Of a stretch of DNA of 64,000 nucleotides, positions 1 through 64,000 are shown piece after piece. Under the pieces are notes generated by a model. That model was not told the origin of the DNA and searched no databases. It was given only the letters and a program-made list of their open reading frames with translations. A program made the position numbers and the translations under genes. Position 1 is the stretch's first letter; each line of letters opens with the position of its first letter. This DNA comes from Lachnospiraceae bacterium (lineage in GTDB: Bacteria; Bacillota; Clostridia; Lachnospirales; Lachnospiraceae). The stretch covers positions 1-64,000 of the forward strand of contig JAFXXN010000053.1 of NCBI GenBank assembly GCA_017542245.1, in the 5' to 3' direction.

Positions 1-1021
1 CGGTAACGTCAGTTGTTCTGAAATAGAACTGAGGTCTGTAGTTGTTGAAGAAAGGTGTATGACGTCCACCCTCGTCCTTGGTAAGAACGTAAACCTGAGC
101 GGTAAACTTCTTATGGCAATGAACTGAACCGGGCTTAACGAGAACCTGTCCTCTTTCGATATCTGTTCTGTTTACACCACGAAGAAGGCAACCGATGTTA
201 TCACCAGCCTGACCTTCATCAAGGAGCTTACGGAACATTTCAACACCTGTAACAACAACCTTACGGGTCTCTTCACGAACACCAACGATCTCAACTTCGT
301 CAGATACATGAACTACACCACGCTCTACACGGCCGGTAGCAACTGTACCACGACCGGTGATAGAGAATACGTCCTCGACAGGCATAAGGAAAGGCTTATC
401 TGTATCACGAACGGGATCAGGGAAGTACTCATCAACTGTATGCATAAGTTCAAGGATCTTATCGCCCCACTCTCCTGAAGGATCTTCAAGAGCCTTAAGA
501 GCTGAACCACGAATGATAGGACAACCTGTGAAGCCATACTCTTCAAGCTGCTCAGTGATCTCCATTTCAACGAGCTCTAAGAGTTCTTCATCATCAACCA
601 TATCACACTTGTTCATGAATACAACGATTCTCGGAACACCAACCTGACGTGAAAGAAGGATGTGCTCCTTTGTCTGAGCCATAACACCGTCGGTAGCAGC
701 TACAACAAGGATAGCGCCGTCCATCTGAGCAGCACCGGTGATCATGTTCTTAACGTAGTCAGCATGGCCGGGGCAGTCAACGTGTGCGTAATGTCTCTTC
801 TCTGTCTCATACTCAACGTGAGCGGTTGAGATTGTTATACCACGTGCCTTCTCTTCGGGAGCCTTGTCGATCTTATCAAAATCAACAACCTCGCCAAGTC
901 CAAGTCTTGTAGCAAGAACCTTGGTGATAGCAGCAGTTAAAGTGGTCTTACCATGATCAACGTGACCAATGGTACCAATGTTACAATGGGGCTTAGTTCT
1001 TTCGAATTTTGCTTTTGCCAT
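1..1021 (-). CDS. tuf: Elongation factor Tu (partial, C-terminus off the left edge)
   Basis: EF-Tu is the GTPase that carries aminoacyl-tRNA to the ribosomal A site. The reading frame starts at an ATG whose complement is at 1019-1021, behind an AAGGAGGAA ribosome binding site. It opens [19 protein letters not shown], followed by the P-loop GHVDHGKT at residues 19-26. About 340 of the usual roughly 397 residues are inside the window; the end of domain 3 is missing. It is the last gene of the rpsL-rpsG-fusA-tuf group but has its own consensus-like promoter at 1147-1175, which fits its need for high output. Identification is secure. Confidence 0.97.
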
Positions 1022-1146
1022 TTCTAAATTTCCTCCTTAAATTATGCTCTTCTTGAGCTAATGAAATATTGCCGGCAGCATGTGTCCGGTCGATGCGGTG
1101 CTGCCCTTTAGCATATGTTTGGGAGTCAAAACCGCTCATATGCTAC

Positions 1147-1175
1147 ATTATATTGCAAAACATAAATTTTTTCAA
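1147..1175 (-). promoter_or_regulatory. tuf promoter and structured leader
   Basis: On the minus strand TTGAAA (1170-1175) and TATAAT (1147-1152) are separated by exactly 17 nt. The leader that follows, about 120 nt long, contains two inverted repeats (AGCATATG with CATATGCT, and GGCAGCA with TGCTGCC) before the tuf ribosome binding site. This would give tuf a transcript separate from fusA. Whether the leader hairpins regulate anything cannot be seen. Confidence 0.7.
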
Positions 1176-1225
1176 GTATTATTTTATTTTTTGCTGATTA
1201 TTTATAAAAATTTTGTTTTTCAGGA

Positions 1226-3346
1226 TCATTTACCTGTTTTCTTATCAAGAACTTTCTCCTGAACACTCTTCGGAACGGGCTCATAGGTTGAGAAGAACAT
1301 TGAGAATGCTCCACGTCCCTGAGTCTTTGAACGAAGAGTTGTGGTATATCCGAACATTTCGGAAAGCGGTACATAACCACGGATAAGCTTGGTTCCGTTA
1401 ATATCCTCTGTTCCCTCGATACGTCCACGTCTTGAACTGATATCACCGATAACATCTCCCATGTAATCCTCGGGAACGGTGATTTCAACTCTCATGATGG
1501 GCTCTAAGAGAACGGGATTTGCCTTCTGCATAGCCTCCTTGAATGCCATAGAACCGGCAATCTTGAATGCCATTTCTGAAGAGTCAACTTCATGGAATGA
1601 ACCGTCATAGCAGTTAGCATGAACACCGAGTACAGGGAATCCGCCAAGGATACCTGACTTCATAGCATCTTCGATACCTGCTGAAACTGCAGGGATGTAT
1701 TCCTTCGGAATAGCTCCGCCGACAACAGTTGACTCAAATTCATAAGTCTTGTCGCCGTTAACATCCATAGGTGTGAAGATAACCTTACAGTGACCGTACT
1801 GACCACGTCCACCTGACTGCTTAGCATACTTGGAATCAACCTCAACCTCTTTTGTGATACCCTCTTTGTATGCAACCTGAGGAGCACCAACATTTGCCTC
1901 AACGTGGAATTCACGAAGAAGACGGTCAACGATGATATCAAGGTGAAGCTCGCCCATACCTGCGATAATGGTCTGGCCAGTTTCAGGGTTTGTGGTAACA
2001 CGGAATGTAGGATCTTCCTCGGCAAGCTTTGCAAGAGCCTCGCCCATCTTATCCTGTCCTGCCTTGGTCTTGGGCTCGATAGCGATATCGATAACGGGCT
2101 CCGGGAATTCCATAGACTCGAGGATAACGGGATGCTGCTCGTCACAGATAGTATCACCTGTGGTGGTATACTTAAGACCTACTGCTGCTGCAATATCACC
2201 TGAGTATACTTTATCGAGCTCCATTCTCTTATTAGCATGCATCTGAAGGATACGTCCAACTCTTTCCTTCTTATTCTTTGTTGCATTTAATATGTACGAA
2301 CCTGTATTCATAGTTCCTGAATAAACACGGAAGAATGCAAGTTTTCCTACGAAAGGATCTGCCATGATCTTGAATGCAAGTGCTGCGAAAGGCTCTTCAT
2401 CTGAAGACTTTCTGTGTACTTCATTTCCATCAAGGTCAGTACCCTTAATATCTGCTACATCTGTAGGTGCGGGCAGATACTCAATGACTGCGTCAAGTAG
2501 CTTCTGTACGCCCTTGTTTCTGTATGCTGTTCCGCAAAGTACAGGAATGATGGTACCTTCGATAGTTGCCTTACGAAGTGCCTTCTTTAAATCTTCAGTA
2601 CTGGGCTCTTCTCCACCGAGGTACTGATCGATAAGTTCTTCATCTGTCTCACAGATAGACTCGATCATTTTCTGCCTGTATTCTTCGCACTGTTCCTGCA
2701 TGTCAGCAGGGATATCTCCAACAGTGATATCCTGGCCCTTTTCGTCATTATAAATATATGACTTCATCTCAAAAAGGTCTACAATACCTTTGAAGGTATC
2801 TTCCTTACCGATAGGAAGTTCTACCGGAACAGGATTCTTTGAAAGCCTTGTACGGATCATGTCAACAACATTAAAGAAGTTCGCACCTGCGATATCCATC
2901 TTGTTGACAAATGCCATACGAGGAACATTGTATTTATCAGCCTGACGCCATACTGTTTCAGACTGAGGCTCAACACCGCCCTTTGCACAGAATACACCGA
3001 CAGCTCCGTCGAGTACACGGAGTGAACGCTCAACTTCTACTGTAAAGTCTACGTGACCGGGTGTGTCGATAATATTGATACGATGCTCTAAAGCTCCTGC
3101 CTTAGGCTTCGTGAACTCCTCCAATGTCCAGTGACATGTGGTAGCGGCTGAAGTGATGGTAATACCCCTTTCTTGTTCTTGCTCCATCCAATCCATTGTA
3201 GCAGTACCTTCATGAGTATCACCAATCTTATAATTGATACCGGTATAAAAAAGAATTCTCTCTGTAAGTGTGGTCTTGCCGGCATCGATATGAGCCATGA
3301 TACCTATATTTCTAGTTCTATCCAACGGATATTCTCTTCCAGCCAA
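1226..3346 (-). CDS. fusA: Elongation factor G
   Basis: EF-G catalyses ribosomal translocation and, with RRF, ribosome recycling. The product is 706 aa, normal for the family. The GTPase motifs are present: AHIDAGKT at residues 18-25, DTPGH near 95 and NKMD near 148. They are followed by EF-G domains II-V. The start codon is TTG (complement CAA at 3344-3346): the frame reads TTG-GCT-GGA for (M)AG, with AGGGGG 9 nt upstream and no better ATG. That is an unusual start for such a highly expressed gene. Only 14 bp separate it from rpsG, so the two are co-transcribed. Confidence 0.97.
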
Positions 3347-3360
3347 AGTAGTTTACCCCC

Positions 3361-3831
3361 TTACCATCTGAAATGAGCAAATGCCTTATTAGCCTCTGCC
3401 ATCTTATGCATATCTTCCTTACGCTTTACTGCGTTTCCTGAGTTATTGGAAGCGTCGATGATCTCTCCTGCGAGTCTGTCAATCTGTGTCTTCTCGCCTC
3501 TCTTACGTGAGAATAATGTCATCCAGCGAAGTGCAAGAGCCTGACGACGTTCTGCTCTAACCTCGATAGGTACCTGATATGTAGCACCACCGATACGGCG
3601 AGCCTTAACTTCAAGCTGAGGCATGATGTTGCCCATAGCTGCTTCAAATACTTCCATAGCGTCTTTACCGGTCTTCTCAGCTACCTGCTCAAAAGCACCG
3701 TAGACAATCTTCTGTGCTGTACCCTTTTTGCCATCAAGCATGATATTGTTGATGAGCTTTGTTACAACCTTGCTGTTGTAAATAGGATCAGCTAATACAT
3801 CTCTTTTTGGTGTATGTCCTTTACGTGGCAC
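3361..3831 (-). CDS. rpsG: 30S ribosomal protein S7
   Basis: S7 nucleates assembly of the 30S head and binds the 3' major domain of 16S rRNA. The length of 156 aa is the family norm. The protein opens [18 protein letters not shown] and carries the conserved GGATYQVP stretch. Initiation is at GTG (complement CAC at 3829-3831) behind TAAGGAGGGAAG. The gene lies between rpsL and fusA in the classic str order. The 226-bp gap to rpsL contains a possible weak promoter (TTGACA at 3896-3901, TATGAT at 3875-3880, spacing only 15 nt). Confidence 0.97.
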
Positions 3832-4057
3832 GTTACTTCCCTCCTTAATGAATTTGCGATTTAATCGCCATTAGATCATAGGTACTCACATTCTGTGTCA
3901 ACATGCTTAACTTATTAGTTCAAATTTAATATTGCACGGTTATCCCGCTGCCTGCCGCTTGTTTTGAAAAACTAAGCCAAACATTACGTTAAATATGAGT
4001 TGTTTTTTAATTGTAGTTTCATTCTTGCGAAAATACATCGCATTTTTACGAGTTAAC

Positions 4058-4474
4058 TTATTTCTTCTTAGGTCTCTTTGCGCCGTACTTGGAACGAGCC
4101 TGCATACGCTTAGCAACGCCTGCGGTATCAAGAGTTCCACGGATGATATGATATCTGGTACCGGGAAGATCCTTAACACGGCCTCCACGTACAAGAACAA
4201 CGCTGTGCTCCTGAAGGTTATGTCCCTCGCCCGGGATATAGCTAGTTACTTCCATACCGTTTGAAAGACGTACTCTGGCAATCTTACGAAGTGCTGAGTT
4301 AGGCTTCTTAGGTGTAGTAGTCTTAACTGCTGTACAAACGCCACGCTTCTGAGGTGAAGACATATCAAATGACTTCTTATTTAATGAATTGAAGCTTACC
4401 TGAAGAGCAGGTGCGGTTGACTTTTTCTCAACAGTCTGTCTGCCTTTTCTTACCAACTGATTAAATGTAGGCAT
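4058..4474 (-). CDS. rpsL: 30S ribosomal protein S12
   Basis: S12 sits at the decoding centre. The start is the ATG at 4472-4474 ([12 protein letters not shown]), behind TAAGGAGGAA, and gives 138 aa. The frame stays open further upstream but has no ribosome binding site there and overruns the promoter, so I reject that longer start. The [13 protein letters not shown] and [11 protein letters not shown] stretches are typical of S12 and include the lysine positions where streptomycin resistance arises in other bacteria; both lysines are wild type. It is the first gene of rpsL-rpsG-fusA. Confidence 0.97.
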
Positions 4475-4577
4475 TAATTTTTCCTCCTTATTATGATTTT
4501 GATAAATAAAGCGGCCGGCAACACTTCCTATTAAAGTGCGTAACAAAACAACGCATCCGAAAGTGCGCACAAAACGA

Positions 4578-4606
4578 ATTATACAAAGATTTTTTTTTAT
4601 TGTCAA
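4578..4606 (-). promoter_or_regulatory. rpsL operon promoter
   Basis: TTGACA (4601-4606) and TATAAT (4578-4583) on the minus strand are 17 nt apart, a perfect sigma-A consensus. The leader to rpsL is about 95 nt. The position between the upstream terminator hairpin and rpsL makes the str group an independent transcription unit, not a continuation of rpoBC. Confidence 0.85.
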
Positions 4607-4628
4607 GTAAAATTTGAAGTTTTTTGTA

Positions 4629-4674
4629 AAGAGTGACAACAGGGGACGGCGAACCGTCCCCTGTTGTCACTCTT
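4629..4674. repeat. Perfect 21-bp inverted repeat (GGGGACGG hairpin), probably a terminator
   Basis: Arms 4629-4649 and 4654-4674 are perfectly complementary around the 4-nt loop CGAA, with GGGGACGG/CCGTCCCC at the tip. It lies after the fusion gene and before the rpsL promoter, where a terminator is expected. On the minus strand it is followed by TTTACAAAAAA, not a clean T run. The ACGG..CCGT tip recurs in hairpins at 27408-27446 and 60163-60205, so this is a dispersed hairpin family. Another imperfect hairpin (GCTTAGAAA with TTTCTAAGC) occupies about 4699-4732. Confidence 0.7.
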
Positions 4675-4734
4675 AAGTGCATCTTCATGTTAACGGTGCT
4701 TAGAAAATTTTTTTCGCTAAAATTTCTAAGCTAA

Positions 4735-7260
4735 TCAAGCAGTTACAATTGCGTTAGCGGCCTGAAGTCCAAACTTCTCGACTGCGTCCTCTCGCATCTT
4801 GTATTTAAGTATTTTACCTGCTGCGTTCATTGGGAAGGAATCTACAAAGTCAACATATCTCGGGATTTTGTGTTTTGCCATGTTCTTTCTTACATAATCC
4901 TTGAGTTCGTCAGCTGTCATTGTTTCGCCTTCTTTAAGGATAACGCAGGCCATGATCTCCTCACCGTAGTCACGGTCCGGAACACCTATAACCTGAACAT
5001 CGTCAACCTTTGGATGGGTATAAATAAATTCTTCTATTTCTTTCGGGTAGATATTCTCACCGCCTCTGATGATCATATCTTTTATACGTCCGGTTATCTT
5101 GTAATTGCCTTCCGGAGTACGTCTTGCAAGATCGCCGGTATGAAGCCATCCGTTCTCATCTATAGCTGCTGCTGTAGCTTCAGGCATTTTGTAATATCCC
5201 TTCATTATATTATAACCGCGGGCTACAAACTCTCCATCTACATTATCAGGAAGATCCTCTCCCGTCTCCGGATCCACGATCTTACACTCAACACCGTAGA
5301 AAGGACCACCTACTGTATTTACTCTGACTTCAAGAGAATCTGTCGTCTTACTCATGGTACATCCGGGACTTGCCTCGGTCTGACCGTAAACAATAACAAT
5401 TTCGGTCATGTTCATCTTGTCCACAACCTCCTGCATTACCTTGATAGGGCAGGGACTTCCGGCCATGATACCTGTTCTCATATGAGAAAAGTCTGTTTTG
5501 TCAAAATTCTCATGTCCGAGCATTGCAATAAACATAGTAGGAACGCCATGAAATGCCGTAATCTTCTCGCGGTTTATGCAGTCAAGGCCTTTTCTCGGTG
5601 AAAAAGCGGTTATAGGACACATTGTAGTTCCGTGTGTCATCGATGCAGTCATTGCCAAAACCATTCCGAAACAGTGGAACATAGGCACCTGGATCATCAT
5701 CCTGTCAGCCGTTGAAAGATCCATACCGTCACCTATGGCTTTTCCGTTATTTACTACATTATAATGTGTAAGCATAACTCCCTTAGGGAAACCGGTTGTA
5801 CCGGATGTATACTGCATGTTTGCCACATCATGTTTATCTATAAAACGACGTCTGAACTCAACTTCCTTCTGTGATACCGTATCCGAAAGAGAAATTGCCT
5901 CATCCCAAGTATAGCATCCGGGATGCTTGCCGCCGGCCACGACTACATTCTTAAGAACAGGCAGTCTTTCTGCCGCAAGATGACCGGGCTGGCAATCCTT
6001 AAGTTCCGGACAAAGCTCGTTTATTATCTCTACATAGTTAATATCCTTAAAATTCTCTATCATTACCAGGGTCTGGGTATCCGACTGACGCAGAAGATAT
6101 TCTATTTCGTGTACACGATATGCGGTATTAACAGTAACCAGAACCGCTCCTATCTTCGTTGTTGCCCAAAAGGTTATATACCACTGAGGTACATTTGTAG
6201 CCCAGATAGCAACATGATCGCCTTTTCTTACACCCATTGCAATAAGACTTCTGGCAAAAGTATCAACATCATTCCTGAACTCTATATATGTTCTTGTATA
6301 ATCAAGTTCAGTGTATCTAAATGCATACTGATCCGGGAATTCCTTGCACATACGGTCAAGTACATCAGGGAATGTATAATCGATCAGCTGTTCCTTAGGC
6401 CAAACGTATTTACCGGTATGAGCTTTATTATCCTGAAGTTTATCCTCACGCTCAGCACGGTATTCAGCCATATAGTTAGCAAAATGAGGAAATGCAATAC
6501 CTGCATTCTGGAGCTCTTTGTCCCAGCGTTTTACCCATTCCAATGATACATAGCCGCTATAACCTATCTCAGCCAATGAAGCAAATATGCTCTTTAAGGG
6601 CATATCACCCTGTCCCATAAGCTTATATTTAGGTTTTCCGTTTACCATTATACTGTCCTTTACATGGACATGTTTAATATATGCGCCTATATTCTTTACG
6701 GTTTCCTCGGGAGATTCCTCCATATATCTGTATGGATGATGAATATCCCAGAGAACAGCCACCCTGTTACTTTCTGTATTTTCAATAAGTCTCTTCATAC
6801 GGAGAGTATCCGAATATACACCGTTAGTCTCTACAAGCAGTGTTATCCCTTCATATTTTGAAGCTATCTCTGCCAGTTCCTTTAATACGGATACAACATA
6901 TTCATCATCTGCATCAGAAACAGGCTCCGGATCTTTATCGGCCAGAAGCCTTATATAGGGAGCTTTTAATTTATCCGCAAGTTCTATATAATCGGATACT
7001 TCCTTTATACACAAATCGTGATCTTCCTTTTCTTTTAGGCAGCACCCTGTGTCAAGGCAAGGAATCTCAAGTCGCAGTTCCGATAGTTTTTTCTTGGTAG
7101 CTTCAATTCTTTTAGGACCAAACTCCGGAGTATTTACCACAGAAATCTGATCTCCGATACCACGTAATTCTATTCCGTCAAAACCTAAATCTTTTGCCAT
7201 TGAATAGATGTCAACCCAGCTAAAATCGGGTGTTGCGATTGTTGAAAAACTGATTTTCAC
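4735..7260 (-). CDS. Fusion protein: TIM-barrel sugar isomerase/epimerase-like domain + AMP-forming acyl-CoA synthetase
   Basis: An 841-aa two-domain protein. Residues 1 to about 275 look like the xylose-isomerase-like TIM-barrel family (sugar phosphate isomerase/AP endonuclease 2 fold), with likely metal ligands in VETN (E144), WDIHH (D172), HVHVKD (about 197-202) and SLEW (E241). Residues about 295-835 are an adenylate-forming acyl-CoA synthetase: YTSGTTGFPKG at 484-494, YGQTEAS, the hinge region GRIKDMIIRGGENIYPKE, and the C-terminal catalytic lysine in AAGKILKYK. The frame is continuous with one ribosome binding site, so the fusion is real in this sequence. Substrates are unknown. Possibly a sugar-derived or hydroxy acid is isomerised and then activated, but that is inference. 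It is a single gene with terminator-like hairpins downstream. Confidence 0.85.
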   Translation of the reverse strand: MKISFSTIATPDFSWVDIYSMAKDLGFDGIELRGIGDQISVVNTPEFGPKRIEATKKKLSELRLEIPCLDTGCCLKEKEDHDLCIKEVSDYIELADKLKAPYIRLLADKDPEPVSDADDEYVVSVLKELAEIASKYEGITLLVETNGVYSDTLRMKRLIENTESNRVAVLWDIHHPYRYMEESPEETVKNIGAYIKHVHVKDSIMVNGKPKYKLMGQGDMPLKSIFASLAEIGYSGYVSLEWVKRWDKELQNAGIAFPHFANYMAEYRAEREDKLQDNKAHTGKYVWPKEQLIDYTFPDVLDRMCKEFPDQYAFRYTELDYTRTYIEFRNDVDTFARSLIAMGVRKGDHVAIWATNVPQWYITFWATTKIGAVLVTVNTAYRVHEIEYLLRQSDTQTLVMIENFKDINYVEIINELCPELKDCQPGHLAAERLPVLKNVVVAGGKHPGCYTWDEAISLSDTVSQKEVEFRRRFIDKHDVANMQYTSGTTGFPKGVMLTHYNVVNNGKAIGDGMDLSTADRMMIQVPMFHCFGMVLAMTASMTHGTTMCPITAFSPRKGLDCINREKITAFHGVPTMFIAMLGHENFDKTDFSHMRTGIMAGSPCPIKVMQEVVDKMNMTEIVIVYGQTEASPGCTMSKTTDSLEVRVNTVGGPFYGVECKIVDPETGEDLPDNVDGEFVARGYNIMKGYYKMPEATAAAIDENGWLHTGDLARRTPEGNYKITGRIKDMIIRGGENIYPKEIEEFIYTHPKVDDVQVIGVPDRDYGEEIMACVILKEGETMTADELKDYVRKNMAKHKIPRYVDFVDSFPMNAAGKILKYKMREDAVEKFGLQAANAIVTA

Positions 7261-7301
7261 GATTTTTCTTCCTTTCTTTGTGTATATTATTATTAATTTT
7301 G

Positions 7302-8432
7302 TTATATGGCTTCACTATAACTTCCAAGATATATGAAACTGTCACATACCTCATTTAATTCATTAATAAGCTGCGTAAGCTTAGGAGAATATGCAGGTAT
7401 ATCTATATCAAAGTAAAACATAAATTCAAATTCTTTGTTCGGCAGGGGACGGCTTTCCAGCTTAAGCAGGTTAATGCCCAGCATATGAAATTTCGAAAGG
7501 ACCTTATACAATGATCCATATTCATGAGGAAGTATCAGCATAAGGCTTGTCCTGTCTGCTCCCGGATATATTTCAAGATTCTTTGATATACAGATAAATC
7601 TGGTATAGTTGTTATCACGATTCTGTACCGAAGCAGCCAAAGGCTTTAGTCCATAATACTTTATACATAATTCAGATGCAAGTGCCGCCACATCCGTTCT
7701 GTCGGATTCCGCAACCATCTTGGCAGCTTTTGCCGTGTTCTCAAACGGAATTATCTTTACGTCCGAAAGAGTACTTAAGAATTCCGAACACTGACTTATC
7801 GCCTGCTCATGTGAATATATTTCACGAATATTCTTTAATTCGGTTCCCTGTTTAGCTAAAAGATTATGAACAATTTTCAATCTCATACTTCTTATTATAT
7901 AGAAGTTATGTTTCATCATAAGATCATAAACCGTATTTACTGTTCCTGCGTAACTGTTTTCAACAGGAATCACGCCATACTTACATAATCCCTTCTCTAT
8001 AGCTGAGAAAACAGCTTCAAAACTGTTAAAAAACAAAATATTGGCATTTTTAAATAATCTGTCACAGGCTATCTGTGAATTTGCTCCTTCCGTTCCCTGA
8101 CATGCAACAGTTGTAAAGTCCGGGAAAAGCTTAGGAGTATTATCTATAGCTTTAATTATTCTTCCTGAAACATCGCTCTGCGCTGTATCCGCCGAAGTTC
8201 TGCTCATTTCATTCATCAGGTTGAATACGACCGGAATATAATCTTTTATGTTTTCCGGATATTTTTCAGCCTCTTCTATAGCTTTACGGCGACGCTGCCT
8301 TAATTCTTCTATAGGAAATTTCTTTTCCCCTATATTACTCAGTTCTTCAGTGATCAATACTCTCTCTGACATTAGCCGGATTATTTCATCATCTATAGTA
8401 TCTATCCTGCTGTTCAGTTCTCCTGCATCCAT
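7302..8432 (-). CDS. pheA: Bifunctional chorismate mutase / prephenate dehydratase
   Basis: P-protein converting chorismate to prephenate and then to phenylpyruvate in phenylalanine synthesis. The N-terminal chorismate mutase helix has RIDTIDDEIIRLMSER. The central prephenate dehydratase domain has GTEGANS and PVENSYAGTV. The C-terminal ACT domain has the phenylalanine-sensing ESRP motif. I choose the internal ATG with AAGAGG upstream (376 aa) over one nine codons earlier that lacks a ribosome binding site. Expression is probably controlled by attenuation: upstream lie a consensus promoter, a small ORF with four Phe codons and an intrinsic terminator (8483-8690). Feedback by Phe through the ACT domain is family knowledge. 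Confidence 0.93.
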   Translation of the reverse strand: MDAGELNSRIDTIDDEIIRLMSERVLITEELSNIGEKKFPIEELRQRRRKAIEEAEKYPENIKDYIPVVFNLMNEMSRTSADTAQSDVSGRIIKAIDNTPKLFPDFTTVACQGTEGANSQIACDRLFKNANILFFNSFEAVFSAIEKGLCKYGVIPVENSYAGTVNTVYDLMMKHNFYIIRSMRLKIVHNLLAKQGTELKNIREIYSHEQAISQCSEFLSTLSDVKIIPFENTAKAAKMVAESDRTDVAALASELCIKYYGLKPLAASVQNRDNNYTRFICISKNLEIYPGADRTSLMLILPHEYGSLYKVLSKFHMLGINLLKLESRPLPNKEFEFMFYFDIDIPAYSPKLTQLINELNEVCDSFIYLGSYSEAI

Positions 8433-8482
8433 GGCTGCCTCTTTCTTATACAGTAACATTTGATTATTCGCTTAGTATCAAA

Positions 8483-8512
8483 AATGCGGCACAGGTCAAT
8501 CTGTGCCGCATT
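8483..8512 (-). terminator. pheA leader terminator (attenuator)
   Basis: A perfect 12-bp stem (AATGCGGCACAG with CTGTGCCGCATT, loop 6 nt) is followed on the minus strand by a short T run. It lies between the leader peptide ORF and pheA, so transcripts ending here would not include pheA. An early leader segment also contains AATGCGG, identical to part of one arm, so alternative pairing is possible. Confidence 0.8.
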
Positions 8513-8540
8513 CAAAAATCGTATTAAACAATCTTATGCA

Positions 8541-8621
8541 TCACAAACCGACCTTACTCTCATTGTTTAAGAGTAAAGCAAATAATAAAAATAGGTTTGC
8601 AAAGCTGAATGAGTTGTTCAT
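8541..8621 (-). CDS. pheA leader peptide (attenuation peptide)
   Basis: A 26-codon ORF lies inside the pheA leader, starting at the ATG whose complement is 8619-8621 and ending in TGA (complement 8541-8543). GGAG lies 6 nt upstream of the start. The peptide begins MNNSFSFANLFLLFALLL. It has Phe at positions 5, 7, 11 and 14 (TTC, TTT, TTT, TTT) and six Leu. The terminator begins about 30 nt after its stop codon. This order (promoter, Phe-containing leader peptide, terminator, pheA) matches classical attenuation as in enterobacterial pheL-pheA. The function is inferred from layout; the high Leu content leaves some doubt. Confidence 0.65.
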   Translation of the reverse strand: MNNSFSFANLFLLFALLLNNESKVGL

Positions 8622-8661
8622 AATGTACTCCGCATTTTTGTTTTTTTATACAACAAAACGT

Positions 8662-8690
8662 ATTATAAATACATACCATCGATTTGTCAA
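8662..8690 (-). promoter_or_regulatory. pheA promoter
   Basis: TTGACA (8685-8690) and TATAAT (8662-8667) on the minus strand are separated by 17 nt, a perfect consensus. Transcription would start near 8655 and give a leader of about 220 nt before pheA. The 8433-8754 gap is fully accounted for by this promoter, the leader peptide, the attenuator and the terminator of the nucleotidase gene. Confidence 0.85.
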
Positions 8691-8716
8691 CTAAAAAATT
8701 AAAAAAGTAGAAAAAA

Positions 8717-8750
8717 AATGGCAAAAGCTTCAAACTTCTGCCATTTTTAT
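8717..8750 (-). terminator. Terminator of the 5'-nucleotidase gene
   Basis: AAAATGGCA and TGCCATTTT form a stem around a 15-nt loop, followed on the minus strand by eight T residues. It starts a few bases after the nucleotidase stop codon and ends just before the pheA promoter. Confidence 0.8.
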
Positions 8751-8754
8751 AGTA

Positions 8755-10413
8755 TTACTTAATAGTTATTCTGCTTCCGGTTGTTCCGTATGAATCTTCT
8801 GATACAACTCCTCCAAGAACTTCAGTGATATATTCTACTACAACGTCATCAAGCGGTACACCGGTATCAAACTGAGATTTGGATGTTGCAAATGCATAAT
8901 ATGTATCTCCGCCGACTGCACAGAAATTATTGGTTACTACTGCATAGATAGCTTTCTTATCAAAAGGCTGACCATTTATGCTCTCGATAGTTACACGTTT
9001 TATCTTCTTCGGTGCATAATATGTTGAATTCGGATACTGAGCTCCCTGCTTATATGCTTTCTTTGTATTGATAGTATATTTAATACCTGCTACCTGTGGG
9101 AATCCTCCGTTAGCTTCCGGAGTCGCAAAAGTAGATGCTTCAAGAGCTTCAAGTAATTTTGATCCTTCCATATAGACAACAGTAAGAGTATTTCCGAAAG
9201 GAAGCACTGTCTTTATGTCATTCATAGTGATGTCGCCTGCTTCAACAGTTGCACGGATACCACCGCCATTTGTTACAGCTACTATATGATCCTTATCAAC
9301 AATAATACCTGATTCCTGTTTAGATATTTTCCAAAGCATCGCATCTGTAACAAGATCGCCGAGATTTGTCTCTTCGGTTCTGTTTCCTATCTTCTCACCA
9401 TTTAACAGTACTTCTGTCTTTGCAAAAACAGTTCCGTACATCTTATTGATTTTCTTAATGATCTTTGCAGCCTTCTTAGCTACTGTTGCGTCAGGAGTAA
9501 TCAAACTGCTTGCTATAGAAACAGGAATAAGCAAATTATCTTCAATCTGTTTTGACTCGTTATCAATAACTACCATTCCAATATATTCAAATTTAGTTCC
9601 GGTAGACGCGATCGGTTCGCCATTAGGCCCCTGAGTCATAACAGTATGTGAATGACCGTCAAGGATCATATCGATTCCCTTGGTGTTGTTATATATATCC
9701 AAAGAAGTATTAGGAGCTGTCTCAGCATCAACGCCAAGATGTGCTAAGCAGATCACGATATCCGAACCACCCTTTAAGAGGTCTACCTGCTGCTGAGCCA
9801 CCTTGTAAAGGCCATCAGCCTGTGCCATCTTAATAAATCCCATCATAGCGGGGTTGGCTTTAGTGAGTGCTTCAGGAGTTTCAAGCCCAAAGAACCCGAT
9901 GTTTAAACCTGACTTAGTAACCCAAATATAGTTCGGTTTATACATATTCTTACCGCTTGAATAGTATACGTTTGCACAGAGAAGCTTGAAATTTGCTTTC
10001 TTAAGATTTTTGTTCAACTGTTTGTAACCGTAATCAAACTCATGATTTCCTAGGATTGCAATGTCATAACCTGCTGCATTCATCATATTTATGGCATTTT
10101 TTCCTTTGTTAATGGAAACATAAGTAGATCCCTGGCTGTAATCTCCGCAGTCAACAAGAATTACTTCTGCACCTTTAGCCTGTAACAGATCTTTTGCTGC
10201 CTTAACATAAGCATATCCCTCTATTGCACCATGAACATCATTGGTATGAAGGATAACGGTCTTCCCGGAGTAGTCAGTTGATATAAGCTGCATGAACTGT
10301 GCTTGGAGTTCAGGTGAAAGAACTACGTCTTCATCAGCTTTTACTGCAAGCCCCGGAATAGCGATGGCAATTACCAACAGCATCGCACAAAGTTTTGCTA
10401 AAAACTTCCTCAT
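8755..10413 (-). CDS. Secreted 5'-nucleotidase / 2',3'-cyclic phosphodiesterase (UshA family)
   Basis: A 552-aa exported metallophosphatase. The N-terminus has a signal peptide: MRKFLAKLC, a hydrophobic stretch, then a probable cleavage around AVKADE. The calcineurin-like domain shows HTNDVHG, DCGDYSQGS, GNHEFDYGY and DGHSHT, the metal-binding residues of the family. The C-terminal 5'-nucleotidase domain has NGGGIRA and the substrate-stacking GNTLTVV region. It probably releases nucleosides and phosphate from extracellular nucleotides. There is no LPXTG anchor or surface-binding repeat, so it is likely free or loosely held at the wall. Start ATG follows TAGGAGGA. Confidence 0.9.
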   Translation of the reverse strand: MRKFLAKLCAMLLVIAIAIPGLAVKADEDVVLSPELQAQFMQLISTDYSGKTVILHTNDVHGAIEGYAYVKAAKDLLQAKGAEVILVDCGDYSQGSTYVSINKGKNAINMMNAAGYDIAILGNHEFDYGYKQLNKNLKKANFKLLCANVYYSSGKNMYKPNYIWVTKSGLNIGFFGLETPEALTKANPAMMGFIKMAQADGLYKVAQQQVDLLKGGSDIVICLAHLGVDAETAPNTSLDIYNNTKGIDMILDGHSHTVMTQGPNGEPIASTGTKFEYIGMVVIDNESKQIEDNLLIPVSIASSLITPDATVAKKAAKIIKKINKMYGTVFAKTEVLLNGEKIGNRTEETNLGDLVTDAMLWKISKQESGIIVDKDHIVAVTNGGGIRATVEAGDITMNDIKTVLPFGNTLTVVYMEGSKLLEALEASTFATPEANGGFPQVAGIKYTINTKKAYKQGAQYPNSTYYAPKKIKRVTIESINGQPFDKKAIYAVVTNNFCAVGGDTYYAFATSKSQFDTGVPLDDVVVEYITEVLGGVVSEDSYGTTGSRITIK

Positions 10414-10470
10414 TGAAAAGTCCTCCTATAAAATATTTATTATAATCCCTTTTCAGGGTTATAATTAAAT

Positions 10471-12732
10471 TTATTTTTCATCGCTCATAATATCGTTCAA
10501 GTCAAAATCTTCCGAAAGAAGCACTGAAAGTTCAGCATCTTTTTCAGCAACAAGTCGTTTTGACTGATTTAGAATGGCCTCTTCTATTTTGTTTCTAGCA
10601 AGACGGCCGTTTCCTGCATCTGCAGCACGAACCATCTGTACAGCATTAAAGTATGATGTAAGTGCCGGATCGGCACCTTCGTCTATCGTATATCCCTTTG
10701 ACTTTGCTATTGAACGTGAAATCTTAAGCAGTTCCTCTCCGGTATAATCAGGGAAGTTTATTACATTCGGGAAGCGGCTTTTAAGTCCTGAGTTTGATGT
10801 CAGAAACTCCTGCATTTCATTCGAATAGCCTGCAAGAATAACTATCAGGTTTTCTCTGTTGTCTTCAATTCCCTTTACAAGTGTATCAATGGCCTCCAGT
10901 CCGAAACTGTCATCCTTCCCGCGGTACAGGCTGTAAGCTTCATCAATAAAAAGCACTCCGCCTACTGCTGAAGAAATTACCTGATTTGTAAGGGGCGCCG
11001 TATGTCCGACATATCGTCCTACCAGATCCGCCCTTGAAACTTCTACCAGCTGACCGCCTGTAAGAACGCCTATGGCCTTCAGATACTTGCTGATTATCCT
11101 TGCGATCGTAGTCTTTCCTGTTCCTGGACTTCCCGTAAAGATCATATGCTTGCTTACTTCGCTGGTTTTTAAACCTTCCTCCGCCCTGCGTTTCTGGACC
11201 TTATAATATTCTTCAAGGCTAAAGATATATTCTTTAACTTTATCAAGACCGACAATAGCGTCCATTTCTTTCTTGATTTCTTCTATCTCTCCCCTGAATC
11301 CTTCAGGAAGAAGAGCTGAAAGGTCTATTATCTCATCTTTGTATTTTGCATTTATCCTTCCCTCAGAAACTCCAAGCTTTAATTCAGCATCTTTGGGATA
11401 ATCGCCCTCAAGCTTTGCCTGGGCCAGTGCCTGAAGTACTGAATCATAGAAATCCTGCACGCCCTTTAAACCCGCCTGACGTTCTGATCTGGATACACTG
11501 TATTCCAGGAAACCTTCATCAAAATCGAGTTTAAAGAAAAACTGTTTGTCAGCTTTTGTTTTAAGCTCGTCAAGTTCTCCTTCTGCAATCTTTTTAATTG
11601 CATCTTTTTCCAATTCTGCCGTTACACATACGTCTCCTAGAGCATTTATAAAAGGAGCTCCCATAATACCCGCTGCCTTATCAAGTGCTTTTTCGGAAAT
11701 GAATACAAGATATTTGCCATTTGCGGTAAATGCACTTACAGCTTCGCTTGCAAGAGAGTTCTGTACATTTACAAGCTGTCCCTTTTGCATTATATAACGC
11801 TCTGAAAGCTGAAATCTTCCATCTATAACCAAAGATGAAATATGTGTTAAGAATGAAGGATGGCAATTTTCAAAGTTTTCAAACAATACTATTCTGGAAT
11901 TACACGAAAGTGCAGAGAAGATATCCTGCAGGAAAAGTTTTTCCATAGATGCATCAGTGTAAATACCCAGATCAAGTATCCTTATATCGGAATTACGAAG
12001 AATTCCCCTCTTGTTAAGCTCATTAGCTATTTCCTGGAGCGCATGATGTTTTCCTGTATCTTTTTTGCCGGTAATAAAAATGCTGTTTAATGCTTTAGGA
12101 TTTTCAGGCGGCATTACAAGCGGACGTTTAAACGCTATAACCAGTTTCTTTATGAATTCTTCCTGTCCAAAAACCTTTTTATTCAGTTCGTCAGCCAGAC
12201 CTGTAAATTTTTCAAGCGAGGCTTCTCTTGAAGATACAATTTCCTCTTCATTCTTTCCGGTTGACCGTGAATCAGTATTATCTTCCTGTCCCGAAGAAAA
12301 TGCTCCTTTATTTGATGTTGTCGCATTTCCTGTCTGATAAGGACTCATTCCAAAATCTCTCATCCATGAATCGTCTATTCTCGAATCTATTCCGAAATCC
12401 TCACGGAGACTGTTTGTATAATTATCCAGGGCTTTATTCAGTTTGTCCTGATTTTCCAGAAGCTGTTTTTTTACAGCATCATTCTTTGCCTCCGCTTCCT
12501 TTCTCTTCTTTTCGCCTTCTAAAAGAGAATTAAGCTCTGAATTAGCCCTTGAATACATGTTGGAAATATCTGACATGCTTGTACGCATACTCGGCATAGT
12601 CTTTCCGGTAAGCTTTGCAAGGTTATCCATCAAAGTACCGCCGTTTTTCTTCTGCATTTTTCTGGCCTGTTCTATCTCGGCTTCTGTATAAATACTCCTG
12701 CTACCGGAGTTACTCATAAAATCATCTTTCAT
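10471..12732 (-). CDS. Double AAA+ ATPase, C-terminal SpoVK/CbbX-like domain
   Basis: A 753-aa cytosolic protein. Residues about 1-170 are a charged, probably partly coiled-coil N-terminus. Residues about 180-440 resemble an AAA module, but the Walker A is altered (GKKDTGKHHA), so it may not hydrolyse ATP. Residues about 490-750 are a well-conserved CbxX/CfqX (CbbX, SpoVK) type AAA+ domain with Walker A GSPGTGKTT, Walker B VLFIDEAY and an arginine-finger region (GLKSRFP). Such proteins remodel protein complexes; the client here is unknown. It shares strand and neighbourhood with the SCP2-like gene upstream, with a repeat fragment (12763-12805) between them. An alternative start at Met6 is possible; the ribosome binding site is weak for both. 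Confidence 0.8.
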   Translation of the reverse strand: MKDDFMSNSGSRSIYTEAEIEQARKMQKKNGGTLMDNLAKLTGKTMPSMRTSMSDISNMYSRANSELNSLLEGEKKRKEAEAKNDAVKKQLLENQDKLNKALDNYTNSLREDFGIDSRIDDSWMRDFGMSPYQTGNATTSNKGAFSSGQEDNTDSRSTGKNEEEIVSSREASLEKFTGLADELNKKVFGQEEFIKKLVIAFKRPLVMPPENPKALNSIFITGKKDTGKHHALQEIANELNKRGILRNSDIRILDLGIYTDASMEKLFLQDIFSALSCNSRIVLFENFENCHPSFLTHISSLVIDGRFQLSERYIMQKGQLVNVQNSLASEAVSAFTANGKYLVFISEKALDKAAGIMGAPFINALGDVCVTAELEKDAIKKIAEGELDELKTKADKQFFFKLDFDEGFLEYSVSRSERQAGLKGVQDFYDSVLQALAQAKLEGDYPKDAELKLGVSEGRINAKYKDEIIDLSALLPEGFRGEIEEIKKEMDAIVGLDKVKEYIFSLEEYYKVQKRRAEEGLKTSEVSKHMIFTGSPGTGKTTIARIISKYLKAIGVLTGGQLVEVSRADLVGRYVGHTAPLTNQVISSAVGGVLFIDEAYSLYRGKDDSFGLEAIDTLVKGIEDNRENLIVILAGYSNEMQEFLTSNSGLKSRFPNVINFPDYTGEELLKISRSIAKSKGYTIDEGADPALTSYFNAVQMVRAADAGNGRLARNKIEEAILNQSKRLVAEKDAELSVLLSEDFDLNDIMSDEK

Positions 12733-12762
12733 TGTCAGTCTCGCTTTTTTATTATGTAAATA

Positions 12763-12805
12763 TCACCTTGAAAATGCCTTCGGCGTTTCCTTAGTAACAA
12801 AACTT
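12763..12805. repeat. Dispersed two-hairpin repeat, degenerate partial copy A
   Basis: Begins TCACCTTGAAAATGCC and ends near AGTAACAAAACTTA. It corresponds to the first half (hairpin 1) of the roughly 74-bp repeat seen complete at 32916-32989, with several substitutions and no second hairpin. It lies between two minus-strand genes. Confidence 0.75.
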
Positions 12806-12815
12806 AGAGTTTAGA

Positions 12816-13172
12816 TCAATCCGCTTTTTTATCCTTACCGTCAAGATAAGACAGTTTTATATTTTCAAGGCATAGTTCAAGCTTTCTGACATCCCCTTCA
12901 AATCTCATCTTTCCGCTGCTCAAGCTGCTGCGCATGGTACATTTTCTTTCACAGACATCTTTCAATGCTTTTCCGGTAGTGATAAAAAGACCATCTCTGT
13001 CATAATAGTCATAGGGTTCTATAACGCACTGCCTATCGGCAACTTCAAAATAGAAGATTCCCTCTCCCTCACCTACTACATTAACCTGAAATGCAATATG
13101 TTCATAAATATTTCTGGCGTCGGCATACTCAAATACTTTTCTGACCATTTCAACAATCTGTTCGTATGTCAT
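12816..13172 (-). CDS. Small SCP2-like protein
   Basis: 118 aa from the internal ATG (MTYEQIVEM); the strong GGGAGGGG lies 5 nt upstream of that codon, so the longer frame is rejected. The fold pattern (YFEVADRQCVIEP, TTGKALKDV, GKMRFEGDVRKL) resembles the SCP-2 sterol-transfer/lipid-binding superfamily, where the G..KFEGD..K(L) end is typical. That assignment is by eye and tentative. It is immediately upstream of the double AAA ATPase and probably co-transcribed with it. Substrate and role are unknown. Confidence 0.6.
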   Translation of the reverse strand: MTYEQIVEMVRKVFEYADARNIYEHIAFQVNVVGEGEGIFYFEVADRQCVIEPYDYYDRDGLFITTGKALKDVCERKCTMRSSLSSGKMRFEGDVRKLELCLENIKLSYLDGKDKKAD

Positions 13173-13228
13173 ATTTACCCCTCCCATCTTTTCAGGATTT
13201 CAAATTGTGCACACAATAATCCAAGTGT

Positions 13229-13257
13229 ATTTTAGCATACATTTTGAAAAATTTCAA
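13229..13257 (-). promoter_or_regulatory. Promoter of the SCP2-like/AAA operon
   Basis: TTGAAA (13252-13257) and TAAAAT (13229-13234) on the minus strand, 17 nt apart. It is divergent from, and almost back to back with, the alr promoter. Confidence 0.65.
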
Positions 13258-13279
13258 TTAAATTCTTTTTTTGTATTTA

Positions 13280-13307
13280 TTGCAAAAAAAAATCATTGGA
13301 GTATAAT
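13280..13307 (+). promoter_or_regulatory. alr promoter
   Basis: TTGCAA (13280-13285) and TATAAT (13302-13307), spacing 16 nt, just ahead of the alanine racemase gene. It leaves a very short leader of about 25 nt. Confidence 0.65.
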
Positions 13308-13339
13308 TATAAAAAATGAACTATCAATATGGAGGAGAA

Positions 13340-14509
13340 ATGGAATCTACACTTAGAAGAACATGGGCTGAAATCAATCTTGATTCTTTAATCTATAACT
13401 ACAAAGCCATACGTAAGAAAATCGGTGAAAATGTTAAATTTCTCGGAGTTGTTAAGGCTGATGCATACGGACATGGCGCCATAATGGTTTCAAAAACCCT
13501 CGAAGAGAACGGAGCCGACTATCTCGCAGTAAGCAGTATGGATGAAGCTATGGAACTAAGGCTTCATGATATAAAAATGCCCATCCTGATCCTCGGACAT
13601 ACCCCCAAGGATCAGGTTGAGCGGCTGATAGATTTTAACATCACTCAAGCTGTAACCTGCAAAGCAAAAGCAGTAGAATACTCCGAGGAGGCTACCCGCC
13701 TCAACAAGACTCTGAAAATTCACATCAAAGTCGATACAGGTATGTCAAGACTGGGTTATCTTTGCAACGGTGATTTTTTTGAAAATGGTGTCATGGGCAT
13801 ATTGGAAGCCATAAACATGCCGGGGCTCGATGCAGAAGGAATATTCACTCATTTCGCCGTTTCCGATGAGCCTGGTGAAGAATGCAGGAAATATACTGAA
13901 CATCAGTTTAAACTCTTTACCGACGTTATTAACCACGTCGAAGAAATGTCCGGTAAGAAGTTCCGCATAAAACACTGTGCCAACACGGGCGCTGTATCCG
14001 AATATCCTAATACCTATCTGGATATGGTCCGTCCTGGACTTCTTCTTTACGGCTATGGTGAATTTGCAAAAAAGATGGGCCTCAAGCCTGTTATGTCTCT
14101 AAAAACCAACATCAGTACCATCAAAACCTATCCTGCAGGTACCGCTATAAGCTACGGTGGGGTCTTCGTCACTGACAGAACCACCCGTGTAGGCGTTCTT
14201 CCTTATGGTTATGCCGACGGCTTCTTAAGAAGTCTCTCAAACAAGTGTTCCCTTATGACTTCAGTCGGTCCGGCAAAACAGCTCGGAAAGATATGTATGG
14301 ATATGTGTATGATAGATGTTTCCAATATGCAGGGTGTCGGAGTCGGTTCCGAAATAGAAATCTTTGGTGAAAAGAACCCCATAGAAACCCTGTCTGAAAC
14401 TGCAGGAACAATCCCTTATGAACTAACCTGCGCCGTTAGTAAACGTGTTCCCAGAAGTTACATCAAAAACAACGAAATCATAGAAAAAGAGCTGTTGTTA
14501 AGGATATAA
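13340..14509 (+). CDS. alr: Alanine racemase
   Basis: A pyridoxal-phosphate enzyme making D-alanine for peptidoglycan. The start is the ATG at 13340 directly after GGAGGAGAA, giving 389 aa. The PLP lysine lies in VVKADAYGHG near the N-terminus. The second catalytic base, the tyrosine in the C-terminal domain, lies in AISYGG. The substrate and dimer motifs MCMDMCMIDVS and RPGLLLYG are present. It is one of few plus-strand genes in this half and stands convergent to rplA, with a shared bidirectional terminator at 14510-14542. Confidence 0.95.
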   Translation: MESTLRRTWAEINLDSLIYNYKAIRKKIGENVKFLGVVKADAYGHGAIMVSKTLEENGADYLAVSSMDEAMELRLHDIKMPILILGHTPKDQVERLIDFNITQAVTCKAKAVEYSEEATRLNKTLKIHIKVDTGMSRLGYLCNGDFFENGVMGILEAINMPGLDAEGIFTHFAVSDEPGEECRKYTEHQFKLFTDVINHVEEMSGKKFRIKHCANTGAVSEYPNTYLDMVRPGLLLYGYGEFAKKMGLKPVMSLKTNISTIKTYPAGTAISYGGVFVTDRTTRVGVLPYGYADGFLRSLSNKCSLMTSVGPAKQLGKICMDMCMIDVSNMQGVGVGSEIEIFGEKNPIETLSETAGTIPYELTCAVSKRVPRSYIKNNEIIEKELLLRI

Positions 14510-14542
14510 AAAAAACCTCCTTTTTTAAGGAGGTTAATTTTT
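14510..14542. terminator. Bidirectional terminator between alr and rplA
   Basis: AACCTCCTT pairs with AAGGAGGTT, flanked by A runs on the left and T runs on the right. It would therefore work for alr (plus) and rplA (minus). It also marks the end of the ribosomal operon directly after rplA. Confidence 0.85.
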
Positions 14543-15241
14543 TTACATTGCATTTATCTTAGCTGCATTCAATTTAATTCCGGGGCCCATCGATGAAGCA
14601 ATGGTACAGCTCTTAATATACTGTCCTTTTGCTGCTGCGGGTTTTGCCTTTATAATTGCTCCGATGAGAGTATTAAGATTCTCTGTAAGCTGCTCCTCTG
14701 TGAAGCTCTTCTTTCCTATAGGGCAGTGAACAATGTTTGTCTTGTCAAGACGATACTCAATCTTACCTGCCTTAATATCTTTAACTGCGTTAGCTACATC
14801 CATGGTAACTGTTCCTGCTTTAGGGTTAGGCATTAATCCCTTAGGTCCGAGAACACGTCCTAAACGTCCTACAACACCCATCATATCAGGAGTAGCTACT
14901 ACTACATCAAACTCAAACCATCCGTCATTCTGAATCTTGGGAATAAGTTCATCTCCGCCAACGTAATCAGCACCTGCTGCCTCAGCCTCCTGAACCTTAG
15001 GACCCTTAGCGAATACAAGTACTCTTACTTTCTTTCCTGTTCCGTGAGGAAGTACTACAGCGCCACGGATCTGCTGATCTGCATGACGTCCGTCAAGACC
15101 CATACGGAAATGTGCTTCAATAGTCTCATCAAACTTTGCAACTGCTGTTTTCTTTACAAGAGCGCAGGCATCTGCAACCTCATACTGTGCTGTCTTATCA
15201 ATAAGCTTTGCAGCTTCGTTATATTTCTTTCCTCTTTTCAT
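14543..15241 (-). CDS. rplA: 50S ribosomal protein L1
   Basis: L1 forms the mobile stalk at the E site and is a translational autoregulator in many bacteria. The length of 232 aa is typical. It opens [17 protein letters not shown] and carries the conserved GxDxLIPKIQ and [15 protein letters not shown] segments. The ribosome binding site AGGAGG precedes the ATG. It is the last gene of rpmG-secE-nusG-rplK-rplA; rplJ and rplL do not follow, and a terminator closes the operon. Confidence 0.97.
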
Positions 15242-15306
15242 TATTAACCTCCTGGTGGTAATATCGGACTTATAAGTCCTTCCACTTTAGCAATTAGTGT
15301 ATTTTA

Positions 15307-15732
15307 TTAATCCTCAACTACGATTCCCATGCTTCTCGCAGTTCCTGCGATCATGCTGGTAGCTGCCTCGATGCTGGCTGCGTTAAGATCAGGCATCTTC
15401 TTCTCGGCAATCTTCTGAACCTCTGAACGCTTAATGGTAGCAACCTTATTCTTGTTAGGCTGACCTGAAGCGCTCTTTAAGTTGCAGGCCTTCTTTAAAA
15501 GCACTGCTGCGGGAGGAGTCTTAGTAATGAAGCTGAAGCTTCTGTCTGCATAAACGGTAATAACAACAGGAATGATAAGATCACCCTGATCTGCAGTTCT
15601 TGCATTAAACTCCTTTGTAAACTGTACAATGTTTACTCCGTGCTGACCAAGTGCGGGACCTACGGGAGGTGCCGGTGTTGCCTTTCCAGCCGGAATCTGT
15701 AATTTGATATAACCAGTAACTTTCTTTGCCAT
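15307..15732 (-). CDS. rplK: 50S ribosomal protein L11
   Basis: L11 sits at the GTPase-associated centre and is needed for stringent response signalling. The 141-aa product has the proline-rich N-terminal segment [16 protein letters not shown] and the RNA-binding C-terminal domain ([15 protein letters not shown]). It follows nusG by 40 bp and precedes rplA. Confidence 0.97.
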
Positions 15733-15772
15733 TTTAATCCTCGATTCTGCGTTACATACGCCTTTAGTATCA

Positions 15773-16291
15773 TTATAAATCTAATCTTACATCCGTAAAT
15801 CCGATTTCAACGGGTGTCTCTCTGCCAAATACATCGATATTTATCGTAATGGTCTGCTTGCTTTCATTGATCATCTTGACAACACCCTGGTAATTCTCCC
15901 AGGCTCCGGCGGTAACGGTAACCGTATCACCTACTTCAAAGTCAAGCATGATCTCCTCGCCTGCTACACCCATGGCCTTCATTTCTTCTTCGGTAAGCGG
16001 TACCGGTTTGGATCCGGGTCCGACAAAACCTGTAACACCTCTGGTATTCCTGACAACATACCAAGTATTATCATTCATAACCATGTTTAACAGCACATAA
16101 CCGGGGAACATTTTCTTCTGTACTTTCTTCCTGACACCATTCTTTATCTCAATAACGTCCTGAAGAGGTACCGATACTTCAAGTATCTGATCCTGAAGTC
16201 CTCTGTTCTCGATAGTCTTCTCAATATTGGCTTTTACTTTGTTCTCATACCCTGAATAAGTATGAACGACATACCAGTTAGCTTCTGCCAT
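15773..16291 (-). CDS. nusG: Transcription antitermination/pausing factor NusG
   Basis: A 172-aa NusG with the N-terminal NGN domain ([15 protein letters not shown]) and the C-terminal KOW domain ([19 protein letters not shown]). It binds RNA polymerase and couples it to Rho or the ribosome. It is encoded directly after secE in the standard order; GGAG lies upstream of the ATG. Confidence 0.97.
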
Positions 16292-16341
16292 ATTTTAACT
16301 CCATTTCTGTATGCGACCTCAAGTTTCCTGATTTCTTATGA

Positions 16342-16545
16342 TCACAATGTTAAAATTTTGTCTAAACCAAACTTTATGGCTGCATCAACCAGTGCGATGA
16401 TTGCACCCAAAATGACAGAAACGACTACTACGGCAGCTGATTCCTTCATCAGTGTGACCTTATCGGGCCAAACTATCTTTTTGAATTCTTTCTTTACTCC
16501 GGAAAAGAAACTTTCCTTTTTCTTAGGAGCTGCTGCATCACTCAT
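16342..16545 (-). CDS. secE: Preprotein translocase subunit SecE
   Basis: A short membrane subunit of the SecYEG channel. I take the ATG giving 67 aa (MSDAAAPKKK), 8 nt after AAGGAAGG, rather than the GTG three codons earlier. The conserved amphipathic segment KKEFKKIVWPDK is followed by a single transmembrane helix (AAVVVVSVILGAIIALVDAA), as in other short Gram-positive SecE proteins. Confidence 0.95.
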   Translation of the reverse strand: MSDAAAPKKKESFFSGVKKEFKKIVWPDKVTLMKESAAVVVVSVILGAIIALVDAAIKFGLDKILTL

Positions 16546-16565
16546 AGTGCACACCTTCCTTTCTG

Positions 16566-16715
16566 TTATTTGGTTTCCTTGTGCATCGTATGCTTCTTAC
16601 AGAACCTGCAATACTTCTTTGTTTCCATTCTGTCAGGATGATTCTTTTTTTCTTTCGTCATGTTGTAATTACGCTGCTTGCATTCTGTACATGCCAATGT
16701 AATCTTTACTCGCAC
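16566..16715 (-). CDS. rpmG: 50S ribosomal protein L33
   Basis: A 49-aa gene at 16566-16715 with a GTG start (complement CAC at 16713-16715) behind GGAGGTGG. The protein reads [18 protein letters not shown], then a basic middle, then [17 protein letters not shown]. The two CxxC pairs (CTEC and CRFC) form the zinc ribbon of the Zn-binding L33 type. It is the first gene of the rpmG-secE-nusG-rplK-rplA operon, the usual Firmicutes order. Confidence 0.96.
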
Positions 16716-16811
16716 AACTTCCACCTCCGTTAATTTATTCTCACGAACAATGTGGTATTTTGCCCGTGGCTGTATGCAGGCAACAAAAAAAGAACTGTCG
16801 CCAGCCTTTAC

Positions 16812-16840
16812 ACTTTATCACGTATTTTGTGCCATGTCAA
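16812..16840 (-). promoter_or_regulatory. Promoter of the rpmG-secE-nusG-rplKA operon
   Basis: TTGACA (16835-16840) and TAAAGT (16812-16817) on the minus strand, 17 nt apart, with a leader of about 90 nt. The promoter sits inside a long-looped inverted repeat (AAAAAAAGAACT with AGTTCTTTTTTT, about 16786-16852). Confidence 0.65.
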
Positions 16841-16868
16841 GTTCTTTTTTTATATTTTGATTTATTTT

Positions 16869-17048
16869 TCAGTTACGAATTATCGCTTTTACATTTTTTT
16901 CAGCCTGTTTCCTGGGAATCATTATCATATGTCCACAGCCGCAGCACTTTAATCTGAAATCCATGCCGATCCTTAATACTTCCCACTCACTGTTACCGCA
17001 CGGATGCTGTTTTTTCAGCCTGAGCCTGTCTCCAACCTGTATGTCCAT
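16869..17048 (-). CDS. DUF951 family protein
   Basis: 59 aa from the internal ATG (MDIQVGDRLRLKKQHPCG), chosen because GAGGTGGG lies just upstream. The pattern MxIxxGDxxxLKKxHPCG, then W.VLRIGMDFRLKCxGCG, is the signature of the small DUF951 family of Firmicutes. The HPCG, CCGCGH and IPRKxAEK elements suggest a small metal- or nucleic-acid-binding beta protein. The molecular role is not known. It lies between fliS and the rpmG promoter. Confidence 0.85.
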   Translation of the reverse strand: MDIQVGDRLRLKKQHPCGNSEWEVLRIGMDFRLKCCGCGHMIMIPRKQAEKNVKAIIRN

Positions 17049-17096
17049 AACCCACCTCTGTTTCAAAGTATCCGTTTGAACTTTCAGCAAAAGTCC

Positions 17097-17573
17097 CTAT
17101 GCCAAGAAACCTCTATTGGTCCCAATGCCCATATCCGCCTCGTTTAATGTTCCTTTTCCGTACGTTAGCCCGGCATATATCTGTTGAGCATTCTCCATTA
17201 CGCTTTCAGAATTATCCTGTCCCGCTATTTGAGAAAATGCTTCGCCGATACGTGAAAGTATTCCTCTCGCCTCATCCAGTCCTCGGTCCTCTCCAGAAAT
17301 GTCACAGGCAATAAGTTTTTTCTGAACATACTCATAAATGCTTAAAAGATTTTTTGAAATGGGATACTTAAAATCAAGCGATCTCATCAGTTCGCCAAGG
17401 AAACGCTGCGCAGATTTAAGTTCCGTCCTGTATCCGTTAACATCGCCTTCTTCAAGGCATTTCGAAGCACAATCGATATTTTCTATGATAATATCAAATG
17501 TTACAACTACAAGATCGGTCTTATTAGCCTGACTGATCCGTCTTGTAAAATCTTTCTTTTTTTCAGAAGTCAT
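17097..17573 (-). CDS. FliS-like flagellin export chaperone
   Basis: 158 aa. The helical pattern matches FliS: an N-terminal segment ending in a tract like ANKTDLVVVTFDIIIENI, then a central R.LGELMRSLDFKYPISKNLLSIYEYV. FliS keeps flagellin unfolded before export. The gene stands alone, without fliD, fliC or other flagellar genes nearby, between DUF951 and a small unknown gene next to ftsH. A diverged FliS acting on a single flagellin is the simplest reading; another secretion-linked client cannot be excluded. Confidence 0.75.
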   Translation of the reverse strand: MTSEKKKDFTRRISQANKTDLVVVTFDIIIENIDCASKCLEEGDVNGYRTELKSAQRFLGELMRSLDFKYPISKNLLSIYEYVQKKLIACDISGEDRGLDEARGILSRIGEAFSQIAGQDNSESVMENAQQIYAGLTYGKGTLNEADMGIGTNRGFLA

Positions 17574-17608
17574 AGTCAGAACCTCCCAAATTTGATGTGT
17601 ATTATCCT

Positions 17609-17839
17609 TCAGGCTTCAAATTCGACGTCAACAAAATATCCTTTTTCATTTTTCCGGATATCCACTACTGTTCCTTCCGTAGACATTATCCTGTCAGAAA
17701 AAGAAAAGTTTCCGGACATGGCAACAGCCGGTACTATTATATAGTAATAAAATGCGACTGTGCTTTTTTCCACAATACTGACCCTTTGACCGATTTCCAC
17801 CAGTCCGGGACGTTCCATCTTAAATTCTTCTTTGCGCAT
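17609..17839 (-). CDS. Small hypothetical protein
   Basis: 76 aa from the ATG preceded by GGAG (complement of the start at 17837-17839); a longer frame exists but has no ribosome binding site. I do not recognise the family. The pattern VEIGQRVSIVEKS and then GTVVDIRKNEKGYFVDVEF looks like a small beta-barrel (SH3- or PilZ-like). It lies 35 bp from fliS and about 100 bp from ftsH on the same strand, so it may belong to the motility gene next to it. Confidence 0.55.
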   Translation of the reverse strand: MRKEEFKMERPGLVEIGQRVSIVEKSTVAFYYYIIVPAVAMSGNFSFSDRIMSTEGTVVDIRKNEKGYFVDVEFEA

Positions 17840-17937
17840 GTTTCTCCATCTTCCAATTTTTCCCGAATGCCGGGCGTTAATATGAGAAACCGGAGTTTTT
17901 TTGTACTCCGGAAAAAGATTACGAACAGTCAATTTCG

Positions 17938-19878
17938 TTACGTTGCCGTAACAGCCGCCGTCTCTGATTCGTTTAAGCTCTCCGAAACCTCAGAAGCGGT
18001 AGTAACAGTCTGAACGTTCCGATTGGAAATAACCTCATTATATAACTCCATAAACTGCTTTCCGGTAATGGTTTCTTTCTCACTTAAATAAGAAGCTATT
18101 CTGTCCATGATATCCCGGTTATCTTTAAGAAGTTCTTTTGCCTTTTCATAGCATTCCTTAAGAAGCTTCATAACCTCATGGTCTATCTCCGCTGAAGTCG
18201 CATCTCCGCAATTAAGTACCGGACGGCCGTCAAGATACTGGTTACCCATTTTTTCAAGACCTATCAATCCGAACTTTTCAGACATACCATACTGAGTTAT
18301 CATGGCTCTTGCAATATCTGTAGCTTTCTCTATATCATTTGAAGCGCCTGTCGTTATAGAACCGAACACCAGTTCTTCAGCAGCTCGCCCACCATAAAGA
18401 GTAACCAGACGGGCTTTGAGTTCTTCCTGGCTCATCAAATATTTTTCTTCCTCGGGAACCTGCATTACATAACCGAGAGAACCCATTGTCCTGGGGACAA
18501 TAGTAATCTTCTGCACCGGTTCGGCATTCTTCTCGAGCGCAGTTATAAGCGCATGACCGGTTTCATGATATGCAACAATTTTCTTTTCTTTCTCGCTTAG
18601 GATCCTGTCTTTCTTTTCCTTTCCGGCAATAACTACTTCAACCGACTCCATAAGATCGTCCTGGGTAACAAGAGTCCTGTTCTTTTTTACAGCCAGAATA
18701 GCTGCTTCATTGATTATATTAGCCAGATCGGAACCAACAGCTCCCGATGTTGCAAGTCCTATTTCCTCTAAATTTACCGAATCTTCGAGGAGAACATTTT
18801 TTGCATGAACTTTAAGTATTTCAATTCGTCCCTTTAAATCCGGTTTATCGACAATTATACGTCTGTCAAAACGGCCTGGACGCAAAAGTGCCTTGTCTAA
18901 TACTTCCGGACGGTTTGTTGCCGCAATTATTACTACGCCTTTTGATGTGTCAAAACCATCCATTTCTGACAACAACTGGTTCAGAGTCTGTTCACGTTCA
19001 TCATTTCCTCCGCCATACTGAGCATCTCTGCTTTTACCTATAGCGTCTATCTCATCAATGAACACGATACACGGAGCATGACCCTGTGCCTGTTTAAACA
19101 GGTCTCTTACACGGGATGCACCGACACCGACAAACATTTCAACAAAGTCAGAACCTGTTATCGAAAAGAACGGTACATGAGCTTCACCGGCAACTGCCTT
19201 TGCAAGAAGAGTTTTTCCGGTTCCCGGAGGTCCTACAAGAAGGGCACCCTTAGGAAGCTTGGCACCTATCTTCTGATATTTGCCGGGGTTATGAAGGAAA
19301 TCAACAAGTTCGTTTATTGATTCTTTAGCTTCGTCCTCGCCTGCTACATCTTTAAATGTTATGCCGGTTTCTTTCTCCACATTATATATTTTGGCATTGC
19401 TCTTACCGACTCCCATGATTCCGCCACCCTTGCTTAATCCGCGGAAAAGGAAGAACATCAGACCATATATAATGATAAAAGGAAGAATATATGCAAGGAA
19501 TATATCGATAAGGGTAGTACTTGAGTCAACTATTTCTTCAGAAAAAACAACATTTTTCTCGCGCAGTCTGTTTACAAGATCGGGATCATATACTCCACCT
19601 GTATAATATGACTGTTCCACTCCGTAGGCCGAAGCTCTGTTCCTTGGTTTTATCACAATTCTGTCGCTTTTTATCAGGACTTCGCTTATCGCATCATTCT
19701 CCAGCATTGACAAAAACTTATCATAAGTTATTTCCTGAACCGAATCCTTTGATATGTTTTTTGTGAAATAACTGAAGAATAATACCATGATCGCAGTTAC
19801 GACCAGACATGCGATAAATATTCTTTTATTCTGTGGTGATTTATTTCCGTCACCGTTTCTGTTATTATTTGAATCCAT
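17938..19878 (-). CDS. ftsH: ATP-dependent zinc metalloprotease FtsH
   Basis: A membrane-anchored AAA+ protease of 646 aa. Order: short cytosolic N-terminus, TM1 at about residues 19-37, extracytoplasmic domain, TM2 at about 122-145, AAA domain with Walker A GPPGTGKT and Walker [13 protein letters not shown], and the M41 protease with zinc motif HETGH. It degrades unassembled membrane proteins and some regulators. GGAG precedes the ATG. The C-terminal tail is rich in Ser/Thr/Glu, which is normal for the family. Confidence 0.96.
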
Positions 19879-19968
19879 TATTCTCCAAACTGTATGTATA
19901 TACGGTACCCGTCATTTGCGTTTCTTAATACTTCCGACATATACATACCAATCTTTATAACTCTTTTT

Positions 19969-20040
19969 CAATGTCACCTTGAAAATGCCTTAAGCGTTTC
20001 CGGCAACAAAACGATGCCCCGCATCTTCAATTTTGTTAAA
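19969..20040. repeat. Dispersed two-hairpin repeat, copy B
   Basis: From CAATGTCACCTTG to ATTTTGTTAAA, containing both hairpins of the family: GAAAATGCC.. with AAGCGTTTCC, and CAACAAAACGATGC with GCATC..TTTTGTTA. It fills most of the gap between the degV stop and the ftsH start and differs from copies C and D at several positions. Confidence 0.85.
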
Positions 20041-20970
20041 TCATACAAATTTAAACGAAGGATCGTCTTCCTTGATCAGTTCATCAATATATTTCTGGGC
20101 AGGCGAAGGAGCATCCAGACATACCGCCCCCATCATACCGGGGCCGGTATGAGCACCGATAGCACAGCCTAAGAAACCTTTAACAACTTTTTTAATTCCA
20201 TATCTTGATTTTAATTCTGCTATGAAAGCATCATCATCATCGGAACAATCCGCATGAACAGAACCGATTACCTGGTTTTCAAGCTGATAACCTCTTTCTC
20301 CGATAACTTCTATCATCCTCGCAATAGCTTTCTTTCTGCCTCGTACTTTCTGGAATACCTCCAGTTTTCCTTCATCGGTAACTTCTATTATAGGCTTTAT
20401 ATCAAGAAGTCCTCCTGCAATAGCTGAAGTCCTGCTGATCCTGCCGCCTTTATACAAATACTCAAGAGTATCTACCATAAATATATGTTCCATATGATCA
20501 AAATGGAATCTTGCAGCTTCCATAACTTCTTCCTTCGATGCACCTTTTGACTGCATATAAAGGGCAAAGAATACACACATTCCAAAACCTATGGAGGCAC
20601 ATTTTGAATCCATAATATCAATCTTGAAATCAGGATATTTTTCCAACAGTTCGTTTTTTGCAAGATTTGCTGCGTTGAACGTTCCTGCTATACCGGTTGA
20701 AAAACAAAAATACAGTACTTCCTCTCCTGCCTTGGCGTATGGTTCAAAATTCTGATAGAACATATATTCATTAATATGGTAAGTAGTTACATTCTTTCCG
20801 GAACGAAGGATGTCATAAAACTCATCCGGGAACACCGTCTCACCGTCAAAATAGTCTTTTCCTTCTATAACAACAGGAGTGGGGATAACACGAAGATTAT
20901 ACTTATCAATGACCCACTTAGGCATATCAGTAGCTGAATCCGTTATAATAGTATATTTATTCGTAGCCAT
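20041..20970 (-). CDS. DegV family fatty-acid-binding protein
   Basis: 309 aa from the ATG at 20968-20970 (MATNKYTIITDSATDMP); the frame stays open upstream into the 6S RNA gene and that extension is rejected. DegV/FakB proteins bind a fatty acid and present it to fatty acid kinase FakA. Signature features are the N-terminal TDSATD and the central SLEYLYKGGRIS-like motif (here DTLEYLYKGGRIS), with STGIAGT for the acyl head group. The immediate ribosome binding site is weak. An extended -10 element (TGTTATAAT, 21035-21043) about 65 nt upstream may be its promoter. Confidence 0.9.
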   Translation of the reverse strand: MATNKYTIITDSATDMPKWVIDKYNLRVIPTPVVIEGKDYFDGETVFPDEFYDILRSGKNVTTYHINEYMFYQNFEPYAKAGEEVLYFCFSTGIAGTFNAANLAKNELLEKYPDFKIDIMDSKCASIGFGMCVFFALYMQSKGASKEEVMEAARFHFDHMEHIFMVDTLEYLYKGGRISRTSAIAGGLLDIKPIIEVTDEGKLEVFQKVRGRKKAIARMIEVIGERGYQLENQVIGSVHADCSDDDDAFIAELKSRYGIKKVVKGFLGCAIGAHTGPGMMGAVCLDAPSPAQKYIDELIKEDDPSFKFV

Positions 20971-21089
20971 TATGAGAATGTGTCTGCCGCTAAAGCAGCT
21001 ATCCTTTCTAAGTATTCTTGTCACATACAGAGTTATTATAACATATAATTGTGAAAAAAGAAAGAAAAAAGAAAAAAACTTTGCAAAAA

Positions 21090-21312
21090 AAGAAAAGGCG
21101 ATATAAAAATCGCCTTTAATATTCCGTGAAACACCCAAAGTGCCGCTTCCCTCTTTCTGAGTCCTAGCAAATGCTAGGTGGGTGACCTCACTTAGACCGC
21201 TGTCTTCCACTCAACGGAGGCCTGACATTAACCTAAAAATGTTGGAATCCCTTATTATGAATGTAGGTTCAAAAATACAGGATCACGCACACCTCAGGAT
21301 GTTTCTTGTTAT
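21090..21312 (-). ncRNA. ssrS: 6S RNA
   Basis: A roughly 220-nt non-coding gene with its own promoter and terminator. The 5' part reads CATCCTGAGGTGTGCG and the 3' part AAGCGGCACTTTGGGTG. These pair as the closing stem (AAACATCC with GGGTGTTT, AGGTGT with GCACTT) and resemble the conserved ends of 6S RNA (E. coli CTGAGATGTTCGC and GCGGCATCTCGGAG). Inside are an upper stem-loop (CCGTTG with CAGCGG) and a 3'-side bubble hairpin (CCTAGC ATTT GCTAGG), both expected for Firmicutes 6S RNA. 6S RNA sequesters the housekeeping RNA polymerase in stationary phase. The exact ends are estimates. Confidence 0.85.
21094..21117 (-). terminator. 6S RNA terminator
   Basis: AAAGGCGAT with ATCGCCTTT around a 6-nt loop, followed on the minus strand by a long T-rich run. 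Confidence 0.85.
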
Positions 21313-21318
21313 GTGTGT

Positions 21319-21347
21319 ATTATACACCCTGCTATAAAAAATTGCAA
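21319..21347 (-). promoter_or_regulatory. 6S RNA promoter
   Basis: TTGCAA (21342-21347) and TATAAT (21319-21324) on the minus strand, 17 nt apart. The start point would be near 21311. Confidence 0.8.
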
Positions 21348-21455
21348 GTACAAATATTGAATTTTTTAATTTTTTTCAATTAAAATTCTGTAAATTCTTC
21401 TCTTTTTCTATTAAATCGTCATTTTAAGATAAATAGCTTGTTTTCTTTTTCCGGG

Positions 21456-22604
21456 TCATCCCACTACAGCTACGCGCCTGCCCTTAGGCTGTTTGCTCTC
21501 GTAAACTGCACTGTTGGTTTCAATACAATCTCCGCCTTTATCTTTAGCAGTAAACATTGCAGTCTCAGCAGCGTCATACAGCTCATAATAATCATTATCT
21601 ACCGTAGGAACAGCTGTAGCAACACCGATACTCAAAGTAACAAATCTGTTCTTTGCGTCTTTTGCGGCAGGTATTCTCTTTCTGTCGAGAAGTTCTTTTA
21701 TTTTTTCGGCAAGTTTCTCATCATCTTTACCATGTCCGCCTTCCATACATACCAGGAATTTCCCGCCATCCAGTCGTGAAACAATATCTGTATTTTTAAC
21801 TACTGCAGATCTTATAATCTCCGAAACGGCTTTGATCAGATCATCCCCGCGCTTTGTTCCGTGTTCCATATTATATGCCTGCAATCCGTCTATGTCTGCC
21901 ATGATCACAGTAAAACGTTTTCTGCTTCGTACAGAAGACATTATGGACATATAGGCCATACGTTCAAGCCCTTTTCTGTTAAGCAGCCCGGTCATCCTGT
22001 CAATTTCAACTTTACCGTCACTGTCTTTAACACGTTCTCTAAGTCGTATATGCTCTATGGTATGTTTGAAAAGATATCTTGACATAGCATAAAGCAGAAC
22101 ATTCATAGTAATGATGTTAAATACTTCAAATCCGTTAGTTCCGAATTTTGCTATAAGGAATACTACATATACTGTTTCGGCAACGATCCCGTAAAGCATC
22201 TCTATGGGCTCAAGTGCAGGAACAAGCATAAGCACTATGAGCATCAAACTGTAAAATGTGACACCCGTACCGGCAAGCTTGTTTGCATATATAAGAACAA
22301 ATGAAAACAATTCGAAGACAATCCAAAATCCACGATATGCCCATAAGCACATCATGTTATCCCTGCTTTTCATTGCAAGAAATGATAACACCGCAAATGT
22401 TATATCAAGTACTTCAAAGAATATCAAAAGGCCGGTCAATATCCCGCTTACTGCTTCGTCTTCAAAAATAAAAATATTAATAACAAGCATGACCGGAAGT
22501 AATCCTGCACATATGACAGCCGTAAAAAATGCCCTTTTTATGTTCTCCATGGACAACCTGGCCAAAACTCTCATATTTTCCTGCTTACGTAATCTCTCAC
22601 CCAT
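21456..22604 (-). CDS. Membrane protein with degenerate GGDEF domain
   Basis: 382 aa. Residues about 25-185 hold five or six predicted transmembrane helices. A GGDEF-type domain follows from about residue 205 (DRMTGLLNRKG, then FTVIMADIDGLQAYN). The active-site loop reads RLDGGKFLV instead of R.GGDEF, so the acidic residues needed for diguanylate synthesis are lost. It is therefore probably not a cyclase; it may bind GTP or serve as a sensor/scaffold. The start is uncertain: the first ATG has GGAG only 2 nt away, and Met11 has AGGA 4 nt upstream and is equally plausible. Confidence 0.85.
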   Translation of the reverse strand: MGERLRKQENMRVLARLSMENIKRAFFTAVICAGLLPVMLVINIFIFEDEAVSGILTGLLIFFEVLDITFAVLSFLAMKSRDNMMCLWAYRGFWIVFELFSFVLIYANKLAGTGVTFYSLMLIVLMLVPALEPIEMLYGIVAETVYVVFLIAKFGTNGFEVFNIITMNVLLYAMSRYLFKHTIEHIRLRERVKDSDGKVEIDRMTGLLNRKGLERMAYMSIMSSVRSRKRFTVIMADIDGLQAYNMEHGTKRGDDLIKAVSEIIRSAVVKNTDIVSRLDGGKFLVCMEGGHGKDDEKLAEKIKELLDRKRIPAAKDAKNRFVTLSIGVATAVPTVDNDYYELYDAAETAMFTAKDKGGDCIETNSAVYESKQPKGRRVAVVG

Positions 22605-22787
22605 AACTCCGCATCTTCCCGCACAAAATGCATGAATTTTCTATACAATTTTAACAACAATATTTTGTTGCCATTAAAAAAAAATCACTACATTTAGAAG
22701 TCTATCACAACTACCTAAACATTTCAAGATGTTTTTAACAAAGATTTTCAATTTTTTCATATTTTTTTGTAAATACTTCATAAAAAA

Positions 22788-22825
22788 TATGTGACCTAAA
22801 TAAATACATATATTTAGGTCACATA
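22788..22825 (-). terminator. Terminator after the PfkB-like kinase gene
   Basis: A perfect 15-bp AT-rich stem (TATGTGACCTAAATA with its complement, loop 8 nt) followed on the minus strand by TTTTTT. It starts about 50 nt after the kinase stop codon. The rest of the 22605-22877 gap is AT-rich and shows nothing else that I can support. Confidence 0.75.
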
Positions 22826-22877
22826 AAACTGGAAAATTTCTATATCTTGTGTATTAAATTGTCTGAATATTTTGCAA

Positions 22878-23765
22878 TTACTTTTCAAGAGCATTAATAT
22901 CTTCTAATTTGGGCGGATACAATGCAAGCGGGAATTTTGTAACTGCGATAGCGGCACATGCGGCAGCAAAGCATACAAGTTCATCATCATCCATGCCTTT
23001 CAGAAGACCATATACACAGCCTGCCTTAAAAGCATTATCTGCGCCAACCGTACAAAGAGGATCAACCGTAAAAGGAATCCTGGTATTCAGTTCTCCTCCC
23101 CGTCTGCCATATATGATATTGTCTCCTCCGGTGATAACCACAAGGCCTTCCCCGTTCTCAACAAGTTTCTCATATACCTCCTCCGGAGTCTTACCCGGAT
23201 ATTTTCTTTTTAAGCCCTCACTGGAAATTATGGTAACAGCTGCATGTCTGAATACATATTCATCATGTCTGCAGTCTATCGTAACATATGGCTTTCCATA
23301 ATAATTACATAACTCAGCAGCAGCCTCTGTTCCATCCTCAAAATACGGATCGATGGCAGCAACCTTACAGCCGGCTACATCGCCTTCCTTCGGTATATTC
23401 CAGCGTTTCTGTCCGTTATTATGGAAATCATACGTTGTACCGAAGGCTGTCTTTTTTCCGTTTCCTACGATCACATAATCTTCAAGGCCTTCATAATTTA
23501 AGTCAAAGCACAATGAACTTATGTCAACATTCTTGTCCTCATAAAACTTTCTGACAAGCGGTGCGACATTCTTTCCGATATGGTTGCCGTCAACCTTTAC
23601 ATTTACCCCAAGTCCGGCAAGTATGGTAGCACAGTCTCCGGTTTCCCCGCCTGGAAGCCTGTATTTTTCCGACAATTCCGAATAGCTGTCCGGAGCCAGG
23701 AAATCACCCTTTACCATAAATGAATTAGTCGCCAAGATCATCCCGTACAAATATACTTCTGCCAT
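22878..23765 (-). CDS. PfkB-family carbohydrate kinase-like protein with altered catalytic motif
   Basis: 295 aa, in the range of PfkB/ribokinase sugar and nucleoside kinases. The N-terminal half has the substrate-side GG (LPGGETGDCATILAGLG). The C-terminal signature reads DPLCTVGADNAFKAG, where active members have D.TGAGD.F.AG. Relative to that pattern the catalytic Asp aligns with Asn244 and the preceding Gly with Asp243. Catalysis may be lost, or Asp243 may substitute for it. The AAAxA tail helix is normal. The ribosome binding site AAAGGAG is strong. It lies downstream of yfbR with a terminator after it. Substrate unknown. Confidence 0.8.
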   Translation of the reverse strand: MAEVYLYGMILATNSFMVKGDFLAPDSYSELSEKYRLPGGETGDCATILAGLGVNVKVDGNHIGKNVAPLVRKFYEDKNVDISSLCFDLNYEGLEDYVIVGNGKKTAFGTTYDFHNNGQKRWNIPKEGDVAGCKVAAIDPYFEDGTEAAAELCNYYGKPYVTIDCRHDEYVFRHAAVTIISSEGLKRKYPGKTPEEVYEKLVENGEGLVVITGGDNIIYGRRGGELNTRIPFTVDPLCTVGADNAFKAGCVYGLLKGMDDDELVCFAAACAAIAVTKFPLALYPPKLEDINALEK

Positions 23766-23871
23766 ATTTACTTCTCCTTTTCTTTTAATGCAAAGTATTG
23801 GTCGAGTTATTTCTAATGCTTTAATTATCCCCGATTCTGAAAATTTGTCAACCTATTTTATTATAGAATTT

Positions 23872-24477
23872 TCAATTTTCACTATCAATCTGATTTCTGT
23901 TAAGATCATCAAGAGTAAGATGATATGAAGGTAAAAACTCTGCCATGAAAATCTTTGCTTCCTCAAGCCACATTTCTTCTATTGAAGCTTCAAGTGTCCT
24001 GCCTGCACTTTTAAATTCCGTATTCCCCGTTTTTTCTTCTTCGATGCATTTAATAAGTGCCGAAAGCTTATCCGCAGCCTTGACCAGTTTCATCTCATAT
24101 TCAAGTGTTTTATCCGGGAAAAAGAGTTCTTCATAATCCGGCCTCATATCGTCCGGAAGCATATCAAGCAGTTTTCTGTTAGCCTTTGCCTCAATCTCCT
24201 TAAATGCTCCTTTTATATCTTTGTTAAGGTATTTTATCGGAGTAGGCATATCTCCGGTTATTATTTCGGAAGCATCATGATACAAGGCTATAAGTACAGC
24301 TTTTTCAGCATTAAGATTTTTCCCGAGCCTCTTATTTCCTATAACACAAAGCGCATGTGTAAGAATACTGACTTCTAAGGAATGTTCACTGATATTTTCC
24401 GTATATGAATTTCTCATAAGAGCCCACCTGTCAATATATTTCATCCTTGACAGCATGGCATAAAAATTGTTCTGCAT
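23872..24477 (-). CDS. yfbR: 5'-deoxynucleotidase YfbR-like HD phosphohydrolase
   Basis: 201 aa; closely follows the YfbR pattern: RWALMRNSYTENISEHSLEVSILTHAL, then LIALYHDASEIITGDMPTPIKY. The HD-domain metal ligands are H (SEHS), HD (YHDASE) and a later D (AADKLSAL). The family dephosphorylates deoxynucleoside 5'-monophosphates, acting in dNTP salvage and pool control. It lies 30 bp after uvrA on the same strand, so nucleotide clean-up is expressed together with excision repair. Confidence 0.92.
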   Translation of the reverse strand: MQNNFYAMLSRMKYIDRWALMRNSYTENISEHSLEVSILTHALCVIGNKRLGKNLNAEKAVLIALYHDASEIITGDMPTPIKYLNKDIKGAFKEIEAKANRKLLDMLPDDMRPDYEELFFPDKTLEYEMKLVKAADKLSALIKCIEEEKTGNTEFKSAGRTLEASIEEMWLEEAKIFMAEFLPSYHLTLDDLNRNQIDSEN

Positions 24478-24508
24478 ATTTTTTCCTTTCTTCCGACAGC
24501 TGATAATA

Positions 24509-27343
24509 TTACAGCATAGTTTTCAGGAATTCACCGGTATAGGATTTTTTATCTTTGGCAATTTTTTCGGGAGTTCCCTCTGCCACTACCGTTCCTCCCT
24601 TGTCACCGCCTTCCGGACCGATATCGATAATATAGTCGGCACTTTTTATCACGTCAAGATTATGTTCAATGACAACCACGGTGTTACCGTTTTCCGTAAG
24701 CCTCTGAAGTATTTCTATCAGCTTTTTCACATCATCAAAATGCAGTCCGGTAGTCGGTTCATCCAATATATAGATAGTTCTTCCGGTGCTCCTTTTGCTA
24801 AGTTCGGTAGCAAGTTTTACACGCTGTGCCTCTCCTCCCGAAAGCGATGTTGAAGGATGACCGAGTTTTAAATAACCAAGCCCCACTTCATTGAGAGTTT
24901 CTATTTTTCTCCTTACAGACGGAACATTTTCAAAGAACTTTACTGCCTCTTCTATATGCATTTCAAGAACTTCATAAATATTCTTTCCTCTGTACCTGAC
25001 ATCGAGAGTATCCCTGTTATACCTTTTTCCTCCGCATACCTCGCAAGGAACATAAATGTCGGGAAGAAAGTTCATCTCTATCTTTATAATACCGTCCCCC
25101 GAACATGCTTCACATCTTCCACCCTTTACATTAAAACTGAAACGTCCTTTACTGTATCCTTTTGTTTTAGCATCGGTAGTTGCTGCAAAAAGATCTCTTA
25201 TCAGGTCAAATGCGCCTGTGTATGTGGCAGGATTCGATCTGGGTGTTTTCCCGATAGGTGACTGATCGATATCAATAACTTTATCAAGAAGTTCCATTCC
25301 AAGAATATCATCATGTTTCCCGGGAATGACCGTACGTGCACGGTTCAGTTCCCTCGCAAGACGTTTATATAATATTTCAGTAATAAGAGAACTCTTTCCG
25401 GAACCTGATACGCCTGTAATACAGGTAAATACGCCAAGAGGTATTTTTACGTCTATATTTTTCAGATTATTTTCTCTTGCACCCTTGATCGTAAGAAACT
25501 CTTCGGGTTTTCTTCTTATTTTAGGAACATCGATCTTTATTCTCCCGCTTAAATATGCTCCGGTTATTGATTTAGGATTTTTTGATATTTCATCAGCTGT
25601 TCCTATTGCTACAACTTCTCCGCCGTTACTTCCTGCTCCCGGTCCTATATCGATGATACAATCGGCAGCACGCATGGTATCTTCGTCATGTTCAACTACA
25701 ATCAGTGAATTTCCCAAGTCTTTAAGATCCTTTAATGCTTTGATCAGTTTTCCATTATCTCTCTGATGAAGTCCGATGCTTGGTTCGTCAAGAATATATG
25801 CGACCCCTACAAGTCCTGAGCCTATCTGTGTTGCAAGCCTGATACGCTGGGCTTCACCTCCGGAAAGTGAAGCCGTTGCTCTTGAAAGTGTAAGATAATC
25901 CAATCCCACTTCTATTAAAAAGCCAATTCTTGCATTTATCTCTTTTAATATAAGCTGGCCTATCTTTTTCTGCATATCGGTGAGTTTAAGCGACTTCATA
26001 AACTTTGCGAGATCAACAATAGGCAGATCTGTTAATTCGGAAATGTTTCTGTCACCCACCGTAACTGCAAGTGCTTCTTTCTTAAGCCTCTTTCCCCCAC
26101 AGGTTACGCATGGAATAATCTGCATATACTGCTCATATTCCGGTTTAGTGGATTCGGCAGCTTCACGGTATCGTCTCCGGATATTACCGATAATACCTTC
26201 AAAACTGGTATCAAAAGTTCCTTCGCTGTGAGCACCCTTATAATATATGTTAAGTCTTTTTCCGTCCGTTCCGTAGAGTATCAGGTTTCTTTCCTTTTCC
26301 GTCAGCTTATTAAACGGTCTTGAAAGATCGATATTGTATTCCCTCGAAAGAGCATCCAGGATGACTCTGCTGTAAGATGAAGTATCAGGCAGGGACTTCC
26401 ATCCGTTTATAGTTATCGTGCCTTTTTCGAGGATACTTCTGCTTTGATCCGGAATAATCAGTTCTACACTGAATTCCTGTCTTGAACCCAAACCCGCACA
26501 ATCAGGGCAGGCTCCAAAAGGATTGTTAAATGAAAATGTTCTCGGTTCAAATTCTTCTACACTGATCCCACAATCAGGGCAGGCAAAATTCTGGCTTAAG
26601 GTAATCTCCTGTTGATTTTCCGATCCTACAATTTCACATACAGAGAGCCCGCCGCCAAGTTTCAGACTGCTTTCAAGAGAATCGGAAAGTCTTTTTTCGA
26701 TCCCTTTTTTCACTACAAGCCTGTCAATGACTATCAATATATTGTGTTTATTATTTTTTTCCAGTTTTATTTCCTCATTCAGATCATAAACATGACCGTC
26801 GACAGAAACACGTACATAACCGCTTCTCCTGGCCTGGTCGAATATTTTCGTATGTTCTCCCTTTCGTCCTCTGACAACCGGCGAAAGAATCTGAATTCTG
26901 GTTCCTTCATCAAGTTCCATTATCTCATCGACCATTTGATCGACAGTCTGCCTTTTTATCTCCTTACCGCAATTCGGGCAGTGCGGTATACCTATTCTTG
27001 CATACAGCAGTCGGAAATAATCATATATCTCGGTAACAGTTCCTACCGTAGATCTCGGATTATGATTAGTTGATTTCTGATCTATTGAAATAGCAGGAGG
27101 GAGTCCTTCTATAGATTCCACATCAGGTTTTTCCATCATTCCCAAAAATTGCCGGGCATAAGAAGAAAGAGACTCCATATAGCGTCTCTGCCCTTCTGCA
27201 TAAATAGTGTCAAATGCAAGTGATGATTTTCCCGAACCGGACAGCCCCGTAAGAACCACAAAACTGTCTCTGGGTATATCAACACTTAAGTTTTTAAGGT
27301 TATTCTCTTTTGCTCCTCTTATCTTTATGTAATTCTTTACCAT
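24509..27343 (-). CDS. uvrA: Excinuclease ABC subunit A
   Basis: 944 aa, full length. Two ABC ATPase modules: Walker [11 protein letters not shown] at 33-42 and a second [10 protein letters not shown], with two LSGGEAQR signatures. Zinc-finger cysteines are visible (CPNCGKE near 120, CPDCG and CPDC near 260-290, CEACSGDG and CEVCGG in the C half). UvrA scans DNA for lesions and loads UvrB. The ribosome binding site CAGGAGA precedes the ATG. uvrB lies nearby, separated by two sigma-regulator-like genes. Confidence 0.97.
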
Positions 27344-27407
27344 TATCTTCTCCTGAAACGGATACTATAAGCATCCTGATTTCTGATTTTCCTTCTAACA
27401 TTGAAAA

Positions 27408-27446
27408 AGAGACGGTCCTTTTGTCCAAATGACACAGACAACCGTC
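27408..27446 (-). terminator. Terminator, ACGGT hairpin family
   Basis: GAGACGGT pairs with ACCGTCTC, with further pairing inside (TGTC with GACA), and is followed on the minus strand by TTTTT. It lies after the anti-sigma-like gene and before uvrA. The ACGGTT/AACCGT core is shared with 4629-4674 and 60163-60205. Confidence 0.75.
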
Positions 27447-27464
27447 TCAATGTCGTAAAACTAA

Positions 27465-28106
27465 TCAGAAACTTCTTTTTTCAATCGTAAGTTCGATCTT
27501 ATTGCCCTTAACTCCGACACGAACATCATCAGCAATATTAGCAACGATGGACTTTTCAAGTTCATCCCATGCTTCCTTGACTGCTTCATCTGTGTTCGAA
27601 GTGTTCTCTATGGAATTTCTGTAATTTTCCAGCGACCACATGTAATTCATGGAATAGATCGCGCTGCCCGGATCGATCTCACACATGCCCATATTGCCAT
27701 ACATGAGTGCCTCTCCGCCATACTCTGCCTGAAGGCTTCCGACTTCATCAATACTGTAAAGGCCATTCTCAATGATCTGCCTGATCTTTCCCATTAATCC
27801 CTTACCGGCTGCATTTTTCTTATCAGAAGATGCCTGGATAAGTTCCTGCTTCTTTTTGTAATCCATCTCGCTCAAAGCTTCCAGGCGAATACGTACGGCG
27901 CATTTCTTATCATTTTCAATCCAAAAATCTGCACTGAAATCTCCTGTTATTGCTTCAACCATGCCCAAAGTCTCTTCTACAAGAAGCCTTACCCTTAAAG
28001 CACTTTTCTTATCCATGTCAGTATACATGGCAAATTTTTCCGCTTCCTGCAAAGCCATGTTCATGCCTTCGCCGCTATTTTTGATCTTAATCTTATCAGT
28101 CTGCAT
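27465..28106 (-). CDS. Anti-sigma-factor-like protein (RsbW/SpoIIAB-type, degenerate ATPase)
   Basis: 213 aa. The N-terminal half resembles the HATPase fold of RsbW/SpoIIAB (MALQEAEKFAMYTDMDKKSALRVRLLVEETLGMVEAI), but the N box asparagine is missing (EETLGMVEAI) and I see no glycine-rich ATP lid. The C-terminal 100 residues are extra compared with simple anti-sigma factors. Its neighbour upstream by 33 bp is a STAS protein, so the two probably form a partner-switch pair. No sigma factor gene lies next to them. Kinase activity is doubtful; a binding role is more likely. Confidence 0.6.
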   Translation of the reverse strand: MQTDKIKIKNSGEGMNMALQEAEKFAMYTDMDKKSALRVRLLVEETLGMVEAITGDFSADFWIENDKKCAVRIRLEALSEMDYKKKQELIQASSDKKNAAGKGLMGKIRQIIENGLYSIDEVGSLQAEYGGEALMYGNMGMCEIDPGSAIYSMNYMWSLENYRNSIENTSNTDEAVKEAWDELEKSIVANIADDVRVGVKGNKIELTIEKRSF

Positions 28107-28139
28107 AATTATCTCCCAAATAATAGAACAGCACAGACT

Positions 28140-28442
28140 TTATTCTATAGTAAGAATGTCTGAAAAACCGGTAACCTCAAATATTTCATTTACTTCTTCA
28201 GATACATTCTTCACTTTCATGCTTCCCTGTTTGCTCATGATCTTCTGTGCCGAAAGGAGAACTCTAAGTCCTGCACTGGATATATATTCCAACTTTTTAG
28301 CATCGATAGTAAGTTCGGTAACACCTTCAAGAGATGCCTTTATCTCACTCTCAAGCTGGGGGGCGGTGACAGTATCCAGTCTTCCTTCCAAAGCTACGCA
28401 AAGTTTTTCTGCTCCGTTGTTTTCCTTCTTAATGTTAAGCAT
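28140..28442 (-). CDS. STAS-domain anti-anti-sigma factor
   Basis: 100 aa covering one STAS domain. The regulatory serine region reads DAKKLEYISSAGLRVLL, the canonical D..g..yisSaGl.vLl motif in which RsbV/SpoIIAA is phosphorylated by its partner kinase. The ribosome binding site GGGAGGAA precedes the ATG. It is transcribed with the anti-sigma-like gene downstream. The target sigma factor or regulator is not in the window. Confidence 0.9.
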   Translation of the reverse strand: MLNIKKENNGAEKLCVALEGRLDTVTAPQLESEIKASLEGVTELTIDAKKLEYISSAGLRVLLSAQKIMSKQGSMKVKNVSEEVNEIFEVTGFSDILTIE

Positions 28443-28588
28443 TATTATTTCCTCCCATTACATAATGTTTAATATAATATATATGACATCTCTTACAAAG
28501 CATAAGCCTGTAAAAAGTTCACTCTCTATTTATACCACAAAATTTTTAAAAATGCTATTAAAATTATAGAAAATTTTTAAAATGTTTT

Positions 28589-30607
28589 TTATGTCTCATT
28601 CAGCTTCCGTCTTATCTCCATCAAACGGTCTCTGAGCTCGGCCGCTTTTTCAAATTCAAGCTCAGCTGCAGCCTTCTGCATATCCTTCATCAGTTTTGCC
28701 GCTGCTGCTTCAAGTTCCTGAACGCTCATCGATTCAGGATCTTTTTCTATTCCCGCATGAGCCTTGTCAACTTTTCTTGTAATACTTATAAGTTCCCTTA
28801 CTTTTTTTACTATAGTCTTCGGTGTTATACCGTTTTTATCATTATAATCCTGCTGTATCTTTCTTCGCCTTTCAGTCTCACCTATAGCTTTTTCCATCGA
28901 TTCGGTCATATGATCGGCGTACATTACAACATGCCCGTGTTCATTACGTGCAGCCCGTCCTATAGTCTGAATAAGCGATACCTCTGATCGCAGAAATCCT
29001 TCCTTATCGGCATCTAGGATTGCAACCAGGCTTACCTCAGGAATATCAAGCCCCTCCCTTAAAAGGTTAATGCCTACCAATACGTCAAAGACATCCATTC
29101 TCATATCTCTGATAATCTGTGAACGTTCAAGTGTGTCCACATCCGAATGCAGATATTTTACCCTTATTCCCGCAGTTCTCAGATATTCTGTCAATTCCTC
29201 TGCCATTCTTTTCGTAAGCGTAGTTACAAGTACCTTTCCTGCTATAGGTTTTTCCCCGTTCTCATCCGGTACCTGAGCTGCTTTTATTTCTTTTCTTATT
29301 TCCTCTATAAGATCATCTATCTGACCTTCGGCAGGCCTTACGTCTACTTTCGGGTCCAAAAGCCCTGTCGGACGTATAACCTGTTCAGCTCTCAGCAGCT
29401 CATGCTCTTCCTCATACTGCCCCGGAGTTGCCGAAACAAACATAACCTGATCCAGCATCGATTCAAACTCGTCGAACTTAAGCGGTCTGTTATCAAGTGC
29501 CGAAGGCAGTCTGAATCCATAGTCGACAAGAACGGTCTTTCTGGCACGATCACCGTTAAACATACCTCTGAACTGCGGCATAGTCATATGGGACTCATCG
29601 ACGATCATAAGGAAATCATCTCCGAAATGTTCAATAAGCGTATGAGGGGTTGCTCCTTCCGGAAGGCCCGCAAGATGTCTGGAATAATTCTCTATTCCCG
29701 AACAAATACCCGTTTCTCTCAGCATCTCAATATCAAAATTTGTCCGCTCGCTGATTCTCTGTGCCTCTATGAGTTTTTCTCTTTCTTTAAAATATTTTAC
29801 TCTGTCCTCTAATTCAGCCTCAATTGCGGTTATCGCCTTTTTCATTCTGTCTTCCGGAACAACATAATGTGATGCAGGGAATAGCATAACATGTTCCATG
29901 AGCGCCCTTACTTTCCCTGTCAGCGCTTCCGTCTGGCTTATCTTGTCTATTTCATCCCCGAAAAACTCGACTCTGTAAGCATAATCTTCAGAAGCTATCG
30001 GATATATTTCCACCACATCACCGCGAACCCTGAATGTACCTCTGTGAAAATCAATCTCATCACGGATATACTGCATATCAACGAGCCGTCTGATCACCTT
30101 ATCCCTGTCAACCGTCATTCCCGGTCTCAAAGAAAGAGTCATCTCCGTATAGTCCTCTTGTGCAGCTATGCCATAAATGCAGGATACACTTGCTACTATA
30201 ATAACATCTCTTCTCTCTGCAAGAGCCGCCGTTGCTGAATGTCGCAAACGGTCTATCTCATCATTGATCGCGGAATCCTTCTCAATATATGTATCAGTAG
30301 ACGGTACATAAGCTTCCGGCTGATAATAATCATAATACGACACAAAATACTCTACGGCATTCTCGGGAAAAAATTCTTTAAACTCTCCGTACAACTGAGC
30401 AGCCAATGTCTTATTATGTGCAATAACTATAGTCGGTTTATTCAGAGCGGCAATAACATTGGCCATTGTAAATGTCTTGCCGGAACCCGTAACTCCCAAA
30501 AGTGTTTCGAACTGATTTCCGGCTTTAAATCCCTCAACCAGTTCTTTTATTGCTTCGGGCTGATCTCCCGTTGGTTTAAAATCGCTGTGTAACACAAAAT
30601 GGTCCAT
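28589..30607 (-). CDS. uvrB: Excinuclease ABC subunit B
   Basis: 672 aa from the second of two adjacent ATG codons ([20 protein letters not shown]), which is better spaced from GGAGTT. Walker [10 protein letters not shown], the beta-hairpin region [10 protein letters not shown] and helicase motifs through GRAARN are clear. The C-terminal UVR domain ([18 protein letters not shown]) interacts with UvrC. UvrB verifies damage and recruits UvrC. uvrA is two genes downstream. Confidence 0.97.
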
Positions 30608-30779
30608 CATAACTCCAGTTTTTCGGGCAAACCCGTATTTGAATCATATTATAACAGAATAAACGTAAATATCAACATACCGTTCTACATTTTATCAAAA
30701 TTTAACTTGTATTTTTTATACAACTGGTATATTATGGTATCGAGCAGAAATGCAACTTTCATGAAGGAGGATTAAAAAA

Positions 30780-30950
30780 ATGGCTTATAAGATTAGTGAA
30801 GACTGCATCAGCTGTGGTGCTTGTGCAGAGGGATGTCCTGCAGGTGCTATAGCAGAGGGCGACGGCAAGTTCGAGATCAATGCAGATGCTTGTGTAGATT
30901 GCGGTGCTTGTGCTGAGACTTGTCCCGTTGGTGCTCCTCAGCAGGCTTAA
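30780..30950 (+). CDS. 2[4Fe-4S] ferredoxin
   Basis: A 56-aa clostridial-type ferredoxin. It starts at the ATG at 30780 behind GAAGGAGG. Two cluster motifs are visible: CISCGACAEGCPAG and CVDCGACAETCPVG, each CxxCxxCxxxCP. It is a low-potential electron carrier for pyruvate:ferredoxin oxidoreductase, hydrogenase and related enzymes. It stands alone on the plus strand, with an extended -10 promoter (TGGTATATT) upstream and a strong terminator downstream, as expected for an abundant small protein. Confidence 0.97.
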   Translation: MAYKISEDCISCGACAEGCPAGAIAEGDGKFEINADACVDCGACAETCPVGAPQQA

Positions 30951-30969
30951 TCTAAGTCTAAAAAATTTA

Positions 30970-31000
30970 AATGCCCTATATCTCGGATATAGGGCATTTT
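30970..31000. terminator. Bidirectional terminator between ferredoxin and dnaB
   Basis: AAATGCCCTATAT pairs with ATATAGGGCATTT around CTCGG, with a T run on the plus side and an A run (T on minus) on the other. It serves the ferredoxin gene and the convergent dnaB. Confidence 0.85.
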
Positions 31001-31001
31001 T

Positions 31002-32342
31002 CTATTCTCTTGAAAGATTAACAAATCGTGAGTATTGAAGCTGACATCCCAGCTTTATCTTTCCGGTAGGACCGTTTCGCTGTTTTCCGATTATCACTTC
31101 AGCTATTCCTTTATCCTTGGACTCTTCTTTATTATAGTATTCATCCCTGTATATAAACATAACAACGTCAGCGTCCTGTTCGATCGCACCCGACTCTCTT
31201 AAATCCGATAACTGAGGTCTCTTATCTTCCCTCTTCTCAACATCACGCGAAAGCTGTGACAGTGCAAGCACGGGACATTCCATCTCTCTCGCGATAGCTT
31301 TCAATGAACGTGAAATCTCAGAAATTTCCTGTTGTCTTGATTCCGATCCTTTTCCCCCGGCAGTCATAAGCTGAAGATAATCTATGATAATAAATCCCAG
31401 CCCTCTCTCCATTTTCAGTTTTCTGCATTTAGATCTCATCTCACGTACGGATATTCCCGGTGTATCGTCAATTATAAGTGTTGATTCTCCTATGATCCTG
31501 GCACTCTCTACCAGCTGTCCCCACTCATTGGGCTTCAGATTTCCCGTTCGTATAGATTGAGCATCTATTTTGGAATTCATGGCTATAAGACGGTTAGCCA
31601 GCTGCTGTCGAGACATCTCAAGACTGAAAAATACAGTCGGAATCCTTTCCTTTGTTATTACATGCTCGGCAATATTTAAAGCTAAAGCTGTTTTTCCCAT
31701 TGACGGACGGGCTGCAAGCAAAAGCAGGTCGGATTTTTGAAAACCGGCAGTCTTTACATCAAGATCATAATATCCGGTGGTTATTCCCGTAACCTGTCCG
31801 GATTGCTTGGAAGCATTTTGAATATTATTCAGTACTTCCACTACTGTCTGCTTAATACTTACGATATCTCCGGATCTTCTCCTTTGGGTTATATCATAAA
31901 TTTTCTTTTCACTCTCTTCCAATATGATGTCAAGTTCGTCATTCTCGGCATAACATGCGCCTGCTATCTCATCAGAAGCTTTTATCATTTTTCTTAAAGT
32001 AGCTTTTTTTGAAACAATCCCTGCATAATTTTTCATATGGGCCGAAGTAGGTACCGACGCAAGAAGATCCCTTAATGACTCCAAAGAATAATATTCTTCC
32101 GGAACACTCTTTTCCATCAACTTATCTCTTAATGTAAGTATATCTACAGAAACTCCGGAATCATACATCTGAACAATTGTTTCAAATATTTTTCCGTATT
32201 TAGGTGAATAAAAGTCATCGGCTGATACAATTTCAACAGCTACGGGAATCATGTCGTTATCCCTTATCAAAGCGCCCACCACTGCCTGTTCGGCCGCTGC
32301 GTCATTCGGGAGAATTCTTTTTATGGCTGCTGTTTCATCCAT
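31002..32342 (-). CDS. dnaB: Replicative DNA helicase DnaB
   Basis: 446 aa from the ATG at 32340-32342 behind GGAGGAAGG; an in-frame extension of 27 codons upstream overruns the hairpin at 32388-32417 and is rejected. The N-terminal DnaB domain (PNDAAAEQAVVGALI) is followed by a RecA-like motor with Walker A ARPSMGKTALA, Walker B FIIIDYLQLM and the DLRESGAIEQDAD and RNGPTG motifs. No intein is present. It is the third gene of gdpP-rplI-dnaB, a widespread Firmicutes order. Confidence 0.96.
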   Translation of the reverse strand: MDETAAIKRILPNDAAAEQAVVGALIRDNDMIPVAVEIVSADDFYSPKYGKIFETIVQMYDSGVSVDILTLRDKLMEKSVPEEYYSLESLRDLLASVPTSAHMKNYAGIVSKKATLRKMIKASDEIAGACYAENDELDIILEESEKKIYDITQRRRSGDIVSIKQTVVEVLNNIQNASKQSGQVTGITTGYYDLDVKTAGFQKSDLLLLAARPSMGKTALALNIAEHVITKERIPTVFFSLEMSRQQLANRLIAMNSKIDAQSIRTGNLKPNEWGQLVESARIIGESTLIIDDTPGISVREMRSKCRKLKMERGLGFIIIDYLQLMTAGGKGSESRQQEISEISRSLKAIAREMECPVLALSQLSRDVEKREDKRPQLSDLRESGAIEQDADVVMFIYRDEYYNKEESKDKGIAEVIIGKQRNGPTGKIKLGCQLQYSRFVNLSRE

Positions 32343-32387
32343 TATTACCTTCCTCCTGATTTTTTCTACATTTATCGTGCATATAAA

Positions 32388-32417
32388 GGCGGACTCTCTT
32401 AAAACGAGAGGTCCGCC
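32388..32417 (-). terminator. Intercistronic hairpin between rplI and dnaB
   Basis: GGCGGACTCTC pairs with GAGAGGTCCGCC (one bulged base), followed on the minus strand only by TTTATAT. It is probably a leaky terminator or mRNA end that lowers dnaB relative to rplI; it ends about 45 nt before the dnaB start. Confidence 0.6.
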
Positions 32418-32435
32418 CATCAAAGTCTAAATTTG

Positions 32436-32882
32436 TTAAATCAGTTCAACCTTAACCGTCAAGTCTACAGATACCTTTGGATGGAGCTTAACTCCTACTT
32501 TAAAGCTTCCTGCGGTTTTGATAGGCTCCGATACCAGGAGCTTCTTTTTATCTATCTCGTATCCGTACTGTTCTTTAAGACCTGCCGAAATTTCCTTTGC
32601 AGTAACCGAACCGAAAGTTTTGCCTCCCTCTCCGCCTTTTATCTCAAGTTTTACAACTTTCTTCTCGAGTTCTTCTCCCAAAGCCTTGGCTTCATCGTAT
32701 ATTTCTTTCTGTCTCTTCTCTTCTTCAGCTTTTTGGACAGCCAGCTCCTTAAGGTTCTTATCGGTTGCCTCAAGTCCAAGTTTCTTCGGAAGTATAAAGT
32801 TTCTGGCATAGCCGTCATTAACCTTAACTACTTCACCTTTTTTACCCAATTTATTTACGTCCTGTAACAATATAACCTGCAT
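32436..32882 (-). CDS. rplI: 50S ribosomal protein L9
   Basis: 148 aa. The N-terminal domain opens MQVILLQDVNKLGKKGEVVKVNDGYARNFILPK, the L9 signature. A long connecting helix is followed by a C-terminal domain with GSVTAKEI. It binds 23S rRNA near the L1 stalk. It lies between gdpP and dnaB. Confidence 0.97.
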   Translation of the reverse strand: MQVILLQDVNKLGKKGEVVKVNDGYARNFILPKKLGLEATDKNLKELAVQKAEEEKRQKEIYDEAKALGEELEKKVVKLEIKGGEGGKTFGSVTAKEISAGLKEQYGYEIDKKKLLVSEPIKTAGSFKVGVKLHPKVSVDLTVKVELI

Positions 32883-32915
32883 TTTAAATCCTCTTTTCTA
32901 TCATATCAATTTAGT

Positions 32916-32989
32916 CAATGTCACCTCGAAAACGCCTTCTGCGTTTCCTCGGTAACAAAACGATGCTCCGCATCTTCTATTTTGTTATA
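32916..32989. repeat. Dispersed two-hairpin repeat, complete copy C
   Basis: Reference copy of about 74 bp, from CAATGTCACCTCG to ATTTTGTTATA. Hairpin 1: GAAAACGC with GCGTTTCC. Hairpin 2: TAACAAAA, GATGC, then GCATC, TTTTGTTA as nested arms. The end of the repeat overlaps the stop codon of gdpP (TAA complement at 32985-32987). The first 60 nt are identical to copy D at 58776-58835, 26 kb away. Confidence 0.9.
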
Positions 32990-35039
32990 TTTCTTTGTTG
33001 TTTACCATGTCGGCCAGAACATTTTTAACTTTCTGTTTAGCTTCAGCAATAGTACATCCTGAGAGCTGAGCTCCGGCAACACTCATATGACCTCCGCCGC
33101 CGAGTTTTTCCATTACAACCTGAACATTTACTTCGTCTATGGAACGCGCACTTATATAAATTTGATTATTATACTCGGTAAATACAAAACTTGCTTTTAT
33201 ATCGCTTATATCCATAAGTTCATTTGCAACCTGTGCTCCAAGAACTGTAGGTGCTCCGGCATCTTCAGCAACGCACTCCGCAAATACAAACCCCTTCATG
33301 AATATCTCTGAAGTGGATACCGCCCGTGCTTTCGCAATATATTCATCCATATCCGTCCTAAATGCTTTTCTGATACGTGTAACATCAGCTCCGCATCTCT
33401 TAAGGAATGCCGCAGCCTCAAAAGTCCTGACTCCAGTCTTTGTCAGGAAGTTATTTGTATCGATCATTATTCCCGAATACATGGCTTCTGCTTCAATACT
33501 CTTAAGCTTAATGCCGTCTCCGACATACTGCAGCATTTCGGCAACCATCTCACATGCAGAAGAGATATATGGTTCAATATACGAAAGAACAGCATCATTG
33601 ATCGAATCCGAAGTCTGACGATGATGATCAAAAAGAACCTTGGTTTTAGCTATTTCGAGAAGTTCCGGACATTCAGTATACCCGGGTCTGTTAACATCTA
33701 CAACAACAAGAACAGTACTGTCATCGCAGAGAGCTATGGCCTGTTCCGAGTTTATGATCATATCTGAATACTCTGCCGGAGCCTGTTCTCCCTGGAAACG
33801 GCCTACAACCATACTAATGGAATCTGTAACTTTGTTAAGAATGATATAAGCCTTTTTTCCAAGATATTTAACTATCCTGTAAACACCTACGGCAGCGCCG
33901 AAAGCATCAGCATCGGGCATAGAATGACCCATTATAATAACTTTCTCATTTTCTTCAATGATTTCCCTAAATGACTGTGCCTTTACTCTTGCCTTAACAC
34001 GGGTACTCTTTCCAACCGAAGCACTCTTTCCTCCGTAATACAGGAATTCGTTCCTATCCTTTATTACAACCTGATCACCGCCTCGGCCAAGTGCCAGATC
34101 AATGGCCGCATGAGCTGCTTCATAACTTTCGGTATAGGAATCGATACCTGCTCCGATACCCATACTTATAGTTACCGCCATCTCATTTCCAATATTAACA
34201 TCACGTACTTCATCAAGAATGCTGAAGCGGATATTCTTAAGTTCTTCAAGATAAAGATTCTGAAGAACAATAAGATATTTATCCTTTTCCGGTTTCTTTA
34301 AAAGTGCCTGATAATCCTGAAAATACTTATTTATCTTTCTGTCGATAAGGGCACTCAGTAATGAACGCCTTACCTCATCAATACTCTCAAGAGCCTCTTC
34401 ATAATTATCAATATAAAGCAATGCGACTACTAACTGCCTGTCTTTTAAATATTTCTGGAGCCGAAGTATTTCTGTCTCATCATAAAAGAAAACCGAAATC
34501 AGTATATTGTCCTTTTCTTCTACAATACTGTTATTTTCTTCATTCCAGTCTGCATCTTCAACATATATATTTTTTAACTCTGCACGGTATTTCTTTTCAC
34601 CTACCGAAATATGTACAACGGATATTTCATCTGCAGTGGGAAGAATATTCTTTGTGATTTCCGGAAATATCTGTCCGATACTTGCCTTCAGTTTTGCTTT
34701 TTCCTTACAGAGTTCCGTAAATTCGTTATTTGCTGACAAAAGTCTTCCGTCTTCATCAAGCAGCGCATAAGGAACAGCCATCTCCTTTATAAGGCTTTTC
34801 TGAACCTGTCCGAAACTGGCACCGAATCTTACCAGCTGTTCATTTATCTGTCCACGTTTCAATACTATAAGTATCGCTACTCCCGCAATATATACAGAGA
34901 CAAATATAGTAACTATCTTCCCTGCACTTGAATCCAGGAAGTAAACGTATACATTCATTATTATAAGCAGAATGGACAGATATAAGGGCCACATGATAAT
35001 GGATCTCATAAATGGTCTTATTTTTCTGTTCTTCAACAT
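32985..35039 (-). CDS. gdpP: c-di-AMP phosphodiesterase GdpP (YybT family)
   Basis: 684 aa from the ATG with GGAG 5 nt upstream (MLKNRKIRPF); a start 13 codons earlier lacks a ribosome binding site. Order: two transmembrane helices within about residues 15-65, a PAS-like domain, a modified GGDEF-like domain, then DHH (motifs SMPDADAFGAAVG and DHHRQTSD) and DHHA1 with GGGGHMSVAGAQL. GdpP cleaves c-di-AMP to pApA and so affects wall stress and osmotic balance. It leads the gdpP-rplI-dnaB group. Its stop codon lies in the repeat C end. Confidence 0.95.
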   Translation of the reverse strand: MLKNRKIRPFMRSIIMWPLYLSILLIIMNVYVYFLDSSAGKIVTIFVSVYIAGVAILIVLKRGQINEQLVRFGASFGQVQKSLIKEMAVPYALLDEDGRLLSANNEFTELCKEKAKLKASIGQIFPEITKNILPTADEISVVHISVGEKKYRAELKNIYVEDADWNEENNSIVEEKDNILISVFFYDETEILRLQKYLKDRQLVVALLYIDNYEEALESIDEVRRSLLSALIDRKINKYFQDYQALLKKPEKDKYLIVLQNLYLEELKNIRFSILDEVRDVNIGNEMAVTISMGIGAGIDSYTESYEAAHAAIDLALGRGGDQVVIKDRNEFLYYGGKSASVGKSTRVKARVKAQSFREIIEENEKVIIMGHSMPDADAFGAAVGVYRIVKYLGKKAYIILNKVTDSISMVVGRFQGEQAPAEYSDMIINSEQAIALCDDSTVLVVVDVNRPGYTECPELLEIAKTKVLFDHHRQTSDSINDAVLSYIEPYISSACEMVAEMLQYVGDGIKLKSIEAEAMYSGIMIDTNNFLTKTGVRTFEAAAFLKRCGADVTRIRKAFRTDMDEYIAKARAVSTSEIFMKGFVFAECVAEDAGAPTVLGAQVANELMDISDIKASFVFTEYNNQIYISARSIDEVNVQVVMEKLGGGGHMSVAGAQLSGCTIAEAKQKVKNVLADMVNNKEI

Positions 35040-35297
35040 ATATTCTCCATATACGGTATTCATAGAATGTAAAGGCATAAATGCCCAATTATCAAAATAC
35101 AGGTTTTATTATACTATAAACACGGCTGTTTTGTCAATCAAAACGAAAAACACAAAAAGTATTGTAAAATATTCTTGTACTGTCACACAGAAGTCACTTT
35201 AGCCCTTTAAAATGACACCAAGGAGAAAATTTAAGAGCCGTTCACGCTTGCCTTAAAAAGGCTCTAAGAAATAATGATCATACAGGAGACCGCTATT

Positions 35298-35990
35298 ATG
35301 GAATTGCTTAATGTTCAAAATCTCACAAAAGAGTATGGTTCAGGTTCAACACTCGTTAAAGCTCTGGATAATGTATCCTTTAGTGTACAGCATGGAGAAT
35401 TTCTTGCTATCATCGGACCGTCAGGCTCCGGAAAATCCACGCTTTTGCATGCACTCGGAGGTGTAGACCGCCCAACATCCGGGAAAGTATATATGGACGG
35501 GCAGGATGTCTATGATCAAAGTGAGGAAAACCTTGCAATATTCCGCCGCAGGTATGTCGGACTCGTATATCAGTTCTATAACCTGATCCCTGTTCTAAAC
35601 GTAGTTGAAAACATAACTCTTCCTGTTCTCATGGATGGCAGAAAAGTCAATGAGGAAAGGCTTGAGGAGCTTCTTGATATTCTAAAACTCAAAGACAGGC
35701 GCGATTATCTTCCGAACCAGCTCTCAGGCGGTCAACAGCAGAGAGTTTCCATTGGACGTGCTCTTATGAGTGCTCCTTCCGTTGTACTTGCCGATGAACC
35801 CACCGGAAATCTTGATTCAAAAAACAGTCAGGAGATCGTAAACCTTCTGAAATATTCAAATATACGCTACAAACAGACTCTTATAGTCATTACTCACGAT
35901 GAATCAATAGCCCTTCAGGCCGACCGCGTAATAGCTATCGAAGACGGCAGAATAGTAAAAGATGAGCGAATAAAAAACCCGGCATACTGA
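35298..35990 (+). CDS. ABC transporter ATP-binding protein (MacB/LolD-type)
   Basis: 230 aa from the ATG at 35298, which follows CAGGAG by 9 nt. Walker A GPSGSGKST, Q-loop LVYQFYNL, signature LSGGQQQR and Walker B VVLADEPTGNLDS are all intact. It is of the small ATPase type paired with FtsX-like permeases (LolD, MacB, BceA). It is followed after 90 bp by a large permease gene. Together they are a likely peptide/lipid exporter or a mechanotransmission-type detoxification pump. No two-component system lies nearby to decide between these. A weak inverted repeat (AGAGCC with GGCTCT, 35234-35265) lies in the leader. Confidence 0.9.
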   Translation: MELLNVQNLTKEYGSGSTLVKALDNVSFSVQHGEFLAIIGPSGSGKSTLLHALGGVDRPTSGKVYMDGQDVYDQSEENLAIFRRRYVGLVYQFYNLIPVLNVVENITLPVLMDGRKVNEERLEELLDILKLKDRRDYLPNQLSGGQQQRVSIGRALMSAPSVVLADEPTGNLDSKNSQEIVNLLKYSNIRYKQTLIVITHDESIALQADRVIAIEDGRIVKDERIKNPAY

Positions 35991-36080
35991 CCTTATCCGA
36001 AAATCAATAAGCAAGTTTTCTTTCTATGTGCGGAATTTTTAAATATTACAAAGATTATAAAAACGAGGAATTAACATATC

Positions 36081-39008
36081 ATGAATATATTCAGGATATA
36101 TGTCAAAAGAAATCTTAAACTCAATAAGCTGCGGACAACAATGACCATTCTGGGAATTATCCTCTCTATGGCACTTATCACCGCTGTTATAGAGGGAGGA
36201 TACAGCGGGCTCGAATATGTAAGAGAAGTATTAAAAGGTACTTACGGAAGCTTTCATGGTTACTTTTATAATTGTACCAAAGAAGATGTCCGTGACCTTA
36301 CAGCAGACCCACAAGTTGAACAAAGTGTCGTTTACAAAACCCTCGGATGGGCTGATATCGGAAGTACAAACTCCACAAAGCCTTATCTTCTTATAAAAGA
36401 AACAACACCCGATATTGTCAATCTCGTAAATCTTGACATCATTGATGGACGAATGCCCGAAAATTCCTCTGAAATACTGATTTCGGAACATTTATCCTAT
36501 AACGGAAATGTTGAATTCAAAACAGGCGATACTATAACTGTTACTCCCGGAAAGAGATATCTTAACGGCAATGTCATAATGTCTGACGATGTACCTTTCA
36601 CGTCCGGTGAATATCTTCTTCCTCTCGAAAAAGATAATGAATCACATACTTATACCGTAGTCGGCATCATGAGCAGATTTTCTTATTACATAGAAAACTA
36701 TTATTGTCCCGGATATACTGCCATCACAATAAGTGATGATATTTCAAATATTAAAGACACGGAATACGGAGTTTTTTACTCTTTGACAGATGCTGCCGGT
36801 TTTAATGAATTTGTAGGATCGTTTTCAGAAACACACCCGTATGTAAAGAGCTATAAAAACAGAGAACTGGTAGCCCTCTACGGAGGAATAAGCGACAGAT
36901 CCTATTTTCTGTTTATACTCGGTTTTATCCTGATACTTATCTTTCTTATTGTTTTTGGTACAGTTGCCTTAATATACAATTCTTTTTCTATATCCGTAAG
37001 TGAAAGAACGAAACAGATTGGTATACTGAAATCCATAGGAGCTACAAAGAAGCAGATAAGGAGATCTATATTTTATGAAGCATTTTTTGAATGCATTATC
37101 GCCATCCCTTTAGGTCTCGTCTTAGGTTGTTCGGGAATTGGCGCAACTCTTTATCTTATGCAGGAAGGTTTTTCCAATTTCATAGCAGGATTCGGAGGCT
37201 ATACAGCCGCTATAAACGTTAAGATAGGCATAGTGCTTAATTTCCCTCTCTTACTTGTTTCAGTCCTGCTGGTAGTTTTTACAGTTGTTATATCGGCCAT
37301 CATTCCCGCATTAAGGGCTTCAAGCGTATCACCTCTTGATTCCATAAGACAAAACAACGATATCCGCATTAAATCTCATCATTTAAAACAGCCTAGGATT
37401 TTTGCCAAAATATTCGGAATAGAAGGGATGCTTGCTTCCAGAAATTATAACCGTAACCGAAAGAGATACCGCGCAACCATTGTTTCTCTTGCATTAAGTA
37501 TCATTTTATTCATTGCGGCTTCTTCGTTTTGTTCATATCTCGGCGATGCAATATCCGATGAATTTTACGAAGGCAATATGTCTTTAATATATTATGTGGA
37601 TACCTATACAGAGGACGGAGAACCTATGGATGAAGCAGATTATGATAATATTTTTCGTATCCTTTCTTCTTCTGAAGCAGTACATAAGGTTATCCGTGTA
37701 AAACAATTATATGATTCGGTAATCCAGGATCCGAATCTTTTATACGAAGTTCCTGACAATTCTTATGAATCAATGTTCACTGATGAAGTCGCAGCTCCCG
37801 ATACTTTCGACGAAACATCCGAAAATATGTATGATCATAACGCCGAATTATTCTTCATAGATAACAATAGTTTTAAAGAATTATTGGAAAATGAGGGAAT
37901 AGAATATTCACCGGATTCGATTCCGCAGGCTGTTGTGTACAACTACGGAGTATTTTATTCATTTGATGAGGAAGGTAACAGAAAAAAGTTTAGTTATAAT
38001 TTTACGGATGACGACTCTCTCCCGAAAAATATAAGCTGTAACTGGTACAATATTGAATACGTTTTGGATAACGGATATATTGTCATGACCGAAACCATTG
38101 ATAAAAACGGCGAAGTTTATCTTGTCTATTTTTCTGAGGAGGATATAAATACATTCTATGATAATATTATGTATTCCGAAGAGAATGTTGAGGATATTGA
38201 CATATTTGACAGCCTTTTACAAGAAACACTTCAGTCACGTCTCGATCTGGGATTGCCTACAGATAAAGCTCCTACTGATTTTCATACCAATACCAAATAT
38301 GAATTTTTAGATAATGCCGTATTTGTCAAGAAGAGCCTTCTTGAGCATTCAATAGATATCTCGATAATAGGAACCACATATAATAAAGACTATGCATTTA
38401 CGTCAGTACCGGCAATTATCCTGCCTTACAGTGACATAATATCTGAGACAATGCTTTTAGATAATGAAGAATTTCTTATATACAGTTCCGATCCTAATGC
38501 AACAGAAAAAGACATCAATCTCAAATTGACAGAAAACAATTATAGTAACTCCGGTGTGTATAACCATGCAGCAAATAAGCAGAACACTAATTTCTTACGC
38601 AAATTCATCAGTATATTCTCTTATGGATTCGTTCTGCTTATCTCCCTTGTTGCCATAGCAAATGTATTTAATACCATATCAACAAACATAGCTTTAAGGC
38701 GCAGAGAATTCGGAATGCTTAAATCCATGGGACTTTCCAACCGCGGTATCGGAAGAATGCTCAATATCGAATGTCTTATTTACGGAATTAAAAGTGTACT
38801 GTTAGGATTACCGATAGCTATACTCGTCACATATGCGGTATATAAGGTTACAAATAATGCTTTCAGTATCACATTTTATGTTCCGTGGTATAGTGTAGTC
38901 ATCGCTATAGCAGCTGTTTTTACGGTTGTTTTCATAACGATGATGTACGCTTCCAGAAAGATAAAAAAAGACAATACGATAGATGCGTTAAAGAATGAAA
39001 ATATATAG
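36081..39008 (+). CDS. FtsX-type ABC transporter permease
   Basis: 975 aa. TM1 at about residues 17-38, an extracellular domain to about 270, then a three-helix FtsX domain (about 272-415, with SVSERTKQIGILKSIGATKKQ). The second half repeats the plan: a TM near 465-485, a large acidic extracellular domain (about 490-860), and a final FtsX domain (RRREFGMLKSMGLSNRG). Duplicated FtsX modules with large loops are found in MacB-like and bacteriocin-resistance permeases. The very acidic second loop is unusual and probably contacts the substrate or the wall. GAGG lies rather far (about 12 nt) from the ATG. Confidence 0.88.
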   Translation: MNIFRIYVKRNLKLNKLRTTMTILGIILSMALITAVIEGGYSGLEYVREVLKGTYGSFHGYFYNCTKEDVRDLTADPQVEQSVVYKTLGWADIGSTNSTKPYLLIKETTPDIVNLVNLDIIDGRMPENSSEILISEHLSYNGNVEFKTGDTITVTPGKRYLNGNVIMSDDVPFTSGEYLLPLEKDNESHTYTVVGIMSRFSYYIENYYCPGYTAITISDDISNIKDTEYGVFYSLTDAAGFNEFVGSFSETHPYVKSYKNRELVALYGGISDRSYFLFILGFILILIFLIVFGTVALIYNSFSISVSERTKQIGILKSIGATKKQIRRSIFYEAFFECIIAIPLGLVLGCSGIGATLYLMQEGFSNFIAGFGGYTAAINVKIGIVLNFPLLLVSVLLVVFTVVISAIIPALRASSVSPLDSIRQNNDIRIKSHHLKQPRIFAKIFGIEGMLASRNYNRNRKRYRATIVSLALSIILFIAASSFCSYLGDAISDEFYEGNMSLIYYVDTYTEDGEPMDEADYDNIFRILSSSEAVHKVIRVKQLYDSVIQDPNLLYEVPDNSYESMFTDEVAAPDTFDETSENMYDHNAELFFIDNNSFKELLENEGIEYSPDSIPQAVVYNYGVFYSFDEEGNRKKFSYNFTDDDSLPKNISCNWYNIEYVLDNGYIVMTETIDKNGEVYLVYFSEEDINTFYDNIMYSEENVEDIDIFDSLLQETLQSRLDLGLPTDKAPTDFHTNTKYEFLDNAVFVKKSLLEHSIDISIIGTTYNKDYAFTSVPAIILPYSDIISETMLLDNEEFLIYSSDPNATEKDINLKLTENNYSNSGVYNHAANKQNTNFLRKFISIFSYGFVLLISLVAIANVFNTISTNIALRRREFGMLKSMGLSNRGIGRMLNIECLIYGIKSVLLGLPIAILVTYAVYKVTNNAFSITFYVPWYSVVIAIAAVFTVVFITMMYASRKIKKDNTIDALKNENI

Positions 39009-39034
39009 ACTTTGGTCATTATCCATATAAGAAA

Positions 39035-39829
39035 TCATACATGATACATCAGTATTGCGGCAGCAATGGCTGCATTTAATGACTCAATTTTACCTGCCAT
39101 GGGGATATATATTCTTTTGTCAGCCAGTTCTACAGCTTCACGGCTTAAACCGTTTCCTTCATTACCGATCAGAATGGCTGCTTTCTCGGAATATGTTATC
39201 TCCTGGTATGGTACCCCGCCGTGAAGATATGCCGCGTATACTGTTATTCCATATCCTTTTAATTCTTCTATTGCAGCATAAAAATTTTCACAATATACAA
39301 AAGGCATACGGAATATTGACCCCATGGTACTTCTTACTACCTTGGGACTGAAAATGTCTGCACAATCCCTGCTCATTATTATGCCCGAAACCCCTGCTGC
39401 CTCGGCAGTCCTAAGCATAGTTCCGAGATTTCCCGGATCCTGGATATTTTCCAGCAATAATATCTTTTTACCGATAATATTCTTTACGCTATAATAAGGT
39501 TTTTTCACTGTGCACATTATGCCCTGAGGGGTTACCGTCTGGCTGATATTTTCAAATACATTGTCTTTTACTGCCAAAATTTTTTCATATTCAGATGAAA
39601 TTTCTGATTTTAATAATTTATCTTTTATTTCATCCATTGCAGAACTTGAAGAAAAACTCTCTGATACAAAAATAGACTCTATACATTCCGGTGCCGTTTC
39701 TAATGTATCTTTAAAAATCCTTAAACCTTCAATTACAAAAAAGCCCTGCCTATCACGTTCTTTCTTTAACTTAAGCAGGGCCTGAAGATTCTTTATTTTT
39801 TCATTTTTATTGCTTGTTATCAATTCCAT
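39035..39829 (-). CDS. TrmH/SpoU-family RNA 2'-O-methyltransferase
   Basis: 264 aa from the ATG 2 nt after the prfA stop; an overlapping TTG two codons upstream is possible. The N-terminal substrate-binding domain (ITSNKNEKIKNLQALLKLKKERDR, FVIEGLRI) is followed by the SPOUT knot with motifs ENIQDPGNLGTMLRTAEAAG, ILIGNEGNGLS and IPMAGKIESLNAAIAAAI. It methylates a ribose in rRNA or tRNA; the exact site cannot be read from sequence. Translationally coupled to prfA. Confidence 0.9.
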   Translation of the reverse strand: MELITSNKNEKIKNLQALLKLKKERDRQGFFVIEGLRIFKDTLETAPECIESIFVSESFSSSSAMDEIKDKLLKSEISSEYEKILAVKDNVFENISQTVTPQGIMCTVKKPYYSVKNIIGKKILLLENIQDPGNLGTMLRTAEAAGVSGIIMSRDCADIFSPKVVRSTMGSIFRMPFVYCENFYAAIEELKGYGITVYAAYLHGGVPYQEITYSEKAAILIGNEGNGLSREAVELADKRIYIPMAGKIESLNAAIAAAILMYHV

Positions 39830-39831
39830 GA

Positions 39832-40905
39832 TCAATTCTCGCTCATTTTCAAAAGCTTTGCAGCCTGATCTGCGGCAGTGAGGCTGTCAATCAGCTGATC
39901 AAGATTTCCGTTCATTACGTCATCCAAAGTGTAAAGTGTAAGTTTTATCCTGTGATCGGTACATCTGCTCTGAGGAAAGTTATAGGTTCTGATCTTTTCG
40001 GATCGGTCTCCGGTTCCAACCTGACTTCTCTTGACTTCAGCTTCAGCATCATGTGCCTTTTCAAGCTCGAGTTCATACAATTTGGCACGAAGTACCCTTA
40101 ATGCTTTATCTCTGTTCTTAAGCTGCGACTTTTCATCCTGGCATGATATAACTATCCCTGTAGGTATATGTGTAAGACGAACTGCAGAATCCGTAGTATT
40201 TACGCACTGGCCACCGTTTCCCGAAGCCCTGAAAACATCAAATTTACAATCATTAAGATCAAGATTTACCTCAACCTCTTCAGCCTCTGGCATGATAGCT
40301 ACAGTTGCCGTTGACGTGTGAATCCTTCCGCCTGATTCCGTTACCGGTATACGCTGTACACGATGAACTCCGCTTTCATATTTAAGTCTGGAATAAGCTC
40401 CTTTACCGTTTACCATAAATATGACTTCTTTGAACCCGCCTATACCACTTTCATTTACACTGACCAGTTCTATCTTCCATCTTTGTGAATCAGCATATTT
40501 GCTGTACATCCTATACAACTCAGCGGCAAAAAGCGCTGCCTCATCGCCTCCCGCTCCTCCTCGGATCTCAACTACAACATTCTTTTCATCATTCGGGTCT
40601 TTCGGAAGAAGCAGTATTTTAAGTTCATTTTCAACCTCAGATATCCTCTGTCTTGAAGAAGAAAGTTCTTCTTTCAGCATATCCCTCATTTCAGGATCAT
40701 TTTCACTGTCCAAAAGTTCAAGGCTGTCCTCTATCGTCTGTTTTACCGACTTGTATTCCCTGTATTTTTCAACTATGGCCCCCATGTCGGTCTGTTCTTT
40801 CATAAGTTTTCTGAAACGGCTCTGGTCATTCACTACCTGCGGTTCAGAAAGTTCTGCCTGAATTTCCTCAAAACGCCGTTCCAGTTCCTCTATTTTTTCA
40901 AACAT
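39832..40905 (-). CDS. prfA: Peptide chain release factor 1
   Basis: 357 aa. Reads UAG and UAA through the P-V-T tripeptide (residues 187-189) and triggers peptide release with GGQ at 231-233. The C-terminal [19 protein letters not shown] is diagnostic for RF1. It is followed by the methyltransferase gene and preceded, 2 bp away, by prmC, which modifies the GGQ glutamine. Confidence 0.97.
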
Positions 40906-40907
40906 CT

Positions 40908-41864
40908 CTATTTCTCCGTAATGACTCCCTCGATCACTCGCCTTAAACCGGCAAGATCACGATGAACCTCTATCTCCGCAAACCCGGCTTCTCTCATCAT
41001 ATCTCCGACGGGCTCGGCTTGAGAATCATCAAATTCCATGATGAGTCTGCCACCGCTAAACAGGTATCCGGGTGCCTCCCTGCATATCCTTCTGTAAAAA
41101 TCCATGCCGTCATCACCGCCATCCAAAGCAAGATGCGGTTCATGCTCTGTAATTTCCGGCATAAGATCCTGTATCTCATTCCTTACTATATATGGCGGAT
41201 TTGCCGTTATAATATGAAATTTCCCCTTAACCAGAGAAAAAAGATCGCTCTCAAGAAAATCTATTTTACAACCTGTCATGTCAAAAATACTTTTTTGAAG
41301 ATTTAATTCGAAATTTCTTCCGGCTATCTCTAACGCTTCTTTTGAAATATCGGCACCGGTCACGGAGATGAATATATTCTCACTATATTTCTTATCATTT
41401 TTTAACAGCTTTTCCATAACTGTAAATCCTACAGAAACAGCTACACATCCACTCCCCGTACAAAGATCCAAAACCTTGAGACCGGCTTCTTCAGAATCCG
41501 TTTTCTGCCAGAATCCCGGTTTTGCTTTTATAGCCTCAAGACTTCTCTTTACAGCAAGTTCAGCCAGTATTTCGGTATCAAATCTGGGGATAAGCACATC
41601 TTGTGTAACAATAAAACTGTACCCCATAAACTCGGTACTGCCTATAATATACTGCAGGGGCTCATGATCTGCCCGACGTTCCACAAGCTTTTCAAAGATC
41701 TCTGCTTCCCTCTTTGGCATTTCTTCATACAGCTTAACAAATAAGCTGCTTCTTTCAAGCCCTGTAGCAACAAGAAGAAGATATTCTGCATCAACTTCCG
41801 CTTCTTCTATACCGGCAGCCTTAAGTTCAGATGCTGCCTTCTTTTTCGCATCGGAATAACGCAT
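40908..41864 (-). CDS. prmC: Release factor glutamine methyltransferase
   Basis: 318 aa (typical 280-300). N-terminal helical domain, then a Rossmann methyltransferase with [15 protein letters not shown] for SAM and the catalytic TANPPYI (NPPY) motif. It methylates the GGQ glutamine of RF1/RF2. A short insertion (about residues 115-125) accounts for the extra length. The pairing with prfA is conserved in Firmicutes. Confidence 0.95.
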
Positions 41865-41879
41865 TTTCCCCTCAACTAT

Positions 41880-43271
41880 CTACTCTTTAAAATATTTATT
41901 TAGTGCATTTAAAACTTCATCATCCTCTTCTTCATCACTTGAATCAAGGAGATTTCTATCAGGATACTGTAAATTATCCTTAACATCTTCTTCTGTATTT
42001 TCTATATCAATATCCTGATCTTTTGCCAAAGATTTTGCCTTATCTGCCGCCTCTCTTGCAAGAGCCTCGGAGAGCTCATCGTCTTTAATCTCCTGTCCCT
42101 GCAGGCTATCAATCCTGGCATCGATTTCCTTTATTTCTTCTTCAGACAGATCGGTATCTATAATCCCCTTTGCTTCACGTCTCTGACGTATCTCTTTCTC
42201 ACGTTCCCGCCTGCGTTTATCTTTAATGGAAGCCTTATCATTTCTTTTAGCTTCTTCTTCGGCTCTGGCGTCTTCCTGAAATGCTCTCCAGTCAAATACT
42301 GCTTCGACCGAAGCTATAGCACACTCAATCATAGAATCATCCGGTTCACGCGTAGTAAGTTTCTGAAGCGCAAGTCCCGGTTTGCTCAGTACTGCCACCA
42401 CTTTATTATCTGTTCGGCCCGCAAGACGTATAAACTCATATGAAAGCCCCGCAATAACAGGTACAAGAAGTATTCTGCCCACAACCATAAGTATAGTGGA
42501 CTCAAATCTGATAAACATAAAGAAAATAATACTTATGACCATTACAATAAGAAGGAAACTGGTTCCGCATCTCTTATGTTCCCTTGAGCATTTTCTTACG
42601 TTCTCTACATTAAGTTCCAACCCACTCTCAACACAATTTATCGACTTATGTTCAGCGCCATGATACATAAAAACTCTCTTAATATCTTTCATGCAGGAAA
42701 TTGCAGCCACATAACCGACAAAAAGAGTTATTCGGATAAGTCCCTCCACAACAGCCAACAGAACTGTAGATTCTATTACTTCCTTTAAAAATTTTGAGAT
42801 AAAGTAAGGAAGGATCATAAAAATCCCGACGGCAAGAACAACGGCGAAAAATACCATAAGTCCCATTAATAAGCCTTCTTTTCTCTTTTCTTCCTTATTC
42901 TTCTCTTTATTGATAGTCTGTCTTATCTCAGAAAAACTCTGGGCCGGACGGTTTTCATCATATTCCTCTTCATCTGCATTTTTAGTTTCATTTGCTTTAG
43001 ATGCAGTTTTTTCTGTCTCATCCTCATCTTCAAAAAAGCTGGCAGACCATGTAAGAGTTTTTATACCGATAACAAGTGACTCCGCAAATGTAACCACGCC
43101 TCTGATAATGGGAAGTTTAAAAAACTTAGATTTATCCCCAAGAGAAGTGGTATGCTGATCATCCACCTCTATAGTTCCATCAGGTTTTCTGACGGCACAG
43201 GCATAATGAGAGCCGTTTTTCATCATAACGCCCTCCATAAGAGCCTGTCCACCGATTCCGGATGCTTTCAT
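41880..43271 (-). CDS. DUF1385 membrane protein (YqhQ-like)
   Basis: 463 aa. The N-terminal GIGGQALMEGVMM is the hallmark of DUF1385/YqhQ proteins. The middle holds a set of transmembrane helices (about residues 140-280) around YHGAEHKSINCVE, a possible metal-binding signature of the family. The C-terminal 130 residues are charged, repetitive and lysine/glutamate-rich, longer than in simple family members. The function of the family is not established. It lies between rpmE and prmC; the ribosome binding site is GGAGGAA. Confidence 0.88.
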   Translation of the reverse strand: MKASGIGGQALMEGVMMKNGSHYACAVRKPDGTIEVDDQHTTSLGDKSKFFKLPIIRGVVTFAESLVIGIKTLTWSASFFEDEDETEKTASKANETKNADEEEYDENRPAQSFSEIRQTINKEKNKEEKRKEGLLMGLMVFFAVVLAVGIFMILPYFISKFLKEVIESTVLLAVVEGLIRITLFVGYVAAISCMKDIKRVFMYHGAEHKSINCVESGLELNVENVRKCSREHKRCGTSFLLIVMVISIIFFMFIRFESTILMVVGRILLVPVIAGLSYEFIRLAGRTDNKVVAVLSKPGLALQKLTTREPDDSMIECAIASVEAVFDWRAFQEDARAEEEAKRNDKASIKDKRRREREKEIRQRREAKGIIDTDLSEEEIKEIDARIDSLQGQEIKDDELSEALAREAADKAKSLAKDQDIDIENTEEDVKDNLQYPDRNLLDSSDEEEDDEVLNALNKYFKE

Positions 43272-43296
43272 AAGTTTTTCCTCCTATAGGTAAACC

Positions 43297-43328
43297 AAAA
43301 AGGCTGAGGCCATATAACCTCAACCTTT
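43297..43328 (-). terminator. rpmE terminator
   Basis: On the minus strand AAAGGTTGAGG pairs with CCTCAGCCTTT (one G-T pair), followed by TTTTTGG. It separates rpmE from the DUF1385 gene. Confidence 0.75.
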
Positions 43329-43346
43329 AATCTTAAGTGATAAATT

Positions 43347-43553
43347 CTAATTATTTCCCAGACCATACTTACGGTTGAACTTATCAATAGCACCACGAGC
43401 CTGAACTGACTTCTGCTGTCCTGTATAGAAAGGATGGCACTTTGAACAGATTTCAACGTGAATTTCTTTCTTTGTCGAACCGGTCACAAACTCATTGCCG
43501 CAGTTGCATGTTACCTTTGCCTGATAATATGTAGGCTGTACATTCTCTCTCAT
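43347..43553 (-). CDS. rpmE: 50S ribosomal protein L31
   Basis: 68 aa from the ATG after GAGGTGAAAAAA (MRENVQPTYYQAKV); a GTG three codons upstream overlaps the ribosome binding site itself. Four zinc-ligand cysteines are present (VTCNC and CSKC), so this is the zinc-containing C+ form of L31. It lies between rho and the DUF1385 gene, a common Firmicutes order, and has its own promoter. Confidence 0.96.
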   Translation of the reverse strand: MRENVQPTYYQAKVTCNCGNEFVTGSTKKEIHVEICSKCHPFYTGQQKSVQARGAIDKFNRKYGLGNN

Positions 43554-43609
43554 TTTTTTCACCTCATCTTTTACTGATTTTCTTATCTTTCAGATACACA
43601 GTGAAACTG

Positions 43610-43638
43610 ATTATATCACGGGTAGATTCAAAATGCAA
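43610..43638 (-). promoter_or_regulatory. rpmE promoter
   Basis: TTGCAT (43633-43638) and TATAAT (43610-43615) on the minus strand, 17 nt apart, with a leader of about 50 nt. Confidence 0.75.
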
Positions 43639-43665
43639 GAGATATTTTTAATATTTCAAAATATT

Positions 43666-45201
43666 TTACATCAGCTTGGTCTTTTTTACCATATTACAGA
43701 ATTCTTTATTGTTCCTGGTCCTTGAAAATACACTGATTATTTTCTCAACCGCACTCTCTGCCCTGCCTGAACTGAATGCATGCCGGATGATTTCGTTTGC
43801 CTCCTGTTCCTCCGGAGTCAGAAGCAGGTCATCACGTCTTGTACTCGATTTAGGAAGATCTATGGCCGGAAAAATCCTCTTCTCAGAAAGGTTTCTGTCA
43901 AGAACAATTTCCATATTACCTGTTCCTTTAAACTCTTCAAAAACAACATCATCCATACGGCTTCCGGTTTCCACCAGAGCTGTTGCCAGAATGGTAAGGC
44001 TTCCTCCTTCTCTCATGCACCTTGCTGCACCAAAGAACTTTTTGGGCATATGCAGTGCCGCAGGATCAAGGCCTCCCGAAAGAGTCCTTCCGCTGGCGGT
44101 ACATGTAAGGTTATATGCACGTGCAAGACGTGTGATACTGTCAAGAAGGATAACTACATCCTTCTTCTGTTCAACCATTCTCTTGGCTCTCTCTATCACC
44201 ATTTCCGATACTCTTTTATGATTGTCCGGCAATTCATCAAAGGTTGAATAAATAACGGTAACATTCTCTCCTTCAATTGATTCCTTTATATCTGTTACTT
44301 CCTCCGGACGTTCATCTATAAGAAGTATAAGCAGCTGTATTTCAGGATTATTTGTAGTAATCGCATTTGCTATCTGTTTTAAAAGAGTTGTCTTACCTGC
44401 TTTAGGCTGTGAAACTATCATTCCACGCTGACCTTTACCTATGGGAGAAAGAATATCCATAATTCTCATGGCAGGTGAACATCCCGGTGTTTCCAAATAA
44501 ATCCTTTCGTGTGGAAATACAGGAGTAAGATTTTCAAACCTTGGTCTTCTTCCGTCTTCGTAAGGTCTTAACCCATTTACCGTCTTGCAATAAAGCATGG
44601 CGTTAAACTTTTCACCGGGCATTTTCTGCTTTGTAAGCCCTACTATAAGATCTCCTTTTCTTAAGTTCATCTTCCTTATCTGATCACGGGATACATAAAC
44701 ATCCATATCACTTGGAAGGCAATTCATATTTCTGATAAATCCGTATCCGTCCGGCATTATCTCAAGGATACCTTCTTTTGTATCTCCCCGGTTATAACCC
44801 GGATTTTCTTTTTTCTGAGAGCCCTGGAAATTATTCTGCTGCTGATCGTCTGACCTGGTCCCCCCCTGTTCGGATTCTTCTCCGACAAATTCTTCTGCAA
44901 CGGAATTTCCATCAGTTTCATTTTCTCTATAATCCTCTGATAATCCGTCAGGCGTATAGTCCTCCGAATAATCATCTTCTTCATCCATTATCTCAGGTTC
45001 ATTATCATTTTTTTCTTCGATTTCAAAAATGGGTTCATCTATCTCAGAAACCATTTTGTCATTTTCAGAAGAGCTGATGGAATCATCAAATTCATTTAAT
45101 GCGTCTATAAGCTGCTGCTTTTTTAAAGAAGATGCCTTATTCACACCTTTTTGTTTTGCCATTTCACGGAGTTGTGTAACTGTCATATGACTATAATCCA
45201 T
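43666..45201 (-). CDS. rho: Transcription termination factor Rho
   Basis: 511 aa, about 90 longer than E. coli Rho. The N-terminal Rho_N (SAP-like) helix bundle (MTVTQLREMAKQKGV) is followed by a very acidic, low-complexity insertion at about residues 40-145, then the cold-shock RNA-binding domain (EGILEIMPDGYGFIR) and the RecA-type motor with QPKAGKTTLL and ILLIDERPEEVTD. Inserted N-terminal domains of this kind are known in several Clostridia and Actinobacteria. The roughly 215-bp gap upstream (45202-45415) contains a possible promoter (TTGTAT, 18 nt, TTTATA) and a short hairpin before a T run, possibly autoregulatory; otherwise nothing clear. Confidence 0.96.
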   Translation of the reverse strand: MDYSHMTVTQLREMAKQKGVNKASSLKKQQLIDALNEFDDSISSSENDKMVSEIDEPIFEIEEKNDNEPEIMDEEDDYSEDYTPDGLSEDYRENETDGNSVAEEFVGEESEQGGTRSDDQQQNNFQGSQKKENPGYNRGDTKEGILEIMPDGYGFIRNMNCLPSDMDVYVSRDQIRKMNLRKGDLIVGLTKQKMPGEKFNAMLYCKTVNGLRPYEDGRRPRFENLTPVFPHERIYLETPGCSPAMRIMDILSPIGKGQRGMIVSQPKAGKTTLLKQIANAITTNNPEIQLLILLIDERPEEVTDIKESIEGENVTVIYSTFDELPDNHKRVSEMVIERAKRMVEQKKDVVILLDSITRLARAYNLTCTASGRTLSGGLDPAALHMPKKFFGAARCMREGGSLTILATALVETGSRMDDVVFEEFKGTGNMEIVLDRNLSEKRIFPAIDLPKSSTRRDDLLLTPEEQEANEIIRHAFSSGRAESAVEKIISVFSRTRNNKEFCNMVKKTKLM

Positions 45202-45415
45202 ATATTGTTCTCCATTCTGATAGTTTTATAAAATCCGGGGGATCTTTAATAGAATCGTAAAAAAGTCACAGGAAACTACCTGGTATATATCAATTTTGTT
45301 AAATAAATCAATAAATCCTATAAAGAATGTATGATATCAGTAATACAATCTTTTCTTGAAATATCTGACCAGAGTTCAGAATAACATAACTTTATTTCTT
45401 TTGCAAGACCAAAAT

Positions 45416-45706
45416 TTAGGTATCCTCTTTAAGCCTTGCTTTATGATGGGGATTTTTCCTTACTATTTCTGCTCCGGCAGCAAGTTCGGTTAAAATAGCA
45501 GCACCATATGTCACACTTATGGAATCTACCTTCGATAAAAGTTCACCCTGTTCGGTTGAAACATATTTGGGTTTCAATCTGTTTAATGCATAACATAATA
45601 TATCTGTCTTACATATATCACAAGTACAGCAGTTCAGTTCAGGTAACAACTGCTCTAACTTATCTTCGACCATATTTTCCATTATGTTTCTAACCAAAAC
45701 AGCCAT
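45416..45706 (-). CDS. ComFB-like protein
   Basis: 96 aa from the internal ATG (MAVLVRNIMENMV), because GGAGGTG lies 6 nt before it. The core CCTCDICKTDILCYALNRLKPKYVSTEQGEL matches the late-competence ComFB family (CxC..C.DI.a.ALN.LpP.Yv). The cysteines could bind zinc. ComFB-type proteins occur in competence loci and in cyanobacterial second-messenger signalling; here the gene stands alone, downstream of the nitrogenase-like operon, with its own promoter. Role here unknown. Confidence 0.85.
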   Translation of the reverse strand: MAVLVRNIMENMVEDKLEQLLPELNCCTCDICKTDILCYALNRLKPKYVSTEQGELLSKVDSISVTYGAAILTELAAGAEIVRKNPHHKARLKEDT

Positions 45707-45745
45707 TCCGTTCACCTCCGACATATGACCTGTCCAACCAGTTTC

Positions 45746-45774
45746 ATTTTACATTTGCCCGCACTTATTGTCAA
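45746..45774 (-). promoter_or_regulatory. comFB-like gene promoter
   Basis: TTGACA (45769-45774) and TAAAAT (45746-45751) on the minus strand, 17 nt apart, placed directly after the terminator of the nitrogenase-like operon. Confidence 0.75.
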
Positions 45775-45792
45775 GAAATTTATCAAAAGAAA

Positions 45793-45822
45793 ACTCTCTT
45801 TACCGTTTTCGATAAAGAGAGT
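45793..45822 (-). terminator. Terminator of the nitrogenase-like operon
   Basis: A perfect 10-bp stem ACTCTCTTTA with TAAAGAGAGT, loop 10 nt, followed on the minus strand by TTTTCTTTT. It begins about 30 nt after the binding-protein stop codon and closes the seven-gene operon. Confidence 0.85.
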
Positions 45823-45850
45823 ACAATTTGTAAAACAATCTGTTTTCTAT

Positions 45851-47041
45851 TTATTTTCCGTTACCGGCAAAACCTGTACCGGCTGCCGCAACAGGTGAAA
45901 AAATCTTATCCGCCTGTTCCTTCGTAAGCGTTATACCAAATACTTCTTTATAGTAATTAATTGTTTCTTCCGTAATGTCAACATCATCAAAGAGTGCCGG
46001 ATATGCGGTTTTTGCCAACCACAGCAGTGTTACAGGAGTATCAACTCCGCAAGTATAACTCCTGTACATCCCAAGAGGCATTTTATATACCTGTTTGTTC
46101 TTTATTGCATCAATTTCATTCCAGTTATAATTTCCGACTGTATTATTATACAGATCATCAGGAGTAGCCGTATTAAAGTTAGTGATAAATATCATTTCGG
46201 GATTCCATGAATAAATCTGTTCCATATTCACCGCAACCGAATTATCATTTTCAAGTTCTTCTGCGGCATTTATCGCTCCGATAGCATCACACCACCACTG
46301 TCCGAAAAATTTTTTTCCGCTTGTCATAATATTTGAATCAGAATACTGGAACAGGAAAAATGCCTTAACCTTTTTTTCATCAGGCATTCCGCTGACTTTA
46401 TCCTGCACCCGCTTATACGTCTTTTCAGAGTATTCTCTTACAATAGCCGACTTATTATTATCAGGGAAAAGCTGAACCAGTGTTTCAATCCACTGATTTA
46501 ATGTTTCAATTGCATCATAACCCCATTTCCCGGGAGAAATTGCTATGGCGGGTATTCCTGCATTTTTATATACTTCTCCCTCTTCTTTACTTCCTGCACT
46601 GTAGAATACCACATCCGGATCCAGTTTCATGAGTTCTTCTACATTTACATTTGTGCCGTCAATAAAATCTGTTTTTGCATTTAATATTTCAGGATATAAT
46701 TCACCTAAAAGTCCATTCTTTGCCGCACTCATACAGGGAGGTGCCATTCCTACAATCTTTTCTGCCGAATCAAAAAATACGGTAAGCACCGATGCCATAG
46801 GGTAAATATCTGCCACAACAATTCTCTTTATATCATTTGGAACTTCAACCTGATTTCCCGCATGATCCGTGACAATGTGTTTTCCCTCTGAAGCCGTCTG
46901 TTTGTTATCACCGTTTCCTTCATTTCTGGAATCATTATTTCCCGTGCCTCCGTTACCGGTATTTCCTGAATTCCCCGAACTGCATGCAGCAAGTCCCAGT
47001 ATAAGAACTGCGCTTAACAATAATGCCACTAACTTCTTCAT
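45851..47041 (-). CDS. ABC transporter substrate-binding lipoprotein (iron-complex/cobalamin type)
   Basis: 396 aa. Signal peptide with lipobox LGLAAC, lipid-attached Cys20, then a Gly/Asn/Thr-rich linker. The mature part has the class III (BtuF/FhuD/FecB) plan: IKRIVVADIYPMASVL near the N-terminus, a long backbone helix in the middle, and PEMIFITNF in the second lobe. It would deliver a metal chelate, corrinoid or tetrapyrrole to the FecCD-type permease encoded five genes upstream in the same operon. Placing the binding protein last, after the nitrogenase-like genes, ties transport and reduction together. The ligand is unknown. Confidence 0.88.
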   Translation of the reverse strand: MKKLVALLLSAVLILGLAACSSGNSGNTGNGGTGNNDSRNEGNGDNKQTASEGKHIVTDHAGNQVEVPNDIKRIVVADIYPMASVLTVFFDSAEKIVGMAPPCMSAAKNGLLGELYPEILNAKTDFIDGTNVNVEELMKLDPDVVFYSAGSKEEGEVYKNAGIPAIAISPGKWGYDAIETLNQWIETLVQLFPDNNKSAIVREYSEKTYKRVQDKVSGMPDEKKVKAFFLFQYSDSNIMTSGKKFFGQWWCDAIGAINAAEELENDNSVAVNMEQIYSWNPEMIFITNFNTATPDDLYNNTVGNYNWNEIDAIKNKQVYKMPLGMYRSYTCGVDTPVTLLWLAKTAYPALFDDVDITEETINYYKEVFGITLTKEQADKIFSPVAAAGTGFAGNGK

Positions 47042-47091
47042 TTAAAAATCACCTCTTGATTATTTATTTCAGATACACTAATGTATCATGA

Positions 47092-48342
47092 TCACAAAAC
47101 AATTATAGAAACATCTTTTATCAGATCAGGAATGTCATTTCTGAATAATCTCCCGGAAAAAGCTTCATGCGGAACCGGGATAAATTTTAGTTCTTTATTA
47201 TCATATGTCTTCTTACATATGGGTTTAAACAGCGGATCTGCGATAACAGCTTTTAAATTTTCTCCTGACATGATAATTTCTTTTATATCATCCTCACATA
47301 TATCCGTAGCCGTAAGAGCCACAGTACAATACTCCGTCTTCATGTTTATATATGCTGCAAGTGACTTGGAACTTACTCCCTCTCCGATTACAATAACATC
47401 TGCGTTCTTCATTTCTCTGCAGATATCATCCTTTTGTTCAAGGCTGAGATTTCTCACTTTTTTATCTGTATCATATCTTTTTTTATAAAAAATCGTTATA
47501 ATATTCTCTTCATTAACATCTTCGCTGTAGCACTTTTCCAGGCTGATATCCTCCCCGCCTATCGGGATTCCGATCTTATACGGTGTTCCGAACATACTTT
47601 TCAGTCTATATGCCACCTTTAGTCCGCTTTCCGAAACCACATAATTCAGATGCGCCGTTCCGGCCTTTTCAATATCCGTAAGTCTGCTCCCCATAGCCCA
47701 CGATGAAATGATTTCAATTCCTTGTTTGCCCAGCCATTCCCTTATTGAATCAACACTCCCGTTAACAGAAAAATCCAGCGGTGTCAATCCTAAAATATTA
47801 GCTGTCGTTTTTTCTGATTTTTTTAAATCTTTTTTTACTACCCTTTCAGCTAGTCTTAAAAACGCTTCTTCGGCTCCATGAATATATGATCTCATACCGG
47901 TTGTCCCAAATCCGAATGCCGGAATCCCCGTTTCTGATTCAATTATATTAACAGCAGCATTCACATCAAAGCCGGTCATTGCAGGGATCGTAGTTCCGAC
48001 TATGGCAATAAAAGCCGGTCTTAATTCCCGAGCCGTTTCGATAACATCAGATATCAGCTTCCCGTCATCTCCCATAATTGCTTCTATTTCAGTTAAACCT
48101 GATATATAAACCATACCGTCGGTATCATACCATCTGGGTTCATCGTGTGTTGTATATGTAGAATTACATCCGGATGCATCATGCATGACTATCATTCCGC
48201 CAAGTTCAAATAAAGCAGAGCATACGCCGAATGAATCCGCCGAATATGTTGAAATAAAACCTGATGTCTGTTTCAAGTCACTTCTCCTTTTCAAATTCAA
48301 GTTAAGAACTTCGGGGGTAAAGCTACTATTTTCACCCTTCAC
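47092..48342 (-). CDS. Nitrogenase component 1-like subunit (NifD/NifK superfamily), small partner
   Basis: 416 aa. Family features: GVCSALFELGGMIVMHDASGCN near the N-terminus with Cys41 and Cys59, and the region ISGLTEIEAIMGDDGKL. Where NifD/NifK have their third P-cluster cysteine, this protein appears to read VGTTIPAMTG without Cys, so at most two ligands remain. Initiation is at GTG, overlapping the end of the 458-aa gene by 11 bp, so the two subunits are translationally coupled and likely form a heteromer. Nearest characterised relatives by architecture would be DPOR, COR, CfbD and Mar reductases, not true nitrogenase; substrate unknown. Confidence 0.82.
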   Translation of the reverse strand: MKGENSSFTPEVLNLNLKRRSDLKQTSGFISTYSADSFGVCSALFELGGMIVMHDASGCNSTYTTHDEPRWYDTDGMVYISGLTEIEAIMGDDGKLISDVIETARELRPAFIAIVGTTIPAMTGFDVNAAVNIIESETGIPAFGFGTTGMRSYIHGAEEAFLRLAERVVKKDLKKSEKTTANILGLTPLDFSVNGSVDSIREWLGKQGIEIISSWAMGSRLTDIEKAGTAHLNYVVSESGLKVAYRLKSMFGTPYKIGIPIGGEDISLEKCYSEDVNEENIITIFYKKRYDTDKKVRNLSLEQKDDICREMKNADVIVIGEGVSSKSLAAYINMKTEYCTVALTATDICEDDIKEIIMSGENLKAVIADPLFKPICKKTYDNKELKFIPVPHEAFSGRLFRNDIPDLIKDVSIIVL

Positions 48343-49708
48343 CGCAACATCCGCAGCCCATACCCTTTATCTGGACCAGACCACGCATATCCTTTTTATT
48401 TGCGACGGCATCTCTCATAAGTTCCAGGGTGTCGATTATAGCTTCAAATCCAAACATTCCGCCACCTTCAACTACATTTACAAAATAATCGGTATTAAGA
48501 AAATATGCTGCTTTCTGCCCTAATGCAAGCCATTTTTCTCCGGATTTTTTTTCTCCGGAAGCCATAAATCTTGATTTTACATTAACCGTAGCATAAATCA
48601 TAAGATCAGGATAATTTTCTTTCAGATAAACATAATCCGCCTTTTCCTCATCTATGAACCCGTCAAGATAAAGTCTCTTCACATTAAAGCCATGTTCAAG
48701 TAAAGCTTTTGCAACCGATGTCGGTCTTTGACAAAATGTATAATCTATGGCTATAGGTATATCCCTTGTAATTTCCAAAGTTTTTCCAAATTCTTCCTCG
48801 CACAGAGCAATCTTTTTTTCATAATCAGTTTCGGAAATAATACCATTGCTCACACTGTCTTCAAGACTGTAAAGTGTTTCTTCCAAAAGATTAAGCATCC
48901 CGGTTATCTCATTGTAATCCCAACTGTATGTCAGATAGAGATGTTTTCCTCCAAGCCTTTTCTCAAGTTCCTTTCCTCCGGCTTTTGCTGCAGGATAATA
49001 ACTGATATAAAGACTGCTTTCGGCCATTTCCTGATACTCGTTATAAGATCTGCATGAAGTTATTTCATGTATCTTCATCCCGTGCCCTTTAAGAATTCCT
49101 ATAATCTCCGAGCCTTCTGAAGTTGGCAGATCATTGCCTATTATAGCCACCGCTTTTTTATTTATCTCTCTCGGCTTCAAGAGTGCATAGAGCTGACGGC
49201 GCATTGTCTGATCGGGTGTAAGGCCGCTTTTCCTTAATGTAGGGTTCATATAGCAATCAACAAAATCTATATCAGGGAATCTATCCCTTAAAGAATCAAA
49301 CATAACTCTCCAGTCACACCCGGTAAAATGATGGACACAGCTGGTATATACCAGTATTGCAGGCGGTTTTTCAGGCAATTTGCCAATTATATCGCTTACC
49401 CCTTCTATCAGCAGTTCTTCCAGATTTCCTTCCAAAAGATTATTCTCTTTTATCTCAACAGTTGAAAATCTGTCCATGGCGTTCATTTCTGCTGCAGTGA
49501 GTACTACTCCTCTTAAACAGCTTGCCGCACAAACAAATATCTCATGTGCTTCCGGAATAAGCATACCTGTGTGTACAATATTCCATGTTCCCCTTGCAGG
49601 TGATGCATATTCAAGGCCGCTTTTAAAAGGGCTCGGGAATTCCGAATCGCCTATTCTTATAACCGCACCATTCTCTGTTATTTCCCTTTCTCCTACTTTT
49701 TTAAGCAT
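48332..49708 (-). CDS. Nitrogenase component 1-like subunit (NifD/NifK superfamily), large partner
   Basis: 458 aa. Cysteines fall where cluster ligands are expected: C60 and C64 (FVCAASCLRG), C124 and C131 (YTSCVHHFTGCDW) and C152. HH126-127 next to them is distinctive. The protein ends with MGCGCCGEG, an unusual C-terminal Cys-rich tail (C452, C454, C455) that could hold a further metal or receive electrons. It is followed by its partner with an 11-bp overlap and preceded by the NifH-like gene. No nifB, nifE/N, nifV or nifS is present, so FeMo-cofactor assembly is not expected. Confidence 0.82.
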   Translation of the reverse strand: MLKKVGEREITENGAVIRIGDSEFPSPFKSGLEYASPARGTWNIVHTGMLIPEAHEIFVCAASCLRGVVLTAAEMNAMDRFSTVEIKENNLLEGNLEELLIEGVSDIIGKLPEKPPAILVYTSCVHHFTGCDWRVMFDSLRDRFPDIDFVDCYMNPTLRKSGLTPDQTMRRQLYALLKPREINKKAVAIIGNDLPTSEGSEIIGILKGHGMKIHEITSCRSYNEYQEMAESSLYISYYPAAKAGGKELEKRLGGKHLYLTYSWDYNEITGMLNLLEETLYSLEDSVSNGIISETDYEKKIALCEEEFGKTLEITRDIPIAIDYTFCQRPTSVAKALLEHGFNVKRLYLDGFIDEEKADYVYLKENYPDLMIYATVNVKSRFMASGEKKSGEKWLALGQKAAYFLNTDYFVNVVEGGGMFGFEAIIDTLELMRDAVANKKDMRGLVQIKGMGCGCCGEG

Positions 49709-49802
49709 ATCTCACCTGCCAGATAACGGCTTTCCTTTCTCTTTAATCCGTTTTTTCCAAATAACTCTTTTTTAAGTAAAATAAATATCAAAAAACAAAT
49801 AT

Positions 49803-50549
49803 TCAATAATTGATAAGCTTCTCCGCCAATCTCCTATACTCTTCAGCCATATCACTGTCCGGAAATGCTTCAATAACTGTCTTTCCCAGTTCTTCTGCAT
49901 CCTGGACTATTTCACTGTGTGTCAGTTCTCCTATTACGGATGTGTTAAAATCAGAAGCCAGTTCCTCAACCTTTGCGTTTTCATTTTTTACATCTCTGTG
50001 ATTTAATATGATACCGCCTAATGAAGCATATCCCCTTGAACGGAAATTATCTATGGCCATAGCAATGTTAGCGGCAGCATGTATTGCCATATTTTCTCCC
50101 GATGTTATTATATATACCCTGTCGGCATATCCTGCATGCATCGGCATTGAAAATCCACCGCACACCACATCTCCAAGCACATCATAAAGAACAATATCCG
50201 GTTTATAAATCTCATAAGCTCCTTTTTCTTTTAGCTTATCCAGTGCTGCAATAATGCCTCGCCCTGCACAGCCGACTCCGGGAGTAGGTCCTCCCGCTTC
50301 TACACATAAAACCCCCGCAGTTCCTTCTACAACCATATCTTTATATTCAAAAGCATTCTTCTTTTCTCTTATAAGATCAAGCACAGTTGTGATTTTTTTA
50401 TCTTTTCTGAGGCTGAGTGTAGAATCTGCTTTAGGATCGCACCCGATCTGCATAACTTTAAACCCTTTTTCGCTCAAAGACACTGCTATATTTGAAACTG
50501 TTGTTGATTTTCCTATTCCGCCTTTTCCGTATATAGCTATTTTTTTCAT
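49803..50549 (-). CDS. NifH-like iron protein (reductase component)
   Basis: 248 aa. Walker A GKGGIGKST at residues 8-16; the switch I region CDPKADST; the two [4Fe-4S] ligands Cys94 (PGVGCAGRG) and Cys130 (LGDVVCGGFSMP), in the positions of NifH Cys97 and Cys132. It is therefore expected to be a homodimer bridged by one cluster, passing electrons in an ATP-dependent way to the NifD/NifK-like pair encoded next. It is shorter than NifH (about 290 aa), mainly at the C-terminus, as in BchL-, CfbC- and group IV-type proteins. Ribosome binding site GAGGAA. Confidence 0.92.
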   Translation of the reverse strand: MKKIAIYGKGGIGKSTTVSNIAVSLSEKGFKVMQIGCDPKADSTLSLRKDKKITTVLDLIREKKNAFEYKDMVVEGTAGVLCVEAGGPTPGVGCAGRGIIAALDKLKEKGAYEIYKPDIVLYDVLGDVVCGGFSMPMHAGYADRVYIITSGENMAIHAAANIAMAIDNFRSRGYASLGGIILNHRDVKNENAKVEELASDFNTSVIGELTHSEIVQDAEELGKTVIEAFPDSDMAEEYRRLAEKLINY

Positions 50550-50593
50550 ATTTTTTCCTCGTCTTTTCCTGTTTCTCTAAGTAACTTCTTCTT

Positions 50594-51391
50594 TTATTTT
50601 CTGGTTACATATATCGGAACAATGTTTTTTATTACCTCACCGTCCACCTGCATTTCATTTATTATTGCTTTTACTCCAAAAAAGTTTTCTATATTTTCCT
50701 CATTTACGACATCTCCGGTCCTCCCAAAAACCGGTAATCTTCCACCTAATAAAAGCGAACAGTCGGCTTTCTGCAGAGCATGCTTGGGATAGTGGGTATT
50801 AAAAATACAGCTGATCCCTTTTTTCTTTAATTTATCAAAAGTATTAAGTACTATAAGCTGATTTCTGAAATCAAGACCGGATTCAGGTTCATCAAGAATA
50901 AGAAGTTTTGGATTTGATACAAGAGCCTTTGCAATCAAAACCATCTGAAATTCTCCGCCGCTTAAAGAACTGCATGTCCTGTTTTTCAAGGCCGATATAC
51001 CCAGTTCTTCCATTATGTTTTCTGCGGCCTCCAAATCTGTTTTTTTAGGTACCCCGAAAAAGGATACCTGTCCGCTTCTTCCTAAAAGAACATTTTCAAA
51101 TGCAGTATACCCCGTAGCTGCCATACGTTGTTGAGGCACGTAACTCACCTTTTCCCAAAATTCCTTAAAACTAAGGGTATTTGTATCCCTTTCATCAAAA
51201 AAACTCTTGCCGCCGGTCCATTTCAGCATTCCCATAAGGCATCTTAAGAAAGTGGTTTTTCCGCTTCCGTTTGGCCCGAGGATTGCCATTATCTGTCCGC
51301 TCTCAAGGGAAATATTTACTTTATCGAATAATAGGTCTGCTTTTTCATTTTTGTCATAAGAAAATGAAACATTCTCTGTTCTCAATTTCAT
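50594..51391 (-). CDS. ABC transporter ATP-binding protein (FecE/BtuD type)
   Basis: 265 aa. Walker A GPNGSGKTT, Q-loop YVPQQ, signature LSGGEFQM (Phe-Gln where QQR or RQR is usual) and Walker B LLILDEPESGLD. The early FSYDKNEKADLLFDKVNISLE pattern fits iron-siderophore/cobalamin importer ATPases. It follows the permease gene and precedes the NifH-like gene. Confidence 0.92.
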   Translation of the reverse strand: MKLRTENVSFSYDKNEKADLLFDKVNISLESGQIMAILGPNGSGKTTFLRCLMGMLKWTGGKSFFDERDTNTLSFKEFWEKVSYVPQQRMAATGYTAFENVLLGRSGQVSFFGVPKKTDLEAAENIMEELGISALKNRTCSSLSGGEFQMVLIAKALVSNPKLLILDEPESGLDFRNQLIVLNTFDKLKKKGISCIFNTHYPKHALQKADCSLLLGGRLPVFGRTGDVVNEENIENFFGVKAIINEMQVDGEVIKNIVPIYVTRK

Positions 51392-51442
51392 CAGCTTTAT
51401 CTTCTCCTAAAAATTCTGCTATATAGAAGGCTTATACCTAAC

Positions 51443-52420
51443 TTATAACTTTTTTCTGGATGTAAGTATTAATATAAAGAATGGTGCACCGATTATGGCA
51501 GTAAGTATGGATACCGGAATTTCTGAAGCACTTACAGATCTGGCAACTGTGTCAACCATCACCATAAAAGCAGCTCCTATACAGATTGAAGCAGGTATCA
51601 GTTTTCGTCCATCCTGCCCCCAGATCATCCTGCACATATGAGGCACAATCAATCCTACCCAGCCTACCTGTCCACACATTGAGATTACTGAGCTTGTCAT
51701 AGCTGTAGCACAAATGACTACCAGGGTTCTTAAAAGCTTTACATTGGTTCCGGATGCGATAAGCTCATCTTCGGAAAGAGAAAGCAGATTCAGTCTCCAT
51801 CTTAAAAGAAATATTATTATAACGCTAACAATAATTACAGGTGCCCCTATCACGAGATTTTTATATCCCGCACTGCCAAGGCTTCCCATAAGCCAGTAAG
51901 TTATTGCCGGAAGCTGTGATTCGGCATCTGCCAAAAATTTTACAAGCGAAACGAGCGCCGAAAAAAGCGATCCTACCATAATCCCGGATATTATAAGGAC
52001 TGCAGGACCATGTCCTCTTCCCGAAGCCGTTAATCTGGTGATAACAACAGCGGCTATACCCATACACAGTGACAATATCTGAACACCTATCATATTAAAA
52101 CCAAGAAGTAATCCAAGCGCTGCGCCAAAGCTTGCTCCTCCTGCAACTCCCATAGTATCCGGTGTTGCAAGCGGATTCGAAAAGAATCCCTGGAAACTGC
52201 ATCCGGCTACAGATAACCCGGCTCCGCATAAAAGTCCTAAAAGTATTCTTGGAAGCCTGATATTCTGTATGGTTATTTTAACGCTTCCGCTGATATCCTG
52301 CGAACCGGTAAGTGCTTTCAGAACATCTAAAGGACTTATTGAATTTCTTCCTATGCAGAGACATACAAGCGCTGTAATGATAGGAAATATTATTAAAATA
52401 ATTATAGTCCGTTTTTTCAC
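51443..52420 (-). CDS. FecCD-type ABC transporter permease
   Basis: 325 aa with about ten hydrophobic helices. Family signatures: RLPRILLGLLCGAGLSVAGCSFQGFFSNPLATPDTMGVAGGASFGA and the C-terminal GQVGWVGLIVPHMCRMIWG. This is the permease class for siderophores, heme and cobalamin. Start is GTG behind GGGGA. Only one permease gene is present, so it should form a homodimer. It is the second gene of the operon. Confidence 0.95.
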   Translation of the reverse strand: MKKRTIIILIIFPIITALVCLCIGRNSISPLDVLKALTGSQDISGSVKITIQNIRLPRILLGLLCGAGLSVAGCSFQGFFSNPLATPDTMGVAGGASFGAALGLLLGFNMIGVQILSLCMGIAAVVITRLTASGRGHGPAVLIISGIMVGSLFSALVSLVKFLADAESQLPAITYWLMGSLGSAGYKNLVIGAPVIIVSVIIIFLLRWRLNLLSLSEDELIASGTNVKLLRTLVVICATAMTSSVISMCGQVGWVGLIVPHMCRMIWGQDGRKLIPASICIGAAFMVMVDTVARSVSASEIPVSILTAIIGAPFFILILTSRKKL

Positions 52421-52458
52421 AATTTCCCCGTCCTGTTTTCCCGAGCTGTCATTCCGCT

Positions 52459-52725
52459 CTATATTTCCTCTGACTCAGTGGTTACATTTGAGTAATTTGT
52501 TTTGGCTGAGACACCTTTCAGCTTTCCAATCTTTCCGGTCATACTGTTTATTTCATCTTCAGGGGCATCTATCGCCACACATATAATATTAACATTTTTC
52601 TCTCTATAGGGCAGTCCCATCCTGCCGATGATCCTCTCCCTAAACTGTGATAAAATCGAATTAAGTTTTTCCACAGAGGAAACGTCCTCAAGTATTATCG
52701 ATATAACTGCAACTCTTTTTTTCAT
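52459..52725 (-). CDS. TM1266-type ACT-domain regulator ('iron-only hydrogenase system regulator')
   Basis: 88 aa from the ATG at 52723-52725 behind CAGGAG; the longer frame upstream runs into the terminator and is rejected. The pattern MKKRVAVISIILEDVSSVEKLN, IIGRMGLPYR, CVAIDAPEDEINSMTGKIGKLKGV matches the small NikR/ACT-like TM1266 family, usually found beside [FeFe]-hydrogenase maturation genes. No hydrogenase gene lies here. As first gene of the operon it may sense or regulate iron-sulphur or metal status; this is inference from family context. Confidence 0.8.
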   Translation of the reverse strand: MKKRVAVISIILEDVSSVEKLNSILSQFRERIIGRMGLPYREKNVNIICVAIDAPEDEINSMTGKIGKLKGVSAKTNYSNVTTESEEI

Positions 52726-52770
52726 AGTTGGTCTCCTGTTGTTAGATTTTGCACTTTTGACCTTAGTATT

Positions 52771-52961
52771 AAAAAGAGCTGTATCCGTAAAAGGATACAG
52801 CTCTGATACCTGATTATATATTAAAAAAACCGGTTCCAAAAAGGACAGATTACATATGCTAAAAGAATCCGGGCAGAACTCATCTTTCCCCTATCCGAAT
52901 TAACATCATAATATGTCGTTTATCTTTCACTTCAATTTTGTTACATTTCAGTGTCAGAGCT
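52771..52961 (-). promoter_or_regulatory. Riboswitch-like leader of the nitrogenase-like/ABC operon (class not recognised)
   Basis: The leader from about 52961 ends in a perfect 12-bp terminator (arms 52775-52786 and 52793-52804, loop 6 nt, then TTTTT on the minus strand), 46 nt before the first gene. The first bases of the transcript (AGCTCTGA, complement at 52953-52960) can pair with TCAGAGCT (complement at 52799-52806), which overlaps the 5' arm of the terminator. The two helices are therefore mutually exclusive. The roughly 145 nt between the P1 arms contain further stems: CACU/AGUG with inner AAU/AUU and tandem G-A mismatches, and AAUUCGG/CCGGAUU around a GGGGAAAGAUGAG loop. I see no cobalamin, FMN, Moco, NiCo or T-box signature. 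In this geometry ligand-stabilised P1 would switch expression on. Confidence 0.65.
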
Positions 52962-52967
52962 TGATTT

Positions 52968-52996
52968 ATTATATTATGCCTTTATTACTTTGTCAA
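52968..52996 (-). promoter_or_regulatory. Promoter of the nitrogenase-like/ABC operon
   Basis: TTGACA (52991-52996) and TATAAT (52968-52973) on the minus strand with 17 nt between them: a perfect consensus. The start near 52961 places the P1 strand of the riboswitch-like leader at the extreme 5' end of the RNA. Strong constitutive initiation plus a terminator is typical for riboswitch-controlled operons. Confidence 0.85.
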
Positions 52997-53070
52997 TCCC
53001 CTTCTTTTTTCAATTATTCCTGTTATGGTGCCGAGGTTTATTAAAAACATATTAAGTTATTGTGAACCGC

Positions 53071-53099
53071 TTGACATTTCTAAATGATTATGTTATATA
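53071..53099 (+). promoter_or_regulatory. Hemolysin III gene promoter
   Basis: TTGACA (53071-53076) and TATATA (53094-53099), spacing 17 nt. It is divergent from the operon promoter at 52968-52996. Confidence 0.75.
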
Positions 53100-53105
53100 G
53101 TATTT

Positions 53106-53232
53106 AAAACTACATAATGTGGCAAAGACAATCAAACCGTATGTGGGAGTCGATCACAGAACCATCCCATGATCGGCAAACCCATCCTCATAATTGCAGA
53201 AGGATTACCATTAAAAAACTTATAGAAATCGG
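53106..53232 (+). promoter_or_regulatory. Structured 5' leader of the hemolysin III gene
   Basis: About 130 nt between promoter and ribosome binding site. It has an 8-bp hairpin (GTCGATCA at 53049+100 to 53156, with TGATCGGC at 53170-53177) nested within TGGG/CCCA (53144-53147 with 53181-53184). No T run follows, so any control would act on translation or stability. I do not recognise an RNA family. Confidence 0.35.
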
Positions 53233-53246
53233 AGGGAGGAGTTTAA

Positions 53247-53903
53247 ATGTCAAGAAAAAGAGAAGTAGCTATGATGAATTATAACTTGTGCGAAGAACTT
53301 ATCAGCTCCATATCTCACGGAGTAGGAGCAGGGCTAGCAATAGCAGCCACAGTTCTCTGTATTGTCAGGTCGGCACATTTAGGAAATCCATGGGCAATAG
53401 TCTCATGTTCAATATTCGGTTTTACCTTGATAATGTTATATTGTATGTCCACAATTTATCATGCCCTTCCAAGAGGAAAGGCTAAAAAAGTATTTAGAGT
53501 TATAGATCATTGTACAGTTTTTCTCCTGATAGCTGGAACATACACTCCATGCATGCTGGTACATTTCCATAATGCAAAAGGATGGATAATGTTTGGTATT
53601 ATCTGGGGGCTCGCGGTTTTAGGCATTATATTCAATGCGATCGATGTTGATAAATATGAAACTGTATCTGCCGTTATCAATGTAATAATGGGGTGGGCAG
53701 TATGCTTTATGTTCGGTGATCTTATCGCTGCCATAGGAACCGGAGGCGTCGTTCTTCTTATAGCCGGCGGAGCTTCATATACTATCGGTGCCATACTCTA
53801 TGGTTTAGGAGAAAAAATCCGATATATGCATTCAATTTTTCACTTCTTCTGCCTTGGCGGAAGCATCTGTCATTTTCTGGCAATATACAATTATGTGTTA
53901 TAA
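53247..53903 (+). CDS. Hemolysin III family membrane protein
   Basis: 218 aa with seven predicted transmembrane helices, of the hemolysin III/YqfA branch of the PAQR superfamily. Family markers: EELISSISHGVGAGLA at the N-terminus, the STIYHALP motif (metal-ligand His) and the C-terminal HSIFHFFCLGGSICHF with two more conserved His. Despite the name, a lytic role is not established; membrane lipid homeostasis is suggested for the family. The ribosome binding site is very strong (GGAGGGAGGAG). Confidence 0.93.
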   Translation: MSRKREVAMMNYNLCEELISSISHGVGAGLAIAATVLCIVRSAHLGNPWAIVSCSIFGFTLIMLYCMSTIYHALPRGKAKKVFRVIDHCTVFLLIAGTYTPCMLVHFHNAKGWIMFGIIWGLAVLGIIFNAIDVDKYETVSAVINVIMGWAVCFMFGDLIAAIGTGGVVLLIAGGASYTIGAILYGLGEKIRYMHSIFHFFCLGGSICHFLAIYNYVL

Positions 53904-53911
53904 CAAAAACA

Positions 53912-55216
53912 CTACTGTTGATTGTCGATTATGTTCCTAGCAGCATCCAGACTCTCAGTCTCTGTAATATTCCTTAATACTCTGTTAATGGCATTTGAAC
54001 GAGTTGTAATCAGCTTTTCCAGATCCTCGTCCACATGCCTTAATTTATCTCTTGTAGAACTAAGTGCAGAAGAAAACGTTCCGAATTCTTTTTTTGCCGC
54101 TTCCAAAACTTTCTGTATTTCTGCACTTTTCTGCCTTATCTTTAAAGTCTGAAATCCCATTCTAAAGGTATTTAACATAGCGGCCATAGTGGAAGGTCCT
54201 GCTATGTTAACTTTGTACTTTCGCTGAAGTTCCTCAACAAGTCCGGGAGTATTTACGGCTTCTGAATAAAGACCTTCTGCCGGAAGAAACATAAGTGCAA
54301 AGTCAGTTGTTTTGGGCGGATATATATATTTTTCGCTAATACTTTTTGCTTCCTCCCTAATAGTAACATTCAGTTTCTTCCTTCTCTTTTCGGTTTCTTC
54401 CACATCCCCTGAACTGATTGCATCTGCTAATGCAGCATAAGTGTCCCCCGGGAATTTAGCATCTATTGGAAGATAAACTTTTTCCGAATCTTCAGTTCCC
54501 GGAAGTTTTATAGCAAAATCCACCCTGGTATCTCCACGTCCGGTTACATTTACCTGCTTTTCATACTGATCCTGCGACAGTATTTCTTCCAATATACTTT
54601 CCAACTGAACTTCCCCAAAATTTCCTCTGGTTTTAACATTAGAGAGAACCTTTTTTAAGTCTGTGATATTTCCGGCAACATTCTGCATCTCTCCGAGACC
54701 CTTTGAAACATTCATCAGTTGTTCACTTACAGCTTTAAACGAATCATTGATTTTTTTATCCAGGGAATCCTGCAATTTTTCATCTACAGTTCCTTTTATC
54801 CGGTCAAGACTGTCACGTGTATCATTAGTCAGTTTTGTCATGCTTTCAGATATCAGCCTGAACTGTTTATCCTGTTCCTGGCTGATATTACGGCTCAGTT
54901 CAAACACAATCTTTTCTATCTTCTCAATAATGTTCTGCAGATTCTTCAGTTCTCCGGAAAGCTTATCGCCAAACAGATCCATGTTCTGTTTTATTGTTTC
55001 GGATACTATCGAATTCTGCCTGTATATCTGGTCAAGTATATCAGCTGTACCGTCATCATAATACTCTTTCAGTTGTTTTATCAATCCATCTCCTGCTATC
55101 CGTTCTTCAATAGTTCTTATCTTTTTCGAAAGAATATAATGGCTTATTATAGAAAACGTCAGTATAATGATTCCAAAAACTATTACCATGATCAAAATTA
55201 CATATTTAACATCCAT
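53912..55216 (-). CDS. rmuC: RmuC family DNA recombination protein
   Basis: 434 aa. One N-terminal transmembrane helix (residues about 6-28), a long coiled coil (about 30-190), then the RmuC nuclease-like domain (NFGEVQLESILEEIL, VDFAIKLPG, LPIDAKFP, GPSTMAAMLNTFRMGFQTL). RmuC limits inversions at short inverted repeats in E. coli; the domain belongs to the PD-(D/E)XK-like group. It is convergent with hemolysin III with only 8 bp between the genes and no visible terminator hairpin. Confidence 0.93.
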   Translation of the reverse strand: MDVKYVILIMVIVFGIIILTFSIISHYILSKKIRTIEERIAGDGLIKQLKEYYDDGTADILDQIYRQNSIVSETIKQNMDLFGDKLSGELKNLQNIIEKIEKIVFELSRNISQEQDKQFRLISESMTKLTNDTRDSLDRIKGTVDEKLQDSLDKKINDSFKAVSEQLMNVSKGLGEMQNVAGNITDLKKVLSNVKTRGNFGEVQLESILEEILSQDQYEKQVNVTGRGDTRVDFAIKLPGTEDSEKVYLPIDAKFPGDTYAALADAISSGDVEETEKRRKKLNVTIREEAKSISEKYIYPPKTTDFALMFLPAEGLYSEAVNTPGLVEELQRKYKVNIAGPSTMAAMLNTFRMGFQTLKIRQKSAEIQKVLEAAKKEFGTFSSALSSTRDKLRHVDEDLEKLITTRSNAINRVLRNITETESLDAARNIIDNQQ

Positions 55217-55218
55217 CT

Positions 55219-55401
55219 TTAATTTCTCCCGCGGAAAACTGTGTCAGCTTTTATATACTCATAGCCGCCGGCTTTTAACTTATTTAGAAGATCCTCCATA
55301 TCTATGTCAAGAGAATCACACAGTTCGTCAAGAGAAGAAAATTCATCCCTTAATTTAGTATTTATAAAGCTATAAAGCATATCAGGATCCGAAGGAAGCA
55401 T
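55219..55401 (-). CDS. DUF4250-type small protein
   Basis: 60 aa from the internal ATG (MLPSDPDMLYSFIN), which has AAAGG about 9 nt upstream; the longer frame has no ribosome binding site. The pattern P.DP.ML.S..N.KLRDE..SLDELCD.L.ID...L..KL...GYEY matches the small DUF4250 family of gut Firmicutes. It looks like a helical, possibly helix-turn-helix-like fold. Function unknown. Its stop lies 2 bp before the rmuC start, so the two are co-transcribed. Confidence 0.8.
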   Translation of the reverse strand: MLPSDPDMLYSFINTKLRDEFSSLDELCDSLDIDMEDLLNKLKAGGYEYIKADTVFRGRN

Positions 55402-55497
55402 ATTTAAAAACCTTTCTAGAATAAACTTTTCGATTATAGGCAGTTTAAAGCGCTGAAATATTCCCACAAGATTTAATCTAAACAAGAACTGTCGGCA

Positions 55498-56568
55498 TCA
55501 GAATATTGAAGATAATTTATCTATACCCATTACGGTAAGAACCATATATAAAACATAGAGGAGCAACATTATTCCTCCCTGGAGTCTTGTGAACTTCTTT
55601 GCTATCAGCATAGGGATAACCGCAACACATCCTATTATCAGACACGCAGGGAAATCAATTACTGCGACTGACTCAGCTACCGGCAAAGGTTTTCCTGATA
55701 TCAGGTTACAGATCGGCATAATAAATGTCAGATCCATGATATTGGCACCAATTATATTCCCGACTGAAAGTGAAGACTGCTTTTTTATTATAGCGGTTAT
55801 AGTAGTAACAAGTTCAGGAAGAGATGTGCCTATAGCTATGATCGTAACCGAAATAACTCTTTCTTCAATGCCTATCATAAGAGCAATTTCGCTTCCGTTA
55901 TCAACCAGAAGATCTGCTCCGAAAACAACAGCCAGTGCACCCAGAATAAATTTTATAATATTGGAAATTATAACCGTTTTTGTTTTCGCCTCAGGTCCAA
56001 GTCTTTCTTCTTTTCCACCCTTAACAGCCTTTACAGCCGAACGGACATTGTCAACCATGGCAATTACAAATATTATCATAAGCAGAATACTTGTAACTGT
56101 TCCGATACCGTCTATGCTGCCTGCTCTGGCTATGCTTCCGACAACGACTATGATCACGGCGGCACCAAGCATCAGAATTGTTTTTAATATATAGTCCTTT
56201 CTTTTTATAGCTGCAGGGATACATATGATACCGATAGCCATAATAAGTCCAAGATTGGCGGTTACGCTTCCGACAGCATTACCTATTGCCATATCTACTC
56301 TTCCTTCTCCTGCCGCCATAGCAGAAACAAGCAGTTCCGGAAGAGTCGTTGCTATACTTACTACTGTTGCACCGACTATCAGTTTCGGAATACCTGATAC
56401 TTCAGCTATCCATGTTGCTGCGTCAACAAAAACATCTCCGCCTTTAACTATCAGTATAATACCTACCGCAAGCATAATCCCCGGATGGAGAACTGTTCCC
56501 AGACAGAAATTAATTATCAGCAGTACCGGAATAAGACAAAAATCAAGTAAGATTTCAGATTTAGACAT
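55498..56568 (-). CDS. CaxA/YrbG-type sodium/calcium (cation) exchanger
   Basis: 356 aa from the ATG at 56566-56568 behind GAGGTGAAGGA; the frame stays open far upstream through the riboswitch and that extension is rejected. Two inverted repeats of five helices each carry the exchanger alpha motifs (VGATVVSIATTLPELLVS with GNAVGSVTANLG, and TIIAIGTSLPELVTTI with GNIIGANIMDL). With a yybP-ykoY element in its leader, manganese export or Mn-linked calcium handling is the likely role. Confidence 0.92.
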   Translation of the reverse strand: MSKSEILLDFCLIPVLLIINFCLGTVLHPGIMLAVGIILIVKGGDVFVDAATWIAEVSGIPKLIVGATVVSIATTLPELLVSAMAAGEGRVDMAIGNAVGSVTANLGLIMAIGIICIPAAIKRKDYILKTILMLGAAVIIVVVGSIARAGSIDGIGTVTSILLMIIFVIAMVDNVRSAVKAVKGGKEERLGPEAKTKTVIISNIIKFILGALAVVFGADLLVDNGSEIALMIGIEERVISVTIIAIGTSLPELVTTITAIIKKQSSLSVGNIIGANIMDLTFIMPICNLISGKPLPVAESVAVIDFPACLIIGCVAVIPMLIAKKFTRLQGGIMLLLYVLYMVLTVMGIDKLSSIF

Positions 56569-56668
56569 TTCCTTCACCTCATTTTTCTCATCAATATCAC
56601 ATTTTTCAATATAGATTATTATTTCGAAAACAAGCTTGCACTGAGGGTATTCGTACATATAAAAAACC

Positions 56669-56694
56669 CATGCATGGCAATAAAACCATGCATG
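56669..56694 (-). terminator. Expression-platform terminator of the Mn2+ riboswitch
   Basis: A 9-bp stem CATGCATGG with CCATGCATG, loop 8 nt, followed on the minus strand by GGTTTTTT. It lies directly after the aptamer, about 100 nt ahead of the exchanger gene. Confidence 0.8.
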
Positions 56695-56795
56695 AGTCTC
56701 ATCGTTTAAGGTAAGCCAGACCGAAAAACGGACAGTGTTGTTGGCTTTTCCACGCGATACGCCAATTATCGCGCCAATTACTCCCCCATAAATGT
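56690..56795 (-). promoter_or_regulatory. yybP-ykoY (Mn2+-sensing) riboswitch
   Basis: On the minus strand the RNA contains UUAUGGGGGAGUAAUUGGCG at the 5' side and CGAUGAGACUCAUG at the 3' side. AUGGG and CUCAU pair as P1, leaving the conserved GGAGUA and UGAGAC loops of the yybP-ykoY class. Between them are two arms (GGCG..CGCC-type pairs and GUCCGUUUUUCGGUC). The class binds Mn2+ and commonly precedes CaxA, TerC and P-type ATPase genes, exactly as here. The terminator overlaps the 3' end. Confidence 0.85.
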
Positions 56796-56811
56796 ATTCG
56801 AATTTAAAACG

Positions 56812-56840
56812 ATAATATATCATCGCCATAGATTTGTCAA
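56812..56840 (-). promoter_or_regulatory. Promoter of the riboswitch-exchanger unit
   Basis: TTGACA (56835-56840) and TATTAT (56812-56817) on the minus strand, 17 nt apart, about 15 nt ahead of the aptamer. Confidence 0.8.
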
Positions 56841-56899
56841 GGAAAAATTAAAAAAATCTATATTCGCAATATTTAACATATAATAAGCAAAATAGTCAA

Positions 56900-56950
56900 G
56901 TGACATTTAAAATAAAGTATGATAATATTTTAGTATAACGATTTACTAAA
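56900..56950 (+). promoter_or_regulatory. GH51 promoter with operator-like palindrome
   Basis: GTGACA (56900-56905) and TAATAT (56923-56928) are 17 nt apart. Immediately downstream is a 22-bp inverted repeat, TTTAGTA with TACTAAA (56929-56935 and 56944-56950), covering the likely start point. This is where a LacI- or AraR-type repressor would block transcription; no regulator gene is nearby. The remaining leader to 57022 holds only the strong ribosome binding site. Confidence 0.5.
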
Positions 56951-57022
56951 TTCACACTCCGATTTGATCTGTTTATAAAAGCAGGTTATCACGGAGAAAA
57001 ATGTATTTACAGGAGGGGTAAA

Positions 57023-58618
57023 ATGGCAAAAATCACAGTGCATCCGAGTTTCGAAATCGGAGAAATCTCAAGCAGGCTTTTTTCAGCATTCTTAGAGCCT
57101 ATTGGTACTATGGTAAACGGTTTTATGTACAATCCCAAGCATCCCACAGCTGATGAACAGGGTTTTAGAGGAGACGTAATCAATGCTCTAAAGGCTACAG
57201 GTATTCCTGCAGTCCGTCTTCCCGGCGGAAACTTTGTATCAGCATGGCAGTGGAAAGATTCCATCGGACCTAAGTCTGAGAGAAAGGTACATCTTGATCC
57301 CGCATGGTACCAGTATATACCTAATGATGTAGGACATGATGAATACCTGCAGTGGGCTGAAAAGATTAATACAGAGTCTCTTTATACTATTAACATGGGT
57401 ACCGGCACCATGCAGGATGCTATGGATCTGGTAGAGTATACAAACTTTGAGGGTGGTTCATACTGGTCCGATCTTCGTAAGAAAAACGGACATGAGGCTC
57501 CTTACAAGGTGAAAATGTACTATCTCGGAAACGAGATGGACGGACATTGGCAGTTAGGCTCATGGGAAGGCAATCCCGATGGCTATGGCTTCAGATGCCA
57601 GGAAACTTCAAAAGCTATCAAGTGGATTGATGCTTCCATTGAGACAGGTGTTTGCGGTTCTTCAGCATTATTTATGGATCATTATCCTACATGGGATGAA
57701 AAGGTGCTTGACCAGTGCTATGACACAGTCGATTATCTTTCTATCCATCATTATCACAGTGCTCCGCCTTCGGATGTAAAGGCTTTACTTGGCGGTTCAC
57801 TCTACTATGAGGATTTCATCAACACAGAAGCTGCTATGATCGATTTTGTTGCAGCAAAGCACAGATCACCTAAGAAGGTAATGATCTCATTTGATGAATA
57901 TGGCTGCATGATGAGAGAAAACAGTCCGCTTAATCCCGGATGGGGACGTTACAACATGGCAAGATCCCATTTCCGTTTTAATCCTGAAAGACCTTATATC
58001 CTTCATGATCCCGATAAAATGAAACATTTCATGTTCCCCGGACGCGAGATACTGCATATGCTCTCATTTATTTCTGTACAGCTTGCTTTCCTGCGTCATG
58101 CTGACAGAGTTAAGATCGGCTGTATGACCGGAGGACTCGGTGCACTCTGCGCATCGGATCATGATAATGTTTGGAAGACCGCATCCCACTATGCATATAT
58201 GCAGATGTTAAAGTATGCAAAGGGTACATCCATGAGGACCGCAGTAGAATCCGATACATACGATATGCCTGGATATGCTATTGATGATACTTCACAGTAC
58301 ACAGGTAAAGAGGGGGTAAATTATATCGATTCCGCATCGGCATGGGATAAGGATAATAACACCCTCACTGTATTTGCCATCAATAGAAATGAAAATGAAA
58401 GCTACGGCTTAAACGTAGATATTAAGGGCTTCGAAGGCTATACAAACGTAGAACATTTTGAGACTTTCTGTACCGATGAGGAACTGGATAAGGTTAGCTC
58501 AGTGGACAATCAGGAAATGTTCCTGCCCAAGAAAAATACTGCCGGTGAGCTTAAGGACGGTGTATATTCCGTAAGTATTAAGCCTCTTTCATGGAATGTA
58601 TTTGTATTTAAAAAATAA
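57023..58618 (+). CDS. GH51 alpha-L-arabinofuranosidase
   Basis: 531 aa, no signal peptide, so intracellular. The catalytic (beta/alpha)8 domain carries the acid/base Glu171 in LGNEMDG and the nucleophile Glu292 in SFDEYG; RLPGGNFVSAWQW is the family substrate-side signature. A C-terminal beta domain starts near residue 400. It removes arabinose side chains from imported arabino- or arabinoxylo-oligosaccharides, a typical plant-fibre function. Codon use resembles well-expressed genes here. It is monocistronic, with ribosome binding site AGGAGGGG. Confidence 0.93.
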   Translation: MAKITVHPSFEIGEISSRLFSAFLEPIGTMVNGFMYNPKHPTADEQGFRGDVINALKATGIPAVRLPGGNFVSAWQWKDSIGPKSERKVHLDPAWYQYIPNDVGHDEYLQWAEKINTESLYTINMGTGTMQDAMDLVEYTNFEGGSYWSDLRKKNGHEAPYKVKMYYLGNEMDGHWQLGSWEGNPDGYGFRCQETSKAIKWIDASIETGVCGSSALFMDHYPTWDEKVLDQCYDTVDYLSIHHYHSAPPSDVKALLGGSLYYEDFINTEAAMIDFVAAKHRSPKKVMISFDEYGCMMRENSPLNPGWGRYNMARSHFRFNPERPYILHDPDKMKHFMFPGREILHMLSFISVQLAFLRHADRVKIGCMTGGLGALCASDHDNVWKTASHYAYMQMLKYAKGTSMRTAVESDTYDMPGYAIDDTSQYTGKEGVNYIDSASAWDKDNNTLTVFAINRNENESYGLNVDIKGFEGYTNVEHFETFCTDEELDKVSSVDNQEMFLPKKNTAGELKDGVYSVSIKPLSWNVFVFKK

Positions 58619-59028
58619 TATCGTTGGAAAAGTCATCCTATGTTTATGTGAAAAATTCAAAAATGGTAATCTTAACATATTAATGGATTATATTGTCATT
58701 TGCACAGGAAACAATTGTATTTTATCAAAAAAACATAGTATAATGAGTTTCATAGAAGATATGGGGCTCATTTGTCAATGTCACCTCGAAAACGCCTTCT
58801 GCGTTTCCTCGGTAACAAAACGATGCTCCGCATCTCATTTCAGTCGGGGCTTGAACCCCGCCTGAAACGAAGATATTCCCCCACCTTCGCTACGCTAAGA
58901 GGTGGGGGATATCTTCTATTTTGTTATATGTCATAGGAACCGTTCTGCATCATTGCTACAATGGAGTGTCGACCGGTAACCACCAACATTTGAATGAGAG
59001 ATAAATAAATTAGCTTGGAGGATTTATT
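58619..59028 (+). other. Intergenic region with AKR promoter and composite repeat
   Basis: TTGTAT (58715-58720) and TATAAT (58739-58744, spacing 18 nt) form a likely promoter for the aldo/keto reductase gene. Repeat copy D with its insertion (58776-58930) would then lie inside the 5' untranslated RNA. The remaining 95 bp contain only the ribosome binding site TTGGAGGA. An 89-codon open frame here covers the repeat and is rejected. Confidence 0.6.
58776..58930. repeat. Dispersed two-hairpin repeat, copy D with nested insertion
   Basis: The first 60 nt are identical to copy C (32916-32975), and the copy ends with the same TCTATTTTGTTATAT. Between them lies about 75-79 extra nt (about 58836-58914), flanked by ATCT on both sides. 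The insert consists of two hairpins: CGGGGCTTGAACCCCG within TTTCAG..CTGAAA, and GAAGATAT..CCCCCACC with GGTGGGGGATATCTTC. The ATCT duplication suggests a transposed element, but copy E shares the GCATCTCATTT variant, so the exact boundary is uncertain. Confidence 0.8.
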
Positions 59029-60150
59029 ATGGAGAAGAGATTTATTAATAACTTAGGTGTTTCTACATCATTACTTGGTTTTGGATGTATGAGACTTCCT
59101 CAAAAGGATGGCAAGATCGATGAGGTTTTGGCAGAGCAGTGTATCGATAAGGCATATGCTGCAGGCGTCAATTATTTTGATACCGCATTTCCTTATCATA
59201 ACGGAGACAGCGAGCCGTTTGTTGGAAAGGTACTGGACAAATATCCCAGAGACAGTTATTTCCTGGCTACAAAGCTTCCCTGTTGGAATGTACACGAACT
59301 TGAAGATGCTAAAAAGATATTTCAGAATCAATTGGACAGACTTCATAAAACATACGTTGATTTCTTCCTTCTTCATGCACTTGGCAGAGACCGTTTCCGC
59401 CAGATGCGTGATCTTGGAGTTATCGAGTATTTAAAGGAAGAACAGGCAAACGGCAGGATCAAATTCTTAGGCTTCTCATTCCATGACAGTTTTGATGCTT
59501 TTAAGGAGATTATTGAATACAGAAAATGGGATTTCTGCCAGATACAGTTTAATTACATGGATACCGAGGAGCAGGCAGGTCTTAAAGGTGTACAGTTAGC
59601 AGAAAGTCTTGGTGTACCGCTTGTTATCATGGAACCTGTAAAAGGTGGCTCGTTAGCAAATCTCCCTGAAGATGTAACTAAAGAGTTTAAGCGTTTGGCA
59701 CCCGATGCTTCCACAGCATCTTGGGCTTTAAGATTTGTGGGTTCATTTGACAATATCAAGGTAATCCTTTCAGGTATGTCCACTGAAGAACAGGTTGATG
59801 ATAATCTTAAGACCTTCAATAATTTCAAGAAATTAAATGATGAAGAAATGAAGGCCGTAACGGAGACCGCTGAAGCACTCCGTCGTCGAGTATTTAACGG
59901 ATGTACAGGATGCCGTTATTGTATGCCTTGTCCTAACGGTGTTGATATTCCTAAAAACTTCCGTATCTGGAATACTTACGGTATGTATCAGAACACCGGA
60001 CATGCCAAATGGGAATGGAGTACTTTTCAGGATGATCAGAAAGCTAAAAACTGTATCCAGTGTGGTATGTGTGAAACCCAGTGTCCTCAGCACTTAAATA
60101 TTCGAGATGATTTAAGCAGACTGCAGGGTATGATGGATGAATTAAAATAA
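59029..60150 (+). CDS. Aldo/keto reductase with C-terminal ferredoxin-like domain
   Basis: 373 aa. The AKR TIM barrel has the catalytic tetrad D51, Y56, K82 and H116 and the early LGFGCMRLP signature. The C-terminal 90 residues carry two iron-sulphur motifs, CTGCRYCMPCPNG and CIQCGMCETQCPQ, so electrons can also flow through [4Fe-4S] clusters. This architecture is common in strict anaerobes; physiological substrates are generally unknown. The ribosome binding site is TTGGAGGA. A hairpin follows at 60163-60205. Confidence 0.93.
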   Translation: MEKRFINNLGVSTSLLGFGCMRLPQKDGKIDEVLAEQCIDKAYAAGVNYFDTAFPYHNGDSEPFVGKVLDKYPRDSYFLATKLPCWNVHELEDAKKIFQNQLDRLHKTYVDFFLLHALGRDRFRQMRDLGVIEYLKEEQANGRIKFLGFSFHDSFDAFKEIIEYRKWDFCQIQFNYMDTEEQAGLKGVQLAESLGVPLVIMEPVKGGSLANLPEDVTKEFKRLAPDASTASWALRFVGSFDNIKVILSGMSTEEQVDDNLKTFNNFKKLNDEEMKAVTETAEALRRRVFNGCTGCRYCMPCPNGVDIPKNFRIWNTYGMYQNTGHAKWEWSTFQDDQKAKNCIQCGMCETQCPQHLNIRDDLSRLQGMMDELK

Positions 60151-60162
60151 GAATAGATAAGG

Positions 60163-60205
60163 ACGGTTCTGTATCGCAATTTGGGCAACACAGAACCGTC
60201 CCTTC
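60163..60205. repeat. GGACGGTTCTGT hairpin between convergent genes
   Basis: GGACGGTTCTGT pairs with ACAGAACCGTCC around a loop of about 17 nt. It lies between the ends of the reductase (plus) and the M18 peptidase (minus), so it may act as a shared terminator although no long T run follows. It has the same ACGGTT core as 4629-4674 and 27408-27446. Confidence 0.65.
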
Positions 60206-60213
60206 TCTCTTTT

Positions 60214-61536
60214 TTACTTAAAAAATGCTGTGATCAATTTAACCAGTTCATCCTGATCGGAAGCTCCCATAAGCTCTCTGGCCGAATGCATGGCAAGTAT
60301 CGGAACACCGATATCTACTGTATACATCGGGAGATGGGACGAAATAATTGGTCCTAATGTACCACCGCCCGGCATGTCGGAGTTATTTACAAACTTTTTG
60401 TATTTTATACCATATTTCTCACAGAGCTGTTGAATACCGGCTACAGCCACACCATCATATGTGTATCTCTGATTTGCACTGAGCTTTAACGTCACTCCGT
60501 CACCCATGCGCATATTGTTGACAGGATCATACTTTTCAGCCTTTGCAGGATGAAGTGCATGTGCGACATCCACACTTAGGAGAAAGCCCTTTCTAATATC
60601 TGTATCAAGACTTATCTCATCTTCACAAAAACTTCTGTATATCTTTCTCAGTATCAGACGGAGTAATTCTGAATCAGCGCCCTGTTTTGTTTCAGATCCA
60701 ATCTCCTCATTGTCAAAAAGAGCTATCAGATTTAATGCATTAAAGTTTCGGTCATTACATTCCTTTTCTGCAGATGCGTTTATCAGCCCTTCCACCAAGG
60801 CAAGACATGATGTAATATTATCAAGTCTCGGAGAAGAAATCATCTCATTGTTCAACCCAACATATGCAGGTTCTTCTGCATTGTAAACTATCAGATCAAA
60901 ATCAAGGATTTCTTCCTTTTTCTCCTTTATTTCTTTTGCCAGCATATCCACAAAATAAGAATTCTTATTCAGCTTATCGTCCAACATACCAAGTAACGGC
61001 AGCATATCATTCTGCTTTGTAAGTTTTACTCCATCATTTACATCACGATTGTAATGTACCGCCAGATTTGGTATAGTAAGGAGCGGACGTTTAAAATCTA
61101 CAAGTATTTCTCTGGGAGCATAGATATCATCGCTTTTAAGAAGCACCCTTCCTGCTACAGATAACGGTCTGTCAAGCCAGGTATTAAGTATCGGTCCTCC
61201 ATAAATCTCTGTATTTATCCTCAGATATCCTCTCTGTTCAAGCTCAGCTACAGGTTTGATATGCAAGCAAGGAAAATCAGTATGTGCAGCTGCAATATGT
61301 ATTATTTTCTTTGCTGACTCTTTAATTGGCATTGTAAATGCAAAAAGCGATGTCTTAAAAGGAAGTATATAATACTTTCCACCCTGATTTATCTTCCAGT
61401 CCTTATCTAAAGATAACTCTGAAAAACCTGCTGCTTCCAGCATTTTTCTCGACTCTTCCACTGTATGGTACGGTGATACCGCTTTCTTTATAAAATCTGC
61501 TAATCGGTTTGATGCCGATGTTTTTTTTGCTGCCAT
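60214..61536 (-). CDS. M18 family aminopeptidase
   Basis: 440 aa from the ATG at 61534-61536 behind GAGGTG; a start 17 codons earlier is rejected. Zinc ligands and catalytic residues are recognisable in AAHTDFP (His-Asp), LDNITS (bridging Asp), FDNEEIGSE (Glu-Glu) and SVDVAHALHP, plus the C-terminal GPIISSHLPM His. M18 enzymes are dodecameric cytosolic peptidases that cut acidic or hydrophobic N-terminal residues. Single gene. Confidence 0.93.
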   Translation of the reverse strand: MAAKKTSASNRLADFIKKAVSPYHTVEESRKMLEAAGFSELSLDKDWKINQGGKYYILPFKTSLFAFTMPIKESAKKIIHIAAAHTDFPCLHIKPVAELEQRGYLRINTEIYGGPILNTWLDRPLSVAGRVLLKSDDIYAPREILVDFKRPLLTIPNLAVHYNRDVNDGVKLTKQNDMLPLLGMLDDKLNKNSYFVDMLAKEIKEKKEEILDFDLIVYNAEEPAYVGLNNEMISSPRLDNITSCLALVEGLINASAEKECNDRNFNALNLIALFDNEEIGSETKQGADSELLRLILRKIYRSFCEDEISLDTDIRKGFLLSVDVAHALHPAKAEKYDPVNNMRMGDGVTLKLSANQRYTYDGVAVAGIQQLCEKYGIKYKKFVNNSDMPGGGTLGPIISSHLPMYTVDIGVPILAMHSARELMGASDQDELVKLITAFFK

Positions 61537-61572
61537 TATTGCACCTCGTTTCATAATTAATATAAATGACAT

Positions 61573-61596
61573 AGCTCCGCATCTCATTTTGTTATA
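61573..61596. repeat. Dispersed repeat, 3' fragment (copy E)
   Basis: GCTCCGCATCTCATTTTG followed by TTATAT corresponds to the end of the repeat family, with CTCATTT where copy C has CTTCTATTT. The first hairpin is absent. It lies in the gap between the tenA terminator and the M18 peptidase start. Confidence 0.65.
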
Positions 61597-61628
61597 TTAC
61601 TTCGATTTAGGATCATTGTCAACCCATC

Positions 61629-61654
61629 AAAAAAGACAGGGACTCGCCCTGTCT
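61629..61654 (-). terminator. Terminator of the thiD-methyltransferase-tenA unit
   Basis: AGACAGGG with CCCTGTCT around a 5-nt loop, followed on the minus strand by six T, 15 nt after the tenA stop. Confidence 0.85.
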
Positions 61655-61668
61655 AATAGGTATAAAGC

Positions 61669-62322
61669 TCAATCTATAAACGCATCCCAGAATTTATTTT
61701 CAAACTCTGCGCAGGTTTTAAATATCCTGCATAATGTTTCTTTCATCTCTTCGTTTATATCGGCTGTTATCCTGTTTACAATACTCTGCCACTTTTCATT
61801 TGTCTCAACGTACTCCTTGGAGGTATATGCATCAAACCAGAATTTATAATAGGACTTTTCTATCTTCTCTCCGTATTTTTTACATAACTTTTCGCCAAGA
61901 TAAGCGTAATTCCAGCAGCACTGAAACAGTGCTGTAAATCCTCCCAAAAGGCCGCTCTTGTCAATAGTATCATGGTAGAACCGGATATAATCAGCTACAA
62001 CCTGATTCTTTCCTGTATTCTTTATTGTATCATCAGATATCCCAAGTTTTTTCATAGCGGGCAAATGTACACTCTCTGTTTCATATACAGTTACATCTAC
62101 AGCCATCTTTAAGAAGTCTGTAACCTCACTGTCATCCGATAACTTAAGCAATCTTTCAAGTATATCTTTATACTCAAGAAGATAGTAATAATCCTGGAGC
62201 ATATATCTTGAATATCTGTCCTCTTCCAAAGAACCGTCTGCCATTTTCTTTAAGAATTCTTTTTCTGCTGCCTTCTCCCAAAGAGCCTCAACTTGTGAAT
62301 ATAATGTATCTGTTATTTTCAT
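61669..62322 (-). CDS. tenA: TenA family thiaminase II / aminopyrimidine hydrolase
   Basis: 217 aa, all-helical. Family features: the N-terminal MADGSLEEDRYSRYMLQDYYYLLEY, the catalytic-Cys region near FTALFQCCWNYAYLGEKL, and the C-terminal F.....E..FWDAF. TenA salvages thiamine breakdown products by releasing hydroxymethylpyrimidine (HMP), which ThiD, encoded two genes upstream, then phosphorylates. This supports a pyrimidine-salvage operon. Confidence 0.92.
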   Translation of the reverse strand: MKITDTLYSQVEALWEKAAEKEFLKKMADGSLEEDRYSRYMLQDYYYLLEYKDILERLLKLSDDSEVTDFLKMAVDVTVYETESVHLPAMKKLGISDDTIKNTGKNQVVADYIRFYHDTIDKSGLLGGFTALFQCCWNYAYLGEKLCKKYGEKIEKSYYKFWFDAYTSKEYVETNEKWQSIVNRITADINEEMKETLCRIFKTCAEFENKFWDAFID

Positions 62323-62363
62323 GATTTTTCCTTTCTAATCTTTCAAACATGATGCTGTGGATT

Positions 62364-63062
62364 TCACTTTTCAGCAATAATAGCAACATATCCACCACTC
62401 TTGTACCCTTCGGAAACCTCCTCGGGCTCCTCGTTTGTGTACAGAGGATTCTTAACCAATGTCTGATAGAAATCAAAATTCTTGATACCAAGGTCTTTTA
62501 ATACATTGATTTTTTCTTCTGTAGTATGCCAAACTCCCGATGATGCAAGTGCCAAAGGATAAGGAAGCTCAGGCATAGCCCCCTCGAGGAATTCATGATC
62601 ATATGTTTTAAGGCTCTTTCCTAAGAGATACATAAATCCAAATGCACTCTCCTTAGGTACATCCAAAAGGATCAGTTTTCCGTTTTTCTTTAATGCACGA
62701 AGGCTCTTTTCGTAAATAGGCTTAAGGTCTTCCATATAACTGGAACTGCCGTTAAAATATATTATATCATAAGTCTCATCAGGCAGATCAACATCCTCAA
62801 TAAGACCGTATTTGATCACATTGATACCACGCTTTTCAGCTATCCTGCCCATATCCTCTGAAGGTTCGATACCGTCAATGTTTGAGCTGTCAATATAACT
62901 CTCAAAAAGTCCGCTGCCACAGCCTACAGAAAGAAGCTTCTTTCCCGTTATATCACCTAATACCTTTTCAAAGAGACGAAGTTCGCTGGTAAAAAGATTT
63001 TCGTTTTTCATAAACCATTCATCATATTTATCAGCATATCCGTCAAATTTCTGTTTTCCCAT
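62364..63062 (-). CDS. Class I SAM-dependent methyltransferase
   Basis: 232 aa. SAM-binding motif LLSVGCGSGLFESYI, then IEPSEDMG and the acidic loop post-motif YDIIYFNGSSSYMEDL. It resembles small-molecule methyltransferases (UbiE/Tam-like). The N-terminal F..YA..YDEWF is the usual cap of this class. It sits between thiD and tenA on the same strand with short gaps, so a link to thiamine-precursor salvage is possible, but the substrate cannot be inferred. Confidence 0.88.
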   Translation of the reverse strand: MGKQKFDGYADKYDEWFMKNENLFTSELRLFEKVLGDITGKKLLSVGCGSGLFESYIDSSNIDGIEPSEDMGRIAEKRGINVIKYGLIEDVDLPDETYDIIYFNGSSSYMEDLKPIYEKSLRALKKNGKLILLDVPKESAFGFMYLLGKSLKTYDHEFLEGAMPELPYPLALASSGVWHTTEEKINVLKDLGIKNFDFYQTLVKNPLYTNEEPEEVSEGYKSGGYVAIIAEK

Positions 63063-63126
63063 TTTTGTAATCTCCTGTTTTTACAATACTTTCTATAATA
63101 TTCACAAAAGCCACTTTGCTTTCACA

Positions 63127-63951
63127 TTAGTAGAACTTTCCTGACAAATTGAAATTGTGCATCATAGGTCCGCTGCCTTTTCCAAGGTCAAGCATAGCAG
63201 ACAAGGCCCCTGAAATATATTCCTTTGCCATTTTTACAGCTTCTTCCATCTCCATGCCTTTTGCAAGATTTGATGCTATGGCCGACGACAGTGTACAGCC
63301 TGTACCATGAGTATTGGGATTATCTATTCTTTTCCCATTAAACCAGGTAAGGCTCGCCTCTTTATAGGAAGTATTTGTTATGATCTCGCCTTTATATAAA
63401 AGGTCATTGGCATCATTAATATTGTGGCCGCCTTTGAGCAATACATCACAGTTATACTTTGTCCCTATCAGCTCTGCAGCTTTTTCCATGTCATTTTCAG
63501 TTTCAATTTTCATCCCTGAAAGTATTTCTGCCTCAGGGATATTGGGAGTTACAACACTTGCTATAGGTAACAGACTTGCGGTAAGAGTGTCTATCGCCTC
63601 ATCCTGTAAAAGCTTTGAGCCGCTTGTCGCTACCATTACAGGATCCACAACTATGTTTTTTGCTCCGTAAAAAGTGAGCCTTTCAGCTATTACCCTGATA
63701 AGCTCTGAAGAAGATACCATCCCGATTTTTACCGCATCGGGAAAGATGTCTTCAAATACAGCATCTATCTGCTGCTTAAGGAATCCCGGATCCACTTCCA
63801 AAATTCCCCGTACGCCGGTCGTGTTCTGGGCTGTAAGGGCCGTAATAGCCGTCATCCCATATACACCATTCATAGTCATGGTCTTTAAATCTGCTTGAAT
63901 ACCGGCGCCTCCGCTGGAATCACTTCCGGCGATTGATAATACTGTTTTCAT
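63127..63951 (-). CDS. thiD: Hydroxymethylpyrimidine/phosphomethylpyrimidine kinase
   Basis: 274 aa from the ATG at 63949-63951 behind AAAGGA; an upstream in-frame start is rejected. The ribokinase-like fold has SIAGSDSSGGAGIQADLKT at the N-terminus, DPVMVATSG in the middle and the anion hole/catalytic NTHGTGCTLSSAIA near the end. It phosphorylates HMP twice to HMP-PP for thiamine synthesis. With tenA downstream this is a salvage route; any TPP riboswitch would lie beyond the right edge. Confidence 0.95.
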   Translation of the reverse strand: MKTVLSIAGSDSSGGAGIQADLKTMTMNGVYGMTAITALTAQNTTGVRGILEVDPGFLKQQIDAVFEDIFPDAVKIGMVSSSELIRVIAERLTFYGAKNIVVDPVMVATSGSKLLQDEAIDTLTASLLPIASVVTPNIPEAEILSGMKIETENDMEKAAELIGTKYNCDVLLKGGHNINDANDLLYKGEIITNTSYKEASLTWFNGKRIDNPNTHGTGCTLSSAIASNLAKGMEMEEAVKMAKEYISGALSAMLDLGKGSGPMMHNFNLSGKFY

Positions 63952-64000
63952 CGTTTTTTCCTTTCTGGCTAGTATTATTTTTATATGGCGATCCAAGGTG
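63952..64000. other. Right edge of window, upstream of thiD
   Basis: 49 bp containing only the thiD ribosome binding site (AGAAAGGA) and an open frame that continues past the window. Nothing else can be supported. Confidence 0.5.

Follow-up and report, generated by a model that had tools for sequence, protein, structure and literature searches.

A nitrogenase-like gene set of gut bacteria and acetogens that probably belongs to a second route to the [FeFe]-hydrogenase metal centre

HydF and HydE are maturases of [FeFe]-hydrogenase, and HydG is the radical SAM maturase that makes the Fe(CO)2(CN) synthon from tyrosine. Among the relatives of nitrogenase, the CfbCD system of F430 biosynthesis consists of H and D only and is devoid of a K subunit; MarHDK, the D protein of which keeps Cys275, has a sulfhydrylase neighbour. 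A passage of PMC12752695 presents H-cluster biosynthesis as one pathway, that of HydE, HydF, and HydG. Passages of a 2022 acetogen paper leave the missing hydG of C. ljungdahlii, C. ragsdalei, and C. carboxidivorans unexplained, do not assign hydG in five acetogens, list atypical radical SAM proteins as candidates for HydG, and discuss how free CO and CN might be used in its absence. Sections of Dos Santos 2012 (PMC3464626) suggest a loose link of NifHEN-like genes to hydrogenase maturation and guess that these genes act in metallocluster assembly. Among the matches listed from the open-licence literature (titles and abstract openings), none proposed a nitrogenase-like protein in place of HydG, and the main texts of two C. 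autoethanogenum papers are devoid of the terms nitrogenase, HypF, HydG, and HydE. Here, we analyze an operon encoding a NifH/D/K-like protein set (H, D, and K; hereafter HDK). Since HDK is found mostly where HydG is missing, this set of gut bacteria and acetogens is probably part of a second, hitherto undescribed way to make the [FeFe]-hydrogenase metal centre.

The operon and its nitrogenase-like proteins

The window, a stretch of 64,000 nucleotides from a Lachnospiraceae bacterium, carries seven collinear minus-strand genes that had been recognized in a sequence-only reading, and Pfam and NCBIfam analysis confirmed the coordinates and identities of all seven. They are listed below in the order of transcription, together with the next gene downstream.

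52459..52725, minus strand: TM1266-family gene, 88 residues from the ATG at 52725; TIGR03959 above cut-off; frame extendable to a TTG at 52839
51443..52420, minus strand: FecCD/BtuC-type importer permease; PF01032, 7.4e-82; equivalent place in type A relatives
50594..51391, minus strand: ABC importer ATPase; PF00005, 1.5e-32
49803..50549, minus strand: predicted NifH-like ATP-driven reductase (H); PF00142 (Fer4_NifH), 6.8e-88
48332..49708, minus strand: NifD/E-like subunit (D1); PF00148 (Oxidored_nitro), 6.5e-11; alignment and C-terminal tails
47092..48342, minus strand: NifK/N-like subunit (K1); PF00148 (Oxidored_nitro), 1.4e-24; alignments
45851..47041, minus strand: importer substrate-binding lipoprotein; PF01497 (Peripla_BP_2), 9.6e-19
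45416..45724, minus strand: ComFB-like gene, next downstream of the operon; PF10719, 2.8e-22

The genes are indeed separated by short gaps or overlaps, as had been read: 38, 51, 44, and 94 bases from the TM1266-family gene to D1, then D and K frames that overlap by 11 bases, and a 50-base gap to the binding-protein gene. The assignment of the first gene to the TM1266 type is likewise upheld, its product matching the Pfam TM1266-like family (1.8e-30) and TIGR03959 (108.8 bits for a cut-off of 60.8), a model named putative regulator of iron-only hydrogenase system. It is the single TM1266 match in the window's assembly, which also contains a single full-score NifH-like match, with the runner-up at 43 bits. 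Permease, ATPase, and binding-protein class are all present according to Pfam, which identifies a FecCD/BtuCDF-type importer, and the nearest solved chains to the binding lipoprotein are 4ovk, then HI_1472. The order of the seven genes, the recurrence of which had been suggested as a check, is seen again in relatives, and the arrangement is therefore not due to chance. In the close relatives L091, L092, and L094, the binding-protein and ComFB genes are separated by a HydF gene; the L093 locus resembles the window in having no HydF at this place. The Rfam scan of the window returned no riboswitch over threshold, its sole match being a 6S RNA far from the operon.

The Fer4_NifH and two Oxidored_nitro matches agree with the assignment to the nitrogenase superfamily. 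The two cluster cysteines pointed out in H, C94 and C130, are both invariant across 14 aligned homologues. In D1, C64 and C124 align with the C88/C154 positions of NifD, and a Cys-rich C-terminal tail is specific to the HDK clade; in K1, Cys59 is the single invariant cysteine and occupies the NifK C95 position. In the tree placement proposed as a check, the HDK proteins form a clade of their own that includes none of the Nif, Mar-like, or Bch rows, in trees that held no Isr, CfbD, or characterised MarD sequence and in which the Mar-like rows were chosen by eye from cysteine-synthase-like neighbours.

Several known functions were considered and rejected. H stays below the NifH, CfbC, BchL, and BchX equivalog cut-offs. 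Nitrogen fixation by a NifHDK had been judged unlikely, and this judgement holds: the FeMo-co ligands Cys275 and His442 are not kept, the two D1 rows displayed having a Tyr and a gap at these columns, and the scores fall far under the cut-offs (317 vs 394 bits for the nifH model, 65 vs 505 for nifE). For DPOR and COR (BchLNB and BchXYZ), the scores are also under the cut-offs (BchL, 196 vs 345; BchX, 162 vs 331; BchB, 43.5 vs 490 bits), and the long-branch Bch rows fall outside the HDK clade. CfbCD is rejected on HMM scores (CfbC, 317 vs 402; CfbD, 26 vs 268 bits), the trees having no CfbD row, and a K subunit is present. MarHDK is rejected on the absence of Cys275 from D1 and on the position of the by-eye Mar-like rows elsewhere in the tree.

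Locus types and the missing HydG

Three types of loci were distinguished. Type A, the form of the window, combines HDK with a FecCD importer and its binding protein. Type B comprises HDK without importer, beside HypF-C-D-E and a second HDK, and type C is a related importer-linked HDK that also occurs in genomes where HydF is absent. Out of 80 loci, 13 were left untyped, being on short contigs or having lost genes to antisense frames in the simple ORF caller. G091 was placed in type B from its second HDK and the absence of an importer, and G167, in which no D1 was found, from its H2-D2-K2 and hyp genes together with the remains of a K1 where the contig begins. The coupling of importer and reductase, the routine separation of which had been named as a refutation of the sequence-only reading, does not hold for the clade, as importer genes are absent from the stretches around the locus in 16/23 type A/B genomes of the family sample and at seven Clostridium type B loci. 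The constant partners of the HDK clade are instead HydF and HydE, often in a shared cluster. HydE and/or HydF are encoded inside 31/60 type A loci and in the HDK/Hyp cluster of 6/16 type B genomes of the family set, L070 having both within its H2-D2-K2-HypF run; the TM1266 gene is found at 24/60 type A loci, and HydG inside none of the 80 loci. At the seven Clostridium type B loci, none of HydE, HydF, and the TM1266 gene occurs in the stretch around the locus.

HypD is present in 0/7 type A and 16/16 type B genomes, the latter partly by construction because type B was assigned mostly from hyp-bearing loci (15/16). In 14 of these 16, HypD occurs with no [NiFe]-hydrogenase match. All 22 type B HypE proteins found end with the PRIC cysteine, and HypF, HypC, HypD, and HypE of the C. 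ljungdahlii type B locus are all above the family cut-offs. The three acetogens reported without hydG, C. ljungdahlii, C. ragsdalei, and C. carboxidivorans, carry HDK and HypFCDE (type B), and HydG is not over cut-off in the C. carboxidivorans record, titled complete genome. Acetogens also have a [NiFe]-hydrogenase, which their HypCDEF may serve.

Among HydF-positive relatives, HydG was found in 1/23 genomes with HDK vs 93/97 tested without it (Fisher p 5e-19), counting G245, a partial locus, with HDK, keeping the type C genomes G048, G072, and G143 (HydG in 2/3) on neither side, and omitting 15 genomes, mostly of low completeness. The p value is 1e-17 when G245 is left out and a HydG fragment is counted as no HydG. 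In a further set of 50 HDK genomes, taken from the 80 loci with 30 loci left out, HydF is present in 50/50 and HydG in 5/50. HDK and HydG coexist in G224 and in these five, which include C. drakei, C. thailandense, and two I. bartlettii; G175 has type A and no HydF over cut-off. Four HydF genomes are devoid of both HydG and this HDK clade, and PF00148 is met among them in G142 only, beside a by-eye cysteine-synthase-like gene. HydE was recovered in 20/21 family HDK genomes where retrieved (the exception being G226; G091, G167, and G245 are outside this set), and HydE (575 bits), HydF (552), and HydA (896) of G000 are all above cut-off. The HydE proteins of HDK and HydG genomes interleave in the tree and show no group-specific alignment columns, which makes it probable that the two routes converge on one HydE substrate. 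By co-occurrence and by shared clusters with HydE/HydF, HDK groups with [FeFe]-hydrogenase maturation. The presence of an [FeFe]-hydrogenase was discarded as a discriminator, since the family match is found in 39/39 genomes, HydF-negative ones included.

The type C genomes G059, G228, and G244 possess hydrogenase catalytic subunits with 3-4 of the four H-cluster motifs sought; in these genomes neither HydF nor HydG exceeds the cut-off, and a HydE-like match was not found. Occurrence of type C without HydF suggests that the wider HDK family has some other or wider role.

A HydG-replacing branch and its alternatives

Gene content, gene order, the absence of HydG, and an unchanged HydE are the direct observations from which we consider it likely that the operon encodes a HydG-replacing branch of H-cluster maturation. 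HDK, as an ATP-driven nitrogenase-like reductase, together with a precursor source, would provide the Fe(CO)/(CN) unit otherwise made by HydG, and this unit would be passed on to the usual HydE and HydF. In the type B genomes of acetogens and of numerous family relatives, HypF/HypE would make cyanide from carbamoyl phosphate and HypC/HypD would place it on iron, beside the second HDK. In type A, to which the window belongs, HypCDEF may be replaced by the FecCD importer with its binding protein, which would import an iron- or ligand-bearing precursor. The HDK reaction would probably be a low-potential reduction forming or installing CO on the Fe-CN unit; this reaction, its product, and the imported compound are the parts of the scheme that we infer. 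Against this reading stand the genomes in which HDK and HydG coexist, the type A genome G175 with no HydF over cut-off, the four HydF genomes devoid of HydG and this clade, the type C loci in genomes without HydF, the Clostridium type B loci with none of HydE, HydF, and the TM1266 gene around them, the [NiFe]-hydrogenase of acetogens, and the atypical radical SAM proteins named in the 2022 paper. An extension of this scheme, in which bacteria with a type A locus take up a ready-made iron-cyanide or iron-carbonyl-cyanide precursor from the environment through the importer, HDK finishes the HydE substrate, and the type C genomes G059, G228, and G244 perhaps import a near-complete cofactor, is speculative and improbable.

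It is also conceivable, if rather unlikely, that HDK acts in H-cluster maturation at another step than that of HydG, performing a low-potential reduction or serving as a NifEN-like scaffold, with CO and CN coming from elsewhere (e.g., CO dehydrogenase or HypEF). P-cluster-type cysteines without FeMo-co ligands would suit a scaffold or electron-transfer role, as would the metallocluster-assembly guess in the sections of Dos Santos 2012 (PMC3464626) cited above, and free CO and CN use is discussed in passages of the 2022 paper; however, the missing maturase is HydG and not HydE or HydF, and HydE is unchanged in HDK genomes.

A markedly doubtful explanation is that the importer takes up a siderophore, haem, or corrinoid that HDK reduces or opens for nutrition, the hydrogenase link being incidental. 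This is close to the main claim of the sequence-only reading, that the reductase acts on an imported chelate or tetrapyrrole, which is not supported as the principal interpretation given that HydF/HydE are constant and HydG is usually missing. The importer genes embedded in the operon speak for it, as do the type C relatives, in which HDK-like genes are joined to importers, and a locus of similar make-up on a Sporomusa plasmid, near a TonB siderophore receptor. Against it, the same clade also occurs without importer beside HypFCDE, 22/23 HydF-positive HDK genomes of the family are devoid of HydG, and about half of the type A loci (31/60) contain HydE and/or HydF.

Finally, HydG absence is very improbable as an artefact of incomplete assemblies or shared descent: HDK genomes are mostly draft or metagenome assemblies and the HydF tree offers just two well-supported independent pairs, too few for an independence test, but HydF is retained in 50/50 assemblies of which 45 have no HydG over cut-off, the C. 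carboxidivorans record titled complete genome has none either, no fewer than four label changes are required by well-supported branches of the HydE tree, and the independent 2022 paper likewise could not assign hydG in five acetogens.

A HydG-replacing role, if true, would add a second, nitrogenase-like supply of the H-cluster CO/CN iron unit to the single-pathway picture, assign a function to a large set of nitrogenase relatives that have none so far, and explain hydrogenase maturation without hydG in gas-fermenting acetogens such as C. ljungdahlii, which could be tested immediately in laboratory strains of industrial use. Precursor scavenging, if real, would mean that organometallic cofactor parts are traded between gut microbes.

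Comparison with known systems

No characterised system of this composition was met in the literature searched, as the earlier reading had stated. The nearest description is that of the unassigned NifHEN-like genes of Coprococcus catus, Dorea longicatena, Clostridium botulinum, and C. cellulovorans in PMC3464626, sections of which report the same anatomy, with either a linked pair of NifHEN-like copies next to hydrogenase maturation proteins or NifHEN-like genes next to ABC transporters. The Coprococcus and Dorea genes treated there have the cysteine pattern of HDK; in the main text, HydG and HypD have no mentions, the two arrangements are not joined, and no pathway is given. Similar to DPOR, COR, CfbCD, MarHDK, and IsrHDK, the window's proteins are made up of H, D, and K subunits with [4Fe-4S]-type cysteine ligands partly kept. 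They differ from DPOR, COR, CfbCD, and Nif in scoring below the cut-off of every Nif, Bch, and Cfb model that matched, no Mar or Isr model being among the matches. With the HypCDEF of [NiFe]-hydrogenase maturation, type B shares homologues above cut-off and the HypE C-terminal cysteine, in a setting that differs in that most type B family genomes (14/16) are without a [NiFe]-hydrogenase match. Lastly, HDK resembles HydG in its genomic partners HydE, HydF, and HydA, and presumably in giving its product to HydE. The two belong to unrelated protein families, HDK being expected from its family to use ATP and an Fe protein where HydG uses SAM and tyrosine.

Genomic settings of the reductase operon

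The operon consists of one gene run, delimited from the sequence and from domain matches:

52725 to 45851, minus strand, seven-gene run

It encodes, in order, a TM1266-family protein (a putative regulator family of the iron-only hydrogenase system), a FecCD permease, an ABC ATPase, the NifH-like protein H, the two nitrogenase component 1-like proteins D1 and K1, and a binding lipoprotein, after which comes a ComFB-like gene. Domain matches thereby confirm, with the families named, the seven minus-strand genes described by the sequence-only reading. The window also holds a 6S RNA (21128-21303, minus strand; RF00013, 65.8 bits). Its assembly (4.72 Mb, 203 contigs, 97% complete, 8.6% contamination) returned a single full NifH match and a single TM1266 match when searched, and the [FeFe]-hydrogenase maturases HydF and HydE and the hydrogenase HydA score above family cut-offs on other contigs than the operon. 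In three near relatives of the window (L091, L092, and L094), HydF sits between the binding protein and ComFB.

A 250-genome sample from the same family was searched with D1, and the neighborhoods of matching loci were fetched and typed; 33 genomes returned a match. Type A (seven genomes including the window) combines the importer with H-D-K, hereafter HDK. Type B (16 genomes) possesses H-D-K together with a second, more distant set, H2-D2-K2, and HypF, HypD, HypE, and usually HypC genes, the hyp genes being seen at 15 of the 16 loci and the HypD of G091 lying on a different contig. Type C (eight genomes) comprises a more distant H-D-K (D 24-29% identical) with importer genes in a different order. 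Lastly, G245 harbors a partial locus close to B1, and G239 a distant one. Types A and B1 interleave within one clade in the D and K trees (SH-aLRT 100 and 99), although these are quick trees whose deep order is unsure because of long branches. This clade, and with it the window's D and K, falls outside the Nif, Mar-like, and Bch rows used in the trees. The importer is not a constant partner of the clade: it is absent from the stretches fetched in the 16 type B genomes.

Several loci show further features. Single frames of 854 and 812 residues replace separate D2 and K2 at L055:5448-8012 and L071:9354-11792, and are apparent subunit fusions. L075 (G191) and L076 (G124), both from genomes that are also type B, exhibit an extra divergent K-D pair (D ~21% identical), which in L075 is accompanied by an H gene. 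On the Sporomusa termitida plasmid pSPTER (L176), HDK-like genes neighbor a two-permease iron importer, an AraC regulator, and TonB receptors, and form another importer-linked branch. A type C cluster on plasmid pTS1 of the spirochaete Treponema saccharophilum (L175) suggests transfer between phyla.

Maturases HydE and HydF, and the distribution of HydG

[FeFe]-hydrogenase maturation is the constant partner of this HDK clade, which occurs with HydE and HydF, mostly where HydG is absent. HydF exceeds the cut-off in 137 of the 250 family genomes. The search for HydG covered 65 genomes (33 with a D match, 32 without) and 80 further HydF-positive ones. Among the 24 type A, type B, and G245 genomes, HydF is found in 23 (the exception being G175) and HydG in one (G224), whereas 93 of the 97 HydF-positive genomes tested without any D match possess HydG, one as a fragment only (Fisher's exact p 5e-19 for HydF-positive genomes; 1e-17 when G245 is dropped and the fragment scored absent). 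The four remaining HydF-positive genomes returned neither HydG nor a D match; a nitrogenase-like pair occurs in just one of them, G142. HydE was looked for in 21 HDK genomes and found in 20. Matches to the [FeFe]-hydrogenase family do not discriminate, since they occur in 24/24 HDK genomes and also in the 15/15 others searched; the best match has E < 1e-84 in 21 of the 24, a level also reached in some HydF-negative genomes of type C. At the partial G245 locus (L088, contig C67), a short frame resembling [FeFe]-hydrogenase (~456 residues, 108 bits) lies ~1.5 kb past K.

Four of seven type A family genomes (G227, G117, G134, G226) have HydE and/or HydF next to the operon, and six of 16 type B ones (L053, L055, L059, L061, L070, L071) have one or both inside the HDK/Hyp cluster. 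The tightest physical link of the three sets among the loci seen is L070 (G230), where HydE and HydF are inserted between D2 and K2 within the H2-D2-K2-HypF run (952-5725) of a type B cluster.

Public genomes, which may overlap with the family set, were scanned with the D1 alignment. The best 80 loci of a longer list include 60 with importer genes, seven with HypF/HypD, and 13 untypable. HydE and/or HydF are located within 31/60, 0/7, and 5/13 of these, respectively, HydG within 0/80, and a TM1266 gene was seen at 24/60 importer loci and 0/7 HypF/HypD loci. The metagenome assembly L150 holds a full cassette, TM1266-permease-ATPase-HydE-H-D-K-binding protein-HydF. Among 50 genomes drawn from the 80 loci, HydF passes the cut-off in all 50 and HydG in five (Clostridium drakei, two Intestinibacter bartlettii, C. 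thailandense, and one Ruminococcus metagenome assembly); HydG and HDK can therefore coexist.

A candidate substitute for HydG

We infer that HDK would stand in for HydG as supplier of the iron unit bearing CO and CN. In type B, HypEF would make cyanide and deliver it onto HypCD, and one or both HDK sets would perform low-potential reductions, perhaps of CO2 to CO, a reaction that isolated nitrogenase Fe proteins can carry out. In type A, the importer would substitute for HypCDEF and H2-D2-K2, and the imported compound should accordingly replace their product. The Cys-rich C-terminal tail found, by a strict pattern, in 89/99 D1-type proteins longer than 400 residues and in 0/38 D2 or type C proteins might, speculatively, hold iron or product.

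Among 69 family genomes searched, HypD is present in 16/16 type B genomes, a figure partly due to the construction of the type, and in 0/7 type A genomes. Outside type B it occurs in three genomes only, all with a [NiFe]-hydrogenase large-subunit match; within type B, such a match is confined to G069 and G230, each with a second HypD close to it. Every one of the 22 HypE proteins found in type B terminates in PRIC, whose cysteine carries the nitrile group, and HypF, HypC, HypD, and HypE of C. ljungdahlii exceed family cut-offs. Type B thus appears to retain working cyanide chemistry, in most hosts for a target other than [NiFe]-hydrogenase.

HydG passes its Fe(CN)(CO)2(cysteine) synthon straight to HydE, according to a published study (PMC12752695). 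A tree was built from 44 HydE proteins, gathered by BLAST to the window assembly's protein (two confirmed by the family model). Those of HDK and HydG genomes interleave in it: random labels would give 14.8 label changes and the tree has 15, and well-supported branches force at least four. The two Clostridium proteins form a separate branch. No alignment column separates the two groups of these 44 proteins under a 70% rule, and HydF follows a similar pattern in a poorly resolved tree. Since HydE is unchanged, the HDK route probably ends in the same compound as that of HydG.

Importer-linked HDK has a wider role, as type C occurs in genomes without HydF. In type C genomes G059, G228, and G244, neither HydF nor HydG exceeds the cut-off and the HydG search returned no HydE-like match; their [FeFe]-hydrogenase catalytic subunits (L259 and L260, L261 and L262, and L263, respectively) contain three or all four of the H-cluster motifs sought.

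Acetogens and earlier descriptions

The seven HypF/HypD loci among the best 80 are type B and all belong to Clostridium (C. carboxidivorans, C. ljungdahlii, C. ragsdalei, C. drakei, C. muellerianum, C. thailandense, and C. luticellarii), each reading H2-D2-K2-HypF-HypC-HypD-HypE-H-D-K. A 2022 survey (PMC9431212) assigns HydE and HydF but no HydG to C. ljungdahlii, C. ragsdalei, C. coskatii, C. carboxidivorans, and strain AWRP, an absence for which its authors had no straightforward explanation, and HypC-F without HypA/HypB to C. autoethanogenum, C. ljungdahlii, C. coskatii, AWRP, and C. ragsdalei. They also cite the purified electron-bifurcating [FeFe]-hydrogenase of C. autoethanogenum, a species for which they assigned a HydG by motif. 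Since a [NiFe]-hydrogenase is listed for each acetogen, HypCDEF may serve both enzymes in these hosts. The survey proposed either an atypical HydG-like radical SAM protein or the use of free CO and cyanide. In our profile search, HydG does not pass the cut-off in C. carboxidivorans, C. ragsdalei, C. ljungdahlii, C. luticellarii, or C. muellerianum, and the sole match reaching E 1e-15 in C. ljungdahlii and C. ragsdalei falls within a frame of HydE size.

Among the literature matches listed, none states that nitrogenase-like genes replace HydG, presents the importer and HypCDEF forms as alternatives, or connects HDK genes with the missing hydG of acetogens. Both the gene families and a loose association with transporters or hydrogenase maturation proteins had already been published in 2012 (PMC3464626). 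Cysteines matching NifD C88 and C154, but not C62, are present in D1; K1 retains a single one, matching NifK C95, and the FeMo-co ligands are absent from D1 in the alignment to NifD. This cysteine pattern is the same as that of the Coprococcus catus and Dorea NifHEN-like proteins, as described by Dos Santos 2012 (PMC3464626).
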